The position numbers and the translations under genes are program-made. The notes beneath the pieces were generated by a model. The model was not told the origin of the DNA, did no database searches, and saw nothing but the letters and a program-made list of their open reading frames with translations. Of a stretch of DNA of 39,436 nt, positions 1-39,436 are shown piece by piece. How positions within the stretch are numbered: position 1 is the first letter of the stretch; every line of letters starts with the position of its first letter. The stretch spans positions 1 to 39,436 of the IMG/VR virus record IMGVR_UViG_3300049222_000535; one strand, given 5' to 3'. This DNA is from a virus.

Positions 1-1
1 T

Positions 2-3000
2 GCCTCTTATGCAGCTTACAAAAACTCAGCTAACTCTTTTGCTTCCGCAGCTTTCATGGGGACAAAAAACGTGGTCAGTGGTGACTACGATGCTATAGTT
101 GTAGGTACAGAGAACTCAATTTCAGGGGGTGATTTTAATTTTATTGGTGGGGGTTCTGGCGTTGATATCCAATACTCAGATTACTCTTCTAGTGTAGGTG
201 GATACAATAACGATATAACAGGATCTAATTATGCGGTTATAGGAGGAGGTTTCAGTAATAAAATAGAGACCGCAGCAGGAAGTTTTATAGGGGGTGGTGA
301 ACTCAATAGTGTATATTCTAGTGATTCTGTCATTTGTGGAGGGGCAGACAATAAGATATCAGGAGGTCTTCAAAGTTTTATTGGTGGAGGAGAATCTAAT
401 CAAGTTTACTCTGATTTTGGTGTTGTATTAGGCGGGGAAAATAATATAGTAAGCGGCCATGACTCAGTTATTTTAGGGTCTCAAGGCTCTACCACTAGTG
501 GGGCTTTCTCTTCTATCATGGGTAGAAGAGGCAAGATACCTTCATCTCACAGTGGAGCTTCTGTATTTGCAGATGGGCAAAACAGAGACCACGTATCAAA
601 AGGGGCTCATACAGCATCTTTAGATTTTAGTGGCGGGGTATATATTCCGACAGGAGACTTAATTGTTTCCGAGGATATAACAATGGCGGGTAATATTGTT
701 TTAACAGGGATCACTAGCGCTGAAGTCATTAACGCTTTAGGTTATACGCCACTATCAACTGAGACTGATGATCAGACTCTTAATGAAGTTCTATCCCAAG
801 GTAATACCTCTGCGAGCGGAATAACAGTAGGCGCTTCAACTATTAGTGGGTCTCTTGAGGTCTCCAACAATGACACAGGGATATCAGATATTTTTCATGT
901 AGACGGTTTAAATGGCCGTTTATTCGGGGTGACTGATGAAGTCACCGGAACCGTCTTCTCAGTCAACGATGCCGCTGGTCTTCCTATCGTAGAAGTGGAA
1001 TCCACTTCTACATACGACAAGATCACAATGGGTGAGTATGGAAAAAATGCTTTGGTGGTTAGCGGGGACAGTGTTGGCATAGGAACAACAAGTCCAAGTG
1101 CTGAATTAGAGCTTGTAGGAAAACAAATGATTACAGCGGGGGTCAATGCGTTTCCTCAAACAGAAGACTATTTATATATTGGCGGTGATGATTTAGCTGG
1201 TGCAAACGCTGCAATATACATAGGTAACAGAGGTAATGGTTCTGGTTATGGTTGGAGAATGTTCTATGAGGGAACAGGAAATGGGAATGACAATAAATTA
1301 AAATTTAAATCTGAAAATTTTGGAAGCCCTGTTGATGTAATAACAATGCTTCAAGACGGCAAGGTTGGTATAGGAACAACAAGTCCGTTTAAAAAATTAG
1401 ATTTAGGAGCTACATCTTCAGAAACTGATATAGCATTGAATTATTCCGATGTTGGAACAAATCTGGGACAAATAGGTTTTGCTCTTGGTTCTAATAAATT
1501 AATAAGCGGAGATACGGAGGGGGATTTAGTTTTAAGAAATAGTGTCTCTGGTAAAAGTATTATTTTTGGAACTCAAAGCACAGAGAGAGTGCGTATTGAT
1601 TCTGATGGCAACGTTGGTATAGGAACAACTGATCCTTCTAATAAATTAGACGTAGATTCAGGGGCCGTAAACGATGCTAGAATTAGGGTAAAAACAGGGG
1701 ACAGCAATGCGGGAGCTTACTTCCAAGCAAGATCAGGATATGATGGATTCTACGGATTAGAATTATTCCATCAATCCACCGCAAAATGGTATATTGGAGG
1801 ATATGGAGTAAACAGATTAGGTTTCTTCGCAGGTTCAAAAACCATCGCTTCGAACGAAAAAATGTCTCTGACTACTGCTGGCAACGTTGGTATAGGAACA
1901 ACTAGTCCAGACAAAAAACTTGAAGTTAGTGGTGACATAAAAATAAGCGGTGGTGATTATAATGGTTTGTTTTTTGAAAATGCTTCTGGCACTACAAAAA
2001 CTTTATTATACCAACATGCCACTTATGATGCACTTGTAATAAAGGATATAGTAAATAATGCAGATAGAGTTACTTTTAAAAACAATGGTAACGTTGGTAT
2101 AGGAACAACTAGTCCATCTGGAAACGGATCCAAAGCTACATTACATATTAACAGCGATAGCAACGGCGCTGCTATAAGATTAAGTCAAGGAAGTAATAGC
2201 TCTCTTATCAGATATGATGATACTAATGGTTTACAGGTAGGCACAATAGCTAGTAAAAATTTATCTTTTGAGACTGATGACACAACAGCCATAACGATTG
2301 ATACTAGTCAAAACACAACTTTCGCAGCTAATATAATCTTACCTGATGCCAATACTGGTAATAGCGTGGGGACATTAAAGTTGGGGGGATTAGGGGATCT
2401 TTTGCTTTACCATGATGCGACAAATAGCCGTATTGACAACAATACTGGTAATTTAATCATCACTAACAACACCAATGATGGCGACATAATTTTTAAATCT
2501 GATGACGGCTTAGGTGGGGTTGGAGAATACTTTAGATTAGACGGTAGCCAATCAGACAGTGGGAGCGATTATCGTTATACAAGGTGGCAAGATTATAGTG
2601 TTGTCGCTTTAGGTGGTAACAATGATTTACAATTATTTCACAATGGAACAAATAGCTACATTTCAAATTATATTGGCGATCTGCTGATTACTAACAATAA
2701 CGACGATGGTGATATTATCTTTAGATCAGACGACGGTTCTGGTGGGATAACTAATTACTTACAGTTGGATGGAGGTGGAGTTCTAACAAGAGCTTATAAA
2801 AACTTTAGAGTACAAGATGATGTTTATTTGCAAGCTGGATCTTCTGGAGATTTAGAAATTGTCCATGCTTCTAATCATTCATACATCAATAATAAGACAG
2901 GTGATCTATATATAACAAATTCAACTGATGACGGAGATGTCATATTCCGTTCTGATAACGGATCTGGTGGTGTAACACCTTACTTAACTTTAGACGGTAG

Positions 3001-6000
3001 TCATACTCAAATGCTTGCCACTAAAAACCTTCACTTTGACGATAATGTTGAATTAAGGTTTGGTCATTATGCAAGCCCTGACCTTAAAATCTACCACAAT
3101 GGAACAACTAACATATCTTACATTGATCAACCGGTAGGCTTACTTAGAGTTAGCGCTCCTGCTTTTGAAATTGTTAATGCGGCAAAGAATGCTTACATGG
3201 CAAAGTTTTACGAACCCAGTAATGGCACTGAAAATGTTCAACTTTATTATAACGGTCTCAAGAAGTTCGAAACAACTACTGATGGTGTATTAGTCACTGG
3301 GCTTCAAATTGATCAATACACGGTAGGGTCTAATGGTAATCAGAACACCTTTGGAACAGCTTCTATATTCACCAATAGTGGGAGTGATGGATTGTATATA
3401 GGTGTTAAGAATGCTAGTTATCCAAATAGGGGGTACTCTTTTAAAGTAACTGAATCAGGGGTTAATTCTGATTTCACAATCAAAGAGCATGGCCTTAGTG
3501 GGGATAGGTTTACGATTAAAACTGGTGGCAACGTTGGTATAGGAACAACTAATCCAAATGCTAAACTGAAAATTGAAAGTGATGCCACCTCGACAGACTC
3601 TAACACTTTAAGAATTCTACACACAAGAAGTGATGCGAATGTTGCTACACAAGCTGCATTCATCGACATGAATTTAAGTGGTGCTGATAACACCACAACT
3701 GATAGAACAAATGCTGGTTTAAAAGTAGATCTAGATTCATCTGCTAATGGGGATGCGGCTAACGAGCATAGAATATATGGTGTTGAAACTGATGTTAGAT
3801 TTACTGGTTTTTCAGATATTGCTCGTGGCGGGTATTTTTACACTGAATCAAACTATACAGTAGGAAAAACAGCACAATTAGTTGGAGTATATGGGAATGC
3901 TACCCATGATGCAAACTCTACCTCTGGAGGGGTATCAAATATGTATGGCGTTTATGGTACAAGCTCCATACAAGATTTAGGAGATGTAGATAATGCTTTT
4001 GGTGGTTATTTTTCAGTAACCGTATCTACAAGTAGAGGCGATGCTAATGTTGGTGTTACAAAAGGAGTTGAGGGAGAGATTTCAATAGATAAATCTACTA
4101 CCATAGATTATGGCACAATGATTGGCGTGTCGTCAATTATAGATAATAATGAAGGCTCCACACCTAACTTCGGAACTCAATATTTATTCAAAGGGGATTA
4201 CCAAGGAACCAAAGGCTCAAATGCATTTGGTATACATGTACAAGGGGACAAAAATTATTTTGAAGGAAATGTTGGTATAGGAACAACTGATCCGTCTAGG
4301 AAATTACAAATAACCCAAACATCCACAACAGAAGGTGGGCTTTATGTATATAGTAACGCCATACACGCTGGAACTACTACAAACTCTTTAGTTTCGATTA
4401 GGCAGGATCATGCTTCTTCTACAGGTACAGTGTTAGATGTAAGAGGTGACGGGACTGGTGATAAATTAATTGTTTGGGATCTTGGTAGTGTTTCTTTGAT
4501 AGTTAAAGATGGAGGCAATGTTGGTATAGGAACAGATAGTCCAGCAGCTAAACTTCATGTAGGGCCAGACAATTTAGTCGGTAATTACACTTCGACAAGA
4601 ACAACTCTTGCTGTTTCTGACACAGCTAACGGAGCGGAATTAATCCTTAGAGGTCAATCACCTAGAATATGGTTTGATGCAACTTCTGGAGGCATGGGCG
4701 AGATGTATCTTGATACAGCGCAGTTTAATATTCTTTCAGGCACACCAACGTCAGCGGGTAATTCAAGGTTTTATATCAAGGCAGACGGTGACGTTGGTAT
4801 AGGAACTAATACTCCGTCTTACAAGTTAGATGTAAATGGATCACTTAATAGTACAAGTTTGTATGTAAATGATATTAGTCAACACGCATCCACAAGATAT
4901 ACCCCACCAAGTAATAACGTTAGTTTTACCAGAACAGCAGCTTCTAACGGTAGTGACCAATGGTTCAAGATATACAGTGGTGGTGGTAGTACGACTTTAA
5001 TTCGTTTAAGTATTACTTCTGGAGGAGACAATACACAGTCTAGAGATGAATTCTTGATCTCGGTAGCTGGTTATGGCTTCAAACACCATATCCAGAAATT
5101 GCCATCAGGGAGATACAACACATCTAAATTACTAGCTATAGCTACTACAAATCCGAGTACAGGAGGTATAGTAGAGATTTGGGTTAAGCTTGGTGGAATG
5201 GCATTAGCAAGCGCTTCTACTAGCATTTTTGCAAATGTAGTACTAGAAAGTAGTTCTGATATTTTATCTTCTGCCACAGGTACAGCGCCAACTATAACAA
5301 ATAATGGTACTCAATTAGATATTAGCACCACTAATAGAAATGATACTACCATAATGGCTTCAAGAGGTGCTACCTTCGGAGGTAACGTTAGTATAGGAAC
5401 AACGAGTCCCGATAGACCATTAACAATAAATTCAGATACTTCACATAGGGCTATAAGAATTTTAGAGAATGATTCAGAAAATGAAAGTTGGGATATCGGA
5501 GTTGATGTTGATGGTGATCTTAATTTTTTCAATAGTGCTAACGCAGATCCAACAGTAGTATTTTCAGATGCTGGCAACGTCACTATAGCAAACAATGCTA
5601 CGGTTTCAGGAGACTTAACAGTATCAGGTGACCTCACAGTCAGTGGGGATACAACAATCATTAATACTGAGACACTTCAAGTCGAAGATCATAACATTGA
5701 ATTGGGTAAAGTAGTTAGTCCAACTGATACGACCGCTGACGGTGGTGGTATCACACTTAAAGGTGCGACTGATAAGACGATCAACTGGGTTAACCTTACT
5801 AGCGCTTGGACATTCAGTGAGAGGGTTGCGATTCCCGATGGTTCCCCTTCTGTACCTTCTCTAACCTTTTCTGATGATGCTGATACTGGTCTTCTCAGAT
5901 TTTTATCTGGGAGTGATGATGCGTTAGGTATCACGACTGGAGGTACACTTAGAGCGCAGTTTAACCCCTCTGGGATAGTTTCTTCTGCAAATGTTTACAG

Positions 6001-7492
6001 TGGCACTAATGGTCAGTTCAGAAACTTCGCTGGTGTATGGAAAGCGACTACAGGAGCGACAGGTAACGGGTTCCAGTTTATTTCTCCTGATGCAACAGCT
6101 TTAACTATTAGTTCTACTGGTAATGCAACTTTTGCAGGGGCTGTTACAATAGCAAATTTATCAGTATCACAAACAGCACCTACCACTCAACTTCTTTTTG
6201 ATAATAACAATATTGATGATGGTGGAGGTTATAATATTGATTTTAAATCAAGTTCTAATGATACCGCCAATAGATTCATGGCAAGAATCCAAGCATTGCG
6301 AGGTAGCGGTGCTATAAGTAGTTTAGGATTTTTTACAGAAACAGGATCGGCATTAACAAGGGCGTTGCTATTAGATAGCTCACAAAACGCAACCTTTGCA
6401 GGTTCAGTTAATATATCAACCCCTGCTTCAATTACACCAAACTCAAGTGCTAGCGAATTAGTTGTAGGTAGCGGTGTTGGCAATCAAGGTATAACAATAT
6501 ATTCTGGTGATACTAGTGGAGGATCTATACATTTTGCTGATGATTTAGATGAAGAAGAAGCAGGAGATAACCCAGCGGGTAACAGAGATGGAGTAATAAT
6601 ATATTCACATAATACCAATGATTTTAATTTTAAAACAGCAGGTAATCAACAAGCACTACAATTAACTAATTCTAATGCGACTTTTGCAGGTAATATAATC
6701 TTACCTGATGCCAATCCTACTAATGCCGTGGGGACATTAAAGTTGGGGACAGGAGGTGATCTACAAATCTTCCATGATGGTACTGACAGTGTAATTAGTA
6801 ATTCTACTGGTGATTTACATATTTTAAATACTACAAATGATAAAGATGTAGTTATATCTACAGATAACGGATCTGGTGGTACTACAACCTATTTTAGAGC
6901 TGATGGCTCAACTGGTAGTGCTTCAATGGCGCATTACGGTACTACAAAATTTAAAACAACAGCTAGTGGTGTTCAGGTTATAGGGACAAATTCTTGGGAT
7001 ATTTATTCAGACAGTACAGCTGCTACATTTGATTTAGATTCAACAACAAGAGGGTTTCTATTTAAAAACGGGAATGGCAATTTGGTCACCATAGATAATA
7101 ACGGTCGTGTTGGTATCGGAGTCACACCATCTTCCGCAGATCTAGAAGTCAATGGTCACTTTGCAGCTACAACTAAATCATTTATAATCGACAACCCCGA
7201 CAAAGGCGGTCGCCTTCAATACGGTGTAGTCGAGACCGACGAACATAGCGTGTATGTTCGGGGTAAGTCAGATCAAGAGGTAGTTGAACTACCAGAAGAA
7301 TGGGATTGGCTTGTTCATGAAGACAGTGTGACAGTTCAATTGACTTCTGTTGGTCAGATGCAGCAGCTCTTTGTTGTGGAGCAAAACAATAAAAGAATAA
7401 AAGTCAGTGGATTAGCCCCCAATGGCCAGTATAATTATGTGGTGCATGGAACCCGAAAGGATGTAGATGCATTAGAAAAACATTTAAAATAA
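2..7492 (+). CDS. Giant tail-fibre / adhesin protein, 5' end outside window
   Basis: The reading frame is open from base 2; the first ATG is at 56, but the 18 codons before it are Ala/Ser/Asn-rich like the protein itself, so the true start probably lies outside the window. About 2,480 residues are visible. First come about 160 residues of IGGG-x-x-N-x-I-x-G repeats, resembling beta-roll adhesin heads. A VINALGYTP motif typical of phage fibres follows, then about 11 VGIGTTSP-type repeats separated by variable modules, and a VSGDLTV / LGKVVSPTDTTADGGG segment. The last ~130 residues (IDNPDKGGRLQYGV, VYVRG, LPEEWDWLV) match the style of a C-terminal domain seen in marine T4-like fibre proteins. 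The role is inferred to be a virion fibre for host recognition. No S74 endosialidase-type chaperone motif is visible. Confidence 0.85.
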   Translation, partial: ASYAAYKNSANSFASAAFMGTKNVVSGDYDAIVVGTENSISGGDFNFIGGGSGVDIQYSDYSSSVGGYNNDITGSNYAVIGGGFSNKIETAAGSFIGGGELNSVYSSDSVICGGADNKISGGLQSFIGGGESNQVYSDFGVVLGGENNIVSGHDSVILGSQGSTTSGAFSSIMGRRGKIPSSHSGASVFADGQNRDHVSKGAHTASLDFSGGVYIPTGDLIVSEDITMAGNIVLTGITSAEVINALGYTPLSTETDDQTLNEVLSQGNTSASGITVGASTISGSLEVSNNDTGISDIFHVDGLNGRLFGVTDEVTGTVFSVNDAAGLPIVEVESTSTYDKITMGEYGKNALVVSGDSVGIGTTSPSAELELVGKQMITAGVNAFPQTEDYLYIGGDDLAGANAAIYIGNRGNGSGYGWRMFYEGTGNGNDNKLKFKSENFGSPVDVITMLQDGKVGIGTTSPFKKLDLGATSSETDIALNYSDVGTNLGQIGFALGSNKLISGDTEGDLVLRNSVSGKSIIFGTQSTERVRIDSDGNVGIGTTDPSNKLDVDSGAVNDARIRVKTGDSNAGAYFQARSGYDGFYGLELFHQSTAKWYIGGYGVNRLGFFAGSKTIASNEKMSLTTAGNVGIGTTSPDKKLEVSGDIKISGGDYNGLFFENASGTTKTLLYQHATYDALVIKDIVNNADRVTFKNNGNVGIGTTSPSGNGSKATLHINSDSNGAAIRLSQGSNSSLIRYDDTNGLQVGTIASKNLSFETDDTTAITIDTSQNTTFAANIILPDANTGNSVGTLKLGGLGDLLLYHDATNSRIDNNTGNLIITNNTNDGDIIFKSDDGLGGVGEYFRLDGSQSDSGSDYRYTRWQDYSVVALGGNNDLQLFHNGTNSYISNYIGDLLITNNNDDGDIIFRSDDGSGGITNYLQLDGGGVLTRAYKNFRVQDDVYLQAGSSGDLEIVHASNHSYINNKTGDLYITNSTDDGDVIFRSDNGSGGVTPYLTLDGSHTQMLATKNLHFDDNVELRFGHYASPDLKIYHNGTTNISYIDQPVGLLRVSAPAFEIVNAAKNAYMAKFYEPSNGTENVQLYYNGLKKFETTTDGVLVTGLQIDQYTVGSNGNQNTFGTASIFTNSGSDGLYIGVKNASYPNRGYSFKVTESGVNSDFTIKEHGLSGDRFTIKTGGNVGIGTTNPNAKLKIESDATSTDSNTLRILHTRSDANVATQAAFIDMNLSGADNTTTDRTNAGLKVDLDSSANGDAANEHRIYGVETDVRFTGFSDIARGGYFYTESNYTVGKTAQLVGVYGNATHDANSTSGGVSNMYGVYGTSSIQDLGDVDNAFGGYFSVTVSTSRGDANVGVTKGVEGEISIDKSTTIDYGTMIGVSSIIDNNEGSTPNFGTQYLFKGDYQGTKGSNAFGIHVQGDKNYFEGNVGIGTTDPSRKLQITQTSTTEGGLYVYSNAIHAGTTTNSLVSIRQDHASSTGTVLDVRGDGTGDKLIVWDLGSVSLIVKDGGNVGIGTDSPAAKLHVGPDNLVGNYTSTRTTLAVSDTANGAELILRGQSPRIWFDATSGGMGEMYLDTAQFNILSGTPTSAGNSRFYIKADGDVGIGTNTPSYKLDVNGSLNSTSLYVNDISQHASTRYTPPSNNVSFTRTAASNGSDQWFKIYSGGGSTTLIRLSITSGGDNTQSRDEFLISVAGYGFKHHIQKLPSGRYNTSKLLAIATTNPSTGGIVEIWVKLGGMALASASTSIFANVVLESSSDILSSATGTAPTITNNGTQLDISTTNRNDTTIMASRGATFGGNVSIGTTSPDRPLTINSDTSHRAIRILENDSENESWDIGVDVDGDLNFFNSANADPTVVFSDAGNVTIANNATVSGDLTVSGDLTVSGDTTIINTETLQVEDHNIELGKVVSPTDTTADGGGITLKGATDKTINWVNLTSAWTFSERVAIPDGSPSVPSLTFSDDADTGLLRFLSGSDDALGITTGGTLRAQFNPSGIVSSANVYSGTNGQFRNFAGVWKATTGATGNGFQFISPDATALTISSTGNATFAGAVTIANLSVSQTAPTTQLLFDNNNIDDGGGYNIDFKSSSNDTANRFMARIQALRGSGAISSLGFFTETGSALTRALLLDSSQNATFAGSVNISTPASITPNSSASELVVGSGVGNQGITIYSGDTSGGSIHFADDLDEEEAGDNPAGNRDGVIIYSHNTNDFNFKTAGNQQALQLTNSNATFAGNIILPDANPTNAVGTLKLGTGGDLQIFHDGTDSVISNSTGDLHILNTTNDKDVVISTDNGSGGTTTYFRADGSTGSASMAHYGTTKFKTTASGVQVIGTNSWDIYSDSTAATFDLDSTTRGFLFKNGNGNLVTIDNNGRVGIGVTPSSADLEVNGHFAATTKSFIIDNPDKGGRLQYGVVETDEHSVYVRGKSDQEVVELPEEWDWLVHEDSVTVQLTSVGQMQQLFVVEQNNKRIKVSGLAPNGQYNYVVHGTRKDVDALEKHLK
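1071..5409 (+). repeat. Dispersed GTTGGTATAGGAACAAC repeat, fibre 1
   Basis: About ten copies (near 1071, 1361, 1611, 1883, 2090, 3530, 4268, 4517, 4790, 5384, plus a diverged one near 7108) encode NVGIGTTSP-type motifs. Most keep the same synonymous codons (ATA for Ile, GGA, ACA). Confidence 0.9.
2329..2386 (+). repeat. 58-bp internal repeat, copy 1
   Basis: This stretch, coding LPDAN-x-x-N-x-VGTLKLG, recurs at 6691-6748 with few changes, including shared synonymous codons. Confidence 0.85.
6691..6748 (+). repeat. 58-bp internal repeat, copy 2
   Basis: Partner of 2329-2386; the following module (LQIFHDGT, NSTGDLHI) is also related at protein level to the modules after copy 1. Confidence 0.85.
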
Positions 7493-7500
7493 ATAAAAAT

Positions 7501-7755
7501 ATGTTCGAGAATAGAAATTACTTAATTTTCAATATGTCCGAAGTCGATTCAATTGACTTCAAAAACGTGTTGGAAACTTCAACGGAAACACTGCGCTTGT
7601 CAGTAGATGAAACAAAATCGTTTGTTAAATGGGAGGGTGAAACTCCATCTTTTGTTTCTGATTTAACTAATACTGAAGGACCATACTCTCACAGTCAGAT
7701 CCTTGAGGTTCTTGCTGAAGAAGCGTGGACGCCCACAGGTCAAATGGGAGAATAG
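7501..7755 (+). CDS. Small conserved fibre-associated protein
   Basis: This 84-residue acidic protein follows the fibre gene after 8 bases and is followed by the first LamG gene after 3 bases, so it is very likely cotranscribed with both. Visible features are an N-terminal hydrophobic strand (NYLIFN), a VDSIDFKNVLETS segment, a central FVKWEGETPSFV stretch and a C-terminal ILEVLAEEAWT helix. Short proteins with this pattern sit behind fibre genes in marine myoviruses as far as I recall, usually annotated as hypothetical. It could be a fibre assembly factor or a small tail component. The function is unknown; only the position suggests a virion role. Confidence 0.75.
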   Translation: MFENRNYLIFNMSEVDSIDFKNVLETSTETLRLSVDETKSFVKWEGETPSFVSDLTNTEGPYSHSQILEVLAEEAWTPTGQMGE

Positions 7756-7758
7756 ATT

Positions 7759-8457
7759 ATGGCATTATCCCACTCACCAAAAATAGTTACTGATGGTTTA
7801 GTTCTCTGCTTAGATGCAGGGGATGGTAAGTCGTATGGAGGTAGTGGCACGACTTGGACCGACAGAAGCGGGAATGGGAATCATGGCACATTAACCAACG
7901 GTCCTACTTTTAGTTCAAACAATAATGGATTAATTCAACTTGATGGAACAAATGATAATATACGCACAACTTGGGGAGCTGACCATAACCCTAACAATAA
8001 TCCTATTACTGTATCATGTTGGTTTAAAATAGACAGCATAACAAAAAATATGATGATACTTAGTACTGGGCAATCTAGGGGTAATAATGATTCAAATCAA
8101 AGATTATATTTTGGAATAAATACTACACTTTCTGAAAAGTTTGGTTGGGGTATAAGAAATTCTGCTTGGGGTTCTAATCAGATAACTGCAATTACCGCCA
8201 ATACTTCCGATTGGTTTAATGTGACAATAGTAATCAATAGTACTAACGCTTATTGTTATATTAATAATATTTTAACACATACTAAATCTGTAAATAGTAC
8301 TTATGTTTTGAATGATGGTTTGTGGTTGGGTGGTCACAATAACGATACTGACCATGAATTCCATGGGAAAATAGCTAATGCTACAGTATACGAAAAAGAT
8401 TTATCAGAAGCGGAGCGCACTCAAAACTATAACGCTACAAAAGGTAGATTCTCATAA
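7759..8457 (+). CDS. LamG/ConA-like lectin domain protein, first of three
   Basis: The 232-residue protein begins SPKIVTDGLVLCLDAGDG, then WTDRSGNGNHGTL, and has ITVSCWFKI, NVTIVINSTNAYCYIN and a closing YNATKGRF. This is the typical pattern of a concanavalin A-like (LamG, Laminin_G_3) jelly-roll domain filling the entire protein. Such domains bind carbohydrates. In a fibre cluster it probably decorates a fibre or the virion surface and binds host or environmental glycans; that is inference. The ATG is preceded by GGGAG at a workable distance. It is the smallest of three tandem paralogues and its first 60 bases resemble those of the next gene at DNA level, which suggests duplication. Confidence 0.85.
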   Translation: MALSHSPKIVTDGLVLCLDAGDGKSYGGSGTTWTDRSGNGNHGTLTNGPTFSSNNNGLIQLDGTNDNIRTTWGADHNPNNNPITVSCWFKIDSITKNMMILSTGQSRGNNDSNQRLYFGINTTLSEKFGWGIRNSAWGSNQITAITANTSDWFNVTIVINSTNAYCYINNILTHTKSVNSTYVLNDGLWLGGHNNDTDHEFHGKIANATVYEKDLSEAERTQNYNATKGRFS

Positions 8458-8459
8458 TT

Positions 8460-9623
8460 ATGGCTACGTCATATTCACCAAAAATAATAACAGATGGGTT
8501 AGTCCTCTGCTTAGATGCAGCGGATAAAAAGAGTTTATTGGCTCCTCCTACTACTAATTTAGCTAATAATTCAAATGGCACGATTAACTGGACTACAGCA
8601 GATTTAGGAGCGACTGTCAGAACTCAATCTACTGTAGACGCTAACTCATACCACTACAGGTTTGTCCTTGATAAAGGGTCCGATAATAATGCCCAACTTA
8701 GGTTTGCTTTCGACCATACAAACCTCACAAACGGGGAAACTTATATAATGAGCTATAAGTATAAAATAACATCTGGATCAGGCTCTTTTTATATTACAGA
8801 TTTTTGTGACCAGAGTGTTACACGGGTAACGACAGACATTGGGGATGGTTGGTATTATGAAACGGCTTATGGTACAAGATCATCTTATACTGAGACCCAT
8901 GATTTCTTCGATACTCTAGCGACAGAAAATATGACGGTAGATGTCAAAGAGATTCAAGTTGAACATACTAGCGCATCTTCTCCATTAGCTACACCATTTG
9001 TTTCTTACCAAAGACAGTGGAAAGATCGTGCGGGTAGTAATAATGGAACCTTTGTAAATATGAATGATCAATCTGATTTCTCTTCTGAGGGTGGGGGGTC
9101 TTTAATTTTTGAAGGCAGCAATAGTTATGTTAATCTAGGAGACCCTGACGTTTTAAATCCAGAAACGGGCAATTTTACATTATCATTTGTAACATATAGA
9201 ACTGGAACTGGATATCAGGGTGGTGGATATGTAGGTAAAGGAAATGGCACTTCTCAAGGGTTTGACTTCAGAGATGGTAGTTTTTATGTGCATGGAGCAT
9301 CAGGACTCATAGCATCAATGTCATTTACTTCATCAGTAAATTCTTGGCAACATCATACACTTGTTTTTGATAGAACTTCTAGCCCTTATATCACTAGATA
9401 TACCAATGGTATTTTTAATAGTTCTAGTAATACAAATAACTCTGCTAACGCCTCATCAAGCATAGACACTTCAATTGATTTTAGGGTAGGTCTATCAAAT
9501 GCTGGCGGTGTAAATAGGTATTTTATTGGGAAAATACCCACGGTTAGTATGTATAGCAAAGCCTTGACAGCAGAAGAAGTCCTCCAAAACTACAACGCAA
9601 CGAAAGGAAGATTCGGACTATGA
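8460..9623 (+). CDS. LamG/ConA-like lectin domain protein, second of three
   Basis: The 387-residue protein repeats the SPKIITDGLVLCLDAADK opening of the previous gene. It then carries an extra ~130-residue beta-rich insert (NLANNSNGTINWTTADLG to VKEIQVEHTSASSPLATPFV), which resembles a carbohydrate-binding-module-like segment. A LamG domain follows (WKDRAGSNNGTF, FTLSFVTYRTG, WQHHTLVFDR, FIGKIPTVSMYSKALTAEEV) with the same YNATKGRFGL tail. It starts 2 bases after the previous stop and overlaps the next gene by 4 bases (ATGA). Probable role: a virion-attached glycan-binding protein. No clear Shine-Dalgarno precedes the ATG, so translational coupling is likely. Confidence 0.85.
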   Translation: MATSYSPKIITDGLVLCLDAADKKSLLAPPTTNLANNSNGTINWTTADLGATVRTQSTVDANSYHYRFVLDKGSDNNAQLRFAFDHTNLTNGETYIMSYKYKITSGSGSFYITDFCDQSVTRVTTDIGDGWYYETAYGTRSSYTETHDFFDTLATENMTVDVKEIQVEHTSASSPLATPFVSYQRQWKDRAGSNNGTFVNMNDQSDFSSEGGGSLIFEGSNSYVNLGDPDVLNPETGNFTLSFVTYRTGTGYQGGGYVGKGNGTSQGFDFRDGSFYVHGASGLIASMSFTSSVNSWQHHTLVFDRTSSPYITRYTNGIFNSSSNTNNSANASSSIDTSIDFRVGLSNAGGVNRYFIGKIPTVSMYSKALTAEEVLQNYNATKGRFGL

Positions 9624-10885
9624 GCGCACATGCAAACCCAGATATTATTACAAATGGATTGGTGTTTGGTTTCGATACTGGATACCCACTGGTGTCTCAA
9701 AGTCATGAGACATACAGATACAATAGAGGAGAACCAACTACTACATTTAATGTTGGTACTATGGTCCCTACTAATCCCAATACTGCCTTTACTAGTAATG
9801 CTACTTTCCACAATAATTTACATGGAACGATCTGGGATTGGTCTTATTATCCAGATTCTAATATAAGCTCCGATGGAGGAATGGAGTGGGTACCTAACTA
9901 TAGGGGTCCGGGATTCACAGGAGCGTGGAAAATGAAAAAAAGAGCTGGCGGTAATAGCGAAAGTAATTTTTCTGGAATAGCTCCGGGATCTATAGATAGC
10001 AGTAAAACTTATACAGTTTCAGTGTGGTGCAAAACTGATCAAGCTTCTATGGCTAGAATACACGTTAATACCACTAGAAGCGGAAGCAGTTATTGGGGGT
10101 ATGGAAGTAGTTATCACTCAGGGGGAGGTGATTGGGAAAGATTGTCCGTAACAATATATGGGGGAGAAGGTAATACTTCTATTAATACAATAAGATGTCA
10201 ATGTGTCGGCACTACTATTAATGCAGACGCATATTGGAGAGATTACCAAATAGAAGAAAGAAGCCATGCAACTCCTTTTATATTAGGGGGGACCAGATCG
10301 GCGACAGGCTCACTTATAGATCTGACTGGAACGACCAATATAGATGTATCAAACGCATCATTCGACAGCAACGCACAAATTACTTTTGATGGGACAGATG
10401 ATTATTTTGAAATATCAGATCCGAATGTATCTTCTTCTGATGGGTTTAGCGTTGAACTAATAATTAAGCCAGATAACCCAACTTCTTCTCCTGCGGTGAT
10501 AGTCCCTAACAGTGGTGGAATAGATCATTGGATTAGATTCGATGGTAACGGTAGATTATACATTAGGATGATACCTGCGGCAAATAGTGGTGGTCAAAAT
10601 TTTATCACTTCCACTGAACTATCATCTGGCAACTATCACCATGTGGTTTTTACATTTAAACAATCTGAAGGAGGTAAAGCATACTACAATGGAGCGTTAG
10701 AAACTTCAGCAGCCGCTACTCTTACCGCACTTGACTGGTCGGGTATTTGGAGAATAGGTCAACGGGGTAATAACACTTGGTTCCTTGAAGGAGAATTACC
10801 TATGTTAAAAATATACAACAAAACCTTAACAACTTCAGAAGTTCTACAGAACTTTAACGCAACAAAATCGAGATTTGGTCTCTAA
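9620..10885 (+). CDS. LamG/ConA-like lectin domain protein, third of three
   Basis: The 421-residue protein opens with NPDIITNGLVFGFDTGYP, a diverged version of the paralogues' start. It has a ~200-residue N-terminal beta-rich module (TYTVSVWCKTDQAS, ending IEERSHATPFILGG) and then a LamG domain (FDSNAQITFDGTDDYFEI, GFSVELIIKPD, HHVVFTFK, YNKTLTTSEVLQNFNATKSRFGL in part). The IEERSHATPF/IQVEHTSASSPLATPF correspondence shows that the N-terminal modules of the second and third copies are homologous. It overlaps the preceding gene by ATGA, and AAGGAAG lies upstream. It is the last gene before a probable new promoter at about 10890. The inferred role is glycan binding on the virion. Confidence 0.85.
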   Translation: MSAHANPDIITNGLVFGFDTGYPLVSQSHETYRYNRGEPTTTFNVGTMVPTNPNTAFTSNATFHNNLHGTIWDWSYYPDSNISSDGGMEWVPNYRGPGFTGAWKMKKRAGGNSESNFSGIAPGSIDSSKTYTVSVWCKTDQASMARIHVNTTRSGSSYWGYGSSYHSGGGDWERLSVTIYGGEGNTSINTIRCQCVGTTINADAYWRDYQIEERSHATPFILGGTRSATGSLIDLTGTTNIDVSNASFDSNAQITFDGTDDYFEISDPNVSSSDGFSVELIIKPDNPTSSPAVIVPNSGGIDHWIRFDGNGRLYIRMIPAANSGGQNFITSTELSSGNYHHVVFTFKQSEGGKAYYNGALETSAAATLTALDWSGIWRIGQRGNNTWFLEGELPMLKIYNKTLTTSEVLQNFNATKSRFGL

Positions 10886-10888
10886 ACA

Positions 10889-10904
10889 AGTGTAATATAA
10901 TACA
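10889..10904 (+). promoter_or_regulatory. GTGTAATATAATAC element before fibre 2
   Basis: AAGTGTAATATAATACA ends directly at the ATG (10905) and contains TATAAT at 10896-10901. It shares GTGTAATA with elements before other genes; no good -35 box is seen. Confidence 0.45.
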
Positions 10905-13757
10905 ATGGCAAACATAATCACAGCCCCAGAATCTGGGATTTATTTCGATGGGAATACGGCGGGTGTTTCGAACATTCCTACGTTGACGGGGGATGCTTCA
11001 GGAGTTGCCATACAATACGATGGATATGCGGGTGTTGAAATCAATAGCTCTGCTACTGGAGTCAATTATCTTGATAGGTTCAGCGTTGAAGGTGCAAATG
11101 GACGTTTGTTTGGGGTGACTGATGAAGTCACGGGGACTGTATTCAGCGTTAACGATGCCGCTGGTTTGCCAATTGTGGAGGTAGAAAGTACTTCTAGCCA
11201 TGATAAGATTACCATAGGAGAATATGGAACAAATGCTTTAGTGGTTAGCGGGGATAAGGTTGGCATTGGAATAGATGACCCTAGTGCGCCTTTAGATATT
11301 GAAAGCTCTCAAAATGTTGTAGCTGAATTTAGATCTACTGATAATAGAGGTGCTATTATAGTAGCTGACGATGATACTAGTATTTTTTTAGTAGCTGAAG
11401 GTTCGAAGGCTTCATTGGGGCTTAACTCTAGTTTAAATGCGGGTAATTTAAACATCACCTCCTCTGGCGAAGTTGGTATAGGAACAACGAGTCCCGAAAA
11501 AAATCTTTCTATAGGTAATGCACAGGCAGAAGGTATACAATTTAATTATGATACAACCAACAACTATAGAAACCAGATTTTAAATTATTGGAACTCCACT
11601 GCTGATTCCAGAATGGACTTCAATATTGCACGTACTAGTGGTCAAACACCAGTAACTATAATGTCTGTTGGATATAATAGCAATGTTGGTATAGGAACAA
11701 CTAGTCCGAGTGCTAAATTACAAGTCTTTGGTACATCTGCGGCTCCGTCGGTTAGCGGAACTTTTCAAGGGAGTATTTTTTCCATAAAGGGAAGTTCAAC
11801 GGTCTTCCTAGATATGGGTACTACAGGTGCTTCTGGATACTATGCTTGGATGCAAGCTCACGATGCTGGGACTGGTGTTAATTATAAATTAGCTATTAAT
11901 CCGCTTGGCGGTAACGTTGGTATAGGGACAGCTAATCCTTCGCAATTACTCCACGTTTCTAGTTCTACTACAAACCCTACTGGAATTGGGTTACAAAATA
12001 GTCAAAGATATTATTCTGTTCGCTCTAATAATTTTTCATTAGTTTTTACTGATGAAACTGTTGGTAGTGAAAGAATGCGTATCGACTCCTCTGGTAACGT
12101 TGGTATAGGAACAACGAGTCCTACAACAGTTGGCGGGACAGCCAAATTAACAGTTAATGTTGGGTCAGGGACCAGTACACCCGTAACAATAGCAAATGGA
12201 TCAACTGATTCGCTTTATATCAGAAGGTATGATAGTGGAGGGAGTTATCAATTACAGACTACTTCAGGAGCGAGTAATGCTGGCGATCTTTCTTTACAAA
12301 GTTACGGCGGTAATGTTGGTATAGGAACAACTAGTCCTAATGTTCCATTAGAAGTTCATGGTGCTGATATTACAAGTTCAAGTAATACTACAGCGGTATC
12401 GGTTTTAAGACTAGTTAGAGATATCACTGATTCTTCACACACACTGCGAAAAGATAGTGCTGTAGATTTTATGTTATCTAGGCAGGAAGCAGTTGCTAAT
12501 AATTTGCCCTATACTAGATTAGATATTAGATTAGCTGGCACCACAGACTCTTCAACACCTTCTTTGGATGTGATGAGTTTGCTCCATAACGGCAACGTTG
12601 GTATAGGAACAACTAATCCTAGTTCTAAGCTTGTTGTGGCTGATGGTATGGATGGATCGAATAGCCAAACAGCCTTAGAATTTATACCTCAAGACAATCA
12701 TAATAGAAATATAATATTTAGTTATAATAGGTCGAGCAGCACTTATAAAAAAATAGATTTTAGTGCCAGCGACTTCCAATTTACCGCTGACGGTCAGTAT
12801 CCCAGAATGGTTATTGAAAACGGCGGTAACGTTGGTATAGGAACAACGAGTCCTAGCACTAAGTTAGAAGTGGCTGCGACTGCAACTACAAGTGTAGATA
12901 TAGCTCATTTTTCAAACTCAAATGGCGTTGTCAAAATTAATCATTCTTTAGATGGGGTAGGTTCAGGAAAGATATCTATCTTAGACGCTTCTAATAACGA
13001 GGATATTAGGTTAAGCGCCCAAGGAGACAGTTGGTTTAACGCTGGTAACGTTGGTATAGGAACAACTAGTCCTTCTCATAAATTAGAAATTGGATTGACT
13101 AGCTCTGTTGCTTTAGCAAATCAACCAGCAGAGCCTTTGCATGTAAGCAATAATGTACAAAGCGTTGATGGTAGAGTATTCATATCGGTAAAGCACGATG
13201 TAGTTAATACGGCTTCAGCAGTAGGAGCTGGATTTAAAATGACAGCGGCGGCGGTCACTAGTGGGACTGCATCTTATGATGATTCATTAATATTCTTAAG
13301 GTCAGCAGGAACAGCGAATGACACTGTTCACTCTGCTCCGAAAGCTATTAAATTTTATGTAGATAATCACGCTACAAATGCTGGTAGTGGAGCTAATTAT
13401 AATGATTTAGGTGACCTTGCTTTAACTATCGCAGAAAACACAAACGCAACCTTTGCAGGAGATGTCACAGTTTCAGGAGACTTAACAGTCAATGGTACTA
13501 TTAGTGGTCAGCTTACTAAAAAAATATCAGGTGACGGGTCAGCAACAACTTTCACTGTGACACACAGCTTTGGAACTCCACACGTTATGACGCAATTATT
13601 GGATTATGGTGATAACGGAACGGGAGCAACTTACGAAGTTGTTCAAACTACTGTTAAAAGAAATTCTGATAATGCCATAGATGTTTTGTTTGGCGTTGCT
13701 CCAACGTCAAGTGAAGACTACTTGGTTCTTATAACTAAAATGCCCGCAATTTCATAA
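10905..13757 (+). CDS. Second giant fibre protein with VGIGTTSP repeats
   Basis: The 950-residue protein carries nine VGIGTTSP-type repeats about every 70-90 residues. Residues ~65-125 (NGRLFGVTDEVTGTVFSV, GLPIVEVESTS, GEYG-NALVVSGD) are nearly identical to a stretch of the first fibre, at DNA level as well. A VSGDLTVNGTISG linker leads to a ~75-residue C-terminal beta domain (FTVTHSFGTPHVMTQLLD, ending YLVLITKMPAIS), which resembles the end domain of many phage fibre and baseplate-wedge proteins. The start ATG directly follows an AT-rich promoter-like element (TATAAT at 10896-10901). Probable role: a trimeric fibre or side fibre. The repeats match the shaft pattern; the C-terminal domain could be the tip. 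Confidence 0.88.
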   Translation: MANIITAPESGIYFDGNTAGVSNIPTLTGDASGVAIQYDGYAGVEINSSATGVNYLDRFSVEGANGRLFGVTDEVTGTVFSVNDAAGLPIVEVESTSSHDKITIGEYGTNALVVSGDKVGIGIDDPSAPLDIESSQNVVAEFRSTDNRGAIIVADDDTSIFLVAEGSKASLGLNSSLNAGNLNITSSGEVGIGTTSPEKNLSIGNAQAEGIQFNYDTTNNYRNQILNYWNSTADSRMDFNIARTSGQTPVTIMSVGYNSNVGIGTTSPSAKLQVFGTSAAPSVSGTFQGSIFSIKGSSTVFLDMGTTGASGYYAWMQAHDAGTGVNYKLAINPLGGNVGIGTANPSQLLHVSSSTTNPTGIGLQNSQRYYSVRSNNFSLVFTDETVGSERMRIDSSGNVGIGTTSPTTVGGTAKLTVNVGSGTSTPVTIANGSTDSLYIRRYDSGGSYQLQTTSGASNAGDLSLQSYGGNVGIGTTSPNVPLEVHGADITSSSNTTAVSVLRLVRDITDSSHTLRKDSAVDFMLSRQEAVANNLPYTRLDIRLAGTTDSSTPSLDVMSLLHNGNVGIGTTNPSSKLVVADGMDGSNSQTALEFIPQDNHNRNIIFSYNRSSSTYKKIDFSASDFQFTADGQYPRMVIENGGNVGIGTTSPSTKLEVAATATTSVDIAHFSNSNGVVKINHSLDGVGSGKISILDASNNEDIRLSAQGDSWFNAGNVGIGTTSPSHKLEIGLTSSVALANQPAEPLHVSNNVQSVDGRVFISVKHDVVNTASAVGAGFKMTAAAVTSGTASYDDSLIFLRSAGTANDTVHSAPKAIKFYVDNHATNAGSGANYNDLGDLALTIAENTNATFAGDVTVSGDLTVNGTISGQLTKKISGDGSATTFTVTHSFGTPHVMTQLLDYGDNGTGATYEVVQTTVKRNSDNAIDVLFGVAPTSSEDYLVLITKMPAIS
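11248..13075 (+). repeat. Dispersed GTTGGTATAGGAACAAC repeat, fibre 2
   Basis: Nine copies occur at spacings of roughly 190-280 bases, the last near 13047, with flanking modules unrelated to each other. Copies are nearly identical at DNA level to those of the other two fibre genes. Confidence 0.9.
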
Positions 13758-13767
13758 TATAAATTAA

Positions 13768-13950
13768 ATGATAATAAAAATCCAGTATAATAAATCAAAC
13801 AGCGAGCTTAACTTAACAAAAGATCAAGATATAGTTGCTGTTATTAATAATAACACTATTGTAGATGACGATGACACTCTGTCTTTCGAAATAGCTTTGG
13901 ATGTATCTGAATACCAACAAATAGAAGAATTAGATGGCAGCATTAACTAG
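13768..13950 (+). CDS. Small unknown protein between fibre genes
   Basis: The 60-residue acidic protein (MIIKIQYNKSNSELNLT, DDDDTLSFEIALDVSEY) is predicted to be mainly beta strand. It lies 10 bases after the second fibre gene and overlaps the start of the next gene by 17 bases, so it is likely real and coupled. The short AT-rich leader CATAATATAAATTAA precedes its ATG. I do not recognise a family. By position it could be a fibre assembly or capping peptide, but nothing in the sequence proves that. Confidence 0.6.
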   Translation: MIIKIQYNKSNSELNLTKDQDIVAVINNNTIVDDDDTLSFEIALDVSEYQQIEELDGSIN

Positions 13951-16477
13951 TACACAATCAGGTAATTGGTCAAGTTCATCAACTTGGGGTGGCTCAACTC
14001 CAGCTGATGGAGATACTTTTACTATTGCTCAGGGACACAAGGTTACTGTTAACTCTGATGTAAGAGCTGGTAGTGCTGGCTTTGGTGATATATTGGTTAG
14101 AGGTAATTTGCATTTTGCTACTAATGGTATAATGAGAATTAACGGTAGGATTACAGTTCAGGGTAACGGGTCTACTGATTACTCTAAAAGTAATGGCGTA
14201 TCTGCTCAAGACTTTACTGAAGGTGGCGGTTCTTCTGGAGCTTTATTATCTGCAACAGGGAACAATATAATTTTAGAATTTGATGGTGATAATGCTGACC
14301 AACACGGTATATGGATAGAAAATGTTACCTACTCATCTTGGAAATTTATAGGTGATGATAGTGTAACAACTACAACAATATCTTCCGAAGCTGGTGTTGA
14401 AGATTCTTATTTAACAGTTGTTGATGAAACAGGTTTTGGTATCGGTGATTGGATAGCTATCTATAACGCTGGGCAACAGGATCAAAGAGTCAGAGCAGAC
14501 GAAGGTTGTTGGGTTCATGATATTGATACGGCGAACAATAGAATATATATTAAAAAATTCGTCGGTCCTAAAGCTATAGTTTCTTCAGCCAGTGGAACTT
14601 CTTTAGTGGTTGACCATGCTAATATATTTAGAGTGGGTTATGTCATTATTTTTGGAACTGGTAGTAATAGAAATGTCAGAACTATTACTGCTATAAGTGG
14701 CAATACTATAACTTTGAATTCAAGTATATCTGGTACTATATCAAGCGGTACAGAGGTATACGAAACTGGTTTAGATAAAAAGCATTTATCAGGAAGTGCG
14801 GTTAGGAAAAACGCCGCTGTACTTACGAGTGCAGCAGCTGTTGATGATACTACTGTAACTATTAGTGATGCAACAGATATAAGTGTTGGAGACACTATAA
14901 ATATTGACGTTAATAACGATGTTGACACTAATTGGGATTACAATAGCGAGTATTCTGTTACAGGTAAAAGCGGAAACACATTGACAGTTAGTCCAGCTAT
15001 AGCTAATGTGAGAAAAGTTGGCAGCTTAGTGCAAAGATTAAATAGATCAATAGAAATAAAAGCTGTTGATTCTGATGTAAGGGCATTTTGCTACGTAGAG
15101 TATTACACTGACTACAGTGGAGCCAGTACTAGAGAAATAGGTTTGAAAGATGTAGTATGGAATGGTATGGGTGGTAATACCAATAATAATTTTTATAGAG
15201 CGCAAGTTTTTGTAGCTGGTTATAATAGTAGATATAGGGATAATTCATATACCACAGACTCTAGATATGATTATCAAAGTAAGTATGAAAACTGCGTGGT
15301 ATATAACTCACCAGTTCCTAATGGTTCTTATGGTGGTATGAACACGAGACATACACACACTTTTATGCATAGAAACTGTATATCTGTTAACTCTGGAGAT
15401 AGGGGTTACTGGCAATGGTCTTCACATCACGATACTCAGTTTGTAAACAACTACGGTACTCGTAATTCGTACTCTAGCTTTTATAACGATGGTATGTACG
15501 AGCCATCCAATGAATGGGCTTATTGTTATTTTACTAGATCTGATGATTATGGATTTATGACTCATCACAATAGAGAGATGAACCCAGTTCATAATATGAT
15601 ATTATTAAATCATGAGCAGAGACCCATGTACATGTATTACCAAGCACCGAACTCTCATTTTAGAAGATTTCACATAGATGGTTTTAGAAACATTCCTTAT
15701 ATTGGTGTAGGTGGTGGTGATGTTGTGTTTCAAGATTCATATATACAAAACAAATACTACAAACAGATCCCAGATGTATATGCAGGATATACAGATACTT
15801 TTGGTATTGTTGATAGCAATGACTATATGGGTAATGGTGGTGGTGATGGCAGGGCTGCAACTTATAGAGGTGGTGGTCACTGGATGATGTCACAGTTTCA
15901 AGATTGGTGTTTTGAAGAAGGGTTAAACGCCGTAGTTGAAAACTCTTATAATTTAAAATACAATAGAGACGGTGGCGACATATGGAATGTTGTAAACTTA
16001 AGATCAGAATACTATTTAGTAGGACAAGAAATTTTATATGTACCAGCCAACACATCTATTATAGTAAAAGGTGAGTTTAAAGGTCAAGGAAGTGGTAGTT
16101 GGAGCTATCCTTATTTAACCGCAAAACCTCATACTAACTCTGCTTTAGGTAGGTATCAATGTTATTACACTGGTGAAACTACATATGGCTCTAGTTCAGA
16201 TGCTAATGTTAAGAAAAGTTTGGCAAACGGTTTTAAAGATGAGGTTAGGTTTGACGATGCTTCAGGAAAGTGGCAGCAAAAAACATTAACAATAGCTGCC
16301 CAAAAGTATGCTTACACTTTGATGGCGGGTTACAGTTGGGATAGTGACAACCAAGAAGAAATAGGTTACATAAGAGATTTAAAATTTATTTTTGCTACTC
16401 CACCAAAAATAAAAACAAAATTTGGAGGAAGATCAGAGTTAAGTATAAACAGAAAACGAATATCAGGAAGGATATAA
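13934..16477 (+). CDS. G8/right-handed beta-helix-like virion protein
   Basis: The 847-residue protein opens with SGNWSSSSTWGGSTPADGDT and GHKVTV, the signature of a G8-like domain (GNWS-STW-GG-P-GDTVTI-GHTVTV). A long Asn/Gly/Tyr-rich region follows, with motifs such as IWIENVTYSSWKFIGDD, YENCVVYNS, HRNCISVNSGDRGYWQW and FVNNYGTRNSYSSFYN, consistent with a right-handed parallel beta-helix like those in phage depolymerases and tailspikes. The last ~120 residues form a beta-rich domain (SIIVKGEFKGQGSGSWSYP). Probable role: a carbohydrate-binding or -cleaving tailspike component. No catalytic residues can be assigned by eye. It overlaps the preceding ORF by 17 bases and ends 1 base before the third fibre gene. 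Confidence 0.75.
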   Translation: MAALTSTQSGNWSSSSTWGGSTPADGDTFTIAQGHKVTVNSDVRAGSAGFGDILVRGNLHFATNGIMRINGRITVQGNGSTDYSKSNGVSAQDFTEGGGSSGALLSATGNNIILEFDGDNADQHGIWIENVTYSSWKFIGDDSVTTTTISSEAGVEDSYLTVVDETGFGIGDWIAIYNAGQQDQRVRADEGCWVHDIDTANNRIYIKKFVGPKAIVSSASGTSLVVDHANIFRVGYVIIFGTGSNRNVRTITAISGNTITLNSSISGTISSGTEVYETGLDKKHLSGSAVRKNAAVLTSAAAVDDTTVTISDATDISVGDTINIDVNNDVDTNWDYNSEYSVTGKSGNTLTVSPAIANVRKVGSLVQRLNRSIEIKAVDSDVRAFCYVEYYTDYSGASTREIGLKDVVWNGMGGNTNNNFYRAQVFVAGYNSRYRDNSYTTDSRYDYQSKYENCVVYNSPVPNGSYGGMNTRHTHTFMHRNCISVNSGDRGYWQWSSHHDTQFVNNYGTRNSYSSFYNDGMYEPSNEWAYCYFTRSDDYGFMTHHNREMNPVHNMILLNHEQRPMYMYYQAPNSHFRRFHIDGFRNIPYIGVGGGDVVFQDSYIQNKYYKQIPDVYAGYTDTFGIVDSNDYMGNGGGDGRAATYRGGGHWMMSQFQDWCFEEGLNAVVENSYNLKYNRDGGDIWNVVNLRSEYYLVGQEILYVPANTSIIVKGEFKGQGSGSWSYPYLTAKPHTNSALGRYQCYYTGETTYGSSSDANVKKSLANGFKDEVRFDDASGKWQQKTLTIAAQKYAYTLMAGYSWDSDNQEEIGYIRDLKFIFATPPKIKTKFGGRSELSINRKRISGRI

Positions 16478-16478
16478 T

Positions 16479-19400
16479 ATGGCGAAATTTTTAAATAATA
16501 TAAATTTAGAAGCAGCGAATGACATCCAGTTTAAAACAACTGCTGGTGCTAATGCTGGTAAAATAGAGCAAGATGGCAACAACTTAGTATTAAGTAATGC
16601 TGTTGGTGATGTTTTACTAGGTGATGGTTCGTCTGATGTTTACATAGGTGACGGCACTAACAATGTTGATGTCCTTTTTGAACAATCTGGTAGTATAAAA
16701 GGTGATGGTAGTGCGGTAACACTTACGATAGGTGGTGCTAATACAACTTTAAACTTAGAAAACCCTAATATAAACGGCACATTCTCAATAGGCTCCACCA
16801 CAATAAATAACAAGCTTACCTTTACTACTTCTAATGGTTATATTCTGTTTGACCATGAACCAACAACAGATGCTGGAGAGTATTCTTCAGAAGTACCTTT
16901 GTTAAAAGTTGATAGATCTGGTACTGAGTTAACAGTGCTTTCTAGACTATCAAACAATGGAGCTATTGCTCTAGGCAATGATGATACAGTTGCTATTGTA
17001 GCTGGTGATGTTAAAACTGTTATTAAAGATAATTTAAATTATGCTTCCGAAAATGTCGTTTTTGCTGCGGAAGGTGGTTTTTATGCGTATGGATTTCCTA
17101 GCAACGATCCAACAGATTGGTCGAATAGAAATGAATTGAGATTTAGGGCAGATAGTGCTACAGCTTCTGAGAATGGTTTATATATAGGTGATGGTACTCA
17201 CGTACAGTTTATAGATATAAATAGAAATTTAAAAAATATAGGTACACTTGGTATAGGAACAGCGAGTCCAAACGCTTTATTAAATGTCCAAGGAGATTCT
17301 GATCCAACAATTTTAATAAATGCAGAAACAGGAAACTCCGCAAACAGTGGTAAACTTGCTTTCGCTGAGACGGATGGTGGAGCGCACCAAGCGTGGATGA
17401 AGTATGATGGTTTTGCTAATAGGTTAGAAATAGGAACGGCACAAGTTTCTCAAGCTTTCGTAATAAATAGAACTGATGGTAATGTTGGTATAGGAACAGC
17501 GATTCCTACTAGAAAGCTTCATTTAAAATTCACCGACGATGATACGGATCTTGCTGATGCAAATGGGATAAGGATCGAGAATGAAAGTTTAACAAGTGGG
17601 GCGATGGCAGTCGCTCATTTCAGAGTCGATAGCAATGATTGGTATTTAGGCAACAGAAAGGTAGGTTCGACCTCCGATTTCTTTATCACACATGAAGCTT
17701 CTGAGTTACTTACAATCGATAATTTAGGTAACGTTGGTATAGGAACAACGAGTCCATCTGATCAAGATTTAAGCATCAATACCCCGAAACTTCACGTAGT
17801 AGGTCCATCAACAACAGGCGCTTTCAATCTTGTTGCTAGGTTCCAAGGAGGGAATGATAGCGATAACACAGGCGCAGCGATCTTAATAAATCATAGCAAT
17901 GATAGAGGGTTATTGATTAATGCTGGTAGGGCTGATAGTGATAGAGAAGTCGCTTATTTTAATTTAGTAAGCTCTGGAGCTAATATAACTAATATGCTGA
18001 CTCTTAAGAAAGTCGGGGAGGCATATAATGTTGGTATAAAAACAACGAGTCCCGCAAAAGAACTAGATGTAGTAGGAACTGTCAGAGCTGTTGATACAAG
18101 TGGCAATGATCAACACCAATTAAGACCAACACAGTTAATTAGTTACGCTACTGATGCCATAATAAATGCACAATCTGCTGGAGATGATGTTAGACTGAAT
18201 ACGCAAAGCAATACAGTACTAATTGCTACAGCCGAAGGCGACGTTGGTATAGGAACAACTAGTCCTGCTAGTACGTTAGAAATAGAAGCGCCCTCTAGTG
18301 CTAACGGTACTGAATTAAAAATTACGAGTGCTTTTGGAGAAAGCCCCAAGATTCTTTCTTTTGATTATGTAGCGGCGAATACCAATACTTCGGTGGCGCA
18401 AATAATTGGCTTTGGCAGACCATCAACTTCTGGAGGTCCATATATGCAATTTAAAGTGCATACTGGTTCTACGTTAAGTGAAGCAATGCGTATTACCTCT
18501 TCTGGTGAAGTTGGTATAGGAACAACGAGTCCTGCTGGCATATTAGAAATAGCTGGAAACACAGATACAAATTCTAACTTTTTAATAATAAGAGACAAAG
18601 ATCCTACAGCTGGTTCTGCTAGACCTAGCATAAGATTTGCAAAATCAGATGGTACTGTATTGGGCCAATTATTAGCGTTGGATGGCACGAATCAAAGATT
18701 ACAGTTTTCAGGTGACAATACACAAGACCCGCATCTCACTGTTTATAATAATGGTAACGTTGGTATAGGAACAACTAGTCCCTTTACTAATTTAGAAGTA
18801 GCAGGTAGCGGCCTTGATTCCATTATTAGACTTTATGCAGGTGGAGGAACTGCTAATATCAGAACTTGGGAGATGAGGGCGGTTGGTGTAGCAGGAGAAG
18901 GGTTATTATTCAGGCAGGTTAATGACGCTAATAATTCCTACACTAACAGGATGATTATCGATACTGACGGTAACGTTGGTATAGGGACAATTACTCCTGA
19001 CTCAAAACTACATATTGACAGTACAGGAGAAGCTTTGCGCTTTACGAGAAGCTCACAAGAAACATATCGATTAATTCACGGCACATCAGGTTTATACTTT
19101 ACAAGACCTAATTCTGCATCATTAGCATTTGGTGTAACCCAAAACAGTGATTTTGATATATTTGATACATCTGCGAATGTTATGTTTAGAGCAGACGCAT
19201 CAACAGGTGACGTTGGTATAGGGACAACTAGTCCAAGTAGACCTCTGCATGTTTTATTCAGTGGTGATTCTGGAGCGAGAATAGAATCAACAGATAATCA
19301 TTCTTCATTATACATTGAGAGTCATTCTGGTAAAGGTCAATATATAAGATTCTCCGAAAACACTGCTGATAAATATTGGATCAACTCTTCTGGAGGGAAA

Positions 19401-20525
19401 TTATATTTTAGACCAGCAGGCACAGGCACAGCAGCAAATCAGGTGATATTTGACTCTTCTGGCAACGTTGGTATAGGAACAACTGGTCCGTCGCAAAAGC
19501 TACACGTAGTAGGAAACACAACGACTACAGGAGTATCTTATACAGATATTGTCCAGACATATAGTGGTTCGTCTATTGACTTTAGACATCAAGACGCATC
19601 TGTTGTTATGCGTGTTGATACGTCTAATGCGAGAGTTGGTATAGGAGTAGCGATTCCAACATCGCCTTTAACTATAAAGTCAAACAGTGTTAGCTCAAAC
19701 GACTCTGCTTTAACAATACAGGGGAACAGCAACACTAACGCTATTGTCAAAATAGCAGAAAAGGCAACTGATGGAGCAAGATTCCACATGTATGACGGGG
19801 GTGTAGAAAAAATAGCTTTTTATACCGATGGAACAGCTAACCACATTTCTGCTGGTAACGTTGGTATAGGAACAACTAGTCCAAGTGCGAAATTACATGT
19901 AGTTACTAATAATAGTCCTGCCCAATTATATTTACAAAGAACAGGGTCAATAACTGGTAATTACAGACTTGGGGTAGCTGGAGCCACTAATAAATTTTAT
20001 ATTACAGATGTAGCCCAGAGTCAAGATCGGCTTGTTATTGATGGCAGCGGTAACGTTACAGTAAGCGGCAACATTAATGTAGGTGAGAAAATAGCCCATG
20101 ATGGTGACTCTAACACTTACATGCAGTTGACTACTGACCAGATTAACTTCTACGCAGGTAACGTGAAGATGTTGACTCTTCAGGAATCAACGCACGATCA
20201 GATCGTTATTAATGAAAATGGAGCAGATGTTAACTTCAGAATTGAAACAGATACTGAGTCTAATGCATTCTATATGGATGGGGCAGGAAGTGGTAACGTG
20301 GGTATTGGAACCTCAACACCTTCTGCGAAAATGCACGTTGAAGGAACAATCAAAGCTAAAGTGTACACCGTAGCTACGCTACCTTCAGCGTCTCCTGCTG
20401 GTCAACGGGCCTTCGTGAGTGACAGCTACTACAACCTACAAGAGTCTCACGGAAGTGGAGTTTACGGTGGTGGGAGTTACTTCTGCCCCGTATACTCTGA
20501 TGGTTCCAACTGGTATAACGGTTGA
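16479..20525 (+). CDS. Third giant fibre protein with VGIGTTSP repeats
   Basis: The 1,348-residue protein starts MAKFLNNINLEAANDIQF, a typical fibre N-terminus. It has a segment with DVLLGDGSSDVYIGDGTNNV and then 13 VGIGTTSP-type repeats spaced about 250 bp apart. It ends in a ~60-residue cap with VYTVATLPSAS, GQRAFVSDS, GVYGGGSYFCPVYSDGSNW, a short C-terminal motif common in marine phage fibres. AGGAAGGA precedes the ATG at a normal Shine-Dalgarno distance. The shaft matches that of the two other fibres, but the cap differs. No S74 self-cleaving chaperone is present. Inferred role: a host-binding long or side fibre. The following gene has its own promoter candidate. Confidence 0.88.
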   Translation: MAKFLNNINLEAANDIQFKTTAGANAGKIEQDGNNLVLSNAVGDVLLGDGSSDVYIGDGTNNVDVLFEQSGSIKGDGSAVTLTIGGANTTLNLENPNINGTFSIGSTTINNKLTFTTSNGYILFDHEPTTDAGEYSSEVPLLKVDRSGTELTVLSRLSNNGAIALGNDDTVAIVAGDVKTVIKDNLNYASENVVFAAEGGFYAYGFPSNDPTDWSNRNELRFRADSATASENGLYIGDGTHVQFIDINRNLKNIGTLGIGTASPNALLNVQGDSDPTILINAETGNSANSGKLAFAETDGGAHQAWMKYDGFANRLEIGTAQVSQAFVINRTDGNVGIGTAIPTRKLHLKFTDDDTDLADANGIRIENESLTSGAMAVAHFRVDSNDWYLGNRKVGSTSDFFITHEASELLTIDNLGNVGIGTTSPSDQDLSINTPKLHVVGPSTTGAFNLVARFQGGNDSDNTGAAILINHSNDRGLLINAGRADSDREVAYFNLVSSGANITNMLTLKKVGEAYNVGIKTTSPAKELDVVGTVRAVDTSGNDQHQLRPTQLISYATDAIINAQSAGDDVRLNTQSNTVLIATAEGDVGIGTTSPASTLEIEAPSSANGTELKITSAFGESPKILSFDYVAANTNTSVAQIIGFGRPSTSGGPYMQFKVHTGSTLSEAMRITSSGEVGIGTTSPAGILEIAGNTDTNSNFLIIRDKDPTAGSARPSIRFAKSDGTVLGQLLALDGTNQRLQFSGDNTQDPHLTVYNNGNVGIGTTSPFTNLEVAGSGLDSIIRLYAGGGTANIRTWEMRAVGVAGEGLLFRQVNDANNSYTNRMIIDTDGNVGIGTITPDSKLHIDSTGEALRFTRSSQETYRLIHGTSGLYFTRPNSASLAFGVTQNSDFDIFDTSANVMFRADASTGDVGIGTTSPSRPLHVLFSGDSGARIESTDNHSSLYIESHSGKGQYIRFSENTADKYWINSSGGKLYFRPAGTGTAANQVIFDSSGNVGIGTTGPSQKLHVVGNTTTTGVSYTDIVQTYSGSSIDFRHQDASVVMRVDTSNARVGIGVAIPTSPLTIKSNSVSSNDSALTIQGNSNTNAIVKIAEKATDGARFHMYDGGVEKIAFYTDGTANHISAGNVGIGTTSPSAKLHVVTNNSPAQLYLQRTGSITGNYRLGVAGATNKFYITDVAQSQDRLVIDGSGNVTVSGNINVGEKIAHDGDSNTYMQLTTDQINFYAGNVKMLTLQESTHDQIVINENGADVNFRIETDTESNAFYMDGAGSGNVGIGTSTPSAKMHVEGTIKAKVYTVATLPSASPAGQRAFVSDSYYNLQESHGSGVYGGGSYFCPVYSDGSNWYNG
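17248..20320 (+). repeat. Dispersed GTTGGTATAGGAACAAC repeat, fibre 3
   Basis: Thirteen copies with a mean spacing near 250 bases. The copy near 18028 has TATAAAAACAAC instead of TATAGGAACAAC, and the last copy (20294) uses different codons (GGTATTGGAACCTC). Confidence 0.9.
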
Positions 20526-20549
20526 TAATTTTAAAAAATATAATATAAT
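20522..20549 (+). promoter_or_regulatory. Promoter-like element at start of 20555
   Basis: TTGATA (20522-20527) and TATAAT (20544-20549) have a 16-base spacer. Three overlapping TATAAT hexamers with period 5 run up to the ATG at 20555. A start of transcription at or next to the ATG is predicted. Confidence 0.5.
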
Positions 20550-20554
20550 ATAAT

Positions 20555-20863
20555 ATGCCAATAAAAAAAGATACCCCAGTGGTAATTCCAGCTAAAGCGG
20601 AGAAAATTCTTCCCCACACATGGATTTCACAAATGACGATTGATGCTCTCAATGATTCAAAAGGTTATTTGTTTATTCAATTGGTTCCATATGATGCGGA
20701 TTCAGATGAAGATCCAGATAGGGAAAATGCTAAAGGTATGCAATTAAAGCTTTGGGATGTTATTAATGAAGTCCCAGAAGCTGCCGCCGCTATGCAAGCC
20801 ATATTTGATGCTATCCCAGCCATTGAAGCTTATCATGATGCTAAACAAGAAGAATCTGAGTAA
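20555..20863 (+). CDS. Small acidic protein, paralogue of the next gene
   Basis: The 102-residue protein shares a core with the 149-residue protein downstream: VVIPAKAEKILPHTWISQM versus FTVPAVAEKSFDSVWVRN, then FIQLVPYDA versus SIELVPYDA, and VINEVPEAAAAMQAI versus CVNEVPEVAKAMEAI. The two are tandem paralogues. The C-terminus is acidic. The gene begins directly at a run of three overlapping TATAAT hexamers. The family is unknown to me; the placement between fibres and lysozyme suggests a minor virion or assembly protein. Confidence 0.75.
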   Translation: MPIKKDTPVVIPAKAEKILPHTWISQMTIDALNDSKGYLFIQLVPYDADSDEDPDRENAKGMQLKLWDVINEVPEAAAAMQAIFDAIPAIEAYHDAKQEESE

Positions 20864-20917
20864 AAATAGTATTTTCTATTTAAAATAGTGTAATTAAAGA
20901 TATAATTATAAAAAATC

Positions 20918-21367
20918 ATGGCTATTTCACGTTCACCCTCATTTACCGTTCCTGCTGTCGCAGAGAAATCTTTTGATTCTGTATGGGTCCGCAATATTAA
21001 CATTCATTGCCCACAGCTCAACGCTGAAGGTAATGATCAAGGCAATATCAGTATTGAGTTAGTTCCTTATGATGCTACAGAAGGTTCTGAGGCTATCCAC
21101 ATCACCGTTGACAATGAAGGAGTTGAGTATCTCAATGTTCCAAATCGGATTAACGGGCGCAAAACTTTTTGGAGCTGTGTTAACGAAGTCCCCGAGGTCG
21201 CCAAAGCTATGGAAGCTATAGTTGCTGCTGTAGGGCCGCTTAAGACTTGGGCTGAGACTGTTCCTGTAGTCGAAGAGCCTGTAGTCGAAGAGCCTGTAGT
21301 CGAAGAAGAAGCTCCTGCTGAAGAAGCTCCTGCTGAAGAAGCTCCTGCTGAAGAAGACCCTGAGTAA
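20918..21367 (+). CDS. Small protein with Glu/Pro/Ala-rich repeat tail
   Basis: The 149-residue protein consists of a ~105-residue beta-rich core (NINIHCPQLNAEGNDQGNIS, LVPYDA, FWSCVNEVPEVAKAMEAI) homologous to the preceding gene, followed by an acidic low-complexity tail. The tail contains VVEEP three times and EEAPA three times, encoded by near-perfect 15-bp direct repeats. The preceding paralogue lacks the repeat tail, so the tail was acquired or expanded in this copy. Its ATG has an AT-rich leader with the GTGTAATTA element. Probable role: a structural protein; the tail may be a flexible linker. Function is unproven. Confidence 0.75.
   Translation: MAISRSPSFTVPAVAEKSFDSVWVRNINIHCPQLNAEGNDQGNISIELVPYDATEGSEAIHITVDNEGVEYLNVPNRINGRKTFWSCVNEVPEVAKAMEAIVAAVGPLKTWAETVPVVEEPVVEEPVVEEEAPAEEAPAEEAPAEEDPE
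21268..21356 (+). repeat. 15-bp direct repeats encoding VVEEP and EEAPA
   Basis: CCTGTAGTCGAAGAG occurs in near-perfect tandem and is followed by three GCTCCTGCTGAAGAA units, in frame. Confidence 0.9.
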
Positions 21368-21422
21368 TTTTCTTAAAAAAAACTCTTGAATTATTCGTCA
21401 TAATATTTATTATTCAGTAACT

Positions 21423-21614
21423 ATGAATGAAATTAACTTATCTTTTCAAGAAAACGAACTGAATGTATTGCTGCAACTTATTGATGCGGCCATCAAAGCT
21501 CAAGGACTCCAAGTCGCTGAAGCTGGTTCTTTCCTTGCTACTAAAATTCAGGAGCAAGCCAAGTCCCAGATCGAGCAGCCTGAAGAATCTGAAGAGGCTC
21601 CTGCAGAATCTTAA
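21423..21614 (+). CDS. Small alpha-helical acidic protein
   Basis: The 63-residue protein is predicted to be helical (ENELNVLLQLIDAAIKAQGL, LATKIQEQAKSQI) and ends with EEAPAES, echoing the EEAPA repeats of the preceding gene. The pattern NLSFQENELNVLLQLIDAAIKAQG is common among short phage proteins near structural genes, as far as I recall. The gene stops 2 bases before the lysozyme start, which indicates translational coupling. I see no membrane segment, so it is not an obvious holin. Function unknown. Confidence 0.7.
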   Translation: MNEINLSFQENELNVLLQLIDAAIKAQGLQVAEAGSFLATKIQEQAKSQIEQPEESEEAPAES

Positions 21615-21616
21615 TC

Positions 21617-22504
21617 ATGAGATTCTCTGGGAAAAGCCAGATCGTCAAAGACATTCAATCTGAGTTAGACATAACTGTAGATGGTGTTGATGGCGTCCAA
21701 ACTTGGTCAGCTATCGTAGCTGGTCTTCTTGAGGGTAAAGAAGAAAAGGAACTGATCCAATATGTGCAAAGGATTCTTCAAGTTGAAGATGATGGTGTGG
21801 ATGGGCCAGTTACTTGGAAGACCCTTAAAACCTTATTGGTTGATGATGATTTCGTAACGCCTTCCACCTGCCAACACGAATCCGAAGAAAACACTAAAGA
21901 GCTTTTGTCCCCCAGATCTCTTCAGTTGGTTCTGGACTATGAGGTTGGAGGTGGAGAGGGTTACTATAATCGTTTTCTAAAACGTCCATGTTGGCCAAAA
22001 GGTGCTAGTGGAGTCACTATTGGTGTAGGTTATGATTTAGGTTATAACAGCACTAGTCAGTTCCAAGAAGATTGGGGGGGTAGAATTGATGATTCTGATT
22101 ACAACCGCCTTCGTAAATGTTTGGGGTTCAAAGGTAGTTCTGCCAACTCTAGATTATCTAGTGTGCGAGACATTGAAATCCCTTGGGGTTCAGCTTTAAA
22201 TGTATTTAAAAATAATACAATTCCTCGATTCATTAAAATGACATTGAGGGCTTTCCCCGGAGCAGATCAGCTAGAGCCGGATGCTTTTGGCGCTTTGGTT
22301 AGTTTAGTATTTAACCGTGGCAGTTCCATCAAAGGTTCTCGTCGAGCTGAAATGGCTCGTATCCGTGGTCTTGTCTCTAGTAAAAATTATGAGGCAATCG
22401 CTCAAGAGATAAGGAATATGAAAAGGATCTGGGCTGGTAAAGGCTTAGATGGTTTACTAAGGCGTAGAGATAAAGAAGCTGCTTTGGTGGATTCTTGTAA
22501 ATAA
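21617..22504 (+). CDS. Endolysin: peptidoglycan-binding halves plus GH24-like lysozyme
   Basis: The 295-residue protein should cleave host peptidoglycan at lysis. Residues ~9-37 and ~50-74 are two PG_binding_1-like half repeats (VKDIQSEL-DGVDGVQTW; VQRILQ-DGVDGPVTW). The catalytic domain starts near residue 98 with LSPRSLQLVLDYEVGGGEG and a GVTIGVGYDLGY motif. E109 (or E114), T134 and D140 are candidates for the Glu/Thr/Asp set of phage lysozymes. NRGSSIKGS and a final RRRDKEA match the C-terminal half of the fold. No signal peptide is seen, so export would need a holin; a candidate is at 23487. The exact glycoside hydrolase subfamily is uncertain. A virion-associated role is also possible given the fibre neighbours. 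Confidence 0.85.
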   Translation: MRFSGKSQIVKDIQSELDITVDGVDGVQTWSAIVAGLLEGKEEKELIQYVQRILQVEDDGVDGPVTWKTLKTLLVDDDFVTPSTCQHESEENTKELLSPRSLQLVLDYEVGGGEGYYNRFLKRPCWPKGASGVTIGVGYDLGYNSTSQFQEDWGGRIDDSDYNRLRKCLGFKGSSANSRLSSVRDIEIPWGSALNVFKNNTIPRFIKMTLRAFPGADQLEPDAFGALVSLVFNRGSSIKGSRRAEMARIRGLVSSKNYEAIAQEIRNMKRIWAGKGLDGLLRRRDKEAALVDSCK

Positions 22505-22517
22505 ATTAAAACTATAG

Positions 22518-22545
22518 TTGACGGCCCCATCATACTAGCTATGAT
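22518..22545 (+). promoter_or_regulatory. Sigma70-like promoter candidate before 22576
   Basis: TTGACG (22518-22523) and TATGAT (22540-22545) are separated by 16 bases. The predicted start at about 22552 gives a ~24-base leader. The same GTTGACGGC context occurs at the tRNA-Leu promoter (23762-23770). A perfect dyad lies over the spacer and -10 box. Confidence 0.5.
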
Positions 22546-22549
22546 GGGG
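22525..22549 (+). promoter_or_regulatory. Perfect 9-bp dyad over promoter (operator or terminator)
   Basis: CCCCATCAT (22525-22533) and ATGATGGGG (22541-22549) form a perfect inverted repeat with a 7-base spacer. It lies 21 bases after the endolysin stop, where a terminator would be expected, but the following T tract is poor (TTGTTGATT). It covers the spacer and -10 region of the promoter candidate, which is a classical place for an operator. Both readings remain open. Confidence 0.55.
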
Positions 22550-22575
22550 TTGTTGATTAATAACCAAAGCGAATA

Positions 22576-22875
22576 ATGGGTTCTGAAGAAATTAAAAATA
22601 TAGAAGTGAATCGCTCTGATATCTTCAAATGGGTTGTTAGCCAAAGCTGCTTTGATCCAGTCGAAAAGTGTATTGATACCACTATTTACGAAACTTTTGG
22701 AGACCACATCCGAAACAGTAAGACTAACGAATATATAGAACAGAAGGAGGATTATATTAAGTTCTATGAGGAGATGTTTCAATTAAAAAATTTAGCACCG
22801 GGGATGACTGGAGGAGAAATACAAAGGCTTTGTGAGGAGTTAGAAGAGATAGCTCCAAAATTCGTTTACTTGTAA
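22576..22875 (+). CDS. Hypothetical acidic helical protein upstream of MazG-like gene
   Basis: The 99-residue protein (MGSEEIKNIEVNRSDIFKWV, CFDPVEKCIDTTIYETFGDH, GGEIQRLCEELEEIAPKFVYL) is mostly helical and acidic. It is read from the promoter candidate at 22518 and its stop overlaps the start of the MazG-like gene (TAATG), so the two are coupled. I do not recognise the family. A role linked to nucleotide metabolism is possible from context alone. Confidence 0.65.
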   Translation: MGSEEIKNIEVNRSDIFKWVVSQSCFDPVEKCIDTTIYETFGDHIRNSKTNEYIEQKEDYIKFYEEMFQLKNLAPGMTGGEIQRLCEELEEIAPKFVYL

Positions 22876-23306
22876 TGAGGAACTTTGAAAAATATTTTAC
22901 TCAATTGATAAAGAGTCAAGAATCTATGAACTACGAACAACTAAGTGCATTAGTAATAAAATGGGGAGAAGACAAAGGTATTTTTGCCAAGTCAACTCCA
23001 CTCCGCCAGCTCGATAAAACTCAAGAAGAGTTAAATGAAACTAAAGAAGCTTTGGAGAAACTCGCTTCTCTTACTAACCAAGAAATACTAGATGACGTTT
23101 TATTGTCAGATGATTTTGGTAATATTTCTCTTGAAGAGGACGCTTTAGCAGAAGCTAAAGACGGTATCGGCGATATGCTTGTGACTATTATCTTGTTAGC
23201 TAAGATGGTTAATATGGATAGTGTTGATTGTTTAGAAGCGGCTTATAATATCATTAAAAAGCGCACTGGCAAGATGGTGGATGGTCAATTTGTGAAAGAT
23301 AATTAG
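22875..23306 (+). CDS. MazG-like nucleotide pyrophosphohydrolase
   Basis: The 143-residue protein shows the MazG-type pattern: MNYEQLSALVIKWGEDKGIF, an EExxE-type motif in TQEELNETKEAL, and an ExxD-type motif in LAEAKDGIGDMLVTIILLAK. These acidic residues hold Mg2+ and cleave nucleoside triphosphates to monophosphates. Phage MazG enzymes have been linked to nucleotide recycling and possibly to ppGpp control. The ATG at 22875 overlaps the previous stop; an internal Met at 22926 begins the conserved domain and may be the true start. A long insert (LTNQEILDDVLLSDDFGNIS) separates the two metal motifs, more than in short family members. The next gene starts directly at the stop codon. Confidence 0.8.
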   Translation: MRNFEKYFTQLIKSQESMNYEQLSALVIKWGEDKGIFAKSTPLRQLDKTQEELNETKEALEKLASLTNQEILDDVLLSDDFGNISLEEDALAEAKDGIGDMLVTIILLAKMVNMDSVDCLEAAYNIIKKRTGKMVDGQFVKDN

Positions 23307-23435
23307 GTGAAAAAAGGAGTAACTTACGAAAGAAAAAAACGAATCCGTAGAAAAGGGGTTCACGCTAAAAGTAAAACTTCTCAGATCAAAGGTTCTACTA
23401 ATTATAAGAAACCTTATAACGGTCAGGGAAAATAA
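23307..23435 (+). CDS. 42-aa basic peptide, GTG start
   Basis: A GTG immediately after the MazG-like stop opens a 42-codon frame reading (V/M)KKGVTYERKKRIRRKG, VHAKSKTSQIKGSTNYKK and a final PYNGQGK. It is extremely basic (about one third Lys/Arg). The sequence is highly patterned, and similar RKKRxRRKGVHAKxKTS peptides occur in marine phages to my recollection, so I consider it coding. The likely role is nucleic-acid binding. Length and the non-ATG start explain why automatic calling misses it. The downstream gap of 50 bases holds an AT-rich promoter-like element. Confidence 0.65.
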   Translation: MKKGVTYERKKRIRRKGVHAKSKTSQIKGSTNYKKPYNGQGK

Positions 23436-23486
23436 TTTTATTTTTATGGGGTTTTTGGTGTAATATACAGTAACAATACTATTATT

Positions 23487-23678
23487 ATGGACGCAATTAC
23501 ACAATTTATTGAAGGGCAAGCTTGGTTTAATTGGGCTACCGCTGTTATCGCTGCGGCTAGTGCTTTTGCAGCTGCTACTCCTACTCCGAAAGAAGGAGGT
23601 TGGTTATCTAAAGTTTACAAAGTGGTTGATTTCCTCAGTGTGAATTTTGGCAAAGCTAAGGACAAGGGTGATAAATAA
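23487..23678 (+). CDS. Small membrane protein, candidate holin
   Basis: The 63-residue protein has one hydrophobic stretch (WFNWATAVIAAASAFAAATP, residues ~13-32), then PTPKEGGWLSKVYKVVDFLSVN and a basic-rich tail (GKAKDKGDK). A single membrane pass with a charged C-terminal tail and proximity to the endolysin suit a class III-like holin or a similar small membrane protein. It is the last gene before a strong terminator. Promoter-like TTGGTG (23455) and TACTAT (23477) place a start near the ATG. Function is inferred only from topology and position. Confidence 0.65.
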   Translation: MDAITQFIEGQAWFNWATAVIAAASAFAAATPTPKEGGWLSKVYKVVDFLSVNFGKAKDKGDK

Positions 23679-23717
23679 ATTATCATCTTTTTAAACGCCT
23701 CAGATTATGGGGGGCAT

Positions 23718-23753
23718 ATGAGATCGTCTTAACAGGCGGTCTCATTTTTTTTT
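23718..23753 (+). terminator. Strong intrinsic terminator
   Basis: ATGAGATCGTC (23718-23728) pairs with GGCGGTCTCAT (23735-23745) as an 11-bp stem with two G-U pairs and a TTAACA loop, followed by nine T residues to 23753. It closes the block ending with the holin-like gene and insulates the tRNA-Leu transcription unit. Confidence 0.9.
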
Positions 23754-23762
23754 GTTTTGAGG

Positions 23763-23790
23763 TTGACGGCATATACAAATAATGTATTAT
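23763..23790 (+). promoter_or_regulatory. Sigma70-like promoter for tRNA-Leu
   Basis: TTGACG (23763-23768) and TATTAT (23785-23790) lie 16 bases apart, directly after the terminator and 18 bases before the tRNA. The GTTGACGGC context is shared with the promoter candidate at 22518. Confidence 0.65.
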
Positions 23791-23808
23791 AGTCTAACAA
23801 TTAACTAA

Positions 23809-23891
23809 GGCTTTGTGGCGGAATTGGTAGACGCTGTGGATTTAAAATCCATTGATCCTAGATCGTGAGGGTTCGATTCCCTCCAAAGCTA
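23809..23891 (+). tRNA. tRNA-Leu (anticodon TAA)
   Basis: A full class II cloverleaf is present: acceptor GGCTTTG/CAAAGCT (one G-U), D arm with GGTAGACGC, anticodon stem GTGGA/TCCAT with loop TTTAAAA (anticodon TAA at 23843-23845), a long variable arm (GATCctaGATC) and T arm GAGGG-TTCGATT-CCCTC. CCA is not encoded, so the host enzyme must add it. It decodes UUA (and UUG), codons favoured in this AT-rich genome. Confidence 0.95.
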
Positions 23892-23903
23892 CTTTTTAAG
23901 AAT

Positions 23904-24200
23904 ATGGAAAAACAAATATACCACGCTAATCCAGAAAACAGTTCGTTTATGCGTGTTGATTTTGATGGGGTTCGATACTTTGAAGATATCAATCGGACGG
24001 TGAAGCATCGAGAAGGGAAGCCAGCGGTTATACTCAATAATGGCTGCGAAGAGTATTGGGATCATGGGAGACTGCATAACCTAAATGGGCCAGCAATCAC
24101 CACGAAAAATGGTAAAAAAGTCTACTATCTAGGTGGACGTAGGTTGAATCATAGACAGTGGCAGGAAGCTAAACATAAATTTACTCTTGACGGATATTGA
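23904..24200 (+). CDS. Hypothetical protein with HN/GPA repeat pattern
   Basis: The longer frame begins at 23865 inside the tRNA; the ATG at 23904 gives a 98-residue protein (MEKQIYHANPENSSF) and is the better start. The protein has two tandem-like units, TVKHREGKPAVILNNGCEEYW and GRLHNLNGPAITTKNGKKVYY (both read in part), of the type [WY]-x-x-x-G-x-x-H-x-x-x-GPA. This is a beta-hairpin repeat seen in many phage hypothetical proteins. It ends with a basic helical tail. The function is unknown. It is read from the tRNA promoter. Confidence 0.65.
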   Translation: MEKQIYHANPENSSFMRVDFDGVRYFEDINRTVKHREGKPAVILNNGCEEYWDHGRLHNLNGPAITTKNGKKVYYLGGRRLNHRQWQEAKHKFTLDGY

Positions 24201-24222
24201 TTTATTAGTGTAGTTATAACGC

Positions 24223-24474
24223 ATGAAGATCACAGGTAAACAAGAGGTCCAGATTGAAATATCTGACGCTCAAAGGCATTTGATAGCTTTGGATTATATT
24301 TCCGAAGTGTTTGAGTGGGATACAGATTATTTTATTGAAGATGGTTGGGTAATCAAAAGAGAGATTGCCCATACTTCACATTCTTTTGAGCTAAAGAATA
24401 AAGTCAGGGAGGCTACCAAAAAGGATCAATTCCTTTATGATATATTTAAAACCTTAAGGAAGCGGAGTTTTTAA
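24223..24474 (+). CDS. Hypothetical protein, 83 aa
   Basis: MKITGKQEVQIEISDAQRHL is followed by an aromatic/acidic stretch (EVFEWDTDYFIEDGWV) and a basic helical C-terminus (FLYDIFKTLRKRSF). It is preceded by an AGTGTAGTTATAACGC element that ends at the ATG. It abuts tail to tail, with zero spacing, a minus-strand gene that ends at 24475. Family not recognised. Confidence 0.6.
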   Translation: MKITGKQEVQIEISDAQRHLIALDYISEVFEWDTDYFIEDGWVIKREIAHTSHSFELKNKVREATKKDQFLYDIFKTLRKRSF

Positions 24475-24996
24475 CTACTGCCCTTTCGCTTTTTTAATTT
24501 GGTCTGCAGTAGGCGCTCCCTTTTGGCCCTTCTTCCTCATCTTCTCTCCCGAACCCCTTTTGATTCTTTCTTTTTTCTTTCTGATGTTTTCCCAGAGGCT
24601 ACTATCAGACTTTTCTTTGAGGATTTCATCATGGCGTTTCATGAAAGCTTCATGATTTGGGCCAGCCATATATAGGGTTTTGCCATCATCATTTGTATGA
24701 GTGTGGAAACCTTTTAATCCTAATTTTTTAGCATCTTCCAAAGCTTTTTCTTTTGTATCGAAGTAATGGTCTGTTTCTTTTTCGCTAGACTCAGAGAAAT
24801 AGTAGTATAAATCGCTTTCGTCCCAAGGGTTTCCGACAACGATAGAGGCTTTGCTTTCTGCGTTTTGAAACTGTGACGAGCATACGGCAGCTCTCTGCTT
24901 AGAGTCTTTAAATTCTTCTTTAGTTGTGAGATCAACCATACAACGGCTAATGAACTCAGACCTTTTTTCTCCGTTATTGGGGGTTGGTAATGGCAT
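24475..24996 (-). CDS. Protein with EFISRCM-KQRAAVC phage motif
   Basis: The ATG at 24996 (173 residues) is preferred over an in-frame TTG at 25014. The N-terminus, MPLPTPNNGEKRSEFISRCM followed by FKDSKQRAAVCSSQF, is a motif found in many phage proteins, often near prohead proteases and morphogenesis genes. The middle has DTKEKALEDAKKLGLKGFHTH and a YMAGPNHEAFMKRHDEIL segment. The C-terminus is a basic region (KKKERIKRGSGEKMRKKGQK) ending PTADQIKKAKGQ. It forms a two-gene minus-strand island with the upstream zincin-like gene. Function unknown; DNA or capsid association is possible from the basic tail. Confidence 0.7.
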   Translation of the reverse strand: MPLPTPNNGEKRSEFISRCMVDLTTKEEFKDSKQRAAVCSSQFQNAESKASIVVGNPWDESDLYYYFSESSEKETDHYFDTKEKALEDAKKLGLKGFHTHTNDDGKTLYMAGPNHEAFMKRHDEILKEKSDSSLWENIRKKKERIKRGSGEKMRKKGQKGAPTADQIKKAKGQ

Positions 24997-25011
24997 ACTA
25001 TTTATTACACT
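24997..25011 (-). promoter_or_regulatory. AGTGTAATAAATAGT element abutting start codon
   Basis: On the minus strand this 15-base element touches the ATG at 24996. A copy differing at one base (AGTGTAATTAATAGT) touches the start of the next minus gene upstream. It resembles the AT-rich late promoters of T4-like phages, but its role is unproven. Confidence 0.45.
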
Positions 25012-25020
25012 CAAAATACT

Positions 25021-25320
25021 TTATTTTTTCATCTTTTTTAAGTGTTGATGCTCTAAAACCCAAGGTATGACTAGGTTTTCCACGCATCTGACGTAAGCTT
25101 CTTCATCGTTTTCTGCCATAAAAGCTATTCCTGAGAGTTCAAATATCATGTGTGTTACCTCGTGGACTAATGTCCACCAATGTTGTTCTGGGTCTTTGAG
25201 GCATTTTTTATTCAATTTAATTAATTTATTATCCAAAAAGCATTCGCCCCAATCTTCCATCTCTTCGTAGCTAATTTTTATTTTTTGATTTAGAACGTTT
25301 ACATGAGACAGCCTCTTCAC
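25021..25320 (-). CDS. Small zincin-like metallopeptidase (HEVTH)
   Basis: The 99-residue protein starts with GTG at 25320 (VKRLSHVNVLNQKIKISYEE). It carries HWWTLVHEVTHMIFELSG with the HExxH zinc motif (H53, E54, H57), followed at a short distance by acidic residues (AENDEEAYVRCVENLV; E74 is a possible third ligand). This matches the small IrrE/ImmA- or SprT-like zincin fold. Phage proteins of this size are often orphan metallopeptidases with unknown targets. The gene runs against its neighbours and is divergent from the gene at 25381. Function beyond a metal-dependent peptidase fold is inference. Confidence 0.72.
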   Translation of the reverse strand: MKRLSHVNVLNQKIKISYEEMEDWGECFLDNKLIKLNKKCLKDPEQHWWTLVHEVTHMIFELSGIAFMAENDEEAYVRCVENLVIPWVLEHQHLKKMKK

Positions 25321-25335
25321 ACTATTAATTACACT
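25321..25335 (-). promoter_or_regulatory. AGTGTAATTAATAGT element abutting start codon
   Basis: This is the near-identical partner of the element at 24997-25011. It touches the GTG start of the zincin-like gene on the minus strand. See the finding on the recurrent GTGTAATA element. Confidence 0.45.
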
Positions 25336-25341
25336 TTTTAG

Positions 25342-25370
25342 TTGATTTTTGGGTTAGTATTTCATATATT
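25342..25370 (+). promoter_or_regulatory. Sigma70-like promoter for 25381
   Basis: TTGATT (25342-25347) and TATATT (25365-25370) are 17 bases apart in the divergent intergenic region. The expected start is about 3 bases before the ATG at 25381, so the message would be nearly leaderless. Confidence 0.5.
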
Positions 25371-25380
25371 ATGATAAGTT

Positions 25381-25608
25381 ATGAGTGTTAAAGAGGAAAT
25401 CGCCTTAATTAAAGAGGCTCAACAAGCTTTAGCTGGTCTAGACCTAGAGAAAGAGAAGCTTTATGACGATCTGGTTAAAAAGATTCAGCCAGATCCTAGA
25501 CTGGAGAGTATTATGTGGGATTTTGTGTATAATGGAGTCCAATGTTATATCTACGATATCGAATCTTTAATCAAAAAAAGTAAAAAACCGCTTGACTCAG
25601 GAGGATAG
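25381..25608 (+). CDS. Hypothetical coiled-coil-like protein, 75 aa
   Basis: MSVKEEIALIKEAQQALAGL followed by DLEKEKLYDDLVKKI is strongly helical with heptad-like spacing. The second half (SIMWDFVYNGVQCYIYDIES) is more hydrophobic and ends in a basic tail. It opens a plus-strand run that includes the GT14-like gene and thyX. I do not recognise it. A small oligomeric regulator or adaptor is conceivable, without direct evidence. Confidence 0.65.
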   Translation: MSVKEEIALIKEAQQALAGLDLEKEKLYDDLVKKIQPDPRLESIMWDFVYNGVQCYIYDIESLIKKSKKPLDSGG

Positions 25609-25628
25609 ACTGATATTTTAACTGGGCA

Positions 25629-26156
25629 ATGAACATATTCGTTACAGATAAAGACCCATATAAAGCAGCCCAAAACCTTTGCGACAAGCATGTTTCAAAG
25701 ATGATTGTCGAAACCGCTCAGATGTTAGCTAATTGTTTCTCGCTGGAGACTTTAGAAGATAAAGACTGCCCAAGGAGTCAGAAGGGTAACGCTCGTAAAC
25801 ACTCCTACTCAAAACATCCTTGCACTATCTGGGCCGCTAAAACTAAATCTAATATGATCTGGTTGATCCGTCATGGCTTAGCTATGTCTAGAGAAAAAAA
25901 GTTCAGAACCGATAAGGTTCACTTCTCTGAACAGTTTATTAAATGGTGTATGTTCAATATGCATCGCTCTACTGTGCCAGCTGGACCGCTTACCGAATTC
26001 GCTGTAGCTATTAGCCAAGACCAAAAATGTCGTATGCACCCTCGCTTCGATACCCTTTCGATTGTAGAAAAGTACAGGGAGTATTACAATTACGACAAAT
26101 CACGCTTCGCTAAGTGGACTAAAAGAGAAGCTCCAAGTTGGTATTCTCCAGTTTAG
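25629..26156 (+). CDS. Conserved phage protein, MNIFVTDKDPYKAAQ family
   Basis: The 175-residue protein has a strongly patterned N-terminus: MNIFVTDKDPYKAAQNLCDK, HVSKMIVETAQMLANCFS, then SKHPCTIWAAKTKSNMIWLI, and a C-terminal KYREYYNYDKSRFAKWTKR ending PSWYSPV. This combination (DKHVxKMxxETAQ, HPCxxW, YREYY, KW-KR-PxW) occurs in many phage genomes. Some databases attach a pyrimidine-dimer glycosylase-like label to it, which I cannot verify here. The conserved Asp/Lys/His residues look catalytic or metal-binding. A DNA-metabolism role is possible. Confidence 0.7.
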   Translation: MNIFVTDKDPYKAAQNLCDKHVSKMIVETAQMLANCFSLETLEDKDCPRSQKGNARKHSYSKHPCTIWAAKTKSNMIWLIRHGLAMSREKKFRTDKVHFSEQFIKWCMFNMHRSTVPAGPLTEFAVAISQDQKCRMHPRFDTLSIVEKYREYYNYDKSRFAKWTKREAPSWYSPV

Positions 26157-26157
26157 T

Positions 26158-26919
26158 ATGAATAAAGTAGCATTTTTAAATTTATCTTTGCACTCCTTCA
26201 ATCAGGAAGGGGTGTGGAAAAAGTTTTTTGAGGGGGGTGATGAAGATTTATTTAACCTGTATATCCACTCTAAAAGTAAAAAATCCCGTTTCTTTTCTGA
26301 CTATTTTATAGATAAAAAAGTGCCTACTAGTTGGGGGCAATTCTCTTTAGTTGAGGCTACTATAGAACTTATCAAAGCGGCTTTGGAGGATGAAGATAAT
26401 GAATACTTCTCCTTGATTAGTGATTCTCATTTACCATTATATCCTTTAGACGAAACAGTATCTTTGATCAAAGAAAGATATCCAAAGACAACCTTTGCAA
26501 AACATTTCAGTTTTCACACTAAAGTTAAAAGTCAGTTGACTTTCAGGAAGGGGGTTAAAGATTATAAGTTCGATAAATATAATGCAGTTTGCCAATTTTT
26601 TGTTTTAAGGCGTAAGGACGCGATTAAGTTTGTTGAGACTTTTAATCATTGGTCTAAGTATTTCGTAAAGAATGAAGTTATCTTTGCTGATGAATTTTAT
26701 TTTTGGGGCGTAGCTAGAGAAATAGGTATTGACTTCGACATGGGGCAAGCTACAACCTACTCCGATTGGAGTATCAGAAAAGATCAGCACGGTAAAATAT
26801 CTAGGAATCCTAGAGCTTTTGAATCGTTCAGTAGGGCTATGATGCAAAATTATCGCAACAGGAATTTTTTATACGTTAGAAAAATAATGCCAGAAACATT
26901 GATAACTGTTAATCTTTAG
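26158..26919 (+). CDS. Core-2/I-branching (GT14)-like glycosyltransferase
   Basis: The 253-residue protein carries the GT14-type core YFSLISDSHLPLYPLDETV (residues ~83-101), equivalent to the SGxxxPL segment of Core-2/I-branching enzymes. It also has QFFVLRRKDAIKFVE and a DEFYFWGVAREIGI acceptor-side motif. GT14 enzymes are metal-independent transferases of sugars from UDP-donors. It starts 1 base after the previous stop. Together with the GT31-like gene, sulfotransferases and epimerase further on, it suggests a sugar-decoration function. The target (virion fibre, capsid or host surface polymer) is unknown, and no membrane anchor is visible. Confidence 0.75.
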   Translation: MNKVAFLNLSLHSFNQEGVWKKFFEGGDEDLFNLYIHSKSKKSRFFSDYFIDKKVPTSWGQFSLVEATIELIKAALEDEDNEYFSLISDSHLPLYPLDETVSLIKERYPKTTFAKHFSFHTKVKSQLTFRKGVKDYKFDKYNAVCQFFVLRRKDAIKFVETFNHWSKYFVKNEVIFADEFYFWGVAREIGIDFDMGQATTYSDWSIRKDQHGKISRNPRAFESFSRAMMQNYRNRNFLYVRKIMPETLITVNL

Positions 26920-26930
26920 GTTAGAAAAAA

Positions 26931-27548
26931 ATGAAAAATACAGTAGAATTATTAGGGCATTACGGCAGTGATGAAGTCATTGCTTGTAGTGCTTGGACAT
27001 CGACTTCAAGAGAACTGGATGAAAAGAAAAGAGAGAGAATTCCGAAGCTCATCGACATGCTTTGGAGCCACGGACATGAAACACCCTTTGAAAAAGGTAG
27101 CGTTCATTTCCTTATTGATTGTGATATCGCCTCTCATATTCACTTACTTAAGCATAGAATATCTTCGCTTAATGCTGAGTCGGCACGATACAAAGAACTA
27201 AAGGAGGATAAAATGTTTATCCCGGAAGACTGGCCAGAAGCATGGCAGAATGAGCTTATGATATACACGGCTCATGGGAATAAACTTTACCATGAATGTG
27301 TAGAAGCTCTTGAGTCAAGGTTAGGTCGTAAACGAGCAAAAGAATCTGCCCGTTTCTTCAAAACTTATAACAGTAGAATCCAAGCTGATGTACAGTTTAA
27401 TATGAGGAGCTTTGCTAACTTTGTTAAGCTACGCAAGAGTGAACACGCTCAAAAAGAAATCAGAGAAATAGCGGAAAAGATGCTTGACTTGGTTAGTAAT
27501 ATAGAGGATGCTCCTTTTCAGCACACCTTAAATAGTTGGGGTTATTAA
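26931..27548 (+). CDS. thyX: FAD-dependent thymidylate synthase ThyX
   Basis: The 205-residue protein matches ThyX length. It makes dTMP from dUMP using methylene-tetrahydrofolate and NADPH with FAD. Visible features are a SHGHETPFEKGSVHFLID segment (ThyX HxTPFE-type motif) and the ThyX signature K74-H75-R76-x7-S84 with SLNAESARY, corresponding to RHRxxSxNExSxRY. The first Arg of the signature is Lys here. C-terminal NFVKLRKSEHAQKEIREIAE fits the FAD-binding helix region. The role is to supply thymidine for phage DNA synthesis independent of host ThyA. It sits in the same run as small unknown genes and a tRNA. Confidence 0.92.
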   Translation: MKNTVELLGHYGSDEVIACSAWTSTSRELDEKKRERIPKLIDMLWSHGHETPFEKGSVHFLIDCDIASHIHLLKHRISSLNAESARYKELKEDKMFIPEDWPEAWQNELMIYTAHGNKLYHECVEALESRLGRKRAKESARFFKTYNSRIQADVQFNMRSFANFVKLRKSEHAQKEIREIAEKMLDLVSNIEDAPFQHTLNSWGY

Positions 27549-27551
27549 ATT

Positions 27552-27785
27552 ATGAATATATTTAAAAAAATATTTAAGTTTATTGATGAGAAAATGTTTC
27601 ATCCTGCTCAATGGTTTGTTGAGCGGGAGCATAAGATAGACCCTAATGTTATCAATCCTCCTTCATGGAGAGAGAGGAAGATACAAAATGAGATGATTGA
27701 TAGGCAGTATGAAGAATCCATAAAAGCTAAAGGGGATGAGAAAGAACCTTCTTGGGCGGATAAATACGATAAAGATTTTAAATGA
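27552..27785 (+). CDS. Hypothetical protein, 77 aa
   Basis: MNIFKKIFKFIDEKMFHPAQ is amphipathic. The rest is charged (WFVEREHKIDPNVINPPSWR, EIQ-like helix, KEPSWADKYDKDFK). It starts 3 bases after thyX and overlaps the next small ORF by ATGA. It looks like a peripheral membrane or adaptor protein. Family not recognised. Confidence 0.6.
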   Translation: MNIFKKIFKFIDEKMFHPAQWFVEREHKIDPNVINPPSWRERKIQNEMIDRQYEESIKAKGDEKEPSWADKYDKDFK

Positions 27786-27880
27786 TTAAAAAAGGATTAT
27801 ATATTATATCAGCGGTTTTGCTTCTAGCTTTGATCAAAGCTTCTGGTATAATTAATTTTCTTTTCCCAGAGATATTTTAA
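27782..27880 (+). CDS. 32-aa membrane peptide
   Basis: An ATGA overlap with the preceding gene opens a 32-codon frame, MIKKGLYIISAVLLLALIKA followed by SGIINFLFPEIF. It is almost entirely one hydrophobic helix after a KK start. The overlap and the strong hydrophobicity support it. It ends 2 bases before the tRNA. Possible roles are a small holin or pinholin, or a membrane-perturbing peptide; none is demonstrated. Confidence 0.5.
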   Translation: MIKKGLYIISAVLLLALIKASGIINFLFPEIF

Positions 27881-27882
27881 AT

Positions 27883-27959
27883 GCGCTTGTAGCTCAGTTG
27901 GTTAGAGCAGGGGTCTCATAAACCCTTTGTCACTGGTTCAAGTCCAGTCGGGCGCACCA
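27883..27959 (+). tRNA. tRNA with anticodon CAT (Ile2 or Met)
   Basis: A complete cloverleaf with encoded CCA is present: acceptor GCGCTTG/CGGGCGC (two G-U pairs), D stem GCTC/GAGC, anticodon stem GGGGT/ACCCT with loop CTCATAA (anticodon at 27917-27919), and T arm ACTGG-TTCAAGT-CCAGT. The T arm and the GGTTAGAGCAGG region resemble bacterial tRNA-Ile2 (CAU, needing lysidine) more than elongator Met, which would suit AUA codons abundant in this genome. The assignment is not certain. Confidence 0.93.
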
Positions 27960-27968
27960 ATAATTAAA

Positions 27969-28002
27969 TTGAGAATACCAACTTTTTGAACTATAATATA
28001 AT
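27969..28002 (+). promoter_or_regulatory. Sigma70-like promoter at start of beta-propeller gene
   Basis: TTGAGA (27969-27974) and TATAAT (27992-27997) have a 17-base spacer; a second TATAAT overlaps at 27997-28002, 3 bases before the ATG at 28006. The predicted transcript would start at or within 2 bases of the ATG. Confidence 0.55.
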
Positions 28003-28005
28003 ACT

Positions 28006-29259
28006 ATGATACATAGCACGATTGATAAACTGATAGGCAATTTAGAGCAGGTTGTCAAAGACTTGGAAAATTTAAAAATTTCTGCTAGCGCATATGAACT
28101 AGCCTCAACGAGCGCGGAGACGAGCGCGGAGACGAGTGCGGAGACGAGTGCGGAGACCAGTGCGGAGACCAGTGCTGAAACCTCCGCTGAATACACTAGT
28201 GCGGAGACCAGTGCGGAGACCAGCGGTGGTTTTTTTTTGGATGGCTCTCCTCCATCTTGGCCAAGCTTCAAGTATCTAAAAGGGGAGATCGTAGGAAATC
28301 TGACTAAGACCCGTACAATGGCGATGGATGATAAAGGTTTCATCCACTCTTTAGGTTATAAGTCTGATATGCATATTCAGACAGACACTCTTGAGGATAC
28401 TATAGAGAGGAAAGATCGGGGGTACAAAGGATTTATTGGTAATGTAGAAGCTTCGGATGGTTATACTTATTTTTTGCCAGCATATTCTAGTTCTATAGGT
28501 AAGTTGAAAAGATCAACAGGAGAGATTACTTTAGAAAAGAAATTTAGTTCTTGTCCTCAAGTTAGGTCTGGAGCGGAGGGAGCGAATGGGATAATCTATA
28601 TGCCATCTTATACTAAAACTTTAAAGATTTATACTTTAAACACTAAGACGGGTCAGATTGGATCGTTTACTCCTCCACAACCGGGATACTTTGGCCATGT
28701 ATGGGGAGCAGCAGCAGATCCAGACGGGAATGTTTATATGCCACCAGCATTAGGAAATAAAATTCTTAAGATAGATAAAAATGGCACCAGTTTCTTATTG
28801 GAGGGTAAGCCTGTCACCTCTGGAGTTTCTGGATTTAGTGTGAAGTATGTCGGAGCTACTTATGTCCCAAGTGTTGATAAGGTGTTCTGCCTACCAAGGA
28901 CGGGCAAAAAGATTTTAATTATTAATTGTGCTGATGATAGTTATAAGGAGATTGATTTGCCAGCGGAATATTTAAAGGTGGCTAATAAAAATAAAAATTT
29001 CCACGGTTACCTCGCTCCTGACGGTTGGCTTTACAGTGCGTTCTGGGGGGATACAAAATGCTTCAGAGTTAACCCTCTGACTCAAGAGATCCAATGGGAG
29101 GACTATGATTATCAGTTTATGGATGGTTGGCCAACAATAAAAGAGGGTTCTGGGATAATGAGTCTTGGAACTGGTTACTCTACTTGCGCTTTGACTAAAG
29201 GTAAAGATGTCTTTCTTGGGTTGGCAGGAACCTCTAGAGCTATCAAGCTTGAGTTTTAA
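28006..29259 (+). CDS. Beta-propeller-like protein with TSAE repeat linker
   Basis: The 417-residue protein starts with a helix (TIDKLIGNLEQVVKDLENLK) typical of trimeric or virion-attached proteins. Residues ~35-73 then form a linker with nine TSAE units encoded by 12-bp repeats. The rest is about seven blade-like units with DGxxY patterns (DDKGFIHSLGY, SDGYTYFLPAYSS, ANGIIYMPSY, PDGNVYMPP, VDKVFCLPR, PDGWLYSAFWG), like NHL/SMP-30-type beta propellers. An attachment coil, flexible linker and propeller head would suit a small receptor- or glycan-binding virion appendage. The enzyme family was not established. Confidence 0.7.
   Translation: MIHSTIDKLIGNLEQVVKDLENLKISASAYELASTSAETSAETSAETSAETSAETSAETSAEYTSAETSAETSGGFFLDGSPPSWPSFKYLKGEIVGNLTKTRTMAMDDKGFIHSLGYKSDMHIQTDTLEDTIERKDRGYKGFIGNVEASDGYTYFLPAYSSSIGKLKRSTGEITLEKKFSSCPQVRSGAEGANGIIYMPSYTKTLKIYTLNTKTGQIGSFTPPQPGYFGHVWGAAADPDGNVYMPPALGNKILKIDKNGTSFLLEGKPVTSGVSGFSVKYVGATYVPSVDKVFCLPRTGKKILIINCADDSYKEIDLPAEYLKVANKNKNFHGYLAPDGWLYSAFWGDTKCFRVNPLTQEIQWEDYDYQFMDGWPTIKEGSGIMSLGTGYSTCALTKGKDVFLGLAGTSRAIKLEF
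28108..28224 (+). repeat. 12-bp tandem repeat encoding TSAE
   Basis: Nine units of the type ACSAGYGCGGAG encode TSAE; a TAC codon at 28192-28194 interrupts the array after the seventh unit. The first four units are nearly identical and the later ones drift (GCTGAA variants). In-frame unit gain or loss would change linker length without frameshift. Confidence 0.9.
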
Positions 29260-29261
29260 AA

Positions 29262-29471
29262 ATGAAAAGCTATAGGCAGGTATATTTGATTGTAAAAGAT
29301 AGGGGTTTTGTTTATCAACCAGTTGCAGATGTACCAGAGTTCCATAAAGAAAGCGAGGCTTTAGTCTATTGGGAGTATAATAAAGAGAGTATCCAAGATG
29401 CAAATTTCTATAATGATCCTATCGTTATTATTAGGAGAGAAACAAATAATATTACAGTAAAAAACTTATGA
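29262..29471 (+). CDS. Hypothetical protein, 69 aa
   Basis: MKSYRQVYLIVKDRGFVYQP is followed by ALVYWEYNKESIQDANFYND and a PIVIIRRET end. It is mixed alpha/beta with no membrane segment. It starts 2 bases after the propeller gene and its stop overlaps the next start by ATGA, so it is part of a tight operon. No family recognised. Confidence 0.6.
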   Translation: MKSYRQVYLIVKDRGFVYQPVADVPEFHKESEALVYWEYNKESIQDANFYNDPIVIIRRETNNITVKNL

Positions 29472-29635
29472 CAAAGACAGAAAGCGAAGAGATTGTATCG
29501 ATAAAAAAAGATCTTAATGATCTCAATGATACGATCCAGATCAGGACCAGAGCGTTGAAAACAATTGCCGTATTCTTTGGTACGTTGTTTGTTCTGGATG
29601 CAGCAATGCTAGTTTATAGCATTTTAACTAAGTAA
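29468..29635 (+). CDS. 55-aa coiled-coil plus membrane protein
   Basis: The ATGA overlap at 29468 opens MTKTESEEIVSIKKDLNDLN, then DTIQIRTRALKTIAVFFGTL and a final FVLDAAMLVYSILTK. The architecture is an N-terminal charged helix with heptad spacing and a C-terminal membrane helix. Such tail-anchored small proteins occur among phage holin and accessory lysis proteins. Coupling to the previous gene supports coding. It is too short for default ORF cutoffs. The function is inferred from topology only. Confidence 0.6.
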   Translation: MTKTESEEIVSIKKDLNDLNDTIQIRTRALKTIAVFFGTLFVLDAAMLVYSILTK

Positions 29636-29649
29636 TCCACAATTTCAGC

Positions 29650-29664
29650 TTGACTTGAAGTCAA
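29650..29664. promoter_or_regulatory. TTGACTTGAAGTCAA dyad in leader of 29691
   Basis: A 15-base near-perfect palindrome (centre base unpaired) forms a possible stem TTGAC/GTCAA with loop TTGAA. Outer arms TCCACA (29636-29641) and TGTGGA (29668-29673) extend it, and the outer 3' arm overlaps GGAGGA (29671-29676). It may be an operator or a translation-control hairpin. Confidence 0.4.
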
Positions 29665-29690
29665 AACTGTGGAGGATATGGTGTAGGACG

Positions 29691-29816
29691 ATGGGCGAGC
29701 GGGTGTCAGACAACCCTAGGGAAGCTGACCTCGCCGCCCTCATCCGAACTTTTTGGTGGTTCGTCCATATAACGACATGTGGATTCATCATAGCGAATAC
29801 AATTAGACATTGGTGA
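29691..29816 (+). CDS. 41-aa membrane peptide
   Basis: The frame reads MGERVSDNPREADLAALIRT followed by FWWFVHITTCGFIIANTIRHW in part. It has a charged N-terminus and one membrane helix rich in aromatic residues. GGAGGA and TAGGA lie upstream; the first is rather far (14 bases) and the second very close. A tiny frame ATG-GTG-TAG (29678-29686) precedes it. The next gene begins 3 bases after its stop. Possible role: a small holin or membrane modulator. Confidence 0.55.
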   Translation: MGERVSDNPREADLAALIRTFWWFVHITTCGFIIANTIRHW

Positions 29817-29819
29817 AAT

Positions 29820-29969
29820 ATGTTTGAAAATTTAGAATTAGATGATTTAGGACGTGTTGTATATAAGATTACCAGATCAGGTGGATATACTGAAGAATGG
29901 TGGTTTGAGTATGATAGTAAAGGAGTCAAAGTGTTAAAAAAATATATTAAAGAAAGAAAACCGTTTTAG
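29820..29969 (+). CDS. 49-aa hypothetical protein
   Basis: MFENLELDDLGRVVYKITRS is followed by GGYTEEWWFEYDSKGVKVLK and KYIKERKPF. The E-W-x-x-YDSKG-x-K pattern resembles the EYDSxGNxI repeat found in phage and bacterial small proteins (RHS-like strand repeats). It lies 3 bases after the preceding stop and 3 before the next start, so it is tightly packed in the operon. Function unknown. Confidence 0.55.
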   Translation: MFENLELDDLGRVVYKITRSGGYTEEWWFEYDSKGVKVLKKYIKERKPF

Positions 29970-29972
29970 ATT

Positions 29973-30485
29973 ATGGAAGCCCACAAATGGAGAAATAAAT
30001 ATAGAGCATTCGATTGCCCCACGCAATCGGTTCTAATAGTTCATAGAAGTTATAAAATTAAGACTGAAGTTTTAAATCTTTTAAATATTAAATGTAATGC
30101 GGATGGAGATTTGCATTTCCCCTTTTATGATCCTTATGATGAAAAGACTATAATAGGGCATTATTTAGCCGGGACAAACAACAAGGGTGCTTATAAAAAA
30201 CTAAATAGATGCGCTCATGATTATGTCTATCCTTCTAATGTCCCCGGCGTAAGTTTCAACAAGGAAGAAACTCTTTATATAGTGAAGACTCCAGCTATAG
30301 CGGCTGAATACTTAAGCCAAGGCAAAAATGCTGTAGCTTATTGTTACAGGAATAGGATCTCTGATAACTTAATAACTTATATCGGCCAGAATGGATTCAA
30401 AAAAATAAAACCAATGGATTTTGATGGGGTGAAACTCAAGGATAAATTAAATCAAGCTGGTTATTATAAATTCTCAATTCTTTAA
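29973..30485 (+). CDS. Unknown protein with possible degenerate primase/TOPRIM-like core
   Basis: The 170-residue protein contains LHFPFYDPYDEKTIIGHYLA, which looks like the FPxYDxxGxxxGY strand pair of DnaG-type primases. Further on it has ETLYIVKTPAIAAEYLSQGK followed by NAVAYCYRN, resembling the VEGxxDAxxxxxxG-xxxVA core of a TOPRIM fold, then KKIKPMDFDGVKLKDKL at the position of the second acidic motif. The catalytic Glu of TOPRIM is Lys here, so activity is doubtful. No zinc finger is present. This is a weak structural impression, not an assignment; it could be an unrelated fold. Confidence 0.5.
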   Translation: MEAHKWRNKYRAFDCPTQSVLIVHRSYKIKTEVLNLLNIKCNADGDLHFPFYDPYDEKTIIGHYLAGTNNKGAYKKLNRCAHDYVYPSNVPGVSFNKEETLYIVKTPAIAAEYLSQGKNAVAYCYRNRISDNLITYIGQNGFKKIKPMDFDGVKLKDKLNQAGYYKFSIL

Positions 30486-30489
30486 TAAA

Positions 30490-30918
30490 ATGAAAAAGAC
30501 AATACAATTATTACTAATTACCAGCACGACAACATGTTTGGCTCTTGCCGCTTGGCATGGTTACAAAGAGCCTAAGATAGAGGTTAAAGAGACCGTCAAG
30601 GTTGTCCCTCCAGAGAAGGTGGACGCTCATGTGTTTCTAACCAAGTGGCAGCTCACTAAAATGCTAAAGACATTTGAAGAAGATGCTCACCCTGCTGATA
30701 CTTTAAAATTTAAAACGGTAGTGAAGAGTGATGGCGATGGCTGGAGGATCTCCTCGACTCATTTAGCAAGAGGAGCTGAACCATATCCAATCCCAGAAGG
30801 GAAGTATTTTGTTATTGATTCTTCTTATGTGGATCACTCAGGAGACTTCAAGTCTTGCGTTGAATATGCCGAGAGCTACAAGAGTTTTCACGATTATATT
30901 GTGATAAGTGCAGAATAA
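30490..30918 (+). CDS. Membrane-anchored or exported hypothetical protein
   Basis: The 142-residue protein has an N-terminal hydrophobic segment after KK (MKKTIQLLLITSTTTCLALA), which may be a signal peptide, a lipoprotein-like signal (Cys16) or an anchor. A polar domain follows (KVVPPEKVDAHVFLTKWQLT, GWRISSTHLARGAEPYPIPE, FHDYIVISAE). It ends in a TAATG overlap with the GT31-like gene. It precedes the glycosyl/sulfotransferase run, which could suggest a periplasmic or surface partner. Family unknown. Confidence 0.6.
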   Translation: MKKTIQLLLITSTTTCLALAAWHGYKEPKIEVKETVKVVPPEKVDAHVFLTKWQLTKMLKTFEEDAHPADTLKFKTVVKSDGDGWRISSTHLARGAEPYPIPEGKYFVIDSSYVDHSGDFKSCVEYAESYKSFHDYIVISAE

Positions 30919-31547
30919 TGGGGGAGGTCTTCGATACAATCGTTTGTGTTTATTCTTCTTGTGACCATTTAGAAGACGCAAAAAAGTTAAGGGACAGCTT
31001 GAGCTTACCAAACTCTAAATTCTTAATTTTTCTTTCTAAAGGTTATAAAGGTGAAGAGGGTGATGGAATAGTTAAATTGGATATTGATGAGGGTTACGAA
31101 CTTTTATCTTTAAAAACTTACAAAATGTTTAAGTATATTCATGATTCTGGGCTTAAATTTAAAAAGATTTACAAGATAGATGTCCCACAAGGGGCAGAGA
31201 ATATAGATGATGTAAAAGAAAAGTTCTTTGGCGATTCAGTAGATATTAAAGATCACTACTTTGGTAATGATTGGTATAGAGCTAGTGAAGAGTCAACACT
31301 GTCTTGGTTTAAGAGTAAAGGGATGTCTATAAAAGGTGGCAGTTGGTGGCTTCTAACTAATCAAATGTATACTTATTACTTTAGCGGTAAGTTTTACGGC
31401 TTAAGTAAAACTTTCTTCAATTTCTTAATTAATGATGATACTACAAGAGGTTTATGTAACCTAATGGTGAGAGATTGGGGTGGATGTGAAGATATGGTTG
31501 TCGGTGTACTTTACCAAAAGTTTTTAAGATATGATCAACAAAACTAA
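30918..31547 (+). CDS. GT31-like glycosyltransferase
   Basis: The 209-residue protein resembles beta-1,3-galactosyl-type GT31 enzymes: KTYKMFKYIHDSGLKFKKIY followed by KIDVPQGAENID aligns with the KT-x-DDD-xFV nucleotide-sugar region, SWWLLTNQM with the GxGYxLS segment, and CEDMVVGVL (190-198) with the EDVxVG catalytic motif. The DDD metal motif is reduced to KIDVP, which may impair or alter metal use. Short length suggests a minimal GT-A core. It is coupled by TAATG to the preceding gene and overlaps the first sulfotransferase by 17 bases. Probable role: sugar addition to a surface glycan or glycoprotein. Confidence 0.65.
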   Translation: MGEVFDTIVCVYSSCDHLEDAKKLRDSLSLPNSKFLIFLSKGYKGEEGDGIVKLDIDEGYELLSLKTYKMFKYIHDSGLKFKKIYKIDVPQGAENIDDVKEKFFGDSVDIKDHYFGNDWYRASEESTLSWFKSKGMSIKGGSWWLLTNQMYTYYFSGKFYGLSKTFFNFLINDDTTRGLCNLMVRDWGGCEDMVVGVLYQKFLRYDQQN

Positions 31548-32154
31548 AAAATTTGTTTTCATACATATTCCAAAATGTGGAGGTTCATCAATAAAGAAAT
31601 GTAGTTACTTTAATTTTTGGGCCGGGGATTCACACCTTACTTTAGAAGATTATCATAAGTATATTTTTAATTCTAACTCTTATAAGTACTATTCTATAGT
31701 TAGGAATCCTTGGTCTCGTATGCTGAGCGTTTATACTTATTGGAAACAGATGACCCCTAATCATAAAAACTATTATTGGGCTAAAGAAGCTTGTAGATCT
31801 TTACACGACAATAAAATGAGTTTTAAAGAATTTATTCTTAACCTTTCTGATCGCAAAATACGTTTCCGTAAAACTCATGAGCCTCATTTGGAAATGCCTC
31901 ATTTGAAAACTCAATGCAGTTTTTTAAAGGTTGGAGGAGAGTTCAAAATGGATTTCGTGGGTAAGATGGAGAACTTACAGCAAGATTTTGATTTTATTTG
32001 TAAGGATATTGGAATACCCAGACAAGATTTACCTCATGTTAATAGAAGTGATCATAAGTGCTATACAGAATATTATGACGATCAAACTAAAAAAGTTATT
32101 TCTGATTTATATAGAGAGGATATAGAGCATTTTAATTATAACTTTGGAGATTAA
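31531..32154 (+). CDS. Sulfotransferase (Sulfotransfer_2-like), first copy
   Basis: The 207-residue protein transfers sulfate from PAPS to a carbohydrate acceptor by family analogy. FVFIHIPKCGGSSIKK (8-23) is the 5'-phosphosulfate loop and YYSIVRNPWSRMLSVY (53-68) the 3'-phosphate-binding motif. DSHLTLEDY (H35) may supply the catalytic base. A C-terminal FVGKMENLQQDFDFICKDIG is typical of carbohydrate sulfotransferases. It overlaps the GT31-like gene by 17 bases and is followed directly by a paralogue. PAPS must come from the host. The acceptor is unknown: virion glycan, capsule or lipopolysaccharide are all possible. Confidence 0.88.
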   Translation: MINKTKKFVFIHIPKCGGSSIKKCSYFNFWAGDSHLTLEDYHKYIFNSNSYKYYSIVRNPWSRMLSVYTYWKQMTPNHKNYYWAKEACRSLHDNKMSFKEFILNLSDRKIRFRKTHEPHLEMPHLKTQCSFLKVGGEFKMDFVGKMENLQQDFDFICKDIGIPRQDLPHVNRSDHKCYTEYYDDQTKKVISDLYREDIEHFNYNFGD

Positions 32155-32742
32155 ATGATTAGTCATAAAGATAAATTTATATTTATACATATACCTAAAT
32201 GTGGCGGCACTTCAATAGAGAGGTTTATTTTATCTCATTATGGGGTAAACCATGATTGGACAAGGAAATATCCTTTGGAGGCGTTGCCCATGAAGGTGAG
32301 ATCTGAATTCAGCATTGGTTTTGGACGGCAACAACACATGACTTTAAGTAATTTTTCTTTAGAAAGACAAAAAGAATACTTTTCCTTTGCTTTTGTGAGG
32401 AACCCTTGGGATAGAATTATGTCTTCCTACTTGTATTCTAAGAGGCTTGGTTATAAGTTTACTTTTAAATCTTTTTTTAATTCTCCCATATTCGCAAATC
32501 ATTGCAAAACACAATCCTCTTTCCTTAACAAGAATATAGATTTTATAGGCAGGTTTGAGAACTTACAAGAAGACTTTGATATAGTTTGCGGGAAGTTAGG
32601 GCTTAACGCTAAGAAATTACCACATGAAAATAAAACTATTCATGGTTGTTACACAGAATGGTATACTGATGAAGATAAAAAACTGGTTCAAGATAAATAT
32701 TCTGAAGATGTTGAGGCTTTTAATTACAAATTTGGAGAATAA
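32155..32742 (+). CDS. Sulfotransferase (Sulfotransfer_2-like), second copy
   Basis: The 195-residue paralogue has FIFIHIPKCGGTSIERF (8-24), FAFVRNPWDRIMSSYLYS (79-96) and FIGRFENLQEDFDIVCGKLG. The end, CYTEWYTDEDKKLVQDKYSE followed by FNYKFGE, parallels CYTEYYDDQTKKVISDLYRE and FNYNFGD of the first copy. H61 (QQHMTLSNF) corresponds to H35 of the first. GGAG precedes the ATG; the gene starts directly after the first copy's stop. Tandem duplication with divergence suggests two acceptor positions or substrates. Confidence 0.88.
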   Translation: MISHKDKFIFIHIPKCGGTSIERFILSHYGVNHDWTRKYPLEALPMKVRSEFSIGFGRQQHMTLSNFSLERQKEYFSFAFVRNPWDRIMSSYLYSKRLGYKFTFKSFFNSPIFANHCKTQSSFLNKNIDFIGRFENLQEDFDIVCGKLGLNAKKLPHENKTIHGCYTEWYTDEDKKLVQDKYSEDVEAFNYKFGE

Positions 32743-32976
32743 ATGGAAATATATACATACGACAGTAAGATTATTGGCCCAAATGGGTATAAAGAACTAA
32801 TGGTGGCGGTATTAAATAACAAAGGTAATCCTATTGACTCTTGTTGTCATAGGTTGGATTCACCAGATATACATGACCTTACGACTGCTGAGACCGGGGC
32901 GCATGAGTTTGGTATAAACGGGTGGGAGTTAGATCCAGCAGATCAATATCAAGGTTACGCTACAAAAATAAAATGA
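32743..32976 (+). CDS. Hypothetical protein, 77 aa
   Basis: MEIYTYDSKIIGPNGYKELM is followed by VAVLNNKGNPIDSCCHRLDS and ELDPADQYQGYATKIK. It is a small beta-rich protein preceded by GGAG, starting directly at the sulfotransferase stop and overlapping the nuclease-like gene by ATGA. Not recognised. Its place between sulfotransferases and a nuclease gives no clear hint. Confidence 0.6.
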   Translation: MEIYTYDSKIIGPNGYKELMVAVLNNKGNPIDSCCHRLDSPDIHDLTTAETGAHEFGINGWELDPADQYQGYATKIK

Positions 32977-33503
32977 TAAAATTAGACTTCAACCAGTCCA
33001 TGATAGATGAGGCTGTTAAGAAAGCGGAAGAATTAGGATCTATTAATAACTCTATCACATCAGGCAGAGGTAACTTAGCTGGTTACTTAGCTGAGATTGC
33101 GTTAACAAAGCATTTAGGTTGTAAGAATATATCTTGTGATAAAGGCAGAGATAAATATGACTATGATCTAATCAAAGATGGCCGAAAAATAGATGTCAAA
33201 ACAAAGAGGAGAACTGTAGATCCAAAGCCTTTTTTTGAAGTATCTATAGCGGGGACGAGTAAGCACCAAAAAACAGATACTTACGCTTTTATTTCTATAA
33301 CTTTCAAAGAGAAAAGGGGTATGGGTAGTCAAGCGCAGTATTATGGAGTAGAATCAATATGGTTATGTGGGTTTATGTCTAAGGAGGATTACTTTGATAA
33401 GGCGATCTTCTGGAAGAAAGGGGCTGTAGATCCGTCTAATGGTTTTAAAGTTCATGCGGATATGTATAACATGCCTATAAGTAGCTTAGGAGAATCAATA
33501 TGA
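32973..33503 (+). CDS. PD-(D/E)XK nuclease-like protein
   Basis: The ATG at 32973 (176 residues) is chosen because it forms an ATGA overlap and starts the conserved part; an upstream in-frame ATG at 32922 lies inside the previous gene. The core, NLAGYLAEIALTKHLG (E41), KYDYDLIKDGRKIDVKTKRR (D65, D74-V-K76) and a TDTYAFISITF strand, fits the PD-(D/E)XK fold: acidic helix residue, D, then DxK. Such phage proteins may cut host or recombination-intermediate DNA. No target-binding domain is visible. It is embedded in a sugar-modification run, so it may simply be packed there. Confidence 0.65.
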   Translation: MIKLDFNQSMIDEAVKKAEELGSINNSITSGRGNLAGYLAEIALTKHLGCKNISCDKGRDKYDYDLIKDGRKIDVKTKRRTVDPKPFFEVSIAGTSKHQKTDTYAFISITFKEKRGMGSQAQYYGVESIWLCGFMSKEDYFDKAIFWKKGAVDPSNGFKVHADMYNMPISSLGESI

Positions 33504-34339
33504 AAGAAGTATTGGTCACAGGATCTTCTGGATACATAGGTTCTCATCTTTTGAAGAAGATAGTTGGCGGCTCTCTATATAGGGTTTCGGGCATAGATAA
33601 AGAAAATCCAGATAAAGTTCACCCTGATAAATTTTATTATGGAGATATTAGGAATGATAAGTATCTAAAATATAAATACCCTTTTGATTGTGTAGTGCAT
33701 TTAGCTGCTGAAATGAGGGTTGGTGAATCAGTGAAAGATCCAATCCTGTATTATGAAACCAATGTTCTTGGGACTTTGAATGTTTTGAGGAATATAAAGA
33801 CTAAGCATTTTATCTTTGCTTCGACTGGGGCAGCAGAGGGTTTAGCTTCACCTTATGGTATTTCTAAGAAATCGGCAGAAGAAATTGTAATCCAATACTG
33901 CTTAGAGAATGATATTCAATATACAATTTTTAGGTTCTATAATGTTATTGGTTCAGATGGTATCCCGATTAAAAATCCAGATGGATTATTTTTTAATCTT
34001 TTAAAGTCAAAAGACACAGGTGTATTTACAATTTTTGGTAATGATTATGATACTGAGGATGGCACTTGCATTAGGGATTATGTCCATGTGAATGAAATTT
34101 GCGAGTCAATTCTTTTATCATTAAGCGAACCTTCGAATGGAATAGAGAATTTGGGGCATGGAGAGGGGAATTCTGTATTAGATATGTTTAATATTTTTAA
34201 AAAAGTGAATGATCTGGACGTGTCTTTGCGATATGGCCCTCGTAGAGATGGAGATATACCAGTAAGTGTTTTGAGTAATAAGAGTGCTTACATTAAAAAT
34301 GAGTATAAATTAGAGGATTTGCTCAAAGTTATTTCTTGA
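33500..34339 (+). CDS. galE: GalE-like NAD-dependent sugar epimerase
   Basis: The 279-residue protein is an extended short-chain dehydrogenase: LVTGSSGYIGSHL (GxxGxxG 8-14) binds NAD, VVHLAAEMRVGESVKDP is the family's LAA loop, and S108/T109 with Y119-K123 (YGISK) form the catalytic set. FGNDYDTEDGTCIRDYVHV is the GalE signature for UDP-Glc/UDP-Gal epimerisation. It is shorter than E. coli GalE (~338), with a compact C-terminal sugar domain, so substrate may differ. ATGA coupled to the nuclease-like gene; GGAG upstream. It probably supplies UDP-sugar for the glycosyltransferases nearby. Confidence 0.85.
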   Translation: MKEVLVTGSSGYIGSHLLKKIVGGSLYRVSGIDKENPDKVHPDKFYYGDIRNDKYLKYKYPFDCVVHLAAEMRVGESVKDPILYYETNVLGTLNVLRNIKTKHFIFASTGAAEGLASPYGISKKSAEEIVIQYCLENDIQYTIFRFYNVIGSDGIPIKNPDGLFFNLLKSKDTGVFTIFGNDYDTEDGTCIRDYVHVNEICESILLSLSEPSNGIENLGHGEGNSVLDMFNIFKKVNDLDVSLRYGPRRDGDIPVSVLSNKSAYIKNEYKLEDLLKVIS

Positions 34340-34370
34340 TAATACTTACATTAAGGTTTAGAATAACAAA

Positions 34371-35066
34371 ATGGAGTCGCTTAGAAGACTAGCAGTTTAT
34401 CAGGGAGTTACTTATCCTGATTATGAGATAGATTTTTATACCTCAAATACTTATAGTAAGAGGTTTAGAGATAGAATTTTGAAGCCTCGTCATGATAGTA
34501 GTAATTATCTTGCCTATAACTTTTGTTTAAAAGGCTCTGAGCGGCATGTTAGACAACACAAAGTATTAGCAGAAACATTTTATGATCTTTTGCCTAAATC
34601 TCCATTAGTGTCTCATTATGGTTTGCAAATCGGTCGTGATCGACATGAATTACTGACTCCAACAGGATTTACTTTTATTTGTAGTCAGGTATGCCCTGAC
34701 CATATTGATGGGAACAAAACCAACAATCACCATAGCAATTTAATGATTGCTACTCAACATGAGAATCTTATTAAGTGTGGGCCATTCAAAGGCAAGAGAT
34801 ATAAGGGTGCATATAAACAATCTAAGAATGGTAATACTTATAATAGGATGCAGCTAGAATTTACGAATATTTTAGATAAAGATGGTAAACGTTTTTTTGC
34901 TTCTAAATTCTTTAAAACAGAAGAAGCAGCAGCATTAGGATATAATACAGTGCTAGAAAAATCTCTACTTACCATTTGGGGGTCAGATTTGGGGCCAAAG
35001 CTATATGATTTTGCTTATAAGAATGTAATTGAGACTCCTATTCAAGAACAATTAATACTTAGGTAA
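34371..35066 (+). CDS. HNH endonuclease, first of tandem pair
   Basis: The 231-residue protein has an HNH core, CPDHIDGNKTNNHHSNLMIA (residues 108-127), with the DHIDGxxxNN pattern of HNH_3 homing nucleases. An upstream helix-type motif HKVLAETFYDLL resembles NUMOD4-type regions, and a C-terminal DNA-binding segment (AYKQSKNGNTYNRMQLEFTN, FKTEEAAALGYNTVLEK) resembles a degenerate AP2 domain. Such genes are selfish and target related phage genomes. It is followed after 1 base by a second HNH gene. No intron or interrupted host gene is evident. Confidence 0.85.
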   Translation: MESLRRLAVYQGVTYPDYEIDFYTSNTYSKRFRDRILKPRHDSSNYLAYNFCLKGSERHVRQHKVLAETFYDLLPKSPLVSHYGLQIGRDRHELLTPTGFTFICSQVCPDHIDGNKTNNHHSNLMIATQHENLIKCGPFKGKRYKGAYKQSKNGNTYNRMQLEFTNILDKDGKRFFASKFFKTEEAAALGYNTVLEKSLLTIWGSDLGPKLYDFAYKNVIETPIQEQLILR

Positions 35067-35067
35067 T

Positions 35068-35691
35068 ATGAAAACTAAAAGAAAATTCATCCCAATCCCC
35101 AAAGACATAGGAGATTATATTGCTTACTGTGAAGAATCAAGCACTGGGCTTATTAATAAAGTTAATCGGCGGAGGGCTATAAAAGGTAAAGAAGCTGGAT
35201 ACATTGATAACGGTTACTTTAAGATAAAATTTCATTGTAATCCCTATTGTGTTCATAGAATAGTCTACTTCCTATGTACGGGGATAGACCCAGAAGAAAA
35301 GCAGATTGATCATAAAGATGGTGACAGATTAAACAATAAATTTTCAAATCTTAGGTTAGCTACGTCTAGTCAGAACGTATATAATTCCAAGCAACGAAAA
35401 GATAATACTAGCGGGGTAACTGGGGTTTTTTGGAGCAAAAGCACTGAGAAGTATGAAGTGAATATTTACAATAAAGGCAGGCTCCTTAAGCTTGGTCGTT
35501 TTTATGACAAAGACGAAGCTGTAGCGGTCCGCATAGCAGCCGAAACAAACCCTAGATTCAAAGATCAGGAATTCAGACATTCCCACAACGATGGACACGC
35601 TCCTTCCCCAGAAATGTTAGAGTGGGGCGAGAAGTATCTTGAAGACAGAATAGAGAGACTAGGTTGGGAAGATAAGTATTATTTACAATAA
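35068..35691 (+). CDS. HNH-AP2 endonuclease, second of tandem pair
   Basis: The 207-residue protein has a canonical HNH_3 core, QIDHKDGDRLNNKFSNLRLA (79-98), followed by SQNVYNSKQRKDNTSG and an AP2 DNA-binding domain (VTGVFWSKSTEKYEVNIYNK and GRFYDKDEAV, 117-151). The C-terminus (HAPSPEMLEWGEKYLEDRIE) is helical. It is more intact than the first copy. It probably invaded along with or after its neighbour; the pair separates galE from the membrane protein at 35693. A free-standing homing role is inferred. Confidence 0.9.
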   Translation: MKTKRKFIPIPKDIGDYIAYCEESSTGLINKVNRRRAIKGKEAGYIDNGYFKIKFHCNPYCVHRIVYFLCTGIDPEEKQIDHKDGDRLNNKFSNLRLATSSQNVYNSKQRKDNTSGVTGVFWSKSTEKYEVNIYNKGRLLKLGRFYDKDEAVAVRIAAETNPRFKDQEFRHSHNDGHAPSPEMLEWGEKYLEDRIERLGWEDKYYLQ

Positions 35692-35692
35692 C

Positions 35693-35956
35693 ATGAAAGT
35701 AAAAAAAATTTACGAAGAGTTCTCTATTATAATGGGGGCAATCATTATAGGCATCCCACTTGGTTTATTTGTGGGGATCGTATGTTGGATTAAGTTCCCC
35801 TTCGCTGTCTATAGAGAAGCGAGAGCTAAATTAGCCATAAGAAGGATACAAGAAGCTAAAGAATTTCTAGAAAAGCATGGGCAAACCCAAAAACCCCAAG
35901 ACATCTGGGAAAAACATATTCAAAGAATGGAAGAAAAAAAATATCATGACAATTGA
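35693..35956 (+). CDS. Small membrane protein with helical tail
   Basis: The 87-residue protein has a membrane segment (IIMGAIIIGIPLGLFVGIVC, residues ~12-31) followed by a long charged helix (AKLAIRRIQEAKEFLEKHGQ) and basic end. It begins 1 base after the HNH stop and overlaps the next gene by 11 bases. Topology suits a membrane-tethered adaptor or spanin-like component. Not recognised. Confidence 0.65.
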   Translation: MKVKKIYEEFSIIMGAIIIGIPLGLFVGIVCWIKFPFAVYREARAKLAIRRIQEAKEFLEKHGQTQKPQDIWEKHIQRMEEKKYHDN

Positions 35957-36284
35957 AAACGTTATAACAATGCTGGAAGAGACCACTAATGATCTCAAGG
36001 ATACTTTACGCAGAAAAAGTTCCGATTATACTGGTGGAGAGAAGAGCCAAGACCCTTTTGCCAACTTTAGAGCGACAGAGGTCTTAGATATCGATCCTAT
36101 TGTGGGTATTATGATGAGGATTATGGATAAGATCCAGAGAATCCGGTCATTTACAAATGATGGGGAGTTAAAGGTGTCAAACGAGAGTGTTTATGACGCT
36201 TTTGACGATATAATCGGTTACACAGTGCTTGCTAAAGCCATGACACAGGAAAAAAGACAAAAAACTACCTCCATAACTCATTGA
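35946..36284 (+). CDS. Nmad1 / DUF1599-like protein
   Basis: The ATG at 35946 (112 residues) is preferred to an upstream in-frame ATG at 35877 inside the previous gene. The core RRKSSDYTGGEKSQDPFANF, followed by MMRIMDKIQRIRSF and ELKVSNESVYDAFDDIIGY, matches the KNxDY-DPFxNFR-RxxDKxxRi-dES-D-xNY pattern of nucleotide modification associated domain 1 (DUF1599). The family is associated with modified-base pathways and resembles MazG-type helical bundles; its exact reaction is unknown. A phage nucleotide-handling role is likely. Confidence 0.7.
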   Translation: MTIENVITMLEETTNDLKDTLRRKSSDYTGGEKSQDPFANFRATEVLDIDPIVGIMMRIMDKIQRIRSFTNDGELKVSNESVYDAFDDIIGYTVLAKAMTQEKRQKTTSITH

Positions 36285-36302
36285 TTACTAGTATTTTAAG
36301 AT

Positions 36303-36315
36303 AAAAAGACTTTTT
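36303..36315. repeat. AAAAAGACTTTTT odd palindrome
   Basis: This palindrome with one central base has an inverted copy (AAAAAGTCTTTTT) at 38324-38336. The pair brackets the AT-hook/RuvB-like module. Possible protein-binding or boundary element; chance in AT-rich DNA is not excluded. Confidence 0.35.
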
Positions 36316-36337
36316 AATACAAAAAAAGCCTTGCTTC

Positions 36338-36385
36338 AGGGTGTTCTTTGACCATAATCGCCTCGTTATGGAATTTGAACACCCT
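36338..36385 (+). promoter_or_regulatory. Inverted repeat enclosing start of 36368
   Basis: AGGGTGTTC (36338-36346) and GAACACCCT (36377-36385) are perfect inverted repeats with a 30-base loop that contains the ATG at 36368. The 3' arm lies in codons 4-6. An RNA hairpin would enclose the initiation region. Confidence 0.5.
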
Positions 36386-36550
36386 ATTTTTATTACGCCA
36401 GAGCAATACGAAGAGTATCAGACTATTATGGCTGAACTGAATGATATTGCTGAGCAGGAGACTGGAGATCCTCAACCTAAAGATCTCGGTTATGAAAATA
36501 ATCTATTTTTAAATCAAAAAAAAGTTGACCAAACCAAATCCAATCACTAA
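36368..36550 (+). CDS. Hypothetical acidic protein, 60 aa
   Basis: The ATG at 36368 is chosen; a GTG at 36341 would add nine residues but lies in the 5' repeat arm. The protein (MEFEHPIFITPEQYEEYQTI, AELNDIAEQETGDPQPK) is acidic and helical, ending with a polar tail. A 13-base gap separates it from the AT-hook gene, so it likely shares its transcript with the RuvB-like gene. Not recognised. Confidence 0.55.
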   Translation: MEFEHPIFITPEQYEEYQTIMAELNDIAEQETGDPQPKDLGYENNLFLNQKKVDQTKSNH

Positions 36551-36563
36551 ACTACAGACAGTC

Positions 36564-36797
36564 ATGAGTAATACAGCAAAGCAAGGTCGGGGACGCCCCA
36601 AAGGTTCCACATCATTCGTCAGAGTCAGCATCAATGACCTCATTGATCAGTTCGGACAGAATGCAAAAGTTATGGTTAGTAAGAAGTTCCTTGAGCAGAT
36701 GGGCTTCGACTTCGAACCTAAACCAGCAATGACAATCTCATCTATCACTGATGAGCCAGAAGCAGAAGAGACAATCCAATTCAATGTTTACCAGTAA
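36564..36797 (+). CDS. AT-hook protein upstream of RuvB-like ATPase
   Basis: The ATG at 36564 (77 residues) is chosen; a TTG at 36525 overlaps the previous gene. GRGRPKG (8-14) is a canonical AT-hook for minor-groove DNA binding. It is followed by STSFVRVSINDLIDQFGQNA and KVMVSKKFLEQMGF, a small conserved domain, and an acidic tail (DEPEAEETIQFNVYQ). Its stop overlaps the start of the ATPase gene by 1 base. It may be a DNA-binding partner or loader for the ATPase, by context only. Confidence 0.7.
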   Translation: MSNTAKQGRGRPKGSTSFVRVSINDLIDQFGQNAKVMVSKKFLEQMGFDFEPKPAMTISSITDEPEAEETIQFNVYQ

Positions 36798-37708
36798 TGA
36801 AAATGTTTTCTAAATTAGTCGGCCAGCCAGAGGTCAAGTCCCAGCTTTCCTTTTACGCTCAAGCGGAGAAGGCTGGGTCTATCATCCCACCCATCATGCT
36901 TAACGGCTCTAAAGGCTTAGGTAAGACTGAGTTTGCCAAGCATTTTGCTGTAGGTATGGGTAAGAAGCTTGTAGAGATCAACTGTGGTTCTATTAGGAAT
37001 GCAGGTCAGTTTCTTGAGCAGGTGTTTATGCCAGCCATTGCAGGTCAGGAAGTATCAGTCCTCCTCGATGAGTGCCATGCTCTACCTAAAGATCTTGTAG
37101 ATATATTCTTAACAGTGTTTAATGTTGAGGGCGCTAAGAGTAAGACTGTGAACTTCGGGGAAAGTGGATTTGCTACATTCGATTTCACCAAACAGAACTT
37201 CTTGTTCGCCACTACAGAGTTAGATAAGATCTTTGCTCCTCTCAAGGATAGAATGACTATTGTTGATTTTCAACCATATACTCCACAAGACCTCAAGTAT
37301 ATCATTAAGAATAAAAAAGATTGGATTGGTTATGATCCTACTGTTCTGAATGAAATTGCATCGAGTGTTCGGGGTAATGCTAGAAGTGCAGTTAAGAGAG
37401 TTTTAGAGATTAGTTCATATTGCAACATCAAGAAGATTGATTTTGTTGATAAGTCAGCTTGGGCAGGGTTAAAGAAGATCCTTGGTATCAGACCATTCGG
37501 TCTTAGTAACATCGAGGTGCAGATCCTCAAGACGCTAAGCTCACATGGACCCAGTAGCCTCCAGATGCTTTCTGCTGTAACCGGGATGTCGAGGTCAGCC
37601 CTACAGAGGGACGCTGAGAATGGACTCCTCAAGGATGGGTTTATGACTATCGAGGGTAAGCGCATGATAACACCTAAAGGTAGGAAACTACTCAAAGAGT
37701 TGGTATGA
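36797..37708 (+). CDS. RuvB-like AAA+ ATPase with winged helix
   Basis: The 303-residue protein has Walker A GSKGLGKT (37-44), Walker B VLLDECHAL (88-96), sensor 1 FLFATTE (135-141), an arginine-finger motif PLKDRM (R152) and a sensor 2 region RGNARSAVKR (192-201). The C-terminus (GLSNIEVQILKTLSSHGPSS, ALQRDAENGLLKDGFM, ITPKGRKL) is a winged helix as in RuvB. The probable role is Holliday-junction branch migration or related DNA remodelling during phage recombination-dependent replication. RuvA and RuvC are not in this window. A clamp-loader-like role is an alternative, but the domain order favours RuvB. Flanked by the AT-hook gene and an unknown coupled gene. Confidence 0.85.
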   Translation: MKMFSKLVGQPEVKSQLSFYAQAEKAGSIIPPIMLNGSKGLGKTEFAKHFAVGMGKKLVEINCGSIRNAGQFLEQVFMPAIAGQEVSVLLDECHALPKDLVDIFLTVFNVEGAKSKTVNFGESGFATFDFTKQNFLFATTELDKIFAPLKDRMTIVDFQPYTPQDLKYIIKNKKDWIGYDPTVLNEIASSVRGNARSAVKRVLEISSYCNIKKIDFVDKSAWAGLKKILGIRPFGLSNIEVQILKTLSSHGPSSLQMLSAVTGMSRSALQRDAENGLLKDGFMTIEGKRMITPKGRKLLKELV

Positions 37709-38076
37709 AATATGTAGTATCATCTTGGGGCAATGGGATATCTGTTGCTCTAATCGGCCCACCTGAGGAGGTTCGAAGTGATGCTAACCTAGCTCACAAT
37801 CTATTCAATGCTAGCTTCAAAAGCGATTTCATGAACGGTCGCATCAACTTCCCCGGTATTCGAACCTTCTATAGATTCCTGATCTACAAACACGCATTGC
37901 CCTATATGGACGAGTGTGCGTGTAGTCTTCGACCAGCTATGGTAGGAACCAAAGCAGAACTAAAGGCTCACAAGATCGAGAAGAGGAACTTTATGAGGGA
38001 GTACCAATCCTCTAGGTCAGTATATCAAATAGGATCACACAATGATGGAGACTTTGGTTACTATTATGAAGATTAA
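37705..38076 (+). CDS. Hypothetical protein coupled to RuvB-like gene
   Basis: The 123-residue protein (MKYVVSSWGNGISVALIGPP, SDANLAHNLFNASFKSDFMN, FYRFLIYKHALPYMDECACS) overlaps the ATPase stop by ATGA. It is mixed alpha/beta and ends in a Gly/Tyr/Asp tail (GSHNDGDFGYYYED). Not recognised. Tight coupling suggests it works with the ATPase. It is the last plus-strand gene before the long noncoding convergent region. Confidence 0.65.
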   Translation: MKYVVSSWGNGISVALIGPPEEVRSDANLAHNLFNASFKSDFMNGRINFPGIRTFYRFLIYKHALPYMDECACSLRPAMVGTKAELKAHKIEKRNFMREYQSSRSVYQIGSHNDGDFGYYYED

Positions 38077-38142
38077 TTATTAATTGTTCGTTTGAAATTA
38101 TAAAAACCACGTCATTTGCAACAATATACTTGACCAGCCACG

Positions 38143-38218
38143 TATACCCCCATAACACCTACCCAATGACACACACAACCATACCACTCAATCACCATCT
38201 ACACCTTATACAATATAA
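38143..38218 (+). other. G-depleted C/A-rich tract
   Basis: Only one G (38168) occurs in 76 bases while C and A alternate (ACACACAAC, CCATACCACTC). Strong strand asymmetry like this occurs in unstructured RNA loading sites and at replication elements. Confidence 0.6.
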
Positions 38219-38323
38219 GAAAGATACAAGTCAATATAGAGGGGAATAGAAACAGAATGATCGATAAAATAAAATGCATGGAAGTTGATTATGGATTGGC
38301 CATATTAATTATATTTAAATAAT

Positions 38324-38336
38324 AAAAAGTCTTTTT
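38324..38336. repeat. AAAAAGTCTTTTT odd palindrome
   Basis: Inverted counterpart of 36303-36315, lying in the noncoding region after the RuvB-like module. See that entry. Confidence 0.35.
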
Positions 38337-38534
38337 AAATAATTCTCGTTAATTTTCCTTGATTTTACAGGGATTTAGCGGCACACTCTTGGACGTGGAC
38401 ACTATAGTATTCGTAACATTTTTTGCATGGGGGTTGTATATGGCGATCACCAGAGACAGCAGATAAAGATCAAAATAATAAAATAAATGGATTTTCGCTA
38501 GGGGGTAAATACAAAAAGTTTTTAAAAAAAGCTG

Positions 38535-38752
38535 CAGGTCGCGGCATATGCCCCAAATAAGAATAAAAAAAAACAAATAAGAGCAACCTCGCCCCACCAG
38601 CCACGTTCGCAGGTCGTGTGATATCGCCCAAATAATAATGAAACAAAAAACAATATTAATTTGCCCCGCACCAAATAATACATTCCGCTCGATGTTCAGG
38701 TCAAGTCATTTCGCGCCAAATAACTCAGGTCGTGATATTTTTGCCGAAATAA
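38535..38752 (+). repeat. Four iteron-like direct repeats
   Basis: Repeats of 26, 26, 27 and 27 bases start at 38535, 38610, 38697 and 38726. Each begins CAGGTC and ends AAATAA, with an ATAT/ATTT core and GCC or CCC before the AAATAA end. The first two share 21 of 26 bases. Extra AAATAA copies with a C-rich lead occur near 38670, 38763 and 38811. Iteron arrays are binding sites for replication initiators or regulators; here the role is unproven. Confidence 0.75.
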
Positions 38753-38843
38753 CGAATAACTACCAAATAAGTAATATCCCCCAGAACAAACAAAATAAAC
38801 CCAAATAAAGCTCGGCTTCGATGGCGACCACGTTCAACGGTCG

Positions 38844-38870
38844 GTAACTCACTGAGCGACAACGGGTTAC
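38844..38870. repeat. GTAACTC/GGGTTAC inverted repeat
   Basis: GTAACTC (38844-38850) can pair with GGGTTAC (38864-38870) with one G-U. The same GAGTTAC core recurs three more times downstream, so it is part of a related set. Confidence 0.45.
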
Positions 38871-38916
38871 AAAGCTCACTAACAATAAAAAACTTCCTAA
38901 GTCATTGATTAGTAAG

Positions 38917-38973
38917 GAGTTACGGGCGGCGGCATCCGCCCAGCCGTAACTCGCTGATAGTCAACGAGTTACG
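38917..38973. repeat. Overlapping GAGTTAC hairpins (mutually exclusive)
   Basis: GAGTTACGG (38917-38925) pairs with CCGTAACTC (38944-38952), with inner GGCGG/CCGCC. CGTAACTCG (38945-38953) also pairs perfectly with CGAGTTACG (38965-38973). The middle arm can join only one partner at a time. On the minus strand this lies 7 bases after the stop at 38980; a six-T run follows at 38892-38887, so termination of the minus genes is one possible job. Confidence 0.65.
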
Positions 38974-38979
38974 AGGTTT

Positions 38980-39156
38980 TTATTTAATGTATTCTTTTAC
39001 AGAGAGACAGTTAAACTCCATTGCCCTTTGATCGGTAGGATCTCCAGCCTCTCCAACCTCAACTAAGTCGATAGCCGCAGCCTCCGAAGAGGCTTCAACC
39101 TCAAACTGCAAGCGGTTTACTTCCTCGACTATCACCAAGTAGTTTTTAATCTTCAT
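38980..39156 (-). CDS. Hypothetical protein, 58 aa
   Basis: The ATG at 39156 is chosen; an upstream in-frame ATG at 39207 lies inside the preceding gene. The protein reads MKIKNYLVIVEEVNRLQFEV then EASSEAAAIDLVEVGEAGDP, a small beta-beta-alpha pattern with a SEAAAIDLVE helix like the SEEEAxExAxE segments of short phage proteins. It overlaps the preceding minus gene by 11 bases. Function unknown. Confidence 0.65.
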   Translation of the reverse strand: MKIKNYLVIVEEVNRLQFEVEASSEAAAIDLVEVGEAGDPTDQRAMEFNCLSVKEYIK

Positions 39157-39436
39157 CTGGCAACGGCTCCTTTCCATAGTCGAGGTAATGCTTATGCTGC
39201 CTAGCATATTGGTAAACCTTATTCATTGCTTCCTTAATCTCTTCTCTTTCTAAGTTAGCCTCTGACCAGACTAACTCTCCAAGAGGGTAGTAATCCCTTT
39301 CATGAAAATCAACATCGTAGAGGAGTTTTACTTGAGCTTCGCTTACAGCTTCAAACAAATCATTGTATTGTCTGCGTAGACTATCCTCATCCGATCCATT
39401 CATGTGGATCAGGGGCATTGTATATTTTTCAATCAT
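39146..39436 (-). CDS. Conserved phage protein with IHMNG motif
   Basis: The 96-residue protein begins at the window edge (ATG at 39434-39436); the start could be further upstream, or the Met at codon 7 (MPLIHMNGSDEDSLRRQYND) may be the real start. IHMNG-S-x-x-x-L-x-x-QY followed by a charged helix (EAVSEAQVKLLYDVDFHERD, ANLEREEIKEAMNKVYQYAR) is a pattern seen in many marine phage hypotheticals near early genes, to my recollection. Function unknown. It marks a minus-strand operon continuing outside the window. Confidence 0.7.
   Translation of the reverse strand: MIEKYTMPLIHMNGSDEDSLRRQYNDLFEAVSEAQVKLLYDVDFHERDYYPLGELVWSEANLEREEIKEAMNKVYQYARQHKHYLDYGKEPLPDED

Follow-up and report, generated by a model that had tools for sequence, protein, structure and literature searches.

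Mycobacteriophage stoperators are short, asymmetric sites that bind a known repressor and occur in many copies at the gene borders of one phage genome. The REPIN elements of bacteria consist of paired palindromes around a spacer and lie between genes in many copies. The put RNA of phage HK022 contains two hairpins. Put works in cis on early phage transcripts and acts as nascent RNA near the transcript start (PMC9378689). In T4-type phages, the promoter early stem-loop (PeSL) cassettes (Arbiol 2010; Comeau 2014; via PMC4503421 and PMC5931544) are, as these citing papers describe them, cassettes repeated between genes of the variable early region in T4-related phages, where they bring together sigma70-like promoter signals and stem-loops.

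Here we analysed the 39,436-base IMG/VR virus record IMGVR_UViG_3300049222_000535 (the whole stretch is referred to as the window) and found a nest of inverted repeats that is one copy of a previously unnoticed 77-bp DNA element of an uncultured marine phage group. Like stoperators, the element would provide many protein-binding sites at gene borders within one genome; it differs in being built of paired palindromes with a putative binder. It shares with REPINs the paired palindromes, the spacer, the intergenic position and the multiple copies, but its copies stand at orthologous positions and resemble one another within a genome in the spacer only. As with put, it would be a cis-acting element of early phage transcripts; however, its predicted transcripts run mostly opposite to the genes and its stems are not maintained by pairing. 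The nearest of these concepts is the PeSL cassette, which, compared through citing papers and general knowledge, the element plausibly resembles in function, although, as far as those papers describe PeSLs, it differs in its fixed 27-22/23-27 triple-palindrome design, in its genome-specific spacer, in a promoter motif that points inward and mostly against genes, and in arms that do not covary.

Palindromes in the window

The inverted-repeat nest that a preliminary description had placed at 38844-38973 is real, and its clustering and folding are both unusual. Four GTAACTC/GAGTTAC arms are exact (38844-38850, 38917-38923, 38946-38952 and 38966-38972); a fifth, GGGTTAC (38864-38870), carries one mismatch, and a sixth, CTAAGTC (38897-38903), is degenerate. 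Over the whole window the bare 7-mer occurs 8 times against 4.2 expected, so that the clustering, not the count, stands out. The correct unit of the nest is three 27-bp palindromes, D1, D2 and D3, rather than loose 7-base arms. Palindrome scans place D1, an extra single palindrome, at 38844-38870, 26 bp before the D2/D3 pair. D2 (38897-38923), the first palindrome of the pair, was recovered by scanning both the loci and the window; it has the degenerate left arm and is kept at the equivalent place in L001, L002, L004, L005 and L008. D3 (38946-38972), found by both pattern and palindrome scans, matches the family pattern exactly, and between D2 and D3 lies a G+C-rich spacer of 22 bp (38924-38945) that is itself an imperfect palindrome. 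With up to three mismatches allowed, the 27-bp pattern GTAACTCNNTGANANTCANNGAGTTAC has two sites in the window, both in the nest and each read on both strands, against an expectation of 0 from 100 shuffles. Folding z-scores of the nest relative to shuffles are -5.9 for the + strand as RNA, -5.0 for the - strand as RNA and -4.4 for DNA.

T-runs face outward on both sides of this copy. The one after D2 (38887-38892, - strand) could serve the - strand operon as a terminator tail, and the one after D3 (38977-38981, + strand) could do so for + strand transcripts; the last open reading frame of the - strand operon (38980-39156, - strand) ends 7 bp from D3. The window copy has no clear promoter and no inward TTGACA motif. 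Iteron-like repeats of the CAGGTC...CCAAATAA type, about 28 bp each, neighbour the nest at 38532-38752 (+ strand), within a noncoding stretch of 900 bp between convergent genes (38077-38980). Similar repeats also adjoin palindromes at 11930-12000 of L005, and in relatives, repeats resembling those of the window are again found upstream of the DUF932 gene. The nest had rightly been taken for a cis element, and is one copy of a conserved intergenic family. The suggestion that it forms a joint element with the iterons finds some echo in a third palindrome that recurs with CAAATA-type repeats at a few borders, but most copies elsewhere have no iterons.

A repeated intergenic family

Relatives were reached through the clamp-loader gene; they run past the end of the window and carry more copies. 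Exact matches to the pattern turned up in 94 viral contig stretches, with several often on one contig, and in a further 13 stretches from bacterial genomes. A relaxed scan of IMG/VR phage contigs yielded 270 distinct palindrome pairs and 189 non-redundant copies of the element, with 4 to 11 copies per carrier genome or contig. The distance from palindrome to palindrome is 49-52 bp, and exactly 50 bp in 233 of the 270 pairs; with its imperfectly palindromic spacer, the element thus comprises three palindromic units spaced about 25 bp from centre to centre. Where extra palindromes occur, most are separated from a pair by 7-8, 10-11, 17-20 or 26-27 bp. Searches of annotated phage and plasmid records returned no full-length match to the element, only weak partial ones, and nothing in Rfam matched at the element at gathering or relaxed thresholds. 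Single 27-bp palindromes that lack a partner at 50 bp were seen in contigs of Fibrobacter (L136, L137, L138, L142, L143 and L145) and Zixibacteria (L139, L146 and L147) metagenome-assembled genomes.

Among the 90 copies that were mapped, a single one runs into a predicted gene; the others lie between genes as called by a simple script, for which reason the small open reading frames are approximate. Tandem gaps contain 60 of the 90 copies, convergent gaps 22 and divergent gaps 8, and the element is present in 22 of 36 convergent gaps versus 68 of 235 other gaps (p=2e-4). Copies stand at borders between small early or accessory gene modules, at orthologous places across phages. In 12 contigs, two of them near-identical, an element lies within 300 bp on the 5' side of the DUF932 gene, and in 11 of these 12 the gene is flanked on both sides; the median protein identity in this family is 64%, and the places of the element are therefore old.

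Two copies lie near tmRNA-like sequence. An Rfam tmRNA match at L049:5996-6061 (- strand) is close to one element, and a stretch at 24940-25010 of G005 (entry: L149, about 4940-5010), near another, has a 3' part resembling the L049 tmRNA; at least one predicted neighbour gene (G005 25007) adjoins a tmRNA-like stretch. The sequence could represent a tmRNA of the phage or else an attachment site.

Possible transcription signals around the element

A TTGACA motif pointing inward is found 34-40 bp outside the element on 65 of 378 sides; shifted windows gave 1-8, and in the same comparison the motif pointing away was counted 4 times. Its distances cluster near 27-28, 35-38 and 47-48 bp, and the DNA upstream is A+T-rich. 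A TATRGR -10 motif, 16 bp downstream, is clear in one subgroup, where the predicted start falls at the element edge, and the -10 match is weak elsewhere. In tandem gaps the predicted reading direction is against the genes only in 17 cases, along them only in 6 and both in 6. Many copies have no clear promoter. A TTTT run occurs within 18 nt outside the element on 120 of 378 sides versus 53 in a control window, approximately a twofold excess. A PeSL cassette would be expected to contain a strong sigma70-like early promoter and a stem-loop that ends transcription. At the present element TTGACA is enriched at a fixed distance, but the -10 is weak in most subgroups and absent at the window copy; T-runs are enriched, yet are absent from both sides in 100 of the 189 copies.

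How the element may be recognised

Palindrome positions 3, 4, 24 and 25 are invariant across the 189 copies, and positions 10 and 18 almost so. Among 89 disjoint near-identical pairs of copies, 86 arm changes turned a pair into a mismatch and 87 a mismatch into a pair, and 4 were compensatory. Arm position 5 is mispaired in about 40-45% of palindromes, without compensation, and palindromes with swapped halves fold as well as the real ones. No clear bias towards G-U over A-C was found on the predicted RNA strand (66 vs 54). The asymmetric centre triplets of the two palindromes of a pair point in the same direction in 51 cases and in opposite directions in 15, and their direction showed no association with the promoter side (24 and 24). 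The distances of extra palindromes and of TTGACA suggest helical phasing, although many of these sites are related by descent. Given the invariant positions, the lack of arm covariation, the absence of a clear G-U bias and the apparent phasing, we favour recognition of the element as double-stranded DNA over recognition as an RNA fold. Outward T-runs at some copies and some compensatory change in the spacer could nevertheless reflect an RNA role.

The spacer is about 90% G+C across the family and is palindromic at register 0 only (0.567 Watson-Crick versus 0.38-0.44 at other registers), with 13 compensatory changes at that register and 3-11 elsewhere. Spacer identity within a contig is 0.727, a value that 500 label shuffles never approached beyond 0.580 and a similarity that could partly reflect shared lineage, which is only partly controlled for. 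The variable palindrome positions and the flanks are near background in their within-genome similarity, and the excess is confined to the spacer core, mostly at symmetric positions. At orthologous places in different phages, spacers are no more alike (0.557) than in unrelated copies (0.558). Had a block been copied or gene-converted, the likeness should extend beyond the spacer, and a factor acting in trans and specific to each genome is therefore the simplest reading; one palindrome consensus across phages, together with a symmetric, genome-specific spacer, suggests recognition in trans at the level of DNA. We tentatively propose, as a possibility that we hold to be less than even, that the spacer is a symmetric, genome-specific address which a phage-specific factor reads in trans at every copy in its genome, and the framing palindromes are read by a clade-wide one. 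If so, each phage would mark the borders of its own early modules with a private code, which would allow self-specific control or the exclusion of relatives.

Weighing the explanations

We give about an even chance to the reading that the element is a protein-bound boundary or operator array at the borders of transcription modules, with a putative binder, and prefer it to an RNA switch. Dimeric proteins would bind the palindromes as double-stranded DNA: a factor common to the clade may read the outer pair, the spacer being read by a factor or domain specific to each phage, and the resulting complex would insulate or control the neighbouring early transcription units. At the window copy, transcription arriving from either side may in addition be terminated by the hairpins with their outward T-runs, chiefly transcription of the - strand operon, whose end lies 7 bp away. 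The family reveals a regular and widespread system of cis elements in an uncultured marine phage clade. It makes it possible to test how these phages divide up their early transcription, and whether their genomes each have a recognition code of their own.

The preliminary description had offered a bidirectional terminator as an alternative, and at the window copy this is still plausible because T-runs face outward on both strands. For the family as a whole we consider it unlikely that the hairpins and flanking T-runs simply end transcription at operon borders, with nothing more needed. The enrichment in convergent gaps, the excess of T-runs and the position of the window copy beside an operon end all fit a terminator; the many copies with no T-run on either side do not, nor do the uncompensated mispairs at arm position 5, and a terminator would not require a fixed consensus, a 50-bp spacing or a genome-specific spacer. 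The stem of an intrinsic terminator would be expected to be kept by compensatory changes, whereas here 4 such changes stand against 173 one-sided ones that make or break a pair. This count, which comes from the relatives in which covariation was to be sought, also tells against the mutually exclusive hairpins of an attenuator or switch that had been envisaged. The sequence permits a long + strand hairpin and separate - strand hairpins, but in 300 of 300 shuffles the two palindromes pair with one another less strongly than controls with halves swapped within the genome, and an RNA switch is in our view scarcely credible.

A small RNA gene, in which a sigma70-like promoter outside the element would drive an RNA of about 80-100 nt with two hairpins from the element edge, would account for the inward TTGACA at a fixed distance, the A+T-rich upstream DNA, the TATRGR of one subgroup and the tendency of tandem-gap copies to be read against the genes. 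The motif is, however, found on only about one-sixth of sides and not at the window copy, and with neither G-U bias, arm covariation nor an Rfam match we judge this reading rather improbable. Many intergenic copies in both orientations, with spacers alike within a genome, recall a mobile or amplifying repeat of the REPIN or MITE type. The copies, however, stand at orthologous places across phages, and their likeness within a genome is limited to the spacer, excluding the free positions of the palindromes and the flanks; without similarity over the whole element among the copies of one genome, a transposable repeat is disfavoured and seems very improbable. Three further candidates were considered. 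A single iteron replication origin sits poorly with 4-11 copies per contig, and CCAAATA repeats are only weakly enriched near elements. Alignments end at element edges approximately 1.6-fold more often, as breakpoints of the module shuffling that PeSL cassettes would mediate might, a weak excess that conservation alone explains. The arrangement of two palindromes around a G+C-rich centre prompted a comparison, from general knowledge, with integron attC sites, but spacing and core motifs differ.

Carrier phages

Searches of annotated phage records with the terminase and two further core proteins gave no close relative, and the clade therefore appears to be uncultured. Carrier contigs have a common core of genes with T4-like features that encode a clamp loader, PhoH, the N terminus of a T4-type terminase, a GP88-family protein, a DUF932 protein and a sigma-70-like protein whose own family matches are weak but consistent. 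The sigma-70-like protein, of 226 amino acids in L149:7815-8492 (+ strand), was found in 13 of 15 contigs compared and is possibly a late sigma factor. The window also encodes a pyrimidine dimer glycosylase. At 33500-35691 it carries a pair of genes for HNH endonucleases, together with one whose PHROG match has the annotation nucleotide-sugar epimerase, and across this stretch the alignments to close relatives are broken.
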